This document shows positions 1 to 49,609 of a DNA stretch of 49,609 bases, in pieces. The stretch comes from Selenomonadales bacterium (GTDB lineage: Bacteria; Bacillota; Negativicutes; Sporomusales; UBA7701): the NCBI GenBank assembly GCA_029975165.1, contig JARKPR010000015.1:1-49609 (forward strand). The letters are read 5' to 3'. A program made the translations under genes and the position numbers. The notes below the pieces were generated by a model. That model did no database searches, was not told the DNA's origin, and worked only from the letters and a program-made list of their open reading frames with translations. Every line of letters begins with the position of its first letter. The stretch's first letter is position 1.

Positions 1-1386
<1,386 letters not shown>

Positions 1387-1440
1387 GCCGGTCGGGGGCA
1401 TCACCGGCCCCGCCGCTACATATACTATCATTATGCGAAC

Positions 1441-1470
1441 ACTGTTGGGCCCGCCAACAGTTTCTTTTTT
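1441..1470 (+). terminator. Intrinsic terminator after pyrG
   Basis: A perfect 8-bp stem (ACTGTTGG / CCAACAGT) with loop GCCCG is followed by TTCTTTTTT. It separates pyrG from sppA. Confidence 0.85.
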
Positions 1471-1492
1471 AAGATCACTTTGAGGGAAAGGT

Positions 1493-2446
1493 GTGGGTGC
1501 CTTGTTCAAGCGGTCGGTGGTTATCCTCATCGCGGTGGTCGTGTTTGTGTCGCTGGCGGCGGCGGCTTTCCTCGTGCCCGGCCTGAAGGCCAGGCGGTCG
1601 GACGGCGAGGGCAGCAAGGTGGCGATAATCTACGTGGACGGGGTGATCGTGGGCGGCCGCGGCCAGGCCGGGCTGCTGGGCGAGAGCGGCGGCACGGACG
1701 CGGTCATCAGGCAGCTGCACCAGGCGCGCGACGATAAGACGGTGAAGGCGGTCGTGCTGCGGATCAACAGCCCGGGCGGCAGCGCGCCGGCGTCCCAGGA
1801 GGTGGGGACGGAGATCAAGAAGCTCCGCGCCACCGGCAAGCCGGTGGTGGTGTCGATGGGCGACGTGGCGGCCTCGGGCGGCTACTGGCTGGCGGCGGTG
1901 ACCGACCGCATCTATGCCAACCCGGCGACGCTGACGGGCAGCATCGGCGTTTATATCCCCTACACCAACTGGCAGGAGCTGTACCGGAAGATCGGCCTGC
2001 AGTCGGAGAAGATCAAGAGCGGGCCGCATAAGGATATCCTGTCCCCCGAGCGGCCGATGACGGCCGAGGAGCGGGCCATCATCCAGAGGATGGTCGACGA
2101 GCTGTACGGCCAGTTCGTGGCCGTGGTGGCCGAGGGCAGGAAGATGGAGCCGGCCAAGGTGCGCCAGTTGGCTGACGGCCGCATTTACACCGGCAGCCAG
2201 GCGAAGGAGCTCGGCCTGGTGGATGAATTGGGCACGATGTACGACGCGATCGACGGGGCGGCGGCGCTGGCCGGCATCGCCGGCAAGCCGGCGCTGAAGG
2301 AGTACGGCAAGCTCAGCCCGTGGTCGCTGCTGTTCGGGCCGCAGGACGAGTTCAGCCTCGAGCGGCTGTTTTTCCGCCAGATGCGGCAGGAGCTGCCGCT
2401 GACCGCGCCGCTGGCGCTGCCGGAAAAGCTGCCGGAGAAGTGGTAG
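1493..2446 (+). CDS. sppA: Signal peptide peptidase SppA (S49 family, short form)
   Basis: Membrane-anchored serine protease that degrades signal peptides left after secretion. It has an N-terminal membrane segment at residues ~8-30 and then one S49 domain. The Ser/Lys dyad is readable: Ser128 in GDVAASGG and Lys180 in KSGPHKD. Their 52-residue spacing equals that recalled for B. subtilis SppA. The length of 317 residues fits the short Gram-positive type rather than the duplicated E. coli form. The GTG start at 1493 is preceded by GAGGGAAAGG. The next gene starts 8 bp after its stop, so co-transcription is likely. Confidence 0.93.
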   Translation: MGALFKRSVVILIAVVVFVSLAAAAFLVPGLKARRSDGEGSKVAIIYVDGVIVGGRGQAGLLGESGGTDAVIRQLHQARDDKTVKAVVLRINSPGGSAPASQEVGTEIKKLRATGKPVVVSMGDVAASGGYWLAAVTDRIYANPATLTGSIGVYIPYTNWQELYRKIGLQSEKIKSGPHKDILSPERPMTAEERAIIQRMVDELYGQFVAVVAEGRKMEPAKVRQLADGRIYTGSQAKELGLVDELGTMYDAIDGAAALAGIAGKPALKEYGKLSPWSLLFGPQDEFSLERLFFRQMRQELPLTAPLALPEKLPEKW

Positions 2447-2453
2447 GTGAGCC

Positions 2454-3032
2454 GTGATGGGGCCGTTTTTGGAGATTCTTTATGACGTTCTTTTCAGCCC
2501 GGCAGCGGCGATGAGGCAGATCGCCGCCCGGCAGCCGGTGGGCCAGGCGTTCGGCGCCTTCCTGCTCAGCGTGCTCATCCCGGCGGGGGCGGCGTATTTC
2601 GTGCTGCAGACGTTCGGGGCGGGGAAGTTCAGCGGCGCGGCGATTTTCGTCGCCATTGCCGCCAGGCTGGCGGCCTGGTTCGTGGGGGCGGCCATCCTCC
2701 AGCTGGTCGCCGAGTTCTACGGCGGCCGTGGGACGGCGCTGGGCCTGTTCGCGGCCATCGGCTTCGCCCACCTGCCGGCGATTTTCGTCGTGCCGCTGGC
2801 GGTGGCTGCGCTGCTGCTGCCGGCCGGGGCGGCGGCGATCGTCCTCGCCGCCGGCGGCCTCGTGCTGCTGCTGTGGATTTTGTCGCTGGTGGTTGTCGCC
2901 ATCCAGGGAGCGCATGGCTTCGGCGCCGCCAAGGCGGTGTTGGTACTGCTGACGCCGCTGCTGGCGGCGGCGGCCGTTGCCGTGGCGGTCGCGGTGTTCG
3001 TCGGCACGGCTTTCTGGCCGCTGCTGGGATGA
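2454..3032 (+). CDS. Yip1-domain integral membrane protein
   Basis: A 192-residue, very hydrophobic protein with about five membrane segments. The N-terminal cytoplasmic stretch (residues ~1-25, including LFSPAAAMRQIAARQPVGQA) is the type of entry sequence seen in bacterial Yip1-family proteins. Molecular function is unknown. Start is GTG ATG at 2454/2457, 7 bases after sppA. Its stop overlaps the ATG of the following lipoprotein gene (ATGA), so the three genes probably form one unit at the cell envelope. Confidence 0.75.
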   Translation: MMGPFLEILYDVLFSPAAAMRQIAARQPVGQAFGAFLLSVLIPAGAAYFVLQTFGAGKFSGAAIFVAIAARLAAWFVGAAILQLVAEFYGGRGTALGLFAAIGFAHLPAIFVVPLAVAALLLPAGAAAIVLAAGGLVLLLWILSLVVVAIQGAHGFGAAKAVLVLLTPLLAAAAVAVAVAVFVGTAFWPLLG

Positions 3033-5371
3033 GCGGCATGGGTAGGTGGCTTTGTCTGCTGGCGGCGGCGCTGCTGCTGGCGGGGTGTTCGCCGGGACGG
3101 CCGGCGCCGCAGACCGGCCTGGCGCCGCAGCCGCCGGAGGTGCTGGCGGCGTGGGGACTGCCGGACGGCCTGGCGGAGCAGGGGACAGGCAACAGCTGCC
3201 GCGTGGTTACGGGCGCCTATCTGGCGGCGCCGGCGGCGCTGGAGCTGGCAGCCGGCGGCCAGGGGGAGCTGGAGTATTTCCGCGAGGCGCCGGCCGGCGA
3301 GCTTTGGGGCCGGGGCCGGGTGCAGTTTTTGTCGACGATGGGGGCGGGACGGATAAAGCTGACCGCCCTCGACGCGGCCGGCCGCCCGCTGGCCGCGGCA
3401 GGCTGGGTGTACACCGGCCCGCTGCCGGCGGGCGACGCGGCGACGCGGTGGCGGGACAGCCGCTATACCGCCAATTATGTGGGCGGTTGGCTGGCGTTCG
3501 ATTATAATGTGGCCGAGCTGTTCGCCGCTTGGCCGGAGGTGGCCGCGCGGGCGGCGAAATACCGGCTGGGCGTGACGGTGGGCCAGGGCCAGCACGCGCT
3601 GGTGACGGCGCTGGGGCTGGAGAGCAGGCCGGCGGCGGCGGTGCGGGTGACGGCGGCCGCGGCGGCGCTGATCGCCGAGCTGGGCCAGGAGATGACGGTG
3701 GCCGCCGAGGTGGAGAATGTCACGTCCCGGCCGCTGGCCGACGTGAAGGTGGCGTTCGTCGAGCCTTACGGCTACGGCCTGACGGTGGGGGGGGACAGGC
3801 AGCAGGTGATCGCCGGCCTGGCGCCGGGCGAGAAACGGCGCTTGGCCTGGCAGGTGCGGGCCCAGCGCCCCGACGCGGTCAACCTCGGTAAGCCGTGGGC
3901 GGCGGGCTTCGCGGTGAACGGCGAGGCCGTGGCGGCGCAGACGCTGGTGGCGGTGGCCGATCCGCGGCCTGGCAAGGTGTTTTACGTGATGACCGAGGAT
4001 CTGGAGGCGATCGACGGCGCGGGCTACGCGGCGGCGTGGGGCAATTGCGACGGCTGGCTGCAGCCTGAGGAGCTGAGGGTCCAGATGGTCGGGAAGTCCG
4101 AGCGGCTGAACGCGATCGCCGAGCGGCACGGGGCGAAGTGGACGCATTACATCGCCTGGCCGCTGGTGGAGGCGGCCCGCTGGGCGGGGAGCGTGTCGGC
4201 GAGCGGCGAGTGGCCGAAGGCGGCCGAGGCCATCGCCCGCTCGGTGCGCGAGCAGTCGGCCCGCGGCCACGAGTACGGCATCCATATGCATTCGGATTAC
4301 GACCCCTATCTGCCGGGCAATCTGCTTTCCTACAACCCGGCGGTGGACGGGCTGTGGGCCAACCACCTGCGCCACGGCTGGGCCCATTCGCTGGTCAGCG
4401 AGGGGAATTACGGCGATTATGCGAGCCGCACGGGCTTGCTGTATGCCTACCAGCGCCAGTTGGACGAGCTGGCGGCGTTTTCGCCGCACGGGCAGCTGAC
4501 AACGGCCCGGGCGGGGTCGTTCGACTTCGGAAACGGCGCGGCGTCGGAGGCCATGAGCACGCGGGCCTACCGCAAGGTCGGCCTGCTGGCCGGGAGCGAC
4601 GCCGACGGCAACCGCGGCGGCGTGACGGCGGGCGACTGGGGGCAGGAGATTTATCTTGCCAGGCCGGACGATATCAACGCGCGGGCTGACCGGCTGACCG
4701 ACACCGGGCTGGTCGAGTTCCGGCCGACGCCGCGCGAGTTTATCCAGTATGACAGCCAGAGCGCGGCGGCGATGAACGCCAAGGTGGACGAGGGGATGGC
4801 GGTCTACGCCGCCGGCGGCCGGGTGGCGCCGGGGGTCCATGCCGTGGTCGGCTTCACGCACGCCATGTTCGTGATGGGCGAGGGCGGCTGGCGGAGCACG
4901 GAGGGCGGCCAGTTCGCCGCCCTGGACGGGCATCTGGCCTACCTTAAGGAGCGGTACGCCGACAAGGGGCTGCTGGCGTTCGCCACGGCCGGGGAGCTTG
5001 TGCGGGCTTACCTCGACTATTACGCGCCGGTCCCGGTGGCGGTGTACGGACCGCGCCGCTCGGCCGGCTGGCTGAAGAGCGAGTATCCCGTGATCCTGCT
5101 GGGGCGGGATATACCTGTCGACGCGGCCCACCCGCACAAGGTGGCGGTCAAGTATCCCCTCTATCTGCGGGATGCGGCCTACCGCGTCAGCGTGCTGAAA
5201 AACGGCCGGCCGGTGTACACGACCTGGAGTCTGCCGACCGCGGACAACGACGTGGTTTTTACCGCCGACGACAAAGAGGCGAGCTATACGCTGGAGATTT
5301 ACCACAACGAGGTAATAGGCGGGGCGCTCAAGCTCTGGCGGCAGGTTAAGGCGCGCTTGTTCCGCGGTTGA
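3029..5371 (+). CDS. Large lipoprotein with a deacetylase-like C-terminal half, function unknown
   Basis: 780 residues. The N-terminus is a lipoprotein signal with lipobox LAGC (Cys20), so the protein should be anchored outside the cytoplasmic membrane. Residues ~200-290 look like a beta-sandwich of the CARDB/NEW3 type (VENVTSRPL, LAPGEKRRL). Residues ~315-690 form an alpha/beta region with MTEDLEAID near 320, HEYGIHMHSDYDP near 415-427 and GFTHAMF further on. Acidic and HxH motifs of this kind recall the NodB/polysaccharide-deacetylase fold, but I cannot assign the family. The ATG at 3029 overlaps the previous stop; an ATG at 3038 is possible. It may act on an envelope polysaccharide (inference). 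Confidence 0.7.
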   Translation: MSGMGRWLCLLAAALLLAGCSPGRPAPQTGLAPQPPEVLAAWGLPDGLAEQGTGNSCRVVTGAYLAAPAALELAAGGQGELEYFREAPAGELWGRGRVQFLSTMGAGRIKLTALDAAGRPLAAAGWVYTGPLPAGDAATRWRDSRYTANYVGGWLAFDYNVAELFAAWPEVAARAAKYRLGVTVGQGQHALVTALGLESRPAAAVRVTAAAAALIAELGQEMTVAAEVENVTSRPLADVKVAFVEPYGYGLTVGGDRQQVIAGLAPGEKRRLAWQVRAQRPDAVNLGKPWAAGFAVNGEAVAAQTLVAVADPRPGKVFYVMTEDLEAIDGAGYAAAWGNCDGWLQPEELRVQMVGKSERLNAIAERHGAKWTHYIAWPLVEAARWAGSVSASGEWPKAAEAIARSVREQSARGHEYGIHMHSDYDPYLPGNLLSYNPAVDGLWANHLRHGWAHSLVSEGNYGDYASRTGLLYAYQRQLDELAAFSPHGQLTTARAGSFDFGNGAASEAMSTRAYRKVGLLAGSDADGNRGGVTAGDWGQEIYLARPDDINARADRLTDTGLVEFRPTPREFIQYDSQSAAAMNAKVDEGMAVYAAGGRVAPGVHAVVGFTHAMFVMGEGGWRSTEGGQFAALDGHLAYLKERYADKGLLAFATAGELVRAYLDYYAPVPVAVYGPRRSAGWLKSEYPVILLGRDIPVDAAHPHKVAVKYPLYLRDAAYRVSVLKNGRPVYTTWSLPTADNDVVFTADDKEASYTLEIYHNEVIGGALKLWRQVKARLFRG

Positions 5372-5414
5372 TGGTGGAAAAAATTCAGAATTGCAATTAT
5401 TTTCCATTTTGCAG

Positions 5415-5442
5415 GGAGGATAATTGTCGGTGCATGGGGAAT
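5415..5442 (+). promoter_or_regulatory. Sigma-H-type promoter of spo0F with a 0A-box-like site
   Basis: GGAGGATAA (5415-5423), 12 bases, then GGGGAAT (5436-5442) match the recalled sigma-H consensus RNAGGAWWW-N11/12-RNNGAAT at every defined position. The spacer holds TTGTCGG (5424-5430), one base off a Spo0A-box core. It lies 34 bases before the spo0F start. B. subtilis spo0F also has a sigma-H promoter controlled by Spo0A. Confidence 0.7.
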
Positions 5443-5475
5443 AGAGAGGTACGATTGGCGGAGGAGGCTTTTGCT

Positions 5476-5874
5476 ATGACGCAAAAACGGTCGGTAGTGC
5501 TTATCATCGATGATCAGCCTGGTATCCGGCGGCTTCTCACCGAGGTGCTGCAGGAGGAGGGCTACATCGTGCTGGAGGCGGGCAATGGCTACGACGGCCT
5601 GCAGAAGGCCCGCGAAGGTCATCCGTCGCTCATTCTCATGGATATGAAGATGCCGGGCATGGACGGCATCGAGACGCTGCGCGAGCTGCGGCGCATGGGC
5701 ATCGGCGGCAAGGTGATCATGATGACGGCTTACGGCGAGCTCGACCTGGTCACGGAGGCCAAGGAGATCGGCGCCGCCGATTATATCACCAAGCCGTTCG
5801 ACATCGTTGCCCTGTGCGAGATGATTAACAGGAATCTGGCCAGCCCCGCGCCCAGCCGGCTGGCGATAAGCTGA
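5476..5874 (+). CDS. spo0F: Sporulation phosphorelay response regulator Spo0F
   Basis: Single-domain receiver of 132 residues with no output domain. It carries phosphate between sensor kinases and the Spo0B/Spo0A arm of the sporulation phosphorelay. Receiver signatures are in order: acidic pair in IIDDQPG, phospho-acceptor Asp in LILMDMKMPGMDG, the switch Thr in MMTAYGE and Lys in ITKPFD. The ATG at 5476 is chosen because GGAGGAG precedes it and it gives the family length; the frame is open further upstream. The promoter is of sigma-H type. A GC-rich terminator follows at 5918. Confidence 0.9.
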   Translation: MTQKRSVVLIIDDQPGIRRLLTEVLQEEGYIVLEAGNGYDGLQKAREGHPSLILMDMKMPGMDGIETLRELRRMGIGGKVIMMTAYGELDLVTEAKEIGAADYITKPFDIVALCEMINRNLASPAPSRLAIS

Positions 5875-5917
5875 CGGCAGGCGGCGGCGATGCCGTCTGC
5901 CGTGCGGGTTGCCTTTG

Positions 5918-5948
5918 CCGGGGTTGAGGCAAGGCCCCGGTTTTGTCT
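5918..5948 (+). terminator. Terminator after spo0F
   Basis: CCGGGG (5918-5923) pairs with CCCCGG (5935-5940) around an 11-base loop and is followed by TTTTGTCTT. Confidence 0.6.
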
Positions 5949-5992
5949 TCGCAAGGGTGTTTCGCCGGCCGGGAATGGAGGACGGCAGGTCA

Positions 5993-6031
5993 TTCGCCGT
6001 CACCGGCAGGAAATTTTTCCTTACCGGCGAA
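5993..6031 (+). other. Bulged hairpin in the leader of the zinc-ribbon gene
   Basis: TTCGCCG (5993-) pairs with CGGCGAA (ending 6031), and inside it CCGG.AGGAAA faces TTTCCT..CCGG. The stem has a short bulge on the left strand and no T-run. It ends about 25 bases before the ATG at 6058. It could be a 5' leader structure; function unknown. Confidence 0.4.
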
Positions 6032-6057
6032 GTACCTAGAGGTGAAGGGGGATAAAT

Positions 6058-6687
6058 ATGCTCGTCAATACCGTGTCCACGCTTGCCCTGTACTGTTCGC
6101 ACTGCGGCAAGATTGAAATGCATGACCTGTCCCGCTTTTCCCTTAAAAGTTCGGTCGGGCGCGAGCTCAGCTGCGGCTGCGGTCAACGTCTGGCGACCGT
6201 GTCCGGGGTGGGCCACGACCAGTACCTTCTCGATATACCGTGCGTCGTCTGCGAGACGAGCCATGTCGTGTGCGTGAATGTCAAGGATTTCTGGCAGGGA
6301 CGCGTGAACAAGATATATTGCGCGGCCGCCAATCTCGAGCTGGGCTTCAGCGGCGAACGGGGCGCCATCGAGAAGGCGATCGCCGACCAGCAGCGCGAGT
6401 TCGCCAGCATGGTCCGCGACATGGCGAACGAGGATTTCATCGATAATTCCCGGGTGATGTTCGAGGTGCTCAACCGGGTTCACGATATCGCCGAGCGCGG
6501 CGGGGTGTTCTGCCGCTGCGGCGGCGGCGTCATCGAGGCCGACGTCCAGCCCGATTCGATCGAGCTGGTATGCGCGCATTGCAACGGCCGGCGGGTAATC
6601 GCCGCCAGGACTGAGGCCGATTTGCTGGCGGTGAAGGCGCTGGCGACCATCGAGCTTATCCCCGGCCGCCGTTCCCATCGCCGCTGA
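6058..6687 (+). CDS. Conserved zinc-ribbon-like protein, function unknown
   Basis: 209 residues with no signal peptide or membrane segment. Five cysteine pairs are visible: C13/C16 (CSHC), C39/C41, C62/C65 (CVVC), C152/C154 and C172/C175 (CAHC). The ends look like zinc ribbons, with an alpha-helical middle at residues ~100-150 (GAIEKAIADQQREFASMV). The start at 6058 has GGTGAAGGGGG upstream. It lies between spo0F and the transaldolase gene, with only 16 bases to the latter, so it is probably co-transcribed with it. I do not recognise a named family. Confidence 0.75.
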   Translation: MLVNTVSTLALYCSHCGKIEMHDLSRFSLKSSVGRELSCGCGQRLATVSGVGHDQYLLDIPCVVCETSHVVCVNVKDFWQGRVNKIYCAAANLELGFSGERGAIEKAIADQQREFASMVRDMANEDFIDNSRVMFEVLNRVHDIAERGGVFCRCGGGVIEADVQPDSIELVCAHCNGRRVIAARTEADLLAVKALATIELIPGRRSHRR

Positions 6688-6703
6688 CGGGAGGGATTGA
6701 GTG

Positions 6704-7348
6704 ATGAGGTTTTTTCTCGATACCGCCAATATCAAGGAGATAACCCAGACCGTGTCCTTGGGCGTGATCGCGGGGGTTACGACCAACCCGTCGCTGATCG
6801 CCAAGGAGAAGCAGGATATCAGGAAGGTGATCGGCGCGATCGCCGCCATCGTCCCCGGGCCGGTGAGCGCCGAGGTCGTCAGCACGACGGCCGCCGACAT
6901 GGTGCCCGAGGCGCGGGAGCTGGCGAGGATCGCCCCCAATGTCGTCGTCAAGGTGCCGCTGAACGCCGAGGGGCTGAAGACGGTGAATGCCCTGGCCGCC
7001 GAGGGGATCAAGACGAACGTGACGCTGATTTTTTCCGTCAACCAGGCGCTGTTCGCCGCCCGGGCCGGGGCGTCGTTCGTGAGCCCCTTCGTGGGGAGGC
7101 TGGACGACATCGGCCACGACGGGATGGCGCTGGTGAACGAGATCGCCGACGTTTTCGCCATCCACGGCATCGAGACGGAGATCATCGCCGCCAGTATCCG
7201 CCACCCGCTGCACATCGTCCAGGCCGCGAAGGCGGGGGCCAATATCGCGACGGTGCCTTATAAGGTGCTGACCGCGGCGCTCGCCCATCCGCTGACCGAC
7301 GCGGGCATCAAGAGGTTCCTCGAGGACTGGCAGAGCGCCAATCTTTGA
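6704..7348 (+). CDS. fsa: Small transaldolase / fructose-6-phosphate aldolase type
   Basis: TIM-barrel class I aldolase of 214 residues, the length of the small TalC/FSA-type group rather than classical transaldolase. It begins [10 protein letters not shown]. The Schiff-base Lys is Lys83 in [11 protein letters not shown], and TTNPSL is the usual second motif. It should transfer or cleave dihydroxyacetone units in the pentose-phosphate pathway. In Firmicutes without classical transaldolase this type usually serves as transaldolase. GGGAGGG lies upstream; a GTG at 6701 is the alternative start. A terminator follows at 7368. Confidence 0.92.
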
Positions 7349-7367
7349 CAGGAAAAATAGTACGAAG

Positions 7368-7402
7368 GCTGCCGGCACGGCTGTGCGCACCGGCAGCTTT
7401 TC
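7368..7402 (+). terminator. Terminator after the transaldolase gene
   Basis: GCTGCCGG (7368-7375) pairs perfectly with CCGGCAGC (7390-7397) and is followed by TTTTCTG. Confidence 0.85.
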
Positions 7403-7509
7403 TGCGTCCAGGGGGCATTTTTGCGGTTTTTCTACAGTTATTTACAAATTAGGCAGCCGGGTTTGCGGGCGGCCTGCCTTTTCCAGGCCAGGAAAGGGGC
7501 GCCATAATA

Positions 7510-7540
7510 TGCATAAAAAAGCAACCCGGGGCTTATGATA
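7510..7540 (+). promoter_or_regulatory. Sigma-G-like promoter of the LysM/M23 gene
   Basis: TGCATA (7510-7515), 18 bases, TATGATA (7534-7540). This is the same geometry as the candidate forespore promoters before fin, spoVT and gerA in this window. It lies 32 bases before the likely start at 7573. Confidence 0.45.
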
Positions 7541-7572
7541 GTAAGGGGCAGTCCATACGCGAGGTGATGCTG

Positions 7573-8433
7573 ATGCAGGTGATGCTGGTGATGGTGCTTA
7601 CGGTCGGCGTTCTGCTGTTCGGCCATGTGGCGGTGCTGGCGGCGAGGACCGCCGTGCCGGCGCGGCCGGCGGCGACGGCGCCGGCACCCGTGCCGCCGGC
7701 CGCTCCGCCGGCCGCGCCGGCGGCCGATCCCAAGCCGGACATCAAGGTCCACACGGTGGCCGAGGGCGATACCTTGAGCGAGATCGCCGCCTGTTACGGC
7801 ATTGATGTCGATACGCTGCTGGGGGCCAACCCGGATGTGGACGAGTTTATCCGCCCCGGGGACAAGCTGGTCATCCTGCCGCGCAAGGGCGTGCTGCACG
7901 AGGTGGCCGACGGCGACACGCTGTGGACGCTGGCCAGGGCGTACGGCGTGGACGAGGCCGCGATTATGGCGGCCAACGGCAAGGCGGACGATGTGCTGGC
8001 GGTGGGCGAGAGGCTGTTCGTCCCCGGCGGCCGGCCGCGGGCGATGGCCGCGTCCCGCGGCTACGGCGCACGGTTCGTATGGCCGGCGGCAGGTGATATT
8101 ACTTCGCCGTTCGGGTACCGCTGGGGGCGCCACCACGACGGCATCGATATCGCCGCGGCGGCGGGCGCGCCGGCGCGGGCCGCGCGGGCCGGGCGGACGG
8201 CGTTCGCCGGATGGCGGGGCGGCTACGGCAATATGGTGCTGCTGGACCACGGACAGGGTTACATGACGCTGTACGCGCATTTGGACGAGTGCGCGGTGGA
8301 GCGCGGCCAGTACGTGGCGACCGGCCAGGTGATCGGCTATGTGGGCGACACGGGGTATTCGTTCGGGGCCCATTTGCATTTCGAGGTGTGGCGGGAGGGG
8401 CAGGCGGTGGATCCGCTGCCGTTCCTGCCGTAG
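7573..8433 (+). CDS. LysM-containing M23 (LytM-type) peptidase
   Basis: 286 residues: an N-terminal membrane or signal segment (residues ~3-24), an Ala/Pro-rich linker, two LysM peptidoglycan-binding repeats (~58-102 and ~107-150; EGDTLSEIA and DGDTLWTLA), then an M23 endopeptidase domain (~178-280). Zinc ligands are intact: HHDGID supplies His/Asp and HLHFE the HxH pair, so it should cleave peptidoglycan cross-bridges outside the membrane. Several starts are possible (GTG 7564, ATG 7567); ATG 7573 has GAGGTGA at a good distance. The upstream promoter suggests forespore expression, and a SpoIIQ-like role is conceivable but unproven. Confidence 0.88.
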   Translation: MQVMLVMVLTVGVLLFGHVAVLAARTAVPARPAATAPAPVPPAAPPAAPAADPKPDIKVHTVAEGDTLSEIAACYGIDVDTLLGANPDVDEFIRPGDKLVILPRKGVLHEVADGDTLWTLARAYGVDEAAIMAANGKADDVLAVGERLFVPGGRPRAMAASRGYGARFVWPAAGDITSPFGYRWGRHHDGIDIAAAAGAPARAARAGRTAFAGWRGGYGNMVLLDHGQGYMTLYAHLDECAVERGQYVATGQVIGYVGDTGYSFGAHLHFEVWREGQAVDPLPFLP

Positions 8434-8434
8434 G

Positions 8435-8581
8435 GCAGGCCGCCCAGCAGCGCCCATCTGCGGCGTTGCTCCCTTCCGGTGCGCCCCGCACAATGTTCGT
8501 CAGAACAATCGCCAATCATTCGGGAGCGCTGACAAGGCTGGCGTAATCAGGACGTGCATCTGGGCCTTCTGGACGGCCTGC
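8435..8581. repeat. Palindromic repeat, copy A
   Basis: Outer arms 8435-8456 and 8561-8581 are inverted and nearly complementary (GCAGGCCG, CCAG and CCCA are shared). Inside the left arm lies the core CATCTGCGGCGTTGCTCC and inside the right arm GTGCATCTGG. The same core occurs at 17132, 35343 and 36524. It starts directly after the stop codon of the M23 gene. The middle, about 75 bases, is unlike the other copies. Confidence 0.75.
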
Positions 8582-8643
8582 GAATCGGGTCAGGGAAAAG
8601 ACGGACAATCGAGCGGCCGGAATGCTCCGGCCGCGGTTTTGTT

Positions 8644-8674
8644 TGTATATCGCCTTGTGGCGGCGGGGATAATA
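8644..8674 (+). promoter_or_regulatory. Sigma-F-type promoter of the prsW-like/fin pair
   Basis: TGTATA (8644-8649), 18 bases, GATAATA (8668-8674). The extended -10 reads GGGGATAATA and fits the recalled sigma-F form GGNRANANTW exactly. fin of B. subtilis is a sigma-F gene, which supports the call. Confidence 0.6.
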
Positions 8675-8710
8675 GGGTTAGCAGATTTTTCCGTCCGGCC
8701 GGGAGAGCAT

Positions 8711-9112
8711 ATGGCCTATGTTTTAGCCGTCTTGATGGCGGCGCTGAGTTTCCTGCTCAACCGCGCGGCGCTTAGGTTCGCCGGGGCGAAGGCGGTGGTG
8801 ACCTGGGGCCCGGCCCTGGAGGAGGCGGCGAAGACGGCGCCGGCCGTTTGGCTGGGGGCGGATGTGCTTTTGACCCATGCGCTGTTCGGGGTGGTCGAAG
8901 CGGGCTACGATTTGCGGACGAGCCCGGCGAACGGGCCGGCGGCGGCGCTGCTGAGCGTGGCGGGGCACACGCTGTTCGGCGCCCTGACGGTGGCGGCGCT
9001 GTATTTGACCGGCAGCCTGGCGCTTGCCGTGGGGGCCGGGGTGGCGGCCCATATCGCCTGGAACGCCGCCCTGATCCGCCTCACGGCAGGACGGGAAAGG
9101 AAAGAGCGATGA
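8711..9112 (+). CDS. Miniature PrsW-like membrane protein
   Basis: 133 residues with about four membrane segments. Motifs typical of the PrsW/CPBP-type intramembrane protease superfamily occur in order: EEAAK (residues 37-41), a Glu/Asp pair at 63/67 (VVEAGYD), GHTLFG (His86) and HIAWN (His114). The protein is much shorter than B. subtilis PrsW (~218 residues). The start is ATG 8711 behind GGGAGAG. It overlaps fin by ATGA and shares a sigma-F-type promoter with it, so forespore expression is likely. Family assignment rests on motifs only; protease activity is inference. Confidence 0.6.
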   Translation: MAYVLAVLMAALSFLLNRAALRFAGAKAVVTWGPALEEAAKTAPAVWLGADVLLTHALFGVVEAGYDLRTSPANGPAAALLSVAGHTLFGALTVAALYLTGSLALAVGAGVAAHIAWNAALIRLTAGRERKER

Positions 9113-9342
9113 GGATCCATTATAGTTGCGACAACTGCGGCCGGCCAATCGATGCCATCGAGGTCGACGCCGTCGACGAGGCGAGGTTCGGGTTCGACTG
9201 CCTGACGGCCGAGGAACGGCGGGATATGATCCGTTACGACGAGGCCGAAAATGTCATGTACGTGCAGTCGTTGTGCGACGCCTGCATCGAGGCGATGGGC
9301 CTGCCGGGCACGGCCGCGCCGCCCCAGGGCTGGCTGCACTGA
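9109..9342 (+). CDS. fin: Anti-sigma-F factor Fin family protein
   Basis: 77 residues, similar in length and layout to B. subtilis Fin (YabK). It has two zinc-binding pairs, C7/C10 (CDNCG) and C56/C59 (CDAC), around a middle with GFDCLTAEERRDMI, which parallels GFHHLTNEERNEMI recalled for Fin. Fin dampens sigma-F activity in the forespore so that sigma-G can take over. Position supports the call: in B. subtilis fin also sits directly before mfd. The ATG overlaps the stop of the PrsW-like gene. Confidence 0.88.
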   Translation: MRIHYSCDNCGRPIDAIEVDAVDEARFGFDCLTAEERRDMIRYDEAENVMYVQSLCDACIEAMGLPGTAAPPQGWLH

Positions 9343-9457
9343 CCGGCCGTCGGCTTTTCCTGCCCGGGGGCTGCGGGCGGCAGCGCGTTTTTTGTCGCCC
9401 GCAGCGGTAATATTTGGTTCCGTTGGCTAATACTTTGTGTTAGAATGGGTTATAACA

Positions 9458-9484
9458 GGGCTTTGCAAGTCGCAAAGCCCTTTT
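9458..9484 (+). terminator. Terminator between fin and mfd
   Basis: GGGCTTTGC (9458-9466) pairs perfectly with GCAAAGCCC (9472-9480) and is followed by TTTT. It ends 19 bases before the mfd start. A promoter-like TAGAAT at 9441 lies just upstream, so an attenuator role is possible. Confidence 0.7.
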
Positions 9485-9503
9485 CGGCATGCGAGGTGCT
9501 TAG

Positions 9504-12500
9504 ATGGATTTTTTGCTGCAGGCGATGCGCCAGGATCAGATGGTGGCGAAGGCGGCGGCGGCGTTCGCCGCCGGCCGCCAGAGCACGGTGTACGGGGTGA
9601 CGGGGACGCAGAAGGCGGCTGTTGTCGCGGCGTGTTACCGCGCCCATCCCCGGCCGACGGTGGTGGTGACGGCCGGCCGCGACGCGGTGGGCGAGCTGAA
9701 GGCCGACCTGACCGCTCTGCTGCCGGGTGTGCCGGTCCTGGAGCTGCCGCCGCTCGATATCGTGACCTTCACCGCCGCCGCCCGCAGCATTGAGCTTGCG
9801 GCTGTGCGCATGGACGTGCTCGGCCGCCTGGCCCGCGGCGAGCGGCTAATCGTGCTGGCCGGCGCCGAGGCGGCCGTGCAGAAGGTGCTGCCTAAGGAGG
9901 ATTTCCTGGCCGGCCGCCTGACGCTGGCGGCCGGCGAGACGCTGGGCCGCGACGACCTGCTGGCCGCCCTGGTGCGGTTCGGCTACGAGCGGACGGATCA
10001 GGTGGACAGCCGCGGCCAGTTCAGCGTGCGCGGCGGCATTGTCGATATTTTCCCCGTTAACCGCGAGCAGCCGCTCAGGCTGGAGCTGTGGGGCGACGAG
10101 GTCGATTCGCTGCGGGAGTTCGACGCGGCGACGCAGCGGTCGCTGGACAATCTGCGGCAGGCCGACGTGCTGCCGCTGGCCGAGCCGGAGCATGCGAGCA
10201 AGGCGGCGGTTTTCCTGTCGTACCCGGAGGCCGGGACGAGTGTGGTTTTCGACGAGCCGGCGCGCGTCAGGGAGCAGATCGACCGCCTGGTGAAGGAGAG
10301 TCCCGAGATCAGGCCGCATATTTTCGCCTGGGCCGAGCTGGCGGCGGCGGCCAAGGCGCACACGGTGCTGTATCTTTCCCTGATGCTGCAGCGGGTGCCG
10401 CATACCGAGCCGGCGGAGATCGTCAGCGTAACCGCCAAGGCGGTGCCGCCCTTCCACCGCCAGATGGATATGCTGGTGGACGAACTGAGGGGCTGGCAGG
10501 CGCGCGAGCGGGCGACGGTCATTTTTATGACGGGGCGCGAGAAGGCGGCGGCGCTGCACAAGAGCCTGGCGGCGGAGGGGGTGCGGGCGATCCTGGCCGA
10601 CCGCCCGGAGGCGCTGGTGCCGGGGACGACGACGGTGACGACGGGTACGCTGGCCGCGGGCTTCGAGCTGCCCCACGCCGGCCTGGTGGCTGTGACGGAG
10701 ATGGATATTTCCGGGCGGCAGAAGAAGCGCCGCCTGCCGCGGATCGCCAAGGATAAGCAGATCGCTTATTTCCGCGATATCAATGTGGGCGATTATGTCG
10801 TCCATGTCAACCACGGCATCGGCAAGTACGTCGGGGTGGAGACGCTGGAGGTCGGCGGCGTGCACAAGGATTATTTGCTTGTGCGCTACGCCGGCGAGGA
10901 TAAGCTGTACGTGCCGACCGACCAGGTCCACCTGCTGCAGAAGTATATCGGTTCCGAGGGCGACGTGCCGCGCCTCAACCGCATGGGCGGCAGCGACTGG
11001 CTGAAGGCGAAGACGAAGGCCAAGGCGGCGGCCACCGATTTGGCGAAGGACCTGCTGGCCTTGTACGCCGAGCGCCAGGTGAGCAAGGGGTTCGCATTCC
11101 CGGCCGATTCGCCCTGGCAGAAGGAGTTCGAGGAGGCTTTCCCGTTCGAGGAGACGCCCGACCAGTTGACGGCGCTGGCGGAGATCAAGAAGGACATGGA
11201 GGGCGATTTGCCGATGGACCGGCTGCTGTGCGGCGACGTGGGCTTCGGCAAGACGGAGGTGGCCCTGCGGGCGGCCTTCAAGGCGATCATGGGCGGGAAG
11301 CAGGTGGCGGTGCTGGTGCCGACGACGGTGCTGGCGCAGCAGCATTACCAGACGTTCAGCGCCCGTTTCGCCGGCTTCGGGCCGGTGGTGGAGGTCATAA
11401 GCCGTTTCCGCAGCCCGCGCGAGCAGCGCGATGTGGCCGCCAGGGCGGCGGAGGGCAAGGTCGACGTGCTGATCGGCACGCACCGCATCTTGCAGGGGGA
11501 CGTGACGTTCAACAATCTGGGCCTGCTGATCGTGGACGAGGAGCAGCGGTTCGGCGTGGCCCAGAAGGAGCGGCTGAAGCGCTGGCGGACGAATGTGGAC
11601 GTGCTGACGCTGACCGCCACCCCCATCCCCAGGACGCTGCATATGTCGCTGGTGGGGGTGCGGGATATGAGCGTGATCGAGACGCCGCCCGAGGACAGGC
11701 TGCCGGTGCAGACGTATGTGGTGGAGTACCACGAGGAGATAATCCGCGACGCCATCCGCCGCGAGCTCAAGCGCGGCGGGCAGGTGTATTTCGTCTATAA
11801 CCGCGTCCAGACGATCGACCGCATGGCCGAACGGCTGAGCGAGATGCTGCCGGACGCGCGGGTGAAGGTGGCCCACGGCCAGATGGCCGAGGAGCTTCTG
11901 GAGCAGGTGATGCTGGATTTCTACGAGAACCGCTACGATGTGCTGGTGTGCACGAGCATCATCGAGAACGGCCTGGATGTGCCGAACGCCAATACGATGA
12001 TCGTGTACGACGGCGACCGCTTCGGGCTGTCGCAGCTTTATCAGATGCGCGGCCGGGTGGGCCGGTCGTCCCGCCTGGCCTATGCCTATTTCACCTACCG
12101 CCGCGAGAAGGTGCTGACCGAGGTGGCGGAGAAGCGCCTGCAGGCGATCAAGGAGTTCGCCGAGCTGGGGGCGGGCTTCAAGATCGCGCTGCGCGACCTG
12201 GAGATCCGCGGGGCGGGCAATTTGCTGGGGGCCCAGCAGCACGGCCATATCGTGACCGTCGGTTTCGAGATGTACTGCCGGCTGCTGGACGAGGCGGTGG
12301 CCGAGATCAGGGAGGGGCGGCCGGTGGAGCCGGCGCCCGAGCCGGTGTTGGAATTTAATGTCGATGCGTATCTCGACGGCGACTATATCGGCGATGCGAT
12401 GCATAAGATTGAAGTGTATCAGCGGATCGCGGCGATCAGGACGGAGGCGCAGATCGGCGAGATGGTCGACGAGCTCATCGACCGTTTCGGCGAGCCGACG

Positions 12501-12788
12501 CCGCCGGTGATGAATTTGCTGGCGGTGGCCCGGCTGAAGAATCTGGCCCGCCGGATCGGCGCCCGGTCGGTGGTGGAGTACGCCGACAGGGTGGAGATAA
12601 CGTTCGGCGATGCGCCGCAGGTGGCGGTGGATAATATTTTGGCTGTGAAGGAAAAATATCCCGCCCGTTTCAAGCTGCTGCCGGGGCCGCCGGAGGTCAT
12701 CCGCCTGCGGACGGGCAAACTGGCCGCGCCGCTGCTCGCTTGGCTGGCCAGGGTGTTCGCCGAGCTGGCCGGCGGGCCGGGCGAATGA
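9504..12788 (+). CDS. mfd: Transcription-repair coupling factor Mfd
   Basis: 1094 residues, slightly shorter than the ~1150-1180 usual. Mfd pushes RNA polymerase off DNA lesions and recruits UvrA. Order of domains: UvrB-like N-terminal region, RNA-polymerase-interaction domain around residues 430-500 (VGDYVVHVNHGIGKYVG), RecG-type helicase with Walker A GDVGFGKTE near 576 and box LLIVDEEQRFG near 675, then the C-terminal TRCF domain. ATG 9504 has GAGGTGC upstream. It sits between fin and spoVT as in B. subtilis. Confidence 0.98.
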   Translation: MDFLLQAMRQDQMVAKAAAAFAAGRQSTVYGVTGTQKAAVVAACYRAHPRPTVVVTAGRDAVGELKADLTALLPGVPVLELPPLDIVTFTAAARSIELAAVRMDVLGRLARGERLIVLAGAEAAVQKVLPKEDFLAGRLTLAAGETLGRDDLLAALVRFGYERTDQVDSRGQFSVRGGIVDIFPVNREQPLRLELWGDEVDSLREFDAATQRSLDNLRQADVLPLAEPEHASKAAVFLSYPEAGTSVVFDEPARVREQIDRLVKESPEIRPHIFAWAELAAAAKAHTVLYLSLMLQRVPHTEPAEIVSVTAKAVPPFHRQMDMLVDELRGWQARERATVIFMTGREKAAALHKSLAAEGVRAILADRPEALVPGTTTVTTGTLAAGFELPHAGLVAVTEMDISGRQKKRRLPRIAKDKQIAYFRDINVGDYVVHVNHGIGKYVGVETLEVGGVHKDYLLVRYAGEDKLYVPTDQVHLLQKYIGSEGDVPRLNRMGGSDWLKAKTKAKAAATDLAKDLLALYAERQVSKGFAFPADSPWQKEFEEAFPFEETPDQLTALAEIKKDMEGDLPMDRLLCGDVGFGKTEVALRAAFKAIMGGKQVAVLVPTTVLAQQHYQTFSARFAGFGPVVEVISRFRSPREQRDVAARAAEGKVDVLIGTHRILQGDVTFNNLGLLIVDEEQRFGVAQKERLKRWRTNVDVLTLTATPIPRTLHMSLVGVRDMSVIETPPEDRLPVQTYVVEYHEEIIRDAIRRELKRGGQVYFVYNRVQTIDRMAERLSEMLPDARVKVAHGQMAEELLEQVMLDFYENRYDVLVCTSIIENGLDVPNANTMIVYDGDRFGLSQLYQMRGRVGRSSRLAYAYFTYRREKVLTEVAEKRLQAIKEFAELGAGFKIALRDLEIRGAGNLLGAQQHGHIVTVGFEMYCRLLDEAVAEIREGRPVEPAPEPVLEFNVDAYLDGDYIGDAMHKIEVYQRIAAIRTEAQIGEMVDELIDRFGEPTPPVMNLLAVARLKNLARRIGARSVVEYADRVEITFGDAPQVAVDNILAVKEKYPARFKLLPGPPEVIRLRTGKLAAPLLAWLARVFAELAGGPGE

Positions 12789-12812
12789 TTTCTTTTTCCG
12801 TGCGTGCGTCAA

Positions 12813-12843
12813 TGAATAAAAGCCCTGGGGCGGATATATACTA
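12813..12843 (+). promoter_or_regulatory. Sigma-G-like promoter of spoVT
   Basis: TGAATA (12813-12818), 18 bases, TATACTA (12837-12843). This is close to the recalled sigma-G consensus TGNATA-N17/18-CATACTA, and B. subtilis spoVT is a sigma-G gene. It lies 41 bases before the start codon. Confidence 0.65.
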
Positions 12844-12884
12844 TCACTGACCGAAATGTCAAATACTGTAGAAAAGGGGGGATA

Positions 12885-13454
12885 ATGGTGAAGGCGACTG
12901 GGATAGTCAGAAGGATTGATGATCTGGGCCGAGTAGTGATTCCGAAGGAGATCCGGCGTACCTTGCGTATCCGCGAAGGTGACCCGCTCGAGATATATGT
13001 CGACCGCGAAGGGGAGGTTATCCTTAAGAAGTATTCCCCGGTCGGGGAGCTCGGGGACTTTGCTAAGGAATACGCCGATTCTTTGTTCGATGCGATTGGG
13101 CATATAATTATGATCGCAGACCGGGACAACGTCGTGGCAGTCGCTGGCGCATCGAAGAAGGAGTTCCTGAGCAAGCCATTGGGGCCGGCGGTGGAGAAGG
13201 TGATGGAGGAAAGGAAGACGGCCCTGATCAACAATCCCGGCGAATACAAGCACTGCAAGGGCTGCGTGACCGACTGCGACGAGGACGAGGTGTGCAAGTT
13301 CACGGCCGAGGTGGTTTCGCCGATTATCGTCGAGGGCGATGCGATCGGGGCGGTGATCATCTGTTCCAAGGAACCGGGCGTCCAGATGGGCGATATGGAG
13401 GTCAAGCTGGCCGAGACGGCCGCCGGCTTCCTCGCCAAGCAGATGTCGCAGTAA
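12885..13454 (+). CDS. spoVT: Stage V sporulation regulator SpoVT
   Basis: 189 residues. The N-terminal AbrB-type swapped-hairpin DNA-binding domain (residues ~5-50, GIVRRIDDLGRVVIPKEIRR) is nearly identical to B. subtilis SpoVT. A GAF-like C-terminal domain follows, containing a Cys cluster near 125-140 (KHCKGCVTDCDEDEVC). It is a forespore regulator acting downstream of sigma-G. The start is ATG 12885 behind GGGGGG. It has its own sigma-G-like promoter and a terminator at 13470. Confidence 0.95.
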   Translation: MVKATGIVRRIDDLGRVVIPKEIRRTLRIREGDPLEIYVDREGEVILKKYSPVGELGDFAKEYADSLFDAIGHIIMIADRDNVVAVAGASKKEFLSKPLGPAVEKVMEERKTALINNPGEYKHCKGCVTDCDEDEVCKFTAEVVSPIIVEGDAIGAVIICSKEPGVQMGDMEVKLAETAAGFLAKQMSQ

Positions 13455-13469
13455 ATTTATGAACGATTG

Positions 13470-13503
13470 AAAGTAGCGGACAAAGGTTCGCTACTTTTCT
13501 ATT
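13470..13503 (+). terminator. Terminator after spoVT
   Basis: AAAGTAGCG (13470-13478) pairs with CGCTACTTT (13489-13497); the tail is TCTATTT. Confidence 0.8.
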
Positions 13504-13626
13504 TGCCCCCCAGGAGCGGCCAATATTGCTGGAAAGTGTTTTAAGTACTAGAATATTTTGTTATAATATAATGTGCACTTGCCGCCTCCCCCGCGAGGAC
13601 GGCGGCATGCGGGAGGAAGAACGCCA

Positions 13627-15228
13627 TTGGGTAAGGATACGTTCCTGAAGGGCGCTTTGATATTGACCGTCGCCGGCATAGTCGTCAAGCTGATCGGGTC
13701 GGTGAACCGGATTCTTTTGTCGCGCCTTTTGGGCGGGGAAGGCATCGGTCTTTACCAGATGGCCTATCCGATATATTTGCTGGCGCTGAGCATTTCCTCG
13801 GCCGGCATCCCGGTGGCGATATCGATCATCGTGGCCGAGAAGGTCGCCCTCGGCGACTGGCGGGGCGCGAACCGCGTTTTTCGCCTTTCGCTGGTCATGC
13901 TGGCCGCTACGGGCGTTGTTTTTACGCTGCTGCTGTGGTTTGGGGCCCATTGGCTGATCGACCAGGGTTTCGTCCGCGACCCGCGGGCGTATTACGCGAT
14001 CGCCGCCCTGGCGCCGGCCATCTTCTTCGTGACGGTGCTGTCGAGCTACCGCGGCTATTTCCAGGGCCTGCAGATGATGACGCCGACGGCCATCTCGCAG
14101 ATCATGGAGCAGCTCTTACGCGTGGTGACGATGATTCTGCTGGCGTACTTGCTGCTGCCGAGAGGCATCGAGTTCGCCGCCGCCGGCGCGAGCTTCGGGG
14201 CCGGTCCGGGGGCGGTGGCCGGCCTTTTGGTCCTGCTGTATTTTTACTGGCGGTACCGGGCGGGCCTCCAACGGCATATCGAGAACCAACCGGCGATTAG
14301 GCAGGAGGCGGGGGCGAGCATCCTAACCCGTATCGTCCGCCTGGCGCTGCCGGTGTCGCTGGCGAACATCATGCTGCCGGTGGTGGCGACGCTCGATCTG
14401 GCGATCGTCCCCCAGCGGCTGGAGGTGGCCGGCTATACGGTCGCGCAGGCGACCGAGCAGTTCGGGTACCTGACCGGGATGGCGGTGCCGCTGGTGAACA
14501 TGGCGACCATCCTGACGGCGTCGCTGGCGGCCAGCCTGGTGCCGGCGGTGTCGGAGGCCTTCACGCTGCGCAACCATCACCACGTTTACCAGCGGACGGC
14601 GACGGCGATGCGGATCGCCAACCTCATCACCATCCCCGCCTTTGTGGGCATGTGGCTGCTGGCGAAGCCGATTTCGCTGATGCTGTACGGCACGCCCAAC
14701 GCCGATACGTCGATCGCCATCCTGTCGGTGGGGATTTTCCTGCTGGGCATCCACCAGGTGACGACCGGCGTGCTGCAGGGGCTGGGGCATACTGCGATTC
14801 CGGTGATCAATATGGTGTTATCGGCGGTGGTGAAGGTGGCGATGAGCTGGGTGCTGACCGCCGTGCCGGCTTTGGGCATCAAGGGCGCGGCCTGGGCGAC
14901 GAACGCCGATTTCGGCGTGGCGGCGCTGCTGAATATGTTTTTCATTTACCGTTACGTGGGGTTTGTCATCGATGCCAAGGATACGCTGCGCACGTCGCTG
15001 GCGGCGGCGTTCATGGGCGGCGCGGTGCTGCTCGCTTACCACGAGGTCATGGCCGTGACCGTCCACAATACGCTGGCCACGCTGGCGGCCATCGCCGTGG
15101 GCGGGTCGGTGTACGGCCTGGTGCTGCTGCTGACCGGCGGCGTGACCGCGCGGGATATCGAACGGGTGCCGCGGGTGGGGCCGTTGCTGGCGAAGATTCT
15201 GCGGGCGCTCAGACTGCTGAGGAGCTGA
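13627..15228 (+). CDS. SpoVB/MurJ-like polysaccharide flippase (YabM-type)
   Basis: 533 residues from the TTG at 13627, which has GGGAGGA ten bases upstream; the frame is open upstream but lacks a better start. The protein is an integral membrane protein with about 14 hydrophobic segments, typical of the MOP-superfamily Wzx/MurJ/SpoVB group that flips lipid-linked sugars across the membrane. Its place between spoVT and mazG matches B. subtilis yabM. The substrate cannot be read from sequence; spore cortex precursor is a reasonable guess. A good -10 (TATAAT, 13562) lies upstream with a poor -35. Confidence 0.88.
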   Translation: MGKDTFLKGALILTVAGIVVKLIGSVNRILLSRLLGGEGIGLYQMAYPIYLLALSISSAGIPVAISIIVAEKVALGDWRGANRVFRLSLVMLAATGVVFTLLLWFGAHWLIDQGFVRDPRAYYAIAALAPAIFFVTVLSSYRGYFQGLQMMTPTAISQIMEQLLRVVTMILLAYLLLPRGIEFAAAGASFGAGPGAVAGLLVLLYFYWRYRAGLQRHIENQPAIRQEAGASILTRIVRLALPVSLANIMLPVVATLDLAIVPQRLEVAGYTVAQATEQFGYLTGMAVPLVNMATILTASLAASLVPAVSEAFTLRNHHHVYQRTATAMRIANLITIPAFVGMWLLAKPISLMLYGTPNADTSIAILSVGIFLLGIHQVTTGVLQGLGHTAIPVINMVLSAVVKVAMSWVLTAVPALGIKGAAWATNADFGVAALLNMFFIYRYVGFVIDAKDTLRTSLAAAFMGGAVLLAYHEVMAVTVHNTLATLAAIAVGGSVYGLVLLLTGGVTARDIERVPRVGPLLAKILRALRLLRS

Positions 15229-15229
15229 C

Positions 15230-16693
15230 ATGGGAGAAATCGTCGTTATCGGCCTCGGACCGGGCGACTTCGGCCTGGTGACGGGGCAGACGCTGGCTCT
15301 GCTGGCGACGAGGCCGGCGCTTTATCTGCGCACCGCCCGCCATCCGGCGGTCGCCGGCCTTACGGAGCGGGGCATCCCTTTCACGAGCTACGATTACATG
15401 TACGAGCGGTACGCGACCTTCGACGCGGTGTACGCGGCGATTGCCGCCGATGTCGTCGCCAGGGCCAAGGACGGGCGGGTGGTGTACGCCGTGCCGGGCA
15501 GCCCGGCGGTGGCGGAAAGGACGGTGGCCCTAGTTCGCGAGGCGGCCGGGGCGGCGGTACTAGGCTTCTCGATGCTGCCGGCGATGAGCTTCCTCGATTT
15601 GCTGTTTGCCCGTCTGGGGCTCGATCCGGTGGCCGGTCTGACGGTGACGGACGCCGCCGATATCGCGGCCCTGCCGCCCGACCTGGGGACGGCGCTGGTC
15701 GTCACCCAGGTGTATAACGCCCGTGTGGCGTCGGACGCCAAGCTGGCCCTGATGGGCATTTACCCGGACGATTTCCCGGTGACCGTGGCCCGCAACCTCG
15801 GCCTGGCCGACGAGAAGGTGAGGACGGTGCCGCTCTATGAGCTCGACCGCCTGCCGGCCATCGACCACCTCACGAGCGTGTATGCGGCGCCGCCGCCGCG
15901 ACGGACGGCGACCTTCAGCCTCGGCCCGCTGGTGGACGTGATGGCGAAGCTGCGCTCGCCGGGCGGGTGCGTGTGGGACCTGGAGCAGAGCCACCCGTCG
16001 CTACGGCGCTATATCGTCGAAGAGGTTTACGAGGTGCTGGAGGCGATCGATCTCGCCGACGCGGACAAGCTGTGCGAGGAGCTCGGCGACCTGCTGCTGC
16101 AGATCGTTTTCCACGCCCGCATCGCCGAGGAGTGCGGCGCGTTCTCCGTGCAGGACGTCGTCGCTACGGTGACCGACAAGATGGTCCGCCGCCATCCCCA
16201 TGTTTTCGGCGATATTTCGGTGCGCGACGCGGCCGAGGTGATCGTCAACTGGGAGAAGATCAAGCGCCGCGAGCATCCCGGCGAACGCCCGGGCGTGCTC
16301 GACGGGGTGCCGAAGGGACTGCCGAGCCTGATGCGGGCGTTCAAGTTGCAGGCGAAAGCGGCGAAAGTAGGCTTCGACTGGAATAGCGTCGCCCCGGTGT
16401 GGGAAAAGATATACGAGGAGCTGGACGAGCTTAGGGAAGCCGCGGACGGCGGCGCCAAGGAGGCGGTCGAGGGGGAACTGGGCGATGTGCTGTTCAGCGT
16501 CGTCAACTTGGCGCGCTTTTTCGACATCGAACCGGAAACGGCCCTTAATGTGACCAATAACAAATTCATCCGCCGGTTCGCCCGTATAGAGGCGGAAGTA
16601 AAGGGCCGGGGCCTAAAATGGGAAAATTTTACATTAGAACAGCTCGATGACCTATGGAATGAAGCAAAAAAGCCCAAAAACGAAGAAAAATAA
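15230..16693 (+). CDS. mazG: MazG-family pyrophosphohydrolase fused to a tetrapyrrole methylase-like domain
   Basis: 487 residues. Residues ~1-220 form a SAM-dependent tetrapyrrole-methylase-like domain (VIGLGPGDFG at the start). Residues ~235-480 carry two MazG modules with metal-binding acidic motifs (EEVYEVLEA, EELGDLLLQIVFHARI; then EELDELREA, EGELGDVLFSVVNLA). MazG removes non-canonical or excess NTPs. The same fusion is YabN in B. subtilis, also next to yabM. The start is ATG 15230, one base after the flippase stop, so the two genes are coupled. Confidence 0.95.
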   Translation: MGEIVVIGLGPGDFGLVTGQTLALLATRPALYLRTARHPAVAGLTERGIPFTSYDYMYERYATFDAVYAAIAADVVARAKDGRVVYAVPGSPAVAERTVALVREAAGAAVLGFSMLPAMSFLDLLFARLGLDPVAGLTVTDAADIAALPPDLGTALVVTQVYNARVASDAKLALMGIYPDDFPVTVARNLGLADEKVRTVPLYELDRLPAIDHLTSVYAAPPPRRTATFSLGPLVDVMAKLRSPGGCVWDLEQSHPSLRRYIVEEVYEVLEAIDLADADKLCEELGDLLLQIVFHARIAEECGAFSVQDVVATVTDKMVRRHPHVFGDISVRDAAEVIVNWEKIKRREHPGERPGVLDGVPKGLPSLMRAFKLQAKAAKVGFDWNSVAPVWEKIYEELDELREAADGGAKEAVEGELGDVLFSVVNLARFFDIEPETALNVTNNKFIRRFARIEAEVKGRGLKWENFTLEQLDDLWNEAKKPKNEEK

Positions 16694-16789
16694 GTAATTT
16701 TTGACAAATTTTTTTAGGGACAGGAGGAATAAATACAGCAGTAGCGAATAATGCTAAAAGTAACCAATATTGACGAGGAGGAAGGAATT

Positions 16790-17071
16790 GTGAATAAAAC
16801 TGAATTGGTTGCGAGCGTTGCCGAAAAAGCCGCAATGACTAAGAAGGATGCCGAGAAAGCTATCAACGCGCTGTTCGCCAGCGTCGAAGAAGCTCTTGCC
16901 AAGAAGGACAAGGTTCAGGTCATTGGTTTCGGCACTTTCGAAGTTAAGGCTCGCGGCGCCCGTAAAGGCCGCAACCCGCAGACCGGTAAAGAAATCACCA
17001 TCCCGGCTTCCAAGACCCCGGTCTTCAAGGCTGGCAAAGGCCTCAAAGACAGCGTCAACAAGAAGAAATAA
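16790..17071 (+). CDS. hup: Nucleoid protein HU
   Basis: 93 residues, standard HU length. The GTG start at 16790 ([20 protein letters not shown]) is set by GAGGAGGAAGG upstream and by homology. The DNA-binding arm is present ([21 protein letters not shown]), ending in [17 protein letters not shown]. It is a dimeric DNA-bending protein. Its codon use is more AT-tolerant than that of its neighbours, as in many highly expressed genes. A TTGACA at 16701 lies in the leader but no convincing -10 follows it. A terminator follows at 17084. Confidence 0.97.
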
Positions 17072-17083
17072 GTATATAGACGA

Positions 17084-17112
17084 AAACCGGGGGCCGTTCC
17101 CCCGGTTTTTAA
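17084..17112 (+). terminator. Terminator after hup
   Basis: AAACCGGGGG (17084-17093) pairs perfectly with CCCCCGGTTT (17099-17108) and runs into a T-rich tail. Confidence 0.9.
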
Positions 17113-17131
17113 TTTTTTCGCTTATTATATT

Positions 17132-17260
17132 GCCGGCCGTTGATCAGCCCCCATCTGCTGTGTTGTTCCGCCGGTCGCTTGCTAGCGTACGTTCCGAGTA
17201 CGCGTCGCGGCGCGACCGGCAGAGCCGCCTTGCATCTGGGGGCTGCTGAACGGCCGCGGC
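17132..17260. repeat. Palindromic repeat, copy B
   Basis: Outer arms are 17132-17153 and 17237-17260, sharing CCGTT and AGCCCCCA in inverted orientation. The cores are CCATCTGCTGTGTTGTTCC and GCCTTGCATCTGG. A nested palindrome (GCCGGTCGC / GCGACCGGC) encloses the module GCTTGCTAGCGTACG...AGTACGCGTCGCG, which also occurs in copy C at 35343. The stretch 17261-17416 after it has no recognised gene. Confidence 0.8.
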
Positions 17261-17416
17261 ATTTCAGAACGATGGGAGGACGTCTTGAAGGTTTAAAAGC
17301 AGGCTCGTTATCCCATATTAATCGTATGCAGGAGGAAAGAGCACGCGGGGCCTTCAGCGGGCGGCGGCGGTGTGGTATTATATAAAAGTTGACGCTATTT
17401 GCCGAGGTGAGCGAAG

Positions 17417-18547
17417 ATGCCGGAGCCGTTTCACAACGTCCTTATTGTCACGGCCTCGGTGGGCGCCGGGCACGACCAGGCCGCCAGGGCGATCGGCGCG
17501 GAGATCGGGGAGCGGTACCCGGAGGCGCGGGTGACGATCGCCGATTTCATGGGCGAGGATAATTCGCTTATGAATTCGGTGCTGAAGGATGCCTACCTGA
17601 AGATGCTCGACCTGTCCCCGGCCGTTTACGACCGGCTTTACCGCTGGTCGCAGGCGCCGGGCCGGTTCCCCCGCGTGGGCGGCCTCGTTTCCCGGGCGCT
17701 GCAGGACAGCATGCTGCGCCTGTATGTCCGGCACCGGCCGGACCTCGTTATTTTCACCCATCCGTTCCCGTGCCTGGCGGCGGCGTACTTGCGCCGCCGC
17801 GGCAAGATCGCCGCGCCGCTGGTGGCGGTGATAACCGATTTTTCCGCCCACCCGCTGTGGGTTCACGAGCAGGTGGACATGTATTTCGTGGCCGCCCGCG
17901 AGACGAGGGCCGAGCTGGTGCGGCTGGGCGTGACGGCGGAGCGGGTTTTCCCCACCGGCATCCCGATCGACGCCAGCTTCGGCCGCCGGTCGGGCGGCTA
18001 CGCGGTGGCCGGGCGGCTGGGGCTTGCGTCCGGGGTGCCGACGGTGCTCATCATGGGGGGCGGACTGGGGATCGGCCCGGTGGCGGAGGCCGTCCGCAGC
18101 CTGGACGGCGTCGCCCGGCCGCTGCAGCTCGTGGTGGTCGCCGGCCGCAACGCCGAGCTCCGCCGCCGGTTGCAGGCCGCGGCGCGGTCGGCCGGCCACC
18201 GCGTCGTCGTCCTGGGCTATACCCGCCGCGTCCGGGAGCTGATGGCCGCGGCCGACCTGCTGGTGACCAAGCCGGGGGCGCTTACGGTGAGCGAGGCGTT
18301 GTCGGCGGGGCTGCCGATGGTGCTCGCCAGCCCCTTGCCCGGCCAGGAGGAGGACAACGCCGCGTATCTGGTGGCCCGCAAGGCGGCGGTGATGGCCGGG
18401 GAGGGCGACGACATCGGCGGCGTCGTGGCCGGCCTGCTGGACGATCCGGCGGAATTGGCGCGGATGCGGGCGATGGCCTGCAGGCTGGGCCACCCGTGGG
18501 CGGCGAGCGCCGCCGCCGCTATCATCGGCCGCCGCTTGGTAAAATAA
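17417..18547 (+). CDS. MGDG-synthase/UgtP-like glycosyltransferase (GT28 type)
   Basis: 376 residues. The N-terminal domain starts with ASVGAGHDQAARAI, the hallmark of MGDG-synthase/UgtP-type enzymes. The C-terminal nucleotide-sugar half contains MGGGLG and KPGALTVSEALSAGLP. Such enzymes add sugars to diacylglycerol at the inner face of the membrane. The exact product and sugar donor are unknown. ATG 17417 follows GAGGTGA. TATTAT at ~17374 may be its -10. The gene ends in a bidirectional terminator shared with uspA. Confidence 0.88.
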   Translation: MPEPFHNVLIVTASVGAGHDQAARAIGAEIGERYPEARVTIADFMGEDNSLMNSVLKDAYLKMLDLSPAVYDRLYRWSQAPGRFPRVGGLVSRALQDSMLRLYVRHRPDLVIFTHPFPCLAAAYLRRRGKIAAPLVAVITDFSAHPLWVHEQVDMYFVAARETRAELVRLGVTAERVFPTGIPIDASFGRRSGGYAVAGRLGLASGVPTVLIMGGGLGIGPVAEAVRSLDGVARPLQLVVVAGRNAELRRRLQAAARSAGHRVVVLGYTRRVRELMAAADLLVTKPGALTVSEALSAGLPMVLASPLPGQEEDNAAYLVARKAAVMAGEGDDIGGVVAGLLDDPAELARMRAMACRLGHPWAASAAAAIIGRRLVK

Positions 18548-18580
18548 AAGGCTTCGCGCGTCAGCGCGAAGCCTTTTTGT
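18546..18580. terminator. Bidirectional terminator between the glycosyltransferase and uspA
   Basis: A 14-bp perfect stem (18546-18559 with 18564-18577, containing GGCTTCGCGC) around the loop GTCA. It is flanked by A-run and T-run, so it works on both strands for the two convergent genes. Confidence 0.9.
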
Positions 18581-19056
18581 TATTTTTTGCGGGCCCGGCT
18601 CTTTTTTTCGACTTCGGCGTCTTTCACGATGAGCACCGGACAGGGCGCGTAATGGACAAGATGGTTGCTGACGCTGCCGAGGAAGAGGCTGGTGACGTCG
18701 CTCAGGCCGCGGCGGCCCATGACGACGAGGGAGAAGCCTTCGTCGACGATCATGTCGACGAGCAGTTTGCCCGGCGGGCCGTACTCCAGGCGGCTGGCGA
18801 CCTTGCCCGTAAAGTCGGCGAAGACTTCCTCGGTCCTGGAGAGGATGAGCTTGCCGGTGGCTTCGAGGTCCTGCAGGACGGACAGGGGGATGGCGACGGT
18901 GTCCGGCATGCTGAAGGCGGGGAGGGTGTAATAGTTCTGGACGACGTGGACGAGGGTGATGTCGCTGCCGAACTTTTCCGCCATTGTCCGCGCCACCTTG
19001 GCGGCGTCCAGGGCCATGTCCGAACCGTCGGTGGGGACGAGGATTTTGTTGAACAT
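18580..19056 (-). CDS. Universal stress protein UspA family
   Basis: 158 residues, one Usp domain, starting MFNKILVPTDGSDMALDA. The ATP-binding signature G-x2-G-x9-G-S is present in MGRRGLSDVTSLFLGSVS, so this is the ATP-binding type. The start at 19056 is set by GAGGAGGAATTAGGT upstream; the frame is open further but without a site. It is transcribed toward the glycosyltransferase and shares its terminator, and it is divergent from the SpoIID-domain gene. A role in stress survival is inferred from the family. Confidence 0.92.
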   Translation of the reverse strand: MFNKILVPTDGSDMALDAAKVARTMAEKFGSDITLVHVVQNYYTLPAFSMPDTVAIPLSVLQDLEATGKLILSRTEEVFADFTGKVASRLEYGPPGKLLVDMIVDEGFSLVVMGRRGLSDVTSLFLGSVSNHLVHYAPCPVLIVKDAEVEKKSRARKK

Positions 19057-19188
19057 ACCTAATTCCTCCTCATGGCGTTGTGGTATATGTAGATTTTCGG
19101 CGGAGCAGCGGTGTATTCCTGCCGGCCGACACTGCATAGTATGCCGCCGTAGGCTGCAATACTAGTACTACGAAAGGAGGAAAAGCTT

Positions 19189-20142
19189 ATGCGGAAAAAA
19201 TGGATGGTCATCGTGGCGGTAGCGATGGCGGTTGCCCTGGTGGCGAGCGGCTGCTCGCTGTTCAAGGCGCCGCAGCAGAAGCCCGTCCCCCAGCAGCAGG
19301 CCGGCCAGGGTACCGAGCCGGAGATCTCGGTGTACATGCACGAAACAGGCGAGAAGAAGACGATGAAGATGGAGGAGTATATCGCCGGGGTGGTGGCCGG
19401 GGAGATGAAGCCCGACTGGCCGGTGGCGGCGCTGGCCGCGCAGGCGATCGTCGCCCGCACGTTTACGCTGGAGGAGATCGAGACCAAGGGCGGCGTGCCG
19501 GAACGCGGCACGCAGGCATCGACGGACATTAAGGAGTTCCAGGCTTACAGCGCCAAGGAAGTGAACGACAATGTCAAGAAGGCGGTGGAGATGACCCGCG
19601 GCATGGTGGCCACATATCAGGGCAAGCCGATCCGCACGTGGTTCCACGCCTCGGCCGGCGGCGTAACGGCCACGGCGAAGGAGGGGCTGAATTTCAAGGA
19701 GAACGAGCCGCCTTACATCCAGTCGGTGCAGTCGCCGGACGATCTGGCGCCGGCCGATGTCAAGAATTGGACGGTGTCGTTCAGCAAGCAGCGGGTCATG
19801 GCGGCTCTGAGCGCGATGGGCCAGCGGGTTACGACGATCGATAGCGTGGAGATGGGCCAGAAGGGCCCGTCGGGCCGGACCACCGGCCTGGTGTTCAACA
19901 AGACGGTCCAGGTTTCCGGTCCCGAATTCCGGATGGCGATCGGCAGCACGGAGCTTAAGTCGATGTTGCTCGACAGCGTGACCGTGGAGGGCGATAAGGT
20001 GACGTTCGCCGGCAAGGGGTACGGCCACGGCGTGGGCATGTCGCAGTGGGGGGCCAACAAGATGGCTGCCGAGGGGAAGAAGCCGGAGGATATAATCGGC
20101 CATTACTTCAAGGGGGTTAAGGTAGAGAAGCGGTGGCAGTAG
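19189..20142 (+). CDS. SpoIID/LytB-domain lipoprotein
   Basis: 317 residues. The signal peptide ends in a lipobox (VASGC, Cys near 22), so it is anchored in the membrane. The SpoIID domain (residues ~45-310) shows EEYIAGVVAGEM, AAQAIVARTF and the C-terminal GYGHGVGMSQWGA. SpoIID-type enzymes are peptidoglycan lytic transglycosylases acting on denuded glycan, and the family includes amidase enhancers. Its own place, away from other engulfment genes, means it need not be SpoIID proper. AAAGGAGG precedes ATG 19189. AATACTA at 19158 with TGCATA at 19133 is a weak sigma-G-like pair with 19-base spacing. Confidence 0.88.
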   Translation: MRKKWMVIVAVAMAVALVASGCSLFKAPQQKPVPQQQAGQGTEPEISVYMHETGEKKTMKMEEYIAGVVAGEMKPDWPVAALAAQAIVARTFTLEEIETKGGVPERGTQASTDIKEFQAYSAKEVNDNVKKAVEMTRGMVATYQGKPIRTWFHASAGGVTATAKEGLNFKENEPPYIQSVQSPDDLAPADVKNWTVSFSKQRVMAALSAMGQRVTTIDSVEMGQKGPSGRTTGLVFNKTVQVSGPEFRMAIGSTELKSMLLDSVTVEGDKVTFAGKGYGHGVGMSQWGANKMAAEGKKPEDIIGHYFKGVKVEKRWQ

Positions 20143-20149
20143 CGACAGC

Positions 20150-20172
20150 GGGCCGGAGCGATCCGGCCCTTC
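20150..20172 (+). terminator. Terminator-like hairpin after the SpoIID-domain gene
   Basis: GGGCCGGA (20150-20157) pairs perfectly with TCCGGCCC (20162-20169), loop GCGA. The T-run is poor (TTC). Confidence 0.55.
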
Positions 20173-20184
20173 AAGTTGCCGGAC

Positions 20185-20215
20185 GGTATATGGGTCGGCG
20201 AGATTTGACAAAATA
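20185..20215 (+). promoter_or_regulatory. Sigma-G-like promoter of the gerABC operon
   Basis: GGTATA (20185-20190), 18 bases, CAAAATA (20209-20215). Germinant receptor operons are sigma-G-dependent in Bacillus, and the spacing equals that before spoVT. Confidence 0.6.
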
Positions 20216-20249
20216 TGCGGTATAGAGGTAGGAGGGGAAATGGTGCGGG

Positions 20250-21896
20250 TTGACGATGGGTAAACGGAAACGGCGCATCGGCGCCATCCTGCGGTTGTCG
20301 GCCGGTTTTCCGGCGGCCTCGCTGGCGGCGGCGGCCGGCAGTCTGGGCAGGCTGAAACGGCTGCTGCAGGACGGCCGGGAGATCGCCGGCGGCCTGGCGG
20401 ATGTGGCGGACAGGCTGCGGAAGGTGGCGGCGCCGGACGGCGAGCCGTTCATTTTCACGACCAGGCTGGCGGAGAACGAGCGGTTGCTGCGCCAGGTGTA
20501 CCAGGATTGCGACGACATCGTCTTCCGCAGCTTCGTCACCGCCGGCGGACAGGGCCTGCTCGTCTATCTGGACGGCATGACCGACACCGGCCTGGTGGAG
20601 CTGCATGTGCTCAAGCCGTTGCTAGCGCTGCGGGAGCGGCCGGCCGATCTGCAGGCGCTCGCCGACCGGGTGCTGACCGCGTCGTCGGTGACCGTGGCGG
20701 CCGATGTCGGCAATTGCCTGGAGGCGGTGCTGACCGGCAACCCGCTGGTGCTTTTGGACGGCATCGCCGCGGGCCTGGTGATCGAGGCCGTCAGGCACGT
20801 GAAGCGCGGCGTGGAAGAGGCCAAAGCCGAGACGGTGGCCCGCGGCCCGCACGACTCGTTTACCGAGACGCTCAAGGACAATGTCGTCCTCATCAGGCGG
20901 CGGGCCAGGGACGCCGACATCAAGGTGAGGATTTTCCAGGTCGGCGCGCGGAGCAGGACGGCGCTGGCCCTCGTGTACGCCGCCAGCATCGTCAAGCCCG
21001 GATTGGTGGCCGAGGTCGAGCGCCGCCTTAGCAAGATCAGGGTCGATCAGATAACCCTCGCCGCCCAGGTGGAGGAGTTCATCGTCGACCACCCCTGGTC
21101 GCCTTTCCCTCAGACGTATGTGACCGAACGGCCGGATACCATGCTGATCTCGCTGTACGAGGGGCGGGTCGCCCTGATCGTCGACAATACCCCCCATGCC
21201 ATCATCGTGCCCTGTACGTTGTCGTCGCTGCTGCAGAGCACCGAGGATTTCACCATTCAGCCGGTGGTCGCCAGCCTGATGCGGGTGACCCGCTACATCT
21301 CGGCGGCGCTGGGCATTTTTCTGCCGGCGATGTATGTGGCGATCGTCTCTTACAATCCCGGGATGCTGCCGACGTCGCTGGCGATATCGATCGCCGAGCT
21401 GCGGGCGCGGACGCCTTACCCGGCATTCATGGAGGTCATCATTATGGAGGTCATTCTGGAGATTTTCCAGGAGGCGGTCGTGCGCCTGCCGCAGAAGGTC
21501 GCGCCGGCGGCCAGCATCGTCGGCGGTTTCGTCATCGGCACGACCATCGTCCAGGCCGGCCTCGTGAACGCCCTGCTGGTCGTCGCCACCGCCGGCACGG
21601 CGATCGCTTCGTATACCATGCCGTCGTACAACCTGGGGCTGGCCTTGCGCTGGCTGCGGGTGCCGACGATCGTCGCCGCGTCTGTGCTGGGTTTTTACGG
21701 GGTGGTGCTGGCGTATCTGGCAATCATCATCCATATGTGCAGCCTGCGCAGCTTCGGCGAATCGTTCCTCGGCGGGCTGTTCGACGTGACGCTGCTGGAG
21801 GACATGCAGGACAAGCTGGTGCGGGTGCCGATGCCGCGGATGGGTTCGCGGCCGAAGGTTTTCGGGCCGCAGGACCGCTCGCGGGTGGGAGACTGA
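20250..21896 (+). CDS. gerA: Spore germination receptor A subunit
   Basis: 548 residues. A hydrophilic N-terminal part (~1-310) is followed by about five membrane segments (from ~320; AALGIFLPAMYVAIVSYNPGMLP) as in GerAA/SpoVAF proteins. The conserved YVTERPDTMLISLYEGRVALIVDNTP region is clear. It sits in the inner spore membrane and, with GerB and GerC, senses germinants. The start is uncertain: TTG 20250 or ATG 20256. The strong AGGAGGGG at 20230 is better placed for an ATG at 20240 that opens a 7-codon reading frame overlapping gerA. Confidence 0.93.
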   Translation: MTMGKRKRRIGAILRLSAGFPAASLAAAAGSLGRLKRLLQDGREIAGGLADVADRLRKVAAPDGEPFIFTTRLAENERLLRQVYQDCDDIVFRSFVTAGGQGLLVYLDGMTDTGLVELHVLKPLLALRERPADLQALADRVLTASSVTVAADVGNCLEAVLTGNPLVLLDGIAAGLVIEAVRHVKRGVEEAKAETVARGPHDSFTETLKDNVVLIRRRARDADIKVRIFQVGARSRTALALVYAASIVKPGLVAEVERRLSKIRVDQITLAAQVEEFIVDHPWSPFPQTYVTERPDTMLISLYEGRVALIVDNTPHAIIVPCTLSSLLQSTEDFTIQPVVASLMRVTRYISAALGIFLPAMYVAIVSYNPGMLPTSLAISIAELRARTPYPAFMEVIIMEVILEIFQEAVVRLPQKVAPAASIVGGFVIGTTIVQAGLVNALLVVATAGTAIASYTMPSYNLGLALRWLRVPTIVAASVLGFYGVVLAYLAIIIHMCSLRSFGESFLGGLFDVTLLEDMQDKLVRVPMPRMGSRPKVFGPQDRSRVGD

Positions 21897-21897
21897 T

Positions 21898-23019
21898 ATG
21901 GCCAATCTCGAAGCCAAGACAAGGATGTCGCCGCTGCAGCTGGCGATCGTGATCGCGTCGACGATGGTGGTCATCACCGGCCGGGTGACGGAGCCGATTA
22001 TCAACTATGCCGGCCACGGGGCCTGGCTGGCCCTGCTGGCGGGGACCGCGGCCTTCTACGGCGTGGCCTGGCTGATGATCAAGCTGGGCGGGCTGTTTCC
22101 GGACGAAAGCTTCGCCGAATACCTGCCGCGCTTTTTGGGCCGCTGGCTGGGCGGGGCGGCGGTGTGGCTGTTCGTGGCCGTGTTTTTTTTGCAGACAGCC
22201 ATTATCCTGCAGGGTGCGAGCCGGGAGATTACCTTCTTCATGTTCGACCGCACGCCGTTCGAGGTGGTGGAGGGCGGCCTGCTGCTGGTGTGCGTTTACT
22301 GCTGTCTGCAGGATTGGGGGACCATCCTGCGGGTGGTGCAGTTCGTGTTTTTCACCGCCCTGCCGGTGGGGCTGTTCTTGCTGGTGATCAGTTTGGTGGG
22401 TTTCAGGTTCATGAATTTCCTGCCGCTGTGGCCGGAGGACGCTACCGGGCTGGCGAAGGGGGCGCTGCACACCTTTAGCCTCTTCCAAGGCTACGAATGC
22501 CTGCTCCTTTTGCTGCCGATCGTCAGCAAGGGCGGCATCAGGCCGGCCAAGACGGTGGCGGGGGCGTTCGCCCTGTCGGGCGGCGTTTTCCTGCTGGGAA
22601 TCGTCCTCGAGATCGGCGTGCTGACCCTCGAGGGGGCCAAAAATGCGTCGTTCGCGCTGCTGACGATAGTGCGGAGCGTGGAGATTCCGGGGACCTTTTT
22701 GGAGAGGCTGGATACCTATTTCCTGCTCTTTTGGGTGCAGGGCATCTTTTTGAGCGTGACGCTGGCGGTATATTTCATGGCCCAGGCGCTGACCCTGCTG
22801 TATCGCTACGCCGACCACCGGCCGTTCGTGCTGGCGCTTGTGCCGCCGCTGTTTATCCTCGGCGATGCCGCCCACCACATCAAGGTGTTCGAGGGGCTGC
22901 GGGCAGCGGCGGATTGGGCTGGGTTGGCGTTTTCGCTCGTAGTGGTGCCGGTCATTTTTGCGCTAGTCTGGTGGAGGAGGCGACGGGAACGTGGCGCTGA
23001 GCAGGCCAGGGGGACGTAG
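21898..23019 (+). CDS. gerB: Spore germination receptor B subunit (GerAB-type permease)
   Basis: 373 residues with about ten membrane segments. It belongs to the APC-like GerAB family of transporters that form the germinant-binding subunit. The N-terminus SPLQLAIVIASTMVVITGR is typical. ATG 21898 lies one base after the gerA stop, and the 3' end overlaps gerC by 29 bases, so all three subunits are translated from one mRNA. Confidence 0.95.
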   Translation: MANLEAKTRMSPLQLAIVIASTMVVITGRVTEPIINYAGHGAWLALLAGTAAFYGVAWLMIKLGGLFPDESFAEYLPRFLGRWLGGAAVWLFVAVFFLQTAIILQGASREITFFMFDRTPFEVVEGGLLLVCVYCCLQDWGTILRVVQFVFFTALPVGLFLLVISLVGFRFMNFLPLWPEDATGLAKGALHTFSLFQGYECLLLLLPIVSKGGIRPAKTVAGAFALSGGVFLLGIVLEIGVLTLEGAKNASFALLTIVRSVEIPGTFLERLDTYFLLFWVQGIFLSVTLAVYFMAQALTLLYRYADHRPFVLALVPPLFILGDAAHHIKVFEGLRAAADWAGLAFSLVVVPVIFALVWWRRRRERGAEQARGT

Positions 23020-24217
23020 CCGGCTGCGGCTGGCGGCGCTGATCGCCGTTCTTGCGGCCGTCTGCCTGCTGACGTCCGGCTGCTGGGACAGGGTGGAGAT
23101 CCAGGACCGGGCGTTCGTGCTGGCGGTAGCGGTGGATGTCGCCGAGGAAGGGGCGGACAAGCAGCCCGACAAGGCCAAGGTGGAAAGTTTCGTCCATCCC
23201 GCCCCGCCCGACCGCTACCGGGCGATTTTCCAGGTGTTGCGGTTCGGAGGGGCGAAAGGCGGTCAGGACAGGCCGGGCAGCGATGGCAAGACCTTTTTGG
23301 TGACGGGGCGGGGGCCGACGATGCTGGACGCGGTGCGCGACGCGCTGGGGGAAAGCAGCAAGGGGCTGTGGTTCGAGAATATCCAGGCGATCATCTATAG
23401 CCAGGCGGTGGTCGAGCGGTACGGCATAGCTTCTTTGGTCGACTTTTTTCGCCGCGACGGCGAGATGCGCGGCCGGGCCCAAATCTATATCACCCCCGGC
23501 GAGGCCGGCAAACTGCTGCAAATCGCGCCGCCGACCGGCGAGCCGGGCGGCATTTACCTGGCCAACGTGGCCAGGCGGCAGGCCAAGGATATTAACCTGG
23601 CGACGTCCCGCACCGATATCGGCTTTTCGTCCCAGGCCATCGACACCGGGGCGGAGATGGCTATCCCGGTGGTGGAGGCGGTGGGCGAGACGCTGAAGAT
23701 CAAGGGCGCGGCGGTCTTCAGACAGGACAAGTTCCAGGGATACATCGACGAGTATACCATCCGCGGGGTGAGGATGATCAGGGGGGTCGAGAGATCGGCC
23801 GCCATCAGCTTCGAGTGCCCGGACCATCCGGGGGATGCGGTTACGTTCGAGCTTTTCCGCCACCAGACCGCCCTCACGCCCCATGTGGAGGGAGACCGGG
23901 TGTGGTTTGAGATCAGTATCGCCATGCGGGGCAACATCGATGAGATTCAGTGCGGTCACCGGCACGACGCCCTCGACGCCGAGTATCTCGACAAGGCCCA
24001 GAAACTGGCGGCGGCCGAGGTGGAACGCAATATCAGGCATTCGCTGGCGGTCGCCCAGCAGCATGGCTGGGAGTTGTTTTATTTCCGGCAGACCTTGCGG
24101 GCTTATAAGCCGGGGGACTGGCAGCGGATAAAAGACCGCTGGGAGGAGATTTACCCGACGGTACCGGTGGAGGTGAAAGTGAAGGTTTCGATCATCAATG
24201 TCGGCGAACATCGCTGA
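22991..24217 (+). CDS. gerC: Spore germination receptor C subunit (lipoprotein)
   Basis: 408 residues. A signal peptide ends in the lipobox LTSGC, followed by WDRVEIQDRAFVLAVAVD, the standard GerAC opening. The C-terminal domain ends with VPVEVKVKVSIINVGEHR. The lipoprotein is anchored in the inner spore membrane. The GTG start at 22991 lies inside gerB. No strong T-tailed terminator is visible before the convergent small gene 14 bases downstream. Confidence 0.95.
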   Translation: MALSRPGGRSRLRLAALIAVLAAVCLLTSGCWDRVEIQDRAFVLAVAVDVAEEGADKQPDKAKVESFVHPAPPDRYRAIFQVLRFGGAKGGQDRPGSDGKTFLVTGRGPTMLDAVRDALGESSKGLWFENIQAIIYSQAVVERYGIASLVDFFRRDGEMRGRAQIYITPGEAGKLLQIAPPTGEPGGIYLANVARRQAKDINLATSRTDIGFSSQAIDTGAEMAIPVVEAVGETLKIKGAAVFRQDKFQGYIDEYTIRGVRMIRGVERSAAISFECPDHPGDAVTFELFRHQTALTPHVEGDRVWFEISIAMRGNIDEIQCGHRHDALDAEYLDKAQKLAAAEVERNIRHSLAVAQQHGWELFYFRQTLRAYKPGDWQRIKDRWEEIYPTVPVEVKVKVSIINVGEHR

Positions 24218-24230
24218 CGGTCCGGGATGG

Positions 24231-24458
24231 CTAATGGAATATTTCCCTGGCGGCGTAAAGGGCGGCGAGCAGGCCGACGTAGGCGTAGGCGACGCGGCGG
24301 GCGAGCTTGGCCTCGCGCGCCCTGGCGTTGTGCCTGTCGAGGCTGCGGGCCAGGCTGTAAGCGGCGGCCGCGGTGCCGAGCAGGACGAGTGGCAATTCGA
24401 AGACGGTGACGTGGGTAAGGAGGAAGATGGTTTGGTTCCAAACGGCGGCAATGTCCAT
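24231..24458 (-). CDS. Small membrane protein, unknown
   Basis: 75 residues from the ATG at 24458, which has AAAGGGG eight bases upstream; a longer frame starts at 24485. Two hydrophobic segments are visible (VTVFELPLVLLGTAAAAYSLA and the C-terminal AYAYVGLLAALYAA), with a basic stretch between them. It is convergent with gerC and divergent from yabP. No family recognised. It may be real because of the ribosome site and membrane pattern, but high GC makes open frames common here. Confidence 0.5.
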   Translation of the reverse strand: MDIAAVWNQTIFLLTHVTVFELPLVLLGTAAAAYSLARSLDRHNARAREAKLARRVAYAYVGLLAALYAAREIFH

Positions 24459-24571
24459 GGCGCGGCCCCTTTCGCACGTTTGCATATAGTATTGCCGCCG
24501 ACGGCCCGACGTGTACTACTTTTTTGCTTCTTCACATATACATAATCGAAGCACTCATAGGAGGGATAGAC

Positions 24572-24853
24572 ATGCCGCTGGAGGATAAAACGCCGCGCTG
24601 GCGCCATCAGTTCACGCTCACCGACCGGGAGGAAATGACGGTCGAGGGGGTGGTCGGCCTGGGGAGCTTCGACGAGAAGGAAGTGGTGATGGAGACCGAG
24701 CAGGGCGTGCTCACCGTGCGCGGCGAGGGGCTGAACATCAAGCAGCTCAACCTGGAAAAGGGCAATATCATGGTGGAGGGCACGGTCAGGTCGGTGGCCT
24801 ACGATGACGATGTGCGGCAGAAAAAGGGACTGCTGGAGAGGCTGCTCAAATAA
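24572..24853 (+). CDS. yabP: Sporulation protein YabP
   Basis: 93 residues, the usual size for YabP, with the beta-rich core RHQFTLTDREEMTVEGVVGLGSFDEKEVVMET. In B. subtilis yabP is expressed in the mother cell under sigma-E and lies next to yabQ. ATG 24572 follows GGAGGG; the frame extends upstream without a site. I could not find a convincing sigma-E promoter in 24486-24571. The next gene begins eight bases after the stop. Confidence 0.93.
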   Translation: MPLEDKTPRWRHQFTLTDREEMTVEGVVGLGSFDEKEVVMETEQGVLTVRGEGLNIKQLNLEKGNIMVEGTVRSVAYDDDVRQKKGLLERLLK

Positions 24854-24861
24854 GGCGGGGG

Positions 24862-25599
24862 TTGGGGCTGAAGCTTCGTGCCGGGTGGCTTGCGGTGTGG
24901 TATGTGCTGCTGGCGCTGCTGGCGGCGGAGGGGGCGCTGTATCTGGCGGCCGGTTGGGCGGCGAAGGAGTGCCGTCAGGCGGCGTGGCGCGCGTTCTCCG
25001 CCGCCGCTTCGGAGCGCCGGGAGGTAGACAAGGTCCCCTACGCGGCGCTGATCAACCGCTACGCCGGCGGGGAAGGGGTTAGCGCGGCGGTGGTGGCGGC
25101 GATCATCCGGGCGGAGAGTTCGTATAACCCGCGGGCCGTTTCCCGCACCGGGGCGGCGGGGCTGATGCAGGTGATGCCCGGCACCTGGCGGGCGGTGAAC
25201 AGCCGCGTGCAGGCTTGCAGCGGCCGGCACGCCGGGGAGTGCGGCGCCGACTGCTATTTCGATCCCGAGCGCAACATCCGCATCGGCACGGCGTATTACG
25301 CCGCTCTCGTCAGGCAGTTCGGCGGCGATCTGGTGCTGGCGCTGGCCGCCTACAACGCCGGGCCGGCGGCGGTGGAGCGCAGCGGGGGCGTACCGCCGTT
25401 CGCCGAGACGAAGGAGTATGTGGAGCGGGTGATCGAGTACTGGTACGAGCTGGCTGCCCTGCCGGCGCCGGCCCGGACGGCGCGGCTGTGGGAACGGGCC
25501 GGCCGGGCGGCGGGCTGGGGAGCGGCAGCCACGGCGGCGCTGGCGGCATGCGTGGCGGTAAGGTTGCTCAGGCGCCATCGCTCGTGGCGGTGGCGGTAG
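24862..25599 (+). CDS. Membrane-anchored lytic transglycosylase (SLT domain)
   Basis: 245 residues. An N-terminal membrane segment (~9-30) and an SLT domain (~58-200) are present. The catalytic Glu is Glu85 in IIRAESSYNP, followed by GLMQVMPGTW and AYNAGP, all standard. A second hydrophobic stretch near the C-terminus (~215-235) is unusual. The TTG start at 24862 has GGCGGGG upstream. It cuts peptidoglycan glycan strands outside the membrane. It sits between yabP and yabQ, which are adjacent in B. subtilis, so a spore-envelope role is inferred. Confidence 0.9.
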   Translation: MGLKLRAGWLAVWYVLLALLAAEGALYLAAGWAAKECRQAAWRAFSAAASERREVDKVPYAALINRYAGGEGVSAAVVAAIIRAESSYNPRAVSRTGAAGLMQVMPGTWRAVNSRVQACSGRHAGECGADCYFDPERNIRIGTAYYAALVRQFGGDLVLALAAYNAGPAAVERSGGVPPFAETKEYVERVIEYWYELAALPAPARTARLWERAGRAAGWGAAATAALAACVAVRLLRRHRSWRWR

Positions 25600-25617
25600 C
25601 GATGAAGGGGCGGGACG

Positions 25618-26079
25618 ATGAACGCTGACGGGCAGGTCGAGACATTTGTCATAACGGTGGTCACCGGGATGTTTCTGGGGCTGGTGTTCGATTTTTACCG
25701 CGTGCTGCGGGCGCTGTACCGGCCGCACCGTCTGCTGACGGCGCTGGCCGACCTGGCGTATTGGCTGCTGGCGACCGGGCTGGTTTTTCTGGCGCTGCTG
25801 TTCGGCAACTGGGGCGAGCTGAGGCTGTACGCCTTCATCGGCCTGGCGCTCGGCGCGCTCGGCTACTACCGGCTCCTGAGCCGCCAGGCCGTCCGCGCGC
25901 TGGCAGGGCTGCTGCGCCTCGTCGGCGGTGCGGTGCGGGCGGTGAAGACGGTCCTGGCGTATACCGTCGTCAAGCCGCTGGCGTTTCTCGCCGGGCTGGT
26001 CGTGAAACCGGTCCGCTTCCTGCGGAACCGGTTCGCGGCCCGCCGTCCGCCACCGCCGGATGATACGGTGCCGCGGTGA
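25618..26079 (+). CDS. yabQ: Spore cortex biosynthesis protein YabQ
   Basis: 153 residues with about four membrane segments. The opening VETFVITVVTGMFLGLVFDFYRVLR is the YabQ signature. YabQ is a mother-cell membrane protein needed for cortex formation. The basic, Pro-rich C-terminus is cytoplasmic by prediction. ATG 25618 lies 18 bases after the transglycosylase stop, consistent with one transcript. Confidence 0.93.
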   Translation: MNADGQVETFVITVVTGMFLGLVFDFYRVLRALYRPHRLLTALADLAYWLLATGLVFLALLFGNWGELRLYAFIGLALGALGYYRLLSRQAVRALAGLLRLVGGAVRAVKTVLAYTVVKPLAFLAGLVVKPVRFLRNRFAARRPPPPDDTVPR

Positions 26080-26188
26080 GAAAATGTGGCAAAATAGAGG
26101 AATGTTTACATAGTTCAGCGAATATAAATGGACAAGCGGCCGGCCCGGCGATGAGGCTTGGGTCAACGCCGCGACGGAGGGTGACGAG

Positions 26189-26485
26189 ATGGCGGCAGGC
26201 AAACGTCCCGTGAGATACCGCATCCGCTGGTTCCGCCTGGCGGTGCTGGCCGTTGTCGGCGTGTCCCTGTACGTGCTGGCCGGGCAGCAGCTGGAGATGA
26301 ACGCGGTGAACCGCGAGGTGGAGGCCACCCGTATCCGCCTGGAGCAGCTGCGGCAGGCCAACCAGTCGCTGGGCGAGGAGAAGCAGCGGTTGTCGACGCC
26401 GGCGCATATCGAGAAGGTGGCCCGCGACGAGCTGGGGCTCGTGAAACCGGGGGAAGTGCCGTATATACCGGCGGAAAAAAATTAA
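26189..26485 (+). CDS. divIC: Septum formation initiator DivIC/FtsB family
   Basis: 98 residues: a short basic cytoplasmic start, one membrane segment (~18-34), then a coiled coil (~38-70, NREVEATRIRLEQLRQANQSL) and the conserved end ARDELGLVKPGEVPYI. It works with FtsL and DivIB/FtsQ in the divisome. Its position before yabR and spoIIE matches B. subtilis. GGAGGGTGACGAG precedes ATG 26189. Confidence 0.92.
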   Translation: MAAGKRPVRYRIRWFRLAVLAVVGVSLYVLAGQQLEMNAVNREVEATRIRLEQLRQANQSLGEEKQRLSTPAHIEKVARDELGLVKPGEVPYIPAEKN

Positions 26486-26500
26486 TCGCCAGGGCTTTTC

Positions 26501-26530
26501 TTGACACCTTTTCCACGCCAAGAGTATAAT
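26501..26530 (+). promoter_or_regulatory. Sigma-A promoter of yabR
   Basis: TTGACA (26501-26506), 18 bases, TATAAT (26525-26530). Both hexamers match the consensus, and the promoter lies 50 bases before the coding region. Confidence 0.8.
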
Positions 26531-26583
26531 ATGGTTGCAAAACATCGTAATTCATCGCGTATTAAGGAGGAAATTTGACTAGC

Positions 26584-26997
26584 ATGTCCATTGAGGTTGG
26601 CAGTGTGGTGGAAGGAGTCGTGACCGGGATAACCAATTTCGGCGCCTTTGTCGAACTGCCGGGAGGAAAGGTAGGCCTGATCCATATCTCCGAGGTCGCC
26701 GACGTGTATGTCCGCGACGTCAAGGACTTTCTGAAAGAGCGCGACAAGGTGAAGGTGAAAGTCCTGTCGGTGGACGAACGCGGCAAGATCGGCCTATCGA
26801 TCAAACAGCTCCAGCCACCAAGCCCCGCCAGAAAGCCTCCTGCCAGCGACGGCCGCCGTCCGGGACGCTTCATGCCGCCGGCGTCGTTCGAAGACAAGCT
26901 GAGCAAGTTCCTCAAGGATAGCGATGAGCGCCTGACCGACCTGAAGCGCAACACGGAGTCCAAGCGCGGCGGCCGCGGCGCCCGCCGGGCCGAATAA
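26584..26997 (+). CDS. yabR: S1-domain RNA-binding protein YabR
   Basis: 137 residues. An S1 domain (~1-75, SIEVGSVVEGVVTGITNFGAFVELPGGKVGLIHISEVA) is followed by a basic, low-complexity tail. The domain is nearly the same as in B. subtilis YabR, a general-stress S1 protein of unclear role. I chose ATG 26584 because homologues start MSIEVG. A TTG at 26575 is closer to AAGGAGG and is an alternative start. It has its own promoter and terminator. Confidence 0.93.
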   Translation: MSIEVGSVVEGVVTGITNFGAFVELPGGKVGLIHISEVADVYVRDVKDFLKERDKVKVKVLSVDERGKIGLSIKQLQPPSPARKPPASDGRRPGRFMPPASFEDKLSKFLKDSDERLTDLKRNTESKRGGRGARRAE

Positions 26998-27012
26998 CAG
27001 CGAGCCTACAGG

Positions 27013-27041
27013 GAGCATCCCGTTACGGGGATGCTCTTTTT
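27013..27041 (+). terminator. Terminator after yabR
   Basis: GAGCATCCC (27013-27021) pairs with GGGATGCTC (27028-27036) and is followed by TTTTTG. Confidence 0.9.
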
Positions 27042-27074
27042 GTGCTCGCGGCACGGCGGAGCCGGCGCGGTTAT

Positions 27075-27140
27075 TGTCGGATTTTTTTTCGTCCGGGCGA
27101 CGCGGTTAGACAAATGTGTCGGTGGTAAATTATGTAAAAT
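27075..27140 (+). promoter_or_regulatory. Spo0A-type promoter region of spoIIE
   Basis: TAGACA (27107-27112) and TAAAAT (27135-27140) are 22 bases apart, the over-long spacing typical of Spo0A-activated sigma-A promoters such as B. subtilis spoIIE. Two 0A-box-like sites flank the -35: TGTCGGA (27075-27081) and TGTCGGT (27117-27123), 42 bases apart. Confidence 0.5.
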
Positions 27141-27172
27141 AGTACATGATGCACTACCGGGAGTGGACAAGG

Positions 27173-29362
27173 ATGCCGAAAGGAACGGTTGGGACGATAC
27201 CCGGCGGGACGGCGGCGGCCGGGCCGGAACGCGGAACAGGCGGGGAAGGCCGGGGCGGCCTGCTCGCCTGGCTGCTGGCGGCGCTGGTGCGGCCGGTAAA
27301 CTTGCCGGTGAATATTCTCGCTTTTCTGCTTGGCCGGGTGTCGATTATGGGCGAACTGGCCCCGTTCGGCCTGGCGTTCTGCGCGGCGGTGGCCTGGGCG
27401 GACAAGGGGCGGGCCCCGGCGGCGGCCCTGGCGGCTTTGCTGGGGATGCTGTCGGCGGGGCGTTTCCTGGAGGCGGGGCTGTATCTGGCGGCGGCGGCCG
27501 TGTACGTGAAGGCGGCGGAGCGGCTGACCAAGCTGCACCACAAGCTGCAGGCCGTGCCGCTGTATGTGTTCGCGGTGGTCGTGGCCGGCGGCGGCCTGGT
27601 GATGCTGTGGAACAGGGCGCCGCTCTACAGCTTCCTGCTGGTGGGTATCGACGCGATTTTGTGCGTGGCGCTGACGTATATTTTCCTCGCCGCCCTGCCG
27701 CTTGTGACCGGCCGCCAGGGGGAGCGGACGGCGGGCAGCGAGGCGGTGACGTGCCTGGTGCTGATGCTGGCGGCGGCCGCCGCCGGTCTGGGCGAGCTGT
27801 CGGTGGCGGACTTGAGCCTCCGCAACGTCGCCGGCAGCCTGACGGTGATGGCGCTGGCCTTGGCCGGCGGCGCGGGGCTGGGGGCGGCGGCCGGCGTGGC
27901 GGTGGGGCTGGTGGCCGGCGTGGCGGCCGGCGGGACGGCGCCGCTGGTGGCGCTGTACGGCGTGGCCGGCCTGGTGGCGGCGGCCGGCCGGTCGCTGGGG
28001 AAGGTGGCGGTGATCGCCGGCTTCCTGCTCGGCAGCGCGATCGCGGTGCTGCAATTCGCGCCGCAGGCCGAGCTGGCCAAGGTGCTTGCCGAGGGGGCGG
28101 CGGCGGCGGCGGTGTTCGCGGCCGTGCCGGTGGGCTGGCTGCGGGTGTGGCGGCGGAATTTGCAGGACAGGGCCGGCGAGGAGCGGGCCGAGCTGCCGGT
28201 GCAGCTGGCCGCCAAGCTGGCGCGGGTGGCCGATATTTTCACCTCCCTGGCGGCGACGGTGGGCCGGCAGGCGGCCAAGAGCGGGGCGAAGGTCCGCGAC
28301 GAAGAGCTGGGCAGGCTGCTGGCGATAACCGGGGAGAAGCTGTGCAATTCCTGCCGGCGGCGGCCGGCCTGCCGGGGCCAGGATTACGGGCTGATGTGCC
28401 AGGCGCTGGAGGAGGCGCTGACGCTGGCCGACAAGGCCAGGGTGACGAGCGCGACGCTGCCCGGGCCGCTCAAGGAGCGGTGCGAGCGGGGCCGGGAGCT
28501 GGCCGAGCTTGTCAACCTGGGCGCCGAGCGCAACCGGGCGGTGACGTTTTGGGATAAGAAGGCGGCCGAGACACGGCTGCTGGCGGCCGAGCAGATGAAG
28601 GCGATGGCGGCTGTCATCCACAACCTGGCGGGCGAGGCGGGCCGCGCGGCCGAGCAAGCGGCGGCGACCCGCGCGCGATCCGGCGGGGACTGGCCGGAGC
28701 CTGGCCGCTACCGGGTGACGACCGGCTGGGCGAGCGCCGCCAAGGAGAGGGTTTCCGGCGATACGGCCGCGGTGCTGCCCCTGCCGGGCGGGCGGGTGGC
28801 GCTGGTGCTGAGCGACGGCATGGGCACAGGCAGCCGGGCGGCCGGGGACAGCGCGGCGACGGTGCGGTACCTGGAGCGCCTGCTGACGGCCGGCTTCGCG
28901 GTGGATGTGGCGGTGAAGACGGTCAATTCGCTGTTGCTTTTAAAGCTGCCGGAGGAGAGCTTCACGACGGTGGATATGGCGGTGATCGATACGGCGACCG
29001 GCGAGGCGGAGTTCCTTAAGGTCGGAGCCGTGCCCAGCTTTGTGAAGCGGCAGCGGGAGGTGGCGACGATCAAGGCGGCGTCGCTGCCGGTCGGCATCAT
29101 GCAGCAGGTGGAGATCGAGCCGGTGCGGTGGCTGGTCGCGCCGGGGGACGTGATCGTGCTGGTGAGCGACGGGGTGGTGGAGGTGCCCGGCCGCGGCGGC
29201 GAGCGAGACGCGTGGCTGGCGGGCTTCCTGCGGCGGCTGCCGGATTGCCCCCCGCAGGAGCTGGCGGAGCGCATCCTCCGCCAGGCGGCCGAGCTTGCCG
29301 GGCCGTACCCGCGCGACGATATGACGGTGCTGGTGGCGCGGGTGGCCGGGATAAGTGCATAG
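27173..29362 (+). CDS. spoIIE: Stage II sporulation protein E, SpoIIE phosphatase
   Basis: 729 residues from ATG 27173 (GGGAG nine bases upstream); ATGs at 27146 and 27149 are alternatives. It has an N-terminal region with about ten membrane segments, a central region with a Cys pattern (CNSCRRRPACRGQDYG) and a C-terminal PP2C phosphatase with metal Asp residues in LVLSDGMGTG, VSDGVVEV and DDMTVL. SpoIIE dephosphorylates SpoIIAA at the asymmetric septum and so frees sigma-F. It is shorter than the 827 residues of B. subtilis. Confidence 0.95.
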   Translation: MPKGTVGTIPGGTAAAGPERGTGGEGRGGLLAWLLAALVRPVNLPVNILAFLLGRVSIMGELAPFGLAFCAAVAWADKGRAPAAALAALLGMLSAGRFLEAGLYLAAAAVYVKAAERLTKLHHKLQAVPLYVFAVVVAGGGLVMLWNRAPLYSFLLVGIDAILCVALTYIFLAALPLVTGRQGERTAGSEAVTCLVLMLAAAAAGLGELSVADLSLRNVAGSLTVMALALAGGAGLGAAAGVAVGLVAGVAAGGTAPLVALYGVAGLVAAAGRSLGKVAVIAGFLLGSAIAVLQFAPQAELAKVLAEGAAAAAVFAAVPVGWLRVWRRNLQDRAGEERAELPVQLAAKLARVADIFTSLAATVGRQAAKSGAKVRDEELGRLLAITGEKLCNSCRRRPACRGQDYGLMCQALEEALTLADKARVTSATLPGPLKERCERGRELAELVNLGAERNRAVTFWDKKAAETRLLAAEQMKAMAAVIHNLAGEAGRAAEQAAATRARSGGDWPEPGRYRVTTGWASAAKERVSGDTAAVLPLPGGRVALVLSDGMGTGSRAAGDSAATVRYLERLLTAGFAVDVAVKTVNSLLLLKLPEESFTTVDMAVIDTATGEAEFLKVGAVPSFVKRQREVATIKAASLPVGIMQQVEIEPVRWLVAPGDVIVLVSDGVVEVPGRGGERDAWLAGFLRRLPDCPPQELAERILRQAAELAGPYPRDDMTVLVARVAGISA

Positions 29363-29382
29363 GGCGACCCCCTCCGTCATGG

Positions 29383-29418
29383 CCCCCGGCGCGGCGCAAA
29401 TCCGCCCGGGGGGTTTTT
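29383..29418 (+). terminator. Terminator after spoIIE
   Basis: CCCCCGG (29383-) faces CCGGGGGG (ending 29413) and is followed by TTTTT. Confidence 0.7.
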
Positions 29419-29539
29419 GCGCGGCCGATAATGCAGGGCGAAAGCGGGCAAACTAACGGTAATCCATAAAATAGCAGGAAATCGGCGGGCGGCGGGAGAA
29501 GGTGTAAACAAAGAGACTTCCACGGAAGGGTGTGGACGG

Positions 29540-30298
29540 GTGGACGGCGTGCCGCTCGAGGAAATTGTCGCTTTGGCCGTGCTGGCCGGCGAGGTGATGC
29601 TGAGGAACGGCGCCGAGACTTCGCGGGTGGAGGAGACGATGGCCCACATCGCCCGGGCTTGCGGCGCTTCTGCAGCGGAATGTTTCGTCATCCCGACCGG
29701 GGTGTTCCTGAACGTGACCGATGCGTCGGGCCGCTCGCTGACGACGATGCGGCGGATCACCGACCGGACGATCAATCTCGACCGGATCGCCAAGGTGAAC
29801 GAGCTGTCGCGCCGCCTGGCCGCCAACCGGCTGGGATGCGCCGAGGCCAAGGCCCTGCTGGCCCGCATCGCCAGGGAGCGGACGGGGTTTACGCTGCTGC
29901 CGTCGATGATCGCATCCGGCCTGGTGGGCGGCTGCTACGCGGCGCTGCAGGACGGCGGCCCCTGGGAGGCGGTGGCGGCGCTGCTGGCCGCGATGGCGGT
30001 GCGGTATATCGCCCATGTGGTTTCCCGCCTGCAGGGTGTGCGGTTCACGTTCGAGTTTCTCGGCGCGCTGACGGCGGCGGCCTTCGGCAGCGCGGCCCAT
30101 TATCTGTGGCCCGGGCTCGGCCGCGACCTGATCGTCGTCGGCGGCATCATGCCGCTGGTGCCGGGGGTGGCGATCACGAACGCCATCCGCGATGTCATCG
30201 CCGGCGATCTTTTAAGCGGCCTGTCGCGCGGCCTGGAGGCCGCCCTGACGTCGGTGGCGGTGGCCATGGGCGTGGTCATTGTGCTGGCGGTGGTGTGA
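29540..30298 (+). CDS. ThrE-family exporter, N-terminal half (YjjP-like)
   Basis: 252 residues. A cytoplasmic start with the family motif MLRNGAETSRVEETM is followed by about five membrane segments; the end has GGIMPLVPGVAITNAIRD. This is the larger half of a split threonine/serine exporter whose smaller half is the next gene. The GTG start at 29540 has only a weak AGGG site. Substrate is not proven; other members of the split family export dicarboxylates. The pair lies between spoIIE and tilS. Confidence 0.88.
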   Translation: MDGVPLEEIVALAVLAGEVMLRNGAETSRVEETMAHIARACGASAAECFVIPTGVFLNVTDASGRSLTTMRRITDRTINLDRIAKVNELSRRLAANRLGCAEAKALLARIARERTGFTLLPSMIASGLVGGCYAALQDGGPWEAVAALLAAMAVRYIAHVVSRLQGVRFTFEFLGALTAAAFGSAAHYLWPGLGRDLIVVGGIMPLVPGVAITNAIRDVIAGDLLSGLSRGLEAALTSVAVAMGVVIVLAVV

Positions 30299-30308
30299 GG
30301 TGACGGCG

Positions 30309-30761
30309 ATGATGGTGAAGATCGCCGCCGTGTTCGTGATGGGGACGGCGGTGGGCGTGATGTACCGTATCCCCCGCGGCCTGCTGCCGTATGGCGGCCT
30401 GAACGCCGTTCTCGCCTGGCTTGTGGCCTATCTGCTCGGCGCCGCCGGTATGAGCGTGGTGGCGGCGATCTTTTTCGGCAGCGTCGCCCTCGGGGCGGCG
30501 GCCGAGGCGCTGGCCCGCCTGCTCCGCAAGCCGGCGACCATCTTCATCATCCCCGGCTTTATCCCCCTCGTCCCCGGCCGGGAAGCGTACACGACGATGC
30601 GCTGGCTGGTGGAAGGGCAGCACGGGGACGCCCTGGCGATGGGCATGCAGACGCTGCTGACCGCCGGCGCGATCGCTTTCGGGATTTTCGTCAGCATCAC
30701 GGTTTACCGGCTGGCGTTGACTTATATGTATAACTTCCGGAAGGGGGCCGGCCGATGCTGA
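30309..30761 (+). CDS. ThrE-family exporter, C-terminal half (YjjB-like)
   Basis: 150 residues with about four membrane segments. It contains FIIPGFIPLVPGREAY, which mirrors the PLVPG motif of the partner gene; both halves are needed to form the ten-segment carrier. ATG 30309 follows GAGGTGA. It begins ten bases after the first half ends and overlaps tilS by seven bases, so the exporter and tilS share a transcript. Confidence 0.88.
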   Translation: MMVKIAAVFVMGTAVGVMYRIPRGLLPYGGLNAVLAWLVAYLLGAAGMSVVAAIFFGSVALGAAAEALARLLRKPATIFIIPGFIPLVPGREAYTTMRWLVEGQHGDALAMGMQTLLTAGAIAFGIFVSITVYRLALTYMYNFRKGAGRC

Positions 30762-32137
30762 CGGCTGTCCGGGAGTGGATCGGCCGCCATGGGCTGCCGG
30801 CCGCGGGCGACAGGGTGCTGGCCGCCTGTTCGGGCGGGCCGGATTCGCTGGCGCTCGTCCACATCCTGAGCCTGCTCAAGGACGAATACGGTTTTTCCCT
30901 CGCCGTGGCCCACGTCAACCATATGCTGCGGGGGGCGGAGGCGGACGCCGACGCGGCGTTCGTGCGCGCGTTCGCGGCTTCGCTCGGGCTGCCGCACTAC
31001 GAGACGGCGGTGGACGCCGCGGCGTTCGCGGCCGCCGAGGGCCGCTCGCTGGAGGACGCGGCCCGCGTGGTGCGCTACCGCTTCCTGCGGGCGACGGCGG
31101 CGGCGATGAGCGGGGCGCTGATCGCCACCGGCCATCACCGCGGCGACCAGGCGGAGACGGTGCTGCTCAACCTTTTCCGCGGCGCGGGCGGCGCCGGCCT
31201 GGGCGGCATGAAGCCGGCGGCCGGCGGCGTGATCCGGCCGCTGCTGGATACGGACCGGGAGGAGATCGACGCCTACTGCCGCGCCAACGCTCTGGCGCCG
31301 CGCATTGACAGCTCCAACCTCGACGCCGCGTACCTGCGCAATTACGTCCGCCTGGAGCTCATCCCCCGGCTGGCGGCGGTGTTCAACGCCAACATCGCGG
31401 CGACGCTGTGCCGCACGGCCGAGCTGGTCGGCGACGAGCACGATTTCGTCGCCGCGGCGGCGCGGGCCGCGTGGCCGGAGGTCGTCCGCGAGGAACGGGG
31501 CGCCCTGGAGCTCGACTGCCGGGCGCTGGCGGGGCTGCATGTGGCCCTGCGCCGCGAGGTCGTCCGCCGGGCGGTGGAAAAAAAGCGCGGCAATTTAAAA
31601 GGAATAAGCTTTTTTCATGTGGAAAAATTATTAGAATTAGCCCTCGATGGTGCGACCGGCCAGCTGGGCGGGCTGCCGGGCGGCCTGACTGTCCGCAAGG
31701 AGTACGGGCGGCTGGTGTTCGCGCCCGCTCCGCCGCCGGCCACCGGCATCGCGCCGCCGGGCGTGGCCCTGGCGGTGCCGGGGACGACGCCGGTGCCGGC
31801 CTTGGGCATCGCGGTGACGGCGCGGCTGTCGGCGGCGCGGCCGGCGGACGCCGGCCCGGGCAGCGCGATCTTCGCCTGGGACGAACTGGCGCCGCCGCTC
31901 TTCGTCCGCACCCGTCAGCCGGGGGATCGCTTCCGGCCGGGCGGCAAGAAGGTGAAGGCCTTCCTCATCGACGCCAAGGTGCCGCAAGGGCGGCGGGACA
32001 GCGTGCCCGTCTTCGCCGACGGCCGGGGGGTATTCTGGCTGGGCGGGGTGCGGCAGGCGGCCCGCGGTCGGCCGGACCGGCCGGCCGGGGCGTATCTGCA
32101 GCTTATCATCGAACAACAGGAGGACGACCGTGGTTGA
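30755..32137 (+). CDS. tilS: tRNA(Ile)-lysidine synthetase
   Basis: 460 residues. It has an N-terminal PP-loop ATPase with SGGPDS at 26-31, a middle domain and a C-terminal substrate-binding domain (TRQPGDRFRPGGKKVKAF). It converts the wobble C34 of tRNA-Ile(CAU) to lysidine and is essential. ATG 30755 lies inside the previous gene. Bases ~31575-31640 are strikingly AT-rich for this gene but encode normal TilS sequence. It overlaps hpt by eight bases, as in B. subtilis where tilS, hpt and ftsH are neighbours. Confidence 0.96.
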   Translation: MLTAVREWIGRHGLPAAGDRVLAACSGGPDSLALVHILSLLKDEYGFSLAVAHVNHMLRGAEADADAAFVRAFAASLGLPHYETAVDAAAFAAAEGRSLEDAARVVRYRFLRATAAAMSGALIATGHHRGDQAETVLLNLFRGAGGAGLGGMKPAAGGVIRPLLDTDREEIDAYCRANALAPRIDSSNLDAAYLRNYVRLELIPRLAAVFNANIAATLCRTAELVGDEHDFVAAAARAAWPEVVREERGALELDCRALAGLHVALRREVVRRAVEKKRGNLKGISFFHVEKLLELALDGATGQLGGLPGGLTVRKEYGRLVFAPAPPPATGIAPPGVALAVPGTTPVPALGIAVTARLSAARPADAGPGSAIFAWDELAPPLFVRTRQPGDRFRPGGKKVKAFLIDAKVPQGRRDSVPVFADGRGVFWLGGVRQAARGRPDRPAGAYLQLIIEQQEDDRG

Positions 32138-32690
32138 CGACATCAAGGAAGTGCTGGTCACGAGCGAGGCGCTGGCGGCGAGGATCAGGGAACTGGGCGA
32201 AAAAATCAGCGCCGATTACGCGGATAAGGACATACTTATGGTGGGCGTGCTGCGCGGCGCGGTGATATTCATGGCCGACCTGGCCCGCGCCATCAGCCGG
32301 CCGGTGGCGCTCGACTTCATCGCCGTGTCGAGCTACGGGGCTTCGACCACTTCCAGCGGCGTGGTCAGGATCATCAAAGATTTGGATGAGGACATAGCCG
32401 GCAGGCACCTGCTGATCGTCGAAGATATCATCGACTCCGGCCTTACGCTCAAGTACCTGTACGACAACCTGCTGTCGCGCAACCCGGCGAGCGTCAGGAT
32501 CTGCACGCTGCTGAGCAAGCCGTCGCGCCGCAAGGTGGACGTGCCGGTGGACTACAACGGCTTCACCATCCCCGACGACTTCGTGGTCGGCTACGGCCTC
32601 GATTTTGCGGAGAAATACCGCAACCTGCCGTATGTGGGCGTGCTCAAGCCCGAGGCCTACAAGAGCCAGGCCGCGCATAGATATGAATAG
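32130..32690 (+). CDS. hpt: Hypoxanthine phosphoribosyltransferase
   Basis: 186 residues. It salvages hypoxanthine and guanine to IMP and GMP. The PRPP-binding loop is LLIVEDIIDSGLTL, and the N-terminal GVLRGAVIFMADLARAI and VSSYGAST motifs are standard. The GTG at 32130 follows AGGAGG at the best distance. It is translated from inside tilS, and TilS and Hpt act together on ftsH expression in B. subtilis. Confidence 0.97.
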   Translation: MVDDIKEVLVTSEALAARIRELGEKISADYADKDILMVGVLRGAVIFMADLARAISRPVALDFIAVSSYGASTTSSGVVRIIKDLDEDIAGRHLLIVEDIIDSGLTLKYLYDNLLSRNPASVRICTLLSKPSRRKVDVPVDYNGFTIPDDFVVGYGLDFAEKYRNLPYVGVLKPEAYKSQAAHRYE

Positions 32691-32711
32691 CGGCACGGGC
32701 CGGATGTTTCG

Positions 32712-32740
32712 TTGTCACTGACATTTATTTGTGTTATAAT
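32712..32740 (+). promoter_or_regulatory. Sigma-A promoter of ftsH
   Basis: TTGTCA (32712-32717), 17 bases, TATAAT (32735-32740), 58 bases before the start codon. Confidence 0.8.
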
Positions 32741-32798
32741 AGTATCCTATGAATGAAGTAGTTTTTTCCGCTAAGCTCCAGCGAAGGGAGGTAAGACT

Positions 32799-34733
<1,935 letters not shown>

Positions 34734-34763
34734 CGGCCGGAGCGGCCGCCGGGGAATAAAAGG

Positions 34764-34803
34764 CCGAAAGCTCGGAGACCGCCAGGCGGTGCCGAGCTTT
34801 CGG
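34764..34803 (+). other. Strong hairpin between ftsH and pssA
   Basis: A perfect 12-bp stem, CCGAAAGCTCGG (34764-34775) with CCGAGCTTTCGG (34792-34803), encloses a second 5-bp stem (CCGCC/GGCGG). No T-run follows, so it is either a weak ftsH terminator or a leader structure of pssA, whose start is 18 bases downstream. Confidence 0.6.
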
Positions 34804-34821
34804 CGATATGAGGTGGTTTGC

Positions 34822-35325
34822 ATGCCGCGCCGTTGGATTCCCAACATCCTTACGGTGATAAATCTCTTCGCCGGCCTGGTGGCGATCATGCTCTCGCTTG
34901 TCGACCAGTGGGCGCTGGCCGTGGCCCTGATTTTCGGCGCCGCCCTGTTCGACAGCCTCGACGGCCGGGTGGCGCGGCGGCTGAACGTCGCCAGCGAATT
35001 CGGCAAGCAGCTCGATTCGCTGGCCGACCTGGTGTCGTTCGGCGTGGCGCCGGCCCTTATCGCCTATCAGCTGGACTTCGCGAACATCGGCTGGGGCGGC
35101 TACATACTGGCGACCGTCTTCCCGATCTGCGGGGCGTTGCGCCTGGCCCGTTTCAACATTTCCACCGTCAGGGGCCATTTCGTCGGCCTGCCGATCACCG
35201 TGGCCGGGCCGCTGCTGGCCGCCTGCGCGTATCTGGCGCCGGCGCAGTCGGGGACGGTGGAGGCGATTATTCTGTTGGTGCTGTCGTGGCTGATGGTGTC
35301 GACGGTGAAGGTGCCGAAGCTGTAG
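34822..35325 (+). CDS. pssA: CDP-diacylglycerol-serine O-phosphatidyltransferase
   Basis: 167 residues with about five membrane segments. The CDP-alcohol phosphotransferase motif DG-x2-AR-x8-G-x3-D-x3-D is complete in DSLDGRVARRLNVASEFGKQ followed by LDSLAD. It makes phosphatidylserine, the precursor of phosphatidylethanolamine, at the membrane. It is at the short end of the family. The ATG at 34822 has GAGGTGG upstream. No decarboxylase gene is adjacent. Confidence 0.92.
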   Translation: MPRRWIPNILTVINLFAGLVAIMLSLVDQWALAVALIFGAALFDSLDGRVARRLNVASEFGKQLDSLADLVSFGVAPALIAYQLDFANIGWGGYILATVFPICGALRLARFNISTVRGHFVGLPITVAGPLLAACAYLAPAQSGTVEAIILLVLSWLMVSTVKVPKL

Positions 35326-35342
35326 GATGTACTGTATACTTG

Positions 35343-35640
35343 GGCGGTCGTTGATAGGCCGCCATCTGCGGCGTTGCTCCCCCCGGGCGCTATGCCGTCC
35401 ATGGCGCGCCCGGGACTAGGCCCATCCGGGGCCGTCGTCAGAGCGCTTGCTAGCGTACGCAAACAGTACGCGTCGCGATGCTGTACCTTTCTCTGCAAAC
35501 CATGTATGCATACTTGGTCGCGGAGGAAACGGTACCGCGCTCGCACCCTTTCGGGTATAAGCGATCACATCAACGCTGAAGCGTTGTGTGTCTGCTTATC
35601 CGGTGCGCCTTGCATCTGGCGGGTTCTGAACGACCGCGGC
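35343..35640. repeat. Palindromic repeat, copy C (long, composite)
   Basis: Outer arms 35345-35364 and 35617-35636 share CGGTCGTT and CGCCA in inverted orientation. The cores are CCATCTGCGGCGTTGCTCC (35363-35381) and GCGCCTTGCATCTGG. The ~220-base interior is a chain of smaller hairpins (CCCGGGCGC/GCGCGCCCGGG; AACGC/GCGTT) and holds the GCTTGCTAGCGTACG...AGTACGCGTCGCG module seen in copy B. It accounts for most of the gene-free stretch 35326-35723. Confidence 0.75.
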
Positions 35641-35674
35641 GATTCAATTTTACGGGGGGACCATAGCTTAGCAT

Positions 35675-35714
35675 AAAAGAGACGCCGTTGCACGGTTCAA
35701 CGGCGTCTCTTTTG
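35675..35714. terminator. Bidirectional terminator between pssA and the exported repeat protein
   Basis: A 16-bp perfect stem (35675-35690 with 35698-35713, containing GACGCCGTTG) is bounded by AAAA and TTTT. Confidence 0.9.
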
Positions 35715-35723
35715 TGTGTCCGC

Positions 35724-36401
35724 TTATTTTGCTGTTTTCACGAAGTGGTGGCCTCTGTGGCCGCCGTGGCCGAAGCCGCCGAAGGCCTCGTGCAGCTTCT
35801 TCATGTCCTGCTTGAGGGTGTCGTTGCTCACTCCCAGCGAGCTGGCGACGTCCCGCCAGGTGTTGTTGATCTTTTTCATGTCGAGGATGCTGGCCGGGGT
35901 TTTGCCGGTGTTCTCGGCCAGGAGGCCGGCCATGGCGATGTCGTGGCTCCTGTAGCCCTGGTCGAGCAGGTTCAGGGCGGTGTCGCGGTCGAAGCCGAGC
36001 TTGGCGCTCAGGCGGTCGGCCGTCATGGCCTGACGGGTGGCCTTCATCTGTTCCCTGGTGACGCCCAGGGTTTTGGCGACGTCTTTCCAGGTGTTGTCGC
36101 TCTTCTTGAGGTCGAGCACTTCGTCGAACGTTTTGCCGCTGGCCTTGGCGAGGAAGGCGGCGGCGTGGACGTCTTTGGCGCCCGTGCCACTGTTCAGGCG
36201 GGCGAGGACGGTATCCTGGCTTATGCCGTAGGTTTCCGCCAGGCGCGCGGCGACTTTGGCCGGGTCCATCTGGTGATGGGCCTTCGCGGGACGGGCCTGG
36301 TCGCCTTGGGCGGACTGGGCAAAGAGGGGGGCGGCGGCGCCGACGAGGAGAAGGGCGGCGAGGGCGACGGCGACAACGGTTTTGCTACTGACTAGTTTCA
36401 T
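35724..36401 (-). CDS. Exported two-repeat protein with His-rich tail, unknown function
   Basis: 225 residues. The signal peptide probably ends after residue 28 (PLFAQ), so the protein is secreted or periplasmic. Two tandem helical repeats of about 74 residues (53-126 and 130-203) share LD(L/M)KK and NTW(K/R)DVA.(T/S)LGV. The C-terminus is His-rich (GHGGHRGHHFVK), and an HH pair lies near 42, so metal binding is possible. GGAGG precedes the ATG at 36401. The gene lies just downstream of a two-component system on the same strand, and its promoter carries phased direct repeats. I do not recognise the family. Confidence 0.8.
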   Translation of the reverse strand: MKLVSSKTVVAVALAALLLVGAAAPLFAQSAQGDQARPAKAHHQMDPAKVAARLAETYGISQDTVLARLNSGTGAKDVHAAAFLAKASGKTFDEVLDLKKSDNTWKDVAKTLGVTREQMKATRQAMTADRLSAKLGFDRDTALNLLDQGYRSHDIAMAGLLAENTGKTPASILDMKKINNTWRDVASSLGVSNDTLKQDMKKLHEAFGGFGHGGHRGHHFVKTAK

Positions 36402-36458
36402 TTGTTCATTCCTCCATCTATTCTTATCTCATCAGCCTGTATCTCGGCTGTTGAGGCA

Positions 36459-36508
36459 AGTATAGACGAAGAGTATGACAAATATATGACCGAAAGTGTG
36501 ACAAAAAT
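36459..36508 (-). promoter_or_regulatory. Promoter with four phased direct repeats (OmpR-type operator)
   Basis: Read on the minus strand, TTTGTCACAC, TCGGTCATAT, TTTGTCATAC and TTCGTCTATAC repeat with 12-, 11- and 12-base steps (plus-strand (T/A)GAC at 36499, 36487, 36476 and 36464). A -10 (TATACT, 36464-36459) follows without a -35, which suggests an activator-dependent promoter. The product of 37999-38676 is the obvious candidate activator. Confidence 0.55.
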
Positions 36509-36523
36509 GTGAACTATAGCTAC

Positions 36524-36597
36524 GGATGCCTAGAAAGTCCATCTGCGGCGTTGCTCCTCGGATGTCGCGCCTTGCATCTGGAGCTTTCTAGGCATCC
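36524..36597. repeat. Palindromic repeat, copy D (minimal form)
   Basis: 74 bases. The arms GGATGCCTAGAAAG (36524-36537) and CTTTCTAGGCATCC (36584-36597) are perfectly complementary. The cores CCATCTGCGGCGTTGCTCC and GCGCCTTGCATCTGG are separated by only about ten bases. This is the simplest copy and defines the family. Confidence 0.85.
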
Positions 36598-36613
36598 TAA
36601 GTCAAATTACCTA

Positions 36614-37998
36614 TTATGCCGTCGGTAAAGTAAATGTGACGGTGGTGCCTTCGCCGGGGGCGCTGGCGAGGGAGATGCTGCCACCCATCGAGGCGACGAG
36701 CCGTTTGGTTATGGCCAGCCCCAGGCCGGTGCCGCCGCCGCTGCGGGAACGGGATTTGTCGACGCGGTAGAAGCGGTCCCAGATGTAGGGCTGGTCCTCA
36801 AGCGGGATGCCGGAGCCGTGGTCGGCGACGGCTACGGCGACCTTGCCGGCCAGGGGGCGGACGCCGATGTCGATGGCCGCGCCTGCGGGCGAGTAGCGGC
36901 CGGCGTTGGAGATGAGGTTGTCGAGGACCTGGGCCAGGCGGACGGGGTCGGCCAGGACGGGCGGCGTGTTTTCGGGGACATCGACGCGGACGGTGAGGTT
37001 TTTTTCCGCCAGCAGGGGACCGTGTTTGGCGGCCTCGCCGCTTAAGAAGGCGGCGAGGTCGAGCTTCTCGGCGACGATGGCCATTTCGCCGGCCTCGAAC
37101 TGGGCGAGGTCGAGCAGGTCGTGGATGATGCGGTCGATGCGCCGGCTTTCGCCGACGATGGTGGACAGGTAGCGCTGCTGCTGCTCGCGGCCCGTGGCGA
37201 CGCCGTCGGCGAGGGCTTCGGCGAGAGCCTGGATGGAGGCGATGGGCGTCTTGAGCTCGTGGGAGACGTTGGCGAGGAATTCGCGCCTGTTTTGCTCGAT
37301 TTTGGTCAAAGCGTCGGCCATGGAGTTGAAGGTCCGGCCCAGGCCGCCGATCTCGTCGCTGCCGGTGGCGCCGGTGCGGCTGGCGTAGTCGCCGGCGGCG
37401 AAACAGGCGGCGGCCCGGCTTATGTCGGCGATGGGGCGGGTGAGGCTGCGGGAGATGAACAGTCCGAAGAGGGCGGCGGCCAGCGTGCCGGCCAGGAGGC
37501 AGAGGAGCAGCAGGCGGTCGATGGCGCCGGCGGCCTGGTTGACGCCGATGATGGGGGTGTAGAGGAAGACAGCGGCCGGCGGGGTCGACGCGACCGGGAC
37601 GGCGACGATGATCGAGGGGTCGGGGGCGCGGCGGCCGCTGTTGACCCACGATTGGGGGATGCCGTTAAAAAGGGCCTCGATTTGCTGCGAGCCTTCCGGG
37701 AAGGATCTGGACCACCGGGGCGGTGCCTCGCCGGCGATTACGCGGCCCTGCCGGTCGGCCACCCAGATCTTGGCGCCGAGGAGGTCGCCGATGACTTCCA
37801 GGCGGTCGGGCACGCGGCCGCTGTTCAAGGCGCGGCCGGCGGCGGCGGCGATGGTCTGGCTTTTGGCGAGCATTTCGATGCGTTTGCTTTCGATTACATG
37901 GCCGCGGATGAGATAAGTCATGAGGGCACCGAGGGTGACGGTGGTGAGGAGGATGACGACGATGTAGGAGATGAACAGGCGGCCGAATATTGAACGGA

Positions 37999-38002
<4 letters not shown>
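36614..38002 (-). CDS. Two-component sensor histidine kinase
   Basis: 462 residues: membrane segment (~8-30), extracytoplasmic sensor region (~32-155), second membrane segment (~165-190), HAMP, phospho-acceptor His in ANVSHELKTPI, then the HATPase domain with N box DNLISNAGRYS and G boxes DHGSGIP and GTGLGLAI. The start is ATG 38002, which overlaps the response regulator stop (ATGA). The signal is unknown. It likely controls the exported protein gene downstream on the same strand. Confidence 0.95.
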
Positions 38003-38676
<674 letters not shown>

Positions 38677-38692
38677 GTTCTCTCCTCCGTGC

Positions 38693-38721
38693 TTGTGGAT
38701 AAAGGTAAAAGATGCTATGAT
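38693..38721 (+). promoter_or_regulatory. Sigma-A promoter of the panC leader
   Basis: TTGTGG (38693-38698), 17 bases, TATGAT (38716-38721). It would start an RNA near 38728, giving a leader of about 200 bases before panC. Confidence 0.55.
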
Positions 38722-38727
38722 AAGCAT

Positions 38728-38904
38728 GGCCGGATTTCGCGATCCGGAATCGGGCGGCATCCTCCGGGAGCCGTACCGCGGGCGGCCCTGTTGCAACCGC
38801 ATAGGCGATCTTTGGTGTAAACCGCTTGGATCCGCAGGGACCGGGACGGCGAGGACCGGAGCAAGGTCAGCGTGCCTTCCTGTCTTTGCCGGGAAGGCTT
38901 TTTT
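38728..38904 (+). ncRNA. Candidate cis-regulatory leader RNA with attenuator, upstream of panC
   Basis: A structured leader: a first hairpin (CCGGAT/ATCCGG), then a long stem in which GCCGT, CGG and CCCTG pair with CAGGG, CCG and ACGGC, leaving unpaired A residues on the 3' side. A full terminator closes it: GCCTTCC (38874-38880) with GGAAGGC (38892-38898) and TTTTTT, just before the ribosome site. The pan motif of pantothenate genes, recalled as a stem with two bulged As, is a possible match but unverified. An uncharacterised attenuator is the safer reading. Confidence 0.5.
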
Positions 38905-38925
38905 ATTTCTCAGGAGGGCTTGGCT

Positions 38926-39780
38926 ATGGAGATCGTCGGCCGCGTGGCTGATGTGGAAAAACTGGTGCGGGAGGCCAGGGCCGACGGCCGGACGGTCGGC
39001 CTGGTGGCGACGATGGGCTGCCTGCACGAGGGGCATCTTACGCTGCTGCGCACCGCCCGGGCCGCTCACGGCCTGGTGGTGGCCAGCATTTTCGTCAACC
39101 CGCTCCAGTTCGGGCCGGGGGAGGATTACGCCGTATATCCGCGCGACCTCGACCGCGACGCGGGCCTCGCCGCCGGCGCCGGCTGCGACGTGCTGTTCGC
39201 GCCGCCGGTGGCGGAGATGTACCCCCAAGGGTTGGACAGCATGCTTACATATGTGACGGTCAGGGATATAACCGATCGGCTGTGCGGCGCGTCGCGGCCG
39301 GGGCATTTCCGCGGCATGGCGACCGTGGTCGCCAAACTGTTCAACATCGTCGCGCCGGATGTGGCCTATTTCGGCCAGAAGGACGCCCAGCAGGTGGTCG
39401 TCGTCAGGCGGATGGCGGCCGACCTGAACATGAACGTGCGCATCGTCGCCGTGCCGACTGTGCGCGAAGCCGACGGTCTGGCTCTTTCTTCGCGCAACAT
39501 GTACCTAAATCCTGCCGAGCGGCAAGCGGCTCTTGTCCTCAGCCGGGCGCTCGGCCTGGCGGCGGCGCGCCTCAAGGCCGGCCGGCGGGACGCGGCCGCC
39601 ATCCGCAAGGCGATGGGCGACCTCGTCGTCGGCGAGCCTTTGGCGGCCTGCGAGTATGTCGCGGTGTGCGATCCGGTGACGCTGCGGGAGCTGGACCGGG
39701 TCGAGGGACCGGCGCTGGTGGCTCTGGCCGTAAGGATAGGGAAGACGCGGCTTATCGATAACCTGCTGTGGGAGGGGTAG
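38926..39780 (+). CDS. panC: Pantothenate synthetase (pantoate-beta-alanine ligase)
   Basis: 284 residues. It joins pantoate and beta-alanine with ATP in the cytoplasm. Motifs: MGCLHEGHLTLL (HxGH nucleotide site), SIFVNPLQFGPGEDY, FGQKDAQQ and LSSRNMYL. ATG 38926 follows AGGAGGG. panB and panD are not next to it, which is unusual; birA, bioY and coaX follow instead. Expression is probably governed by the attenuator upstream. Confidence 0.96.
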   Translation: MEIVGRVADVEKLVREARADGRTVGLVATMGCLHEGHLTLLRTARAAHGLVVASIFVNPLQFGPGEDYAVYPRDLDRDAGLAAGAGCDVLFAPPVAEMYPQGLDSMLTYVTVRDITDRLCGASRPGHFRGMATVVAKLFNIVAPDVAYFGQKDAQQVVVVRRMAADLNMNVRIVAVPTVREADGLALSSRNMYLNPAERQAALVLSRALGLAAARLKAGRRDAAAIRKAMGDLVVGEPLAACEYVAVCDPVTLRELDRVEGPALVALAVRIGKTRLIDNLLWEG

Positions 39781-39855
39781 GGAGAGGCCGGGCCGGTGAC
39801 ATGGTTATTATAATCACCTTGGCGGTGATCGATGACAAGGAGGCGATAACTTAAT

Positions 39856-39896
39856 TTGACAGATTGTTAACTTTTACATATAATTTAGATAACAAT
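39856..39896 (+). promoter_or_regulatory. birA-bioY promoter with overlapping BirA (biotin) operator
   Basis: A consensus sigma-A promoter, TTGACA (39856-39861), 17 bases, TATAAT (39879-39884). Overlapping it is ATTGTTAAC (39863-39871), 16 bases, GATAACAAT (39888-39896), an inverted repeat of the BirA operator type. Biotinyl-AMP-bound BirA should block this promoter, giving autoregulation. Confidence 0.88.
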
Positions 39897-39914
39897 TCCC
39901 GGGAGGTGAGCGCG

Positions 39915-40898
39915 GTGAGGGGAGAAGTACTGCTGATGCTGCGCCGGCAGCCGGGCGGCTACGTGTCGGGCGAGGAGATTTCCCGCCGCCTGGACGTTAC
40001 CCGCACCGCCATCTGGAAGCATATGCAGGCTCTGAAGCAGGACGGTTACGACATCGAGGCCCATCCGCGCCTGGGGTACCGCCTCCGCGGCGGCCCCGAC
40101 CTGCTGCTGCCGGCCGAGATCGAGGCTGCGCTGACCACCAGGCGGCTGGGGAGATCGGTCGCTTATTTCCGCTGCGTCGAGTCGACGAACAACGAGGCGA
40201 AGCAACTGGCGGCGGCCGGCTGCCCGGAGGGCCAGGTCGTGGTGGCCGAGGAGCAGTCGGTGGGGCGGGGCCGGCTGGCGCGCGGCTGGTTTTCGCCGTT
40301 CGCCAGGGGCGTGTGGTTCACGATCGTGCTGCGGCCGCCGTTCAGCCCCCAGGAGGCCCCCAAGTGCACGCTGCTGGCCGCCGTGGCCGTGTGCGGCGCC
40401 ATCCGCCGCGCGACCGGCGTGGCCTGCGGCATAAAGTGGCCCAACGACATCCTGTATGAAGGCAAGAAGCTTGTCGGCATCCTCACCGAGATGTCGGCCG
40501 AGATGGACGCCATCAATCACGTGGTGATCGGCATCGGCATCAATGTGAACATCGCCGCGGACGATTTCCCGCCCGAGCTCCGCAGCCTGGCCACGTCGCT
40601 GTCGCTGGCCGCCGGCCGGCCGCTGCCGCGCCTGGCGATTTTCGCCGCCGTCCTCGAGGAACTGGAGCGGGTTTACGACCTGGCGCTCGCCGAGGGGTTC
40701 GGGCCGGTGCTGGCGGAGTGGCGGGCCGCGTCGGTGACGCTGGGCCGGGCGGTGGATGTGTCCGGCCCCGGCCGGCGGTTTTCCGGGACGGCGCTCGATA
40801 TCGACGACGACGGGGCGCTGCTGGTGGCGACGGCCGCCGGCGTCGAACGGGTGCTGGCCGGCGATGTTTCCATCCGGACTCCGGAGAGGAAGGAATAA
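39915..40898 (+). CDS. birA: Bifunctional biotin ligase / biotin operon repressor
   Basis: 327 residues. An N-terminal winged helix (~1-60, GEEISRRLDVTRTAIWKHMQAL) marks the repressor type. The ligase domain has GRGRLARGW, KWPNDI and KLVGILTEM, and a short C-terminal SH3-like domain follows. It biotinylates carboxylases and represses biotin genes. The GTG at 39915 is set by GGGAGGTG six bases upstream. A BirA operator covers its promoter, and bioY follows after four bases. Confidence 0.96.
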   Translation: MRGEVLLMLRRQPGGYVSGEEISRRLDVTRTAIWKHMQALKQDGYDIEAHPRLGYRLRGGPDLLLPAEIEAALTTRRLGRSVAYFRCVESTNNEAKQLAAAGCPEGQVVVAEEQSVGRGRLARGWFSPFARGVWFTIVLRPPFSPQEAPKCTLLAAVAVCGAIRRATGVACGIKWPNDILYEGKKLVGILTEMSAEMDAINHVVIGIGINVNIAADDFPPELRSLATSLSLAAGRPLPRLAIFAAVLEELERVYDLALAEGFGPVLAEWRAASVTLGRAVDVSGPGRRFSGTALDIDDDGALLVATAAGVERVLAGDVSIRTPERKE

Positions 40899-40902
40899 GC
40901 GC

Positions 40903-41463
40903 ATGCCTGTCCGCAACATGATTCTCGCCGGGCTGTTCGCGGCCCTGATCGCCATAAGCTCACAAATTTCCTTCCTATTGCCGCTCAGTCCCGTGCCCCA
41001 TACTCTGCAGACGCCGATGACGCTGCTGGCCGGTGTCGTGCTGGGAAGCCGCTGGGGATTCACGAGCGTGGCGGTGTGGGTGCTGCTGGGCGTGTTCGGC
41101 CTGCCGGTCTTCGCCCAGGGCAAGGCGGGGGCGGCGGTGCTGCTCGGGCCGACCGGCGGTTTTCTGCTGGGGTTCATGCTCAGCGCCTTTGTGGTCGGCT
41201 GGCTGACCGAACGCACGGCGGCCGGCTACGGCAGGACGTTCGCCTGCATGCTGGTCGGCGTGGCCGTGATTTTCGCGGTGGGCGCGGCCGGCTTCATGGC
41301 CAGTTTCACCTATTTTCTGGATAAACCGATGACCTGGGATAAGACGCTGGCGCTGGCGGTGGCGCCCTTTTTACCCTACGATATCATCAAAACGATGATC
41401 GCCGCCTATCTGGGCGTGCGGGTGCGGCGGGCGCTGGCCAGGGCCGGGTATAGCAACAGCTGA
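40903..41463 (+). CDS. bioY: Biotin transporter BioY (ECF S-component)
   Basis: 186 residues with six membrane segments. The family motif region [20 protein letters not shown] is clear, and [15 protein letters not shown] follows. BioY binds biotin and works with an energy-coupling module encoded elsewhere. ATG 40903 follows AGGAAGGAA. It is co-transcribed with birA and thus biotin-repressed. Confidence 0.95.
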
Positions 41464-41521
41464 TATCAGGGCGGCCGTTCGCCAAAGGAGTATTACTTAC
41501 GAATATGGAGGTAATATACAT

Positions 41522-42298
41522 ATGCTGTTAGTTTTCGATGTCGGCAATACCAACATCGTCCTCGGCGTCTACAACGGCGCCAGCCTTCTCCACCACTGGC
41601 GGGTGTCGACCGACCGGCTGAAAACGGCCGACGAATACGGCGTGCTCGTCAAGAGCCTCTTCGACCACCGCGACCTCAGGCTGGGCGACATCGACGCGGC
41701 GATAATTTCGTCGGTCGTGCCGCCGTTGATGGTGCCGCTGACCCGCATGATCCAGCGTTATTTCAGCGTCGAGCCGCTGGTCGTCGGCCCCGGCATCAAG
41801 ACCGGCATGAGCATCAAGTACGAGAACCCGCGCGAGGTGGGCGCCGACCGCATCGTCAACGCCGTCGCCGCGTTCGAGAAATACGGCGGCCCGCTCGTCG
41901 TCGTCGACTTCGGCACCGCCACTACGTTCTGCGCCATCGATAAGAGCGGCGACTACCTGGGCGGGGCGATCGCCCCCGGCATCGGCATCTCGACCGAAGC
42001 CCTGTTCCAACGGGCCGCCAAGCTGCCGCGGATCGAACTGGCCAGGCCGAAGACGGTCATCTGCCGCAACACGGTGACCAGCATGCAGTCGGGGATAATC
42101 TTCGGCTTCGTGGGCCAGGTGGACGAGGTCGTCCGCCGCATGCAGGCCGAGCTGGGCGAGCCGGCGACGGTGGTGGCCACCGGCGGGCTGGCCAACCTGA
42201 TCGCCAGCGAGTCGACGGCTATCCAGCATGTGGAGCCGTTTTTGACGTTGGAGGGGTTATTGATAATCTACAACCGCAACGCCGCCGTCGACCGCTGA
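41522..42298 (+). CDS. coaX: Type III pantothenate kinase
   Basis: 258 residues. It phosphorylates pantothenate as the first step to CoA. ASKHA-fold motifs are [12 protein letters not shown] (phosphate 1), [11 protein letters not shown] and [14 protein letters not shown]. Type III kinases are not feedback-inhibited by CoA. ATG 41522 follows GGAGGTAATATAC. It lies 58 bases after bioY and ends in a terminator at 42310. Confidence 0.96.
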
Positions 42299-42309
42299 TA
42301 AGTGGCGCT

Positions 42310-42343
42310 AAGCCCTTTCGTCCTCCGGACGCGAGGGCTTTTT
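42310..42343 (+). terminator. Terminator after coaX
   Basis: AAGCCCT (42310-42316) pairs with AGGGCTT (42334-42340), with an inner CGTCC/GGACG stem, followed by TTT. Confidence 0.75.
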
Positions 42344-42430
42344 CGCGCTGACCGGAGGATTTGCGTTTGCCGGCTGCGAATTGTGTTAATAATATCCGGT
42401 GTTCCCTGCCGAGCGAACAGGAGTGATAAT

Positions 42431-43414
42431 ATGCAGATCGGCGCGGTTGCCGTCGCCGAGCCGGCGGTGGCGCTGGCCCCTATGGCCGGCGTCACCGACC
42501 TGCCGTTCAGGCTGCTGGCCAAGGAGATGGGCTGCAGTCTGCTTTATTCGGAGATGGTCAGCTATCAGGGCCTGCTCCATAACAACTGCCATACCCTGGA
42601 CATGCTCAGGATCGACGAGCGGGAACGGCCGCTCGCCATGCAGATTTTCGGCGCCGACCCGGCCGGCATGGCGGCCGCGGCCCGCATGGTGGCGCGCGCC
42701 GGCGCCGATATCGTGGATATCAATATGGGCTGCCCGACGCCGAAGATCGTGAAGAACGGCGAGGGGTGCGCCCTCATGCGCCGGCCGGAGCTGGCCTACG
42801 CGATAATGGCGGCCGTTGCGGCGGCGGTGGACGTGCCGGTGACGGTTAAGATCCGCAAAGGCTGGGACGCGGCGTCGGTGAACGCGGTGGAGATCGCCGC
42901 CCTGGCCGAGCGGGCCGGGATGGCCGCCATCGCGGTGCATGGCCGGACGCGCGAGCAGTTTTACGCCGGGGCGGCCGACTGGGACGTCATCCGCAGCGTG
43001 AAGGAGCGGGTGGGCATCCCGGTGATCGGCAACGGCGACGTCCGTACGCCGCAGGATGCCGCGCGGCTTTTGGCCTACACCGGCTGCGACGCCGTGATGG
43101 TGGGGCGGGCCGCCCAGGGCAACCCGTGGCTTTTCCGCCAGATCGGCTGCTACCTGGCGAGCGGCCGGCTGCCGCCGCCGCCGACGGTGGCCGAGCGGCT
43201 GGCGGTGCTGGCCCGCCACCTGGCGATGCTGATCGAGTATAAGGGCGAGCGGACGGCGGTGCGGGAGATGCGCCGCCACGCAGCCTGGTATACCAAAGGG
43301 CTGCCGCATGCCACCGAGATCCGCCTGCGGCTCAACCAGGCCGAAAGCCGCGAGGATTTCGACCGTATCCTGGCGGCGCTCGGCAGCCGTCCGGCAGGGG
43401 GTGAGGGCCTATGA
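42431..43414 (+). CDS. dusB: tRNA-dihydrouridine synthase (DusB type)
   Basis: 327 residues. An FMN-binding TIM barrel with APMAGVTDLPFR at the start, the catalytic Cys in INMGCPTPKI, and IAVHGRTREQFY and GNGDV further on. It reduces uridines in the tRNA D-loop. ATG 42431 follows AGGAGTGA; the frame is open upstream from 42302 without a site. Its stop overlaps the next start (ATGA). Confidence 0.95.
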   Translation: MQIGAVAVAEPAVALAPMAGVTDLPFRLLAKEMGCSLLYSEMVSYQGLLHNNCHTLDMLRIDERERPLAMQIFGADPAGMAAAARMVARAGADIVDINMGCPTPKIVKNGEGCALMRRPELAYAIMAAVAAAVDVPVTVKIRKGWDAASVNAVEIAALAERAGMAAIAVHGRTREQFYAGAADWDVIRSVKERVGIPVIGNGDVRTPQDAARLLAYTGCDAVMVGRAAQGNPWLFRQIGCYLASGRLPPPPTVAERLAVLARHLAMLIEYKGERTAVREMRRHAAWYTKGLPHATEIRLRLNQAESREDFDRILAALGSRPAGGEGL

Positions 43415-44370
43415 TCCCGATATTGCCCGTTGCGAACGGGATTTTGCCCCGGCCGGACGGCGGCCGGATCAGCGGCGTGTTCGTCCTCGACCAGGGCGGC
43501 GAGCCGCTGGCCAAGGCCGGCGCCGGGCGGGACGTGCTGGTCTGCCCCTGGGTGGCCGAGGACGAGGCCATTTATCCGGTCGGGGTGCTGGCGCGGCTGG
43601 TGGCCATCGGGCCGCAGACGGCCGTGGACGAAACCGGCAAGGAGCTGCCGGTGCTGTTCGCCGTTCTCGAAGGGCGGGGGCATGCCCGCTGGCACACGCT
43701 GCAGGCGACCGGCGGGTTCGTCGCGTCGCCCGACGTCGAGGCGATGGACTTTAAGGCGATGCGCAAGGAGTACCCGGCCATATCGGGGGCCGGCTGGCTG
43801 CCGGCCGGCGGCTTCACCGAGTTCCGCGACCGGACGGATATTCTGGTGACCGTTTATGGCTCGGACCTCGAAACCGGCCAGACGGTGAGCATCCGCGCCA
43901 ACGTGGGCGGCCTGGTCACGCAGGAGCAGGCCCATACCGTCGAGCACGGCATCATCCGGGCCTTGCGCACGTACGGCCTGTGCACGGCGCGCACCCTGCT
44001 CGACTCCATCGTCCGGGAGACGGACGAGCTTAAGGCCTCGGTCGAGTTCGGCCTGCGCTTCGCGCTGCCGGAGATGATCGGCCGCACGGCCACCGGCGCC
44101 TGCGGCAACCCGATGACGAGCATGGCCCAGTTTTACCTGGCGCGGGAGTTCATCGACAACGTCGCCGCCGGCAAGTCCCTGCACCGCTCGCTCCACGACG
44201 CCAGGCAGCGGACGATGTCCCACATCACCGGCGACCTGGGGATAACGATGGACCGCGGCCTGCGGGCCCTTCAGGGCCTCAAGCGGGGCATGAGCCACGA
44301 CGACACCAGGCTGCGGGTCGAGACAAGCAAAAGAGTGATCGGCAAATTCCCCCTCGACCCGTGGGGTTAA
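43411..44370 (+). CDS. Conserved protein of unknown function coupled to dusB
   Basis: 319 residues, soluble by appearance, with no signal peptide. The N-terminal ~120 residues (AIYPVGVLARLVAIG, ELPVLFAVLEGRGHARW) faintly recall a Lon-type substrate-binding domain. The middle and C-terminal part is alpha-helical with distinctive motifs VTQEQAHTVEHGIIRALRTYG and TGACGNPMTSMAQFYLAREF. His, Glu, Cys and Asn residues in these could be catalytic. ATG 43411 overlaps the dusB stop. I do not recognise a family and assign no function. Confidence 0.75.
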   Translation: MIPILPVANGILPRPDGGRISGVFVLDQGGEPLAKAGAGRDVLVCPWVAEDEAIYPVGVLARLVAIGPQTAVDETGKELPVLFAVLEGRGHARWHTLQATGGFVASPDVEAMDFKAMRKEYPAISGAGWLPAGGFTEFRDRTDILVTVYGSDLETGQTVSIRANVGGLVTQEQAHTVEHGIIRALRTYGLCTARTLLDSIVRETDELKASVEFGLRFALPEMIGRTATGACGNPMTSMAQFYLAREFIDNVAAGKSLHRSLHDARQRTMSHITGDLGITMDRGLRALQGLKRGMSHDDTRLRVETSKRVIGKFPLDPWG

Positions 44371-44396
44371 TTTTGGGAATAAATGTAAAAATACTC

Positions 44397-44457
44397 TTGT
44401 TACTGGCAAAAAAAAGTGATAAAATTATGTATGTACACAATATTGTGCACATATAAT
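44397..44457 (+). promoter_or_regulatory. Promoter and palindromic operator of the regulator operon
   Basis: TTGTTA (44397-44402), 17 bases, TAAAAT (44420-44425) would start RNA near 44432. A 22-bp palindrome at 44431-44452 (left half ATGTACACAAT, right half ATTGTGCACAT) has one mismatched pair and covers that start. TATAAT (44452-44457) may be a second -10. Autoregulation by the HTH protein that follows is likely. Confidence 0.65.
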
Positions 44458-44474
44458 ATGGGGGAGCGGTTGTC

Positions 44475-44996
44475 ATGCTCCGGCGCGTTGGCGATAAGAT
44501 CATCAACCTGCAGAAAATTCACAAGGCGATAGACGAAGCATTGGAGCTGCGCGGTCAGGGGCTCTCGCAACAGGATGTCGCCAACCGGATCGGCGTCGAC
44601 CGCACGGTTATCTCCCGCCTGGAGACGCTCGGCGAGGTCCGCAAGGGCGGCCGCATAGCCCTTATCGGGTTCCCGGTGAAGAATTGCGACGAGCTGGCGG
44701 CGGTGGCCAGGCAGGAAGGGGTGGACTATTGTCTGCTCCTCACCGAGAAGGAACGCTGGAATTTCGTCGAGAGCAAAAGCGGTATCGAGCTGTTCAACAC
44801 TATCATGGAGATAATCGGTACCCTCCGTTCGTACGACATCGTCATCATCATCTGTTCCAATATGCGGATCAAGCTTATCGAGGCACTCTTGGACAAGGAC
44901 GTCATCGGCATCCAGATCGGTGAGTCCCCCCTCAACGAGGATAAGTACGTGAAGCCCGACATGATCCGCTCCATCATCCATCAGTTGCATTCTTGA
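44475..44996 (+). CDS. HTH transcriptional regulator with a C-terminal sensing domain
   Basis: 173 residues. An N-terminal helix-turn-helix of the Cro/XRE kind (~30-55, GLSQQDVANRIGVDRTVISRLE) precedes an alpha/beta domain (GRIALIGFPVKNCDELAAVA, DIVIIICSNMRIKLIEALL) that may bind a ligand. It is the first gene of an operon with two dehydrogenase-like genes. The palindrome at 44431 is its probable operator. Ligand unknown. Confidence 0.82.
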   Translation: MLRRVGDKIINLQKIHKAIDEALELRGQGLSQQDVANRIGVDRTVISRLETLGEVRKGGRIALIGFPVKNCDELAAVARQEGVDYCLLLTEKERWNFVESKSGIELFNTIMEIIGTLRSYDIVIIICSNMRIKLIEALLDKDVIGIQIGESPLNEDKYVKPDMIRSIIHQLHS

Positions 44997-45013
44997 CAAT
45001 TCCGGAGGCCGCC

Positions 45014-45940
45014 ATGAAAAGGATCGTCAGCATCAGCCTGGGTTCCGCCAAGCGCGACCACCAGGTCGTGAGAGAGTTCGGCGGCGAGAGTTTTTCGATC
45101 GAGCGGATCGGCACCGACGGCGACAAGGACAGGGCCATCGCCCTCATCCGCGCCTTGGACGGCAAGGTGGATGCCTTTGGCCTGGGCGGCACTGATCTCT
45201 ACATATACGCCGGGCCGCGGCGCTATACGTTCCGCGACACGGCCCGCATCGCCGCCGCCGCCCGCAGCACGCCCGTCGTCGACGGCAGCGGCATCAAAAA
45301 TACCCTTGAGCGCCGGGTGATTAGCTTTCTGCAAACGCGGCACGGCATGAATTTCGCCGGCCGGAGAGTGCTGGTGGTGTGCGCCGTCGACCGCTTCGGG
45401 CTGGCCGAGGCGCTGGCGGCGGCCGGGGCGCGGCCGGTGTACGGCGATCTCATCTACGGCTTGGGGCTGCCGCTGCCTATCCGCTCGCTGCGGGCCCTCG
45501 ACCGGCTGGCCCGCATCGTCGCCCCGCTGATAACCCGGTTGCCGACCAGTCTGTTTTATCCTGTCGGCGAGCGGCAGGAAGAGATCCGGCCCCGTTATGA
45601 ACGATACTTCCGCGAGGCCGAGGTGGTGGCCGGCGATTTCCACTTCATCCGCCGCAATATGCCAGCCGATCTCGCCGCCAAGACGATTATCACCAATACC
45701 GTGACCGCCGCCGACGAGGAGCTGCTGCGGGAACGGGGCGTGGCCACGCTGGTCACGACGACCCCGGAGATGAACGGCCGCTCTTTCGGCACAAATGTTC
45801 TCGAGGCCGTGTTGGTGGCTTCCGCCGGCAAGCGCCCGGAGGAGATGACCGCCGACCAGTACGGGCGCATGCTGGACGAATTGGGCATCGAACCGCGGAT
45901 CAAAGCGCTGAGCGATAAGGAGGCACAAACCCATGGATAA
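45014..45940 (+). CDS. Conserved protein, quinate/shikimate-dehydrogenase-like by name only
   Basis: 308 residues from ATG 45014 (CCGGAGG upstream); a TTG at 44993 is less likely. It begins MKRIVSISLGSAKRDHQV. Visible features: DAFGLGGTDLYIYAGPRRY near 60-75 and a Rossmann-like strand (RRVLVVCAVDRFGLAEALAAAGA) near 120. I recall related proteins being labelled quinate 5-dehydrogenase, but I see nothing that proves it. The gene overlaps the acyl-ACP-reductase-like gene by eight bases, so the two products probably act in one pathway. Confidence 0.75.
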   Translation: MKRIVSISLGSAKRDHQVVREFGGESFSIERIGTDGDKDRAIALIRALDGKVDAFGLGGTDLYIYAGPRRYTFRDTARIAAAARSTPVVDGSGIKNTLERRVISFLQTRHGMNFAGRRVLVVCAVDRFGLAEALAAAGARPVYGDLIYGLGLPLPIRSLRALDRLARIVAPLITRLPTSLFYPVGERQEEIRPRYERYFREAEVVAGDFHFIRRNMPADLAAKTIITNTVTAADEELLRERGVATLVTTTPEMNGRSFGTNVLEAVLVASAGKRPEEMTADQYGRMLDELGIEPRIKALSDKEAQTHG

Positions 45941-47027
45941 CTTCGCTTTTGTCGTTCATCCTCTCACCGCGCGCGATTTCTGCCGCAAATTCCCGTTTGC
46001 GAAAAACTGGTCGGACGGGTTCATCGAGGGGCTGATGCGCTACATCCCCCCGTTCAAGGTATCGAGCATCCGCGGCGTCGTCTCGCCCCACAACCGGACC
46101 GAGGGCTGGTTCGTCGGCTGCCCCCTCACGTCCCGGCAGATGATCGAGATGCCGGAGCCTTATGTGATCAGGAAGATCATCAAAGCCGGCAAGGTCGCCG
46201 AGAAGCTGGGGGCGAAGATCCTCGGCCTGGGCGCCTTCACGTCGGTGGTCGGCGACGCGGGGATAACCATCGCCAAGAACCTCAACATCGCCGTCACGTC
46301 CGGCAACAGCTACACCGTGGCCACTGCCCTGCAGGGGACCCGCCAGGCGGCTAAGCTGCTCGGCCTGAACATCGAGAAGGCCAATGTCGTCGTGCTGGGG
46401 GCCACCGGCTCGGTAGGCGCCGCCTGCGCCCAGCTCCTGGCGCGCGAGGTCCGCTACCTCACGCTGGTCGCCCGCAACGAGGCCAAGCTGGAAAAACTTG
46501 CCGGGCAAATTTTCCGGGCGACAGGTTTAGCGGCCAAAGTAACGGCGAATACTAAGGGGGCACTCAAAGCGGCCGACATCGTCATCGCCGTGACGAGCGC
46601 GGTCGACACCCTCATCGAGCCCGAAGACCTCAAAACAGGGGCGATCGTCTGCGACGTATCCCGGCCCCGCAACGTATCCCGGCGGGTGGTGGAGGCGCGC
46701 GACGACGTGCTGGTGATCGAGGGCGGCGTCGTCGAGGTCCCCGGCGATGTGGAATTCGGCCTGGATTTCGGTTTCCCGCCCCGCACGGCTTACGCCTGCA
46801 TGGCCGAGACGATGATCCTGGCTCTGGAGAAACGGTACGAAAATTTCTCCCTCGGCCGCGACCTGACGGTGAAGCAGATCGAGACGATCGAGCAGCTGGC
46901 AAGCAAGCACGGGTTCCGGCTGGCCGGGTTCCGCAGCTTTGAACGGGCCGTAAGCCCCGGAGAGATCGAGAACGTCAAGGAAAAAATCCGGGCGAGGAGC
47001 GCCCTGCTTAAGGAGGGAATCTGCTAG
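45933..47027 (+). CDS. Acyl-ACP-reductase-like NAD(P)-dependent dehydrogenase
   Basis: 364 residues. The Rossmann motif GATGSVGAA lies at 156-164. Several stretches parallel cyanobacterial long-chain acyl-ACP reductase as I recall it: LGAFTSVVGD (GGFTSI), TSGNSYT (TTGNTHT), EGGVVE (NGGVVE), AYACMAETMIL with Cys289 (FACFAEAMLL with the thioester Cys294) and ENFSLGRDLTVKQIETIEQL then ASKHGF. The enzyme may reduce an acyl thioester to an aldehyde. ATG 45933 follows AAGGAGG. Databases may call it a predicted amino acid dehydrogenase; the substrate is unproven. Confidence 0.78.
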   Translation: MDNFAFVVHPLTARDFCRKFPFAKNWSDGFIEGLMRYIPPFKVSSIRGVVSPHNRTEGWFVGCPLTSRQMIEMPEPYVIRKIIKAGKVAEKLGAKILGLGAFTSVVGDAGITIAKNLNIAVTSGNSYTVATALQGTRQAAKLLGLNIEKANVVVLGATGSVGAACAQLLAREVRYLTLVARNEAKLEKLAGQIFRATGLAAKVTANTKGALKAADIVIAVTSAVDTLIEPEDLKTGAIVCDVSRPRNVSRRVVEARDDVLVIEGGVVEVPGDVEFGLDFGFPPRTAYACMAETMILALEKRYENFSLGRDLTVKQIETIEQLASKHGFRLAGFRSFERAVSPGEIENVKEKIRARSALLKEGIC

Positions 47028-47033
47028 AAATCG

Positions 47034-47062
47034 TTGACAAATGGCTGTTTTACGCCTATAAT
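47034..47062 (+). promoter_or_regulatory. Sigma-A promoter of greA-lysS
   Basis: TTGACA (47034-47039), 17 bases, TATAAT (47057-47062): consensus hexamers and spacing. The resulting leader of about 155 bases contains the hairpin AGTGTCAAG / CTTGACACT near 47099-47123. Confidence 0.88.
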
Positions 47063-47224
47063 AAATGCCAATGAGGGGGAAACATCCTTATAGAAACAAG
47101 TGTCAAGTTGTTCGCTTGACACTATTTATATTGCCTGGGGCGGTCGGGAGGCATCGCTCCTGCCGCATGAATAATATATATACAGGTTGGGACGCAATTT
47201 CACGGATAAAAGGAGAGCGGAAGC

Positions 47225-49227
<2,003 letters not shown>

Positions 49228-49240
49228 CGCAGTACCAAAA

Positions 49241-49263
49241 GCAGGCCGCGGCCTGCTTTTTTA
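49241..49263 (+). terminator. Terminator after lysS
   Basis: GCAGGCC (49241-49247) pairs with GGCCTGC (49250-49256), followed by TTTTTTATTT. Confidence 0.88.
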
Positions 49264-49280
49264 TTTCCTCTACGCATAGG

Positions 49281-49409
49281 AAGCATCTTGGAGATATCGT
49301 CCATGGCTTCATCCTCGCCCTCCGGCTCATCCTGCCCCTCGGCGTGCAGAACGTCTTTATTTGGGCCAGCGGCGTCTATCTTCTCCACAGCCTGCTTTTG
49401 GCGCTCTAG
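49281..49409 (+). pseudogene. Remnant of a LysE-family amino acid exporter
   Basis: In the frame read from 49281, with no start codon and a stop at 49407, the translation includes VHGFILALRLILPLGVQNV followed by FIW. This matches the first membrane segment of LysE/ArgO-type exporters, which I recall as HGxxLxxGLILPLGVQNVF. The next residues do not continue the family, and the frame ends after about 40 codons instead of ~200. It is most simply a decayed gene fragment in the lysS-rRNA gap. Confidence 0.5.
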
Positions 49410-49413
49410 CGGC

Positions 49414-49478
49414 TTGACAACCGGCGGCCGCTGTGATAACATATCATCTGCGCCGCATAAGTAATTGCGGCGGTTTTT
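49414..49478 (+). promoter_or_regulatory. Promoter-like sequence followed by a terminator hairpin
   Basis: TTGACA (49414-49419), 17 bases, TAACAT (49437-49442). Nine bases later CGCCGC (49451-49456) pairs with GCGGCG (49467-49472), followed by GTTTTT. Any transcript begun here would stop almost at once, so it may be a relic or a source of a very short RNA. Confidence 0.35.
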
Positions 49479-49493
49479 ACCGGGAATTGCCTA

Positions 49494-49523
49494 TTGACAC
49501 AAGCCGTTAGGGCGTGTTAATAT
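49494..49523 (+). promoter_or_regulatory. Probable rRNA operon promoter P1 (P2 -35 at the window edge)
   Basis: TTGACA (49494-49499), 18 bases, TAATAT (49518-49523), then a GC-rich leader with AAAGTCGCCGCAAGCGG. A second TTGACA (49601-49606) lies at the edge of the window, about 107 bases on. Tandem strong promoters after lysS and no coding frame suggest an rRNA operon just outside; no rRNA is visible here. Confidence 0.5.
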
Positions 49524-49609
49524 AACAAAGTCGCCGCAAGCGGAACTGGAGCAAAAGGCCAGGGGAGGCAAGCAGCGGCAAGAATGGAAAAAAGCGAAAG
49601 TTGACAAAG

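Follow-up and report, generated by a model that had tools for sequence, protein, structure and literature searches.

The 49,609-nucleotide window, by which we mean the whole stretch of DNA analyzed, carries a three-gene unit encoding an HTH protein, a conserved protein that we call G1, and a protein resembling acyl-ACP reductase (AAR), preceded by promoter-like and operator-like sites (Table 1). An earlier sequence-only reading had named these features, and its open reading frames proved open and its motifs were located where it had placed them. The near-palindrome lies directly downstream of the −10-like box and 23 bases ahead of the HTH start, and the G1 and AAR-like open reading frames overlap by 8 bases. 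Since greA has its own promoter-like site matching the consensus at 12/12 positions, the HTH-G1-AAR unit probably ends at position 47027.

Table 1. Genes and putative control sites of the HTH-G1-AAR unit, in window coordinates
Feature	Coordinates	Strand	Basis
Promoter-like TTGTTA-17-TAAAAT, HTH-G1-AAR unit	44397..44425	+	Consensus scan only, 9/12
Putative operator, near-palindrome TGTACACAATATTGTGCACA	44432..44451	+	Site conservation upstream of HTH genes; one place in own genome
HTH_3-type regulator, 173 aa, C-terminal domain without known family	44475..44996	+	PF01381, 24.6 bits vs cut-off 23; alignment
G1, conserved 308-aa protein, AAR-like predicted fold without GxGxxG	45014..45940	+	No Pfam/NCBIfam family above cut-off; AlphaFold pLDDT 88.9
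AAR-like thioester reductase (predicted), 364 aa, catalytic C289	45933..47027	+	Profiles, alignment, model
Separate promoter-like site before greA	47034..47062	+	Consensus scan, 12/12

The last gene of the unit had been read as having the layout of cyanobacterial AAR, and this assignment stood up: GATGSVG (residues 156 to 162), TSGNSYT (122 to 128), and EGGVVE (263 to 268) are all present, and C289, inside AYACMAETM, aligns to the catalytic C294 of solved AAR. GATGSVG itself aligns to 162GATGDIG168 of the solved enzyme, and R181, K185, and R309 align to R189, R193, and R314 of its NADPH-phosphate pocket. The closest solved relatives are PigE-like 4ppm (1.8e-32) and cyanobacterial AAR 6jzq (1.1e-29). 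The predicted model has the three-domain AAR fold and, in the superposition that the earlier reading had proposed, matches 6jzq with a VIA Z of 34.3 (rmsd 2.7, 324 residues); the first row beyond AAR and TAD entries has a Z of 15.1. The profile comparison bore out the earlier expectation in part: PigE (NF053554, the best NCBIfam score at 211.3 bits) and long-chain AAR (TIGR04058, 136.8 bits) stand well above shikimate dehydrogenase at about 22 bits, but both scores fall below the family cut-offs of 850 and 449.7 bits, respectively. A plain shikimate/quinate dehydrogenase was rejected, with 22.3 and 21.8 bits vs cut-offs of 252 and 221 and a Pfam match covering residues 139 to 256 only. No fused class-III aminotransferase is present in the 364-residue protein (PF00202 absent). 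The product thus belongs to the AAR/PigE-reductase superfamily, as an AAR-like protein rather than a filed AAR member, and is a probable fatty-acyl reductase judging from its fold and conserved residues.

When compared to AAR of Synechococcus elongatus (6jzq, 6jzu, 6jzy, and 6jzz), the AAR-like protein has the same fold, catalytic Cys, GATGxxG loop, and basic phosphate pocket, at 27 to 28% identity in the structural rows. Y247 of AAR is replaced by R244, and at the interface with aldehyde-deformylating oxygenase (ADO) R73 is replaced by P74, while R79 and K80 correspond to R80 and K81. Cyanobacterial AAR has ADO as a partner, whereas ADO (PF11266) was found in 0/60 relatives in a search whose positive control matched in S. 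elongatus, which makes alkane synthesis unlikely.

G1 has no family above cut-off in Pfam or NCBIfam. Its predicted model nevertheless has the AAR-superfamily fold: the best VIA match is AAR (Z 14.5, rmsd 4.1, 248 residues), the first GDH row scoring 10.5, and in Foldseek the binding protein 6hb0 ranks just above AAR, which has a TM-score of 0.51. In place of the missing GxGxxG loop stands a motif of the CAVDRFG type, in which D126 and R127 are invariant; the place of the AAR Cys is taken, in a weak alignment, by invariant N261. Because the loop is missing, an ordinary dehydrogenase role for G1 is unlikely. Homology between G1 and AAR at the sequence level was rejected, since hhalign gave no significant match (P 0.37 and 0.14, and 0.14 with deeper profiles), its score being equaled by 119 of 300 shuffles, although one of the 300 aligned over at least 200 columns; the support for kinship is fold, collinear layout, and context only. 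Kinship of G1 to the HTH protein was likewise discarded, as P 0.027 over 24 columns was judged chance. In annotations G1 presumably goes by the name "quinate 5-dehydrogenase." It is by this presumed name only that we liken deino9.00587 to G1. That Deinococcus-Thermus entry is annotated as quinate 5-dehydrogenase in a published table of little-annotated families (PMC9425974). No G1 was found on plasmids or viral contigs, and the neighbors of G1 copies outside the operon, judged by eye from sequence starts, share no common theme.

How widespread are these genes? Among 299 genomes of the phylum, 223 have G1, 192 an AAR-like gene, and 70 neither. AAR-like genes, fusions included, are not rare in this group, a correction to the earlier reading. 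The view of G1 as a partner gene is supported by co-occurrence in 186 genomes, but the two do not always occur together, AAR being alone in 6 and G1 in 37. They adjoin in 52 of 80 named loci. In the 37 G1 genomes without an AAR match at 1e-10, a profile search gave nothing at 0.001 in 18 and mostly short Rossmann stretches in the rest. The gene after G1 is no clear AAR in L210 (AAR profile E 4e-5), L211 (0.43), L229 (2.8), or L232 and L233 (no match), and is a diverged AAR relative in L206, L234, and L250. These diverged relatives are what one would expect if the AAR-like protein served G1 chiefly as a structural or regulatory partner, with reduction being lineage-specific. The same reading could account for the loss of the catalytic Cys, with the gene retained, in 9 of 87 stand-alone AAR rows (counting the window protein twice and including the AAR of L082, which lies behind the operator apart from G1). 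On the tree, from which L182, gapped at the Cys, had been removed, this loss takes at least four changes, three of them forced by starred branches; long branches meet there (cyanobacterial AAR, PigE, and Cys-less rows), and only the number of Cys changes was used, not the placement of those branches. However, the Cys is kept in the other 78 rows, and most Cys-less rows have long branches, as if the main constraint were gone, so we regard a chiefly structural or regulatory role as unlikely. Membership in a sporulation gene set is harder still to credit and close to negligible: SpoIVA is present in 209 of the 223 G1 genomes, but 41 SpoIVA genomes lack G1, and among 60 class relatives AAR occurs without SpoIVA in 7 and SpoIVA without AAR in 2.

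Control of the HTH gene by an operator had also been proposed and gained support, as the palindrome recurs before HTH genes across the phylum. It is found, at two mismatches or fewer, upstream of 81 of 88 HTH genes (loci L061 to L180; one further gene was left out because its upstream sequence is too short) and in 0/1760 shuffled stretches. At one mismatch or fewer, the window's own genome has one palindrome place, as do 36 of 41 relatives having a site; the remaining five show extra sites at one mismatch, one of them without AAR, and the reversed pattern matches in four genomes of relatives in the one-mismatch scan. Perfect copies number 78 in the 299 genomes (77 plus the window copy), while the reversed pattern has none; by our own estimate, made without a tool, one or two would arise by chance, and all counts across these genomes ignore kinship. 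Judging from this conservation, the palindrome is an operator common to the phylum. The gene behind the 78 perfect copies is HTH in 56, an alpha-oxoamine synthase in 10, an aminotransferase-AAR fusion in 7, G1 in 2, AAR in 1, fabH in 1, and no reference gene in 1 (G257). The fabH site, in G159, is a single case and may be chance.

Which enzymes lie behind the operator? The seven fusions (in G093, G187, G192, G120, G296, G221, and G203) each contain an AAR domain in which the Cys is kept, as does an eighth behind a one-mismatch site in G246. The synthase of the 10 genomes, six of which share one family code, is by profile and structure match an alpha-oxoamine synthase of the BioF/Kbl/serine palmitoyltransferase family. 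Such synthases are of a different superfamily from AAR and are absent from the window unit; the window's own genome has only the one operator, and no operator-linked amine-forming enzyme was seen there. Among genomes with a perfect palindrome, 69 of 70 have G1, whereas AAR matches (threshold 1e-10 for the synthase genomes) occur in 0/10 with the synthase and 58/60 of the others. Two of three synthases searched match the BioF/Kbl structure 7poa best and one serine palmitoyltransferase, and all four scanned fall under the NCBIfam equivalog cut-offs, L268 by just 0.5 bits for BioF, so that they appear equally close to serine palmitoyltransferase and to BioF/Kbl. These matches, together with birA and bioY upstream in many loci, could suggest a biotin or glycine/threonine regulon, in which the synthases would be BioF or Kbl and the reductase would act on a short or pimeloyl-type thioester. 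This is quite unlikely in our view: birA, coaX, dus, greA, and lysS look housekeeping and no such operator was found for them in the loci scanned for sites, and AAR, the PigE-type fusions, and the MDR dehydrogenase are, to our knowledge, no steps of the known biotin route.

The explanation that we favor, with somewhat better than even confidence, is a regulated pathway acting on acyl-thioesters, in which G1 is constant and the acyl-using enzyme can be exchanged. HTH-G1-AAR would be an autoregulated three-gene unit, with the HTH protein binding the operator beside the start region and repressing it, and repression would probably be lifted once an acyl-thioester or product binds the HTH C-terminal domain. 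The fold and active-site residues of the AAR-like enzyme suggest that it would load C289 with the acyl chain of acyl-ACP or acyl-CoA and reduce that chain with NADPH to the aldehyde. Because of co-occurrence, adjacency, and a common operator, the strongly conserved G1 is expected to serve this pathway too, either as a partner subunit or by acting on the product. The enzyme that uses the acyl group would vary within the phylum, being 1) AAR, 2) a class-III aminotransferase-AAR fusion, or 3) an alpha-oxoamine synthase, which is often accompanied by a zinc dehydrogenase, and the common product class would therefore be an acyl-derived aldehyde, amine, or amino-ketone. We put forward more tentatively, at slightly under even confidence, that this is an undescribed, phylum-wide pathway of anaerobic Bacillota. 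In it, one HTH protein and operator would link G1, an AAR fold that lost its cofactor loop and Cys, to acyl-thioester enzymes that can replace one another (AAR, aminotransferase-AAR fusion, or alpha-oxoamine synthase plus dehydrogenase), and the products would be long-chain lipids or signals of an aldehyde, amine, or sphingoid-like type. Confidence in both readings is tempered by the closeness of the synthases to BioF/Kbl and by the genes after G1 in L211, L229, L232, and L233, whose kinship with AAR is doubtful.

Two more specific destinations fit less well. The earlier suggestion that the enzyme supplies fatty aldehyde to plasmalogen, here widened to alkyl-ether lipids, is compatible with an enzyme that should yield aldehyde and with hosts that are anaerobic, judging from named relatives. 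It is disfavored, and in our estimate very unlikely, because the same genome has a separate 1434-residue BcrAD_BadFG/DUF2229 protein, whose domains we take to be those of PlsA/PlsR. Furthermore, PLP enzymes and fabH, rather than ether-lipid genes, make up the other operator-linked genes, and bacteria, as outlined in PMC9702350, form plasmalogen by reducing the sn-1 acyl chain directly, with Selenomonadales among its holders. In a signaling system, the exchangeable synthase would make an aldehyde-, amine-, or aminoketone-type autoinducer, with G1 or the HTH protein as receptor; CqsA (CAI-1 synthase) is among the solved relatives of the synthase by structure match, most site-bearing relatives have a single site place, and the HTH protein carries a second domain. 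We nonetheless hold signaling to be decidedly unlikely, since G1, at 45 to 83% identity to the window copy across 29 diverse rows, suggests to us a core enzyme rather than a receptor, and neither a transporter nor a sensor kinase recurs in the conserved order of the ten window genes tracked.

The favored acyl-thioester pathway involves a known kind of enzyme in a setting for which we found no description among the literature matches listed (titles and abstract openings). A conserved operator in acetogens, sulfate reducers, and thermophiles ties acyl reductases together with transaminase-AAR fusions and alpha-oxoamine synthases, G1 is a widely retained protein without assigned activity, and the short gene list with a defined DNA site offers a direct handle on a lipid or signal pathway of anaerobes. 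Two further known systems resemble its parts. The carmabin-pathway TAD (9e4s, 9e50, and 9e56), for which we found no paper, has a fold like the models of both the AAR-like protein (Z 31 to 32) and G1 (Z 14.2), but is a domain of an adenylation-domain protein. Transaminase-AAR fusions are described from Thermincola, Thermaerobacter, and Pseudomonas (PMC10829540), and PigE and such fusions (4ppm) have a reductase domain like the AAR-like protein, which differs in standing alone, without the aminotransferase domain.

Reading of the window showed that the three genes and the near-palindromic operator TGTNCACANNNNTGTGCACA are genuine and lie where the sequence-only reading had placed them. Upstream lie what we take, by eye from the sequence rather than by family search, to be birA, bioY, coaX and dus; downstream are greA, which has a separate promoter-like site (12/12), and lysS. 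The 319-aa open reading frame (ORF) before the HTH gene scored above no family cut-off in Pfam or NCBIfam, and it occupies the same place in many Sporomusa relatives and some Tepidanaerobacter-type loci. A hairpin (AGTGTCAAG..CTTGACACT), possibly an attenuator or binding site, lies downstream of the greA promoter-like site and ahead of the gene itself, with an AT-rich stretch behind it.

Coordinates of the features discussed (window positions unless a locus is named)
Feature	Coordinates	Context
319-aa ORF	43411-44370	between dus and HTH
Operator	44432-44451	upstream of HTH
HTH	44475-44996	collinear with G1 and AAR-like gene
G1 (308 aa)	45014-45940	collinear with HTH and AAR-like gene
AAR-like gene (364 aa)	45933-47027	collinear with HTH and G1
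Hairpin	47099-47123	25 bases
greA	47225-47704	downstream of AAR-like gene
G1 in 506-aa frame, L227	5780-7297	genome G067
Diverged G1 copy and the 756-aa gene behind it, L222	6110-9422	second copy of G198
1434-aa protein, L249	2034-6335	own genome, contig C70
Perfect operator before fabH, L270	6222-6241	G1-only genome

The last gene of the unit had been likened to acyl-ACP reductase (AAR). Its Pfam match is limited to the Rossmann part (PF01488, 45 bits), while in NCBIfam it scores 211 bits with PigE, an aminotransferase-reductase relative, and 137 bits with the acyl-ACP reductase family TIGR04058, far more than with glutamyl-tRNA reductase (42 bits) or shikimate dehydrogenase (~22 bits). The proposed kinship thus holds against shikimate dehydrogenase, but formal membership does not, since the PigE and TIGR04058 scores are both below their cut-offs. 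Among solved structures, phmmer matched 4ppm (1.8e-32) and AAR 6jzq (1.1e-29), and the AlphaFold model (pLDDT 87.7) superposes on 6jzq with a Z of 34.3 and rmsd of 2.7 over 324 residues, the next row past the AAR and carmabin TAD entries (a carmabin-pathway domain of the same fold) being at 15.1. As anticipated, Cys289 and the GATGSVG cofactor loop coincide in the phmmer alignment with C294 and residues 162-168 of AAR, where R189, R193 and R314 correspond to R181, K185 and R309. PMC7089970 describes C294 as the acyl-enzyme residue, the three arginines as the NADPH phosphate pocket, and a change of Y247, which is R244 in our protein, as weakening substrate binding.

G1 is less easily placed. 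It has no family above cut-off in Pfam or NCBIfam; its sequence retrieved from the PDB only repeat proteins over ~25 residues and a fatty aldehyde dehydrogenase (E 1.9), and its profile nothing below E 0.19. With its AlphaFold model (pLDDT 88.9), VIA ranked AAR best (Z 14.5, rmsd 4.1, 248 residues), closely followed by carmabin TAD (14.2) and, well behind, by malic enzyme and glutamate dehydrogenase (10.5); Foldseek put the binding protein 6hb0 marginally ahead of AAR. Profile comparison with AAR gave P 0.14, and 119 of the 300 profile shuffles reached its score. The two families run collinearly over 230 aligned columns, a length of at least 200 being attained in 1/300 shuffles. In this non-significant alignment, a CAVDRFG-type motif takes the place of the GxGxxG loop, and the invariant N261 and E264 those of C289 and E292. 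We infer that G1 may be a diverged AAR-fold family. The longer frame at L227 is probably upstream read-through, since same-genus L228 has 304 aa. Close behind the G1 copy at L222 is a 756-aa gene resembling, by eye, a sigma-54 activator by its start.

How widespread is the pair? AAR-like genes were found in 47 of 60 relatives and, at E 1e-10 and including aminotransferase fusions, in 192/299 genomes of the phylum, G1 in 223. The suspected partner does co-occur with the AAR-like gene: 186 genomes have both, 6 AAR only, 37 G1 only and 70 neither (Fisher 2e-33, kinship ignored). Among the best 80 of 583 loci, with holders including Sporomusa, Anaerospora, Pelosinus, Moorella, Carboxydothermus, Desulfotomaculum, Thermoanaerobacter and Tepidanaerobacter, G1 adjoins AAR in 52 and greA is present in 68, some loci ending at contig ends. 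Where the operon lacks G1, the gene can sit elsewhere in the genome (a far-off copy in G106; one in G234 known by its genome row alone). SpoIVA is present in 250/299 genomes; among the 60 relatives, 40 have AAR and SpoIVA, 7 AAR only, 2 SpoIVA only and 11 neither.

Cys289 is kept in 86 of 96 aligned superfamily rows (one is gapped there), as are G156 (96), G159 (90), G162 (91), R181 (82), K or R at 185 (79) and R309 (75). Nine of the 87 stand-alone rows lack the Cys, requiring at least four changes on the tree, three forced by starred branches; one of the nine, L060, shares 61% identity with the window protein and carries TCT, a serine codon. Diverged AAR relatives follow G1 in L206 (profile E 8e-21), L234 (4e-8) and L250 (3e-11); the match of the L210 gene is weak (4e-5). 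The AAR profile matched neither the L211 gene (0.43), 50% identical to that of L210, nor the mutually related genes of L229, L232 and L233; any resemblance of these four to AAR is a visual judgement. In ten genomes the operon copy is diverged or lacks the Cys: G070, G168, G185, G203 and G267, each with two or three AAR-like matches in the 299-genome search, and G065, G086, G183, G227 and G336. In G203 it is the diverged kind, while on another contig the operator precedes both a fusion and an AAR that retains the Cys.

The matches listed included no paper on the operon, operator or G1. PMC10829540 reports the characterisation, as transaminases, of transaminase-AAR fusions from three thermophiles and from Pseudomonas putida.

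At up to two mismatches, the operator precedes 81/88 HTH genes and 0/1760 shuffled stretches. At up to one, it occurs in 41/60 relatives, at a single place in 36 and at more in G016, G037 (without an AAR gene), G044, G052 and G057; in G042 the sole place and AAR are on different contigs. The reversed-pattern control matched in G025, G029, G035 and G055. Perfect operators occur in 70/299 genomes (reversed pattern, 0), 69 of which have G1.

We inspected each of the 78 perfect sites, counting the window as the 78th, for the gene it precedes: HTH (56), alpha-oxoamine synthase (10), class-III aminotransferase-AAR fusion (7), G1 (2), AAR (1), fabH (1) and none of these (1). The AAR domain has the Cys in a CMAET-type motif in all seven fusions and in those of L080 (G246, operator with one mismatch) and L088. 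An AAR match was found in 0/10 synthase genomes versus 58/60 others with a perfect operator. As these ten bear four family codes, one covering six, independent swaps were few. Four synthases scanned are below NCBIfam equivalog cut-offs (L268 by 0.5 bits for BioF); the best solved match is serine palmitoyltransferase for L256 (1.7e-87) and BioF/Kbl 7poa, then serine palmitoyltransferase, for L261 and L268. A zinc-dependent dehydrogenase, two of which were scanned with Pfam and NCBIfam, follows in 7/10. Operator-linked enzymes belong to families that use acyl-thioesters and leave the acyl carbon bearing a carbonyl or an amine, the fabH product being the exception, and the window version is predicted to be a plain reductase. 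The single fabH site, in a fab-gene cluster, may be there by chance. The window's own genome also encodes, at L249, a BcrAD_BadFG/DUF2229 protein, a domain set associated with fused plasmalogen synthase.
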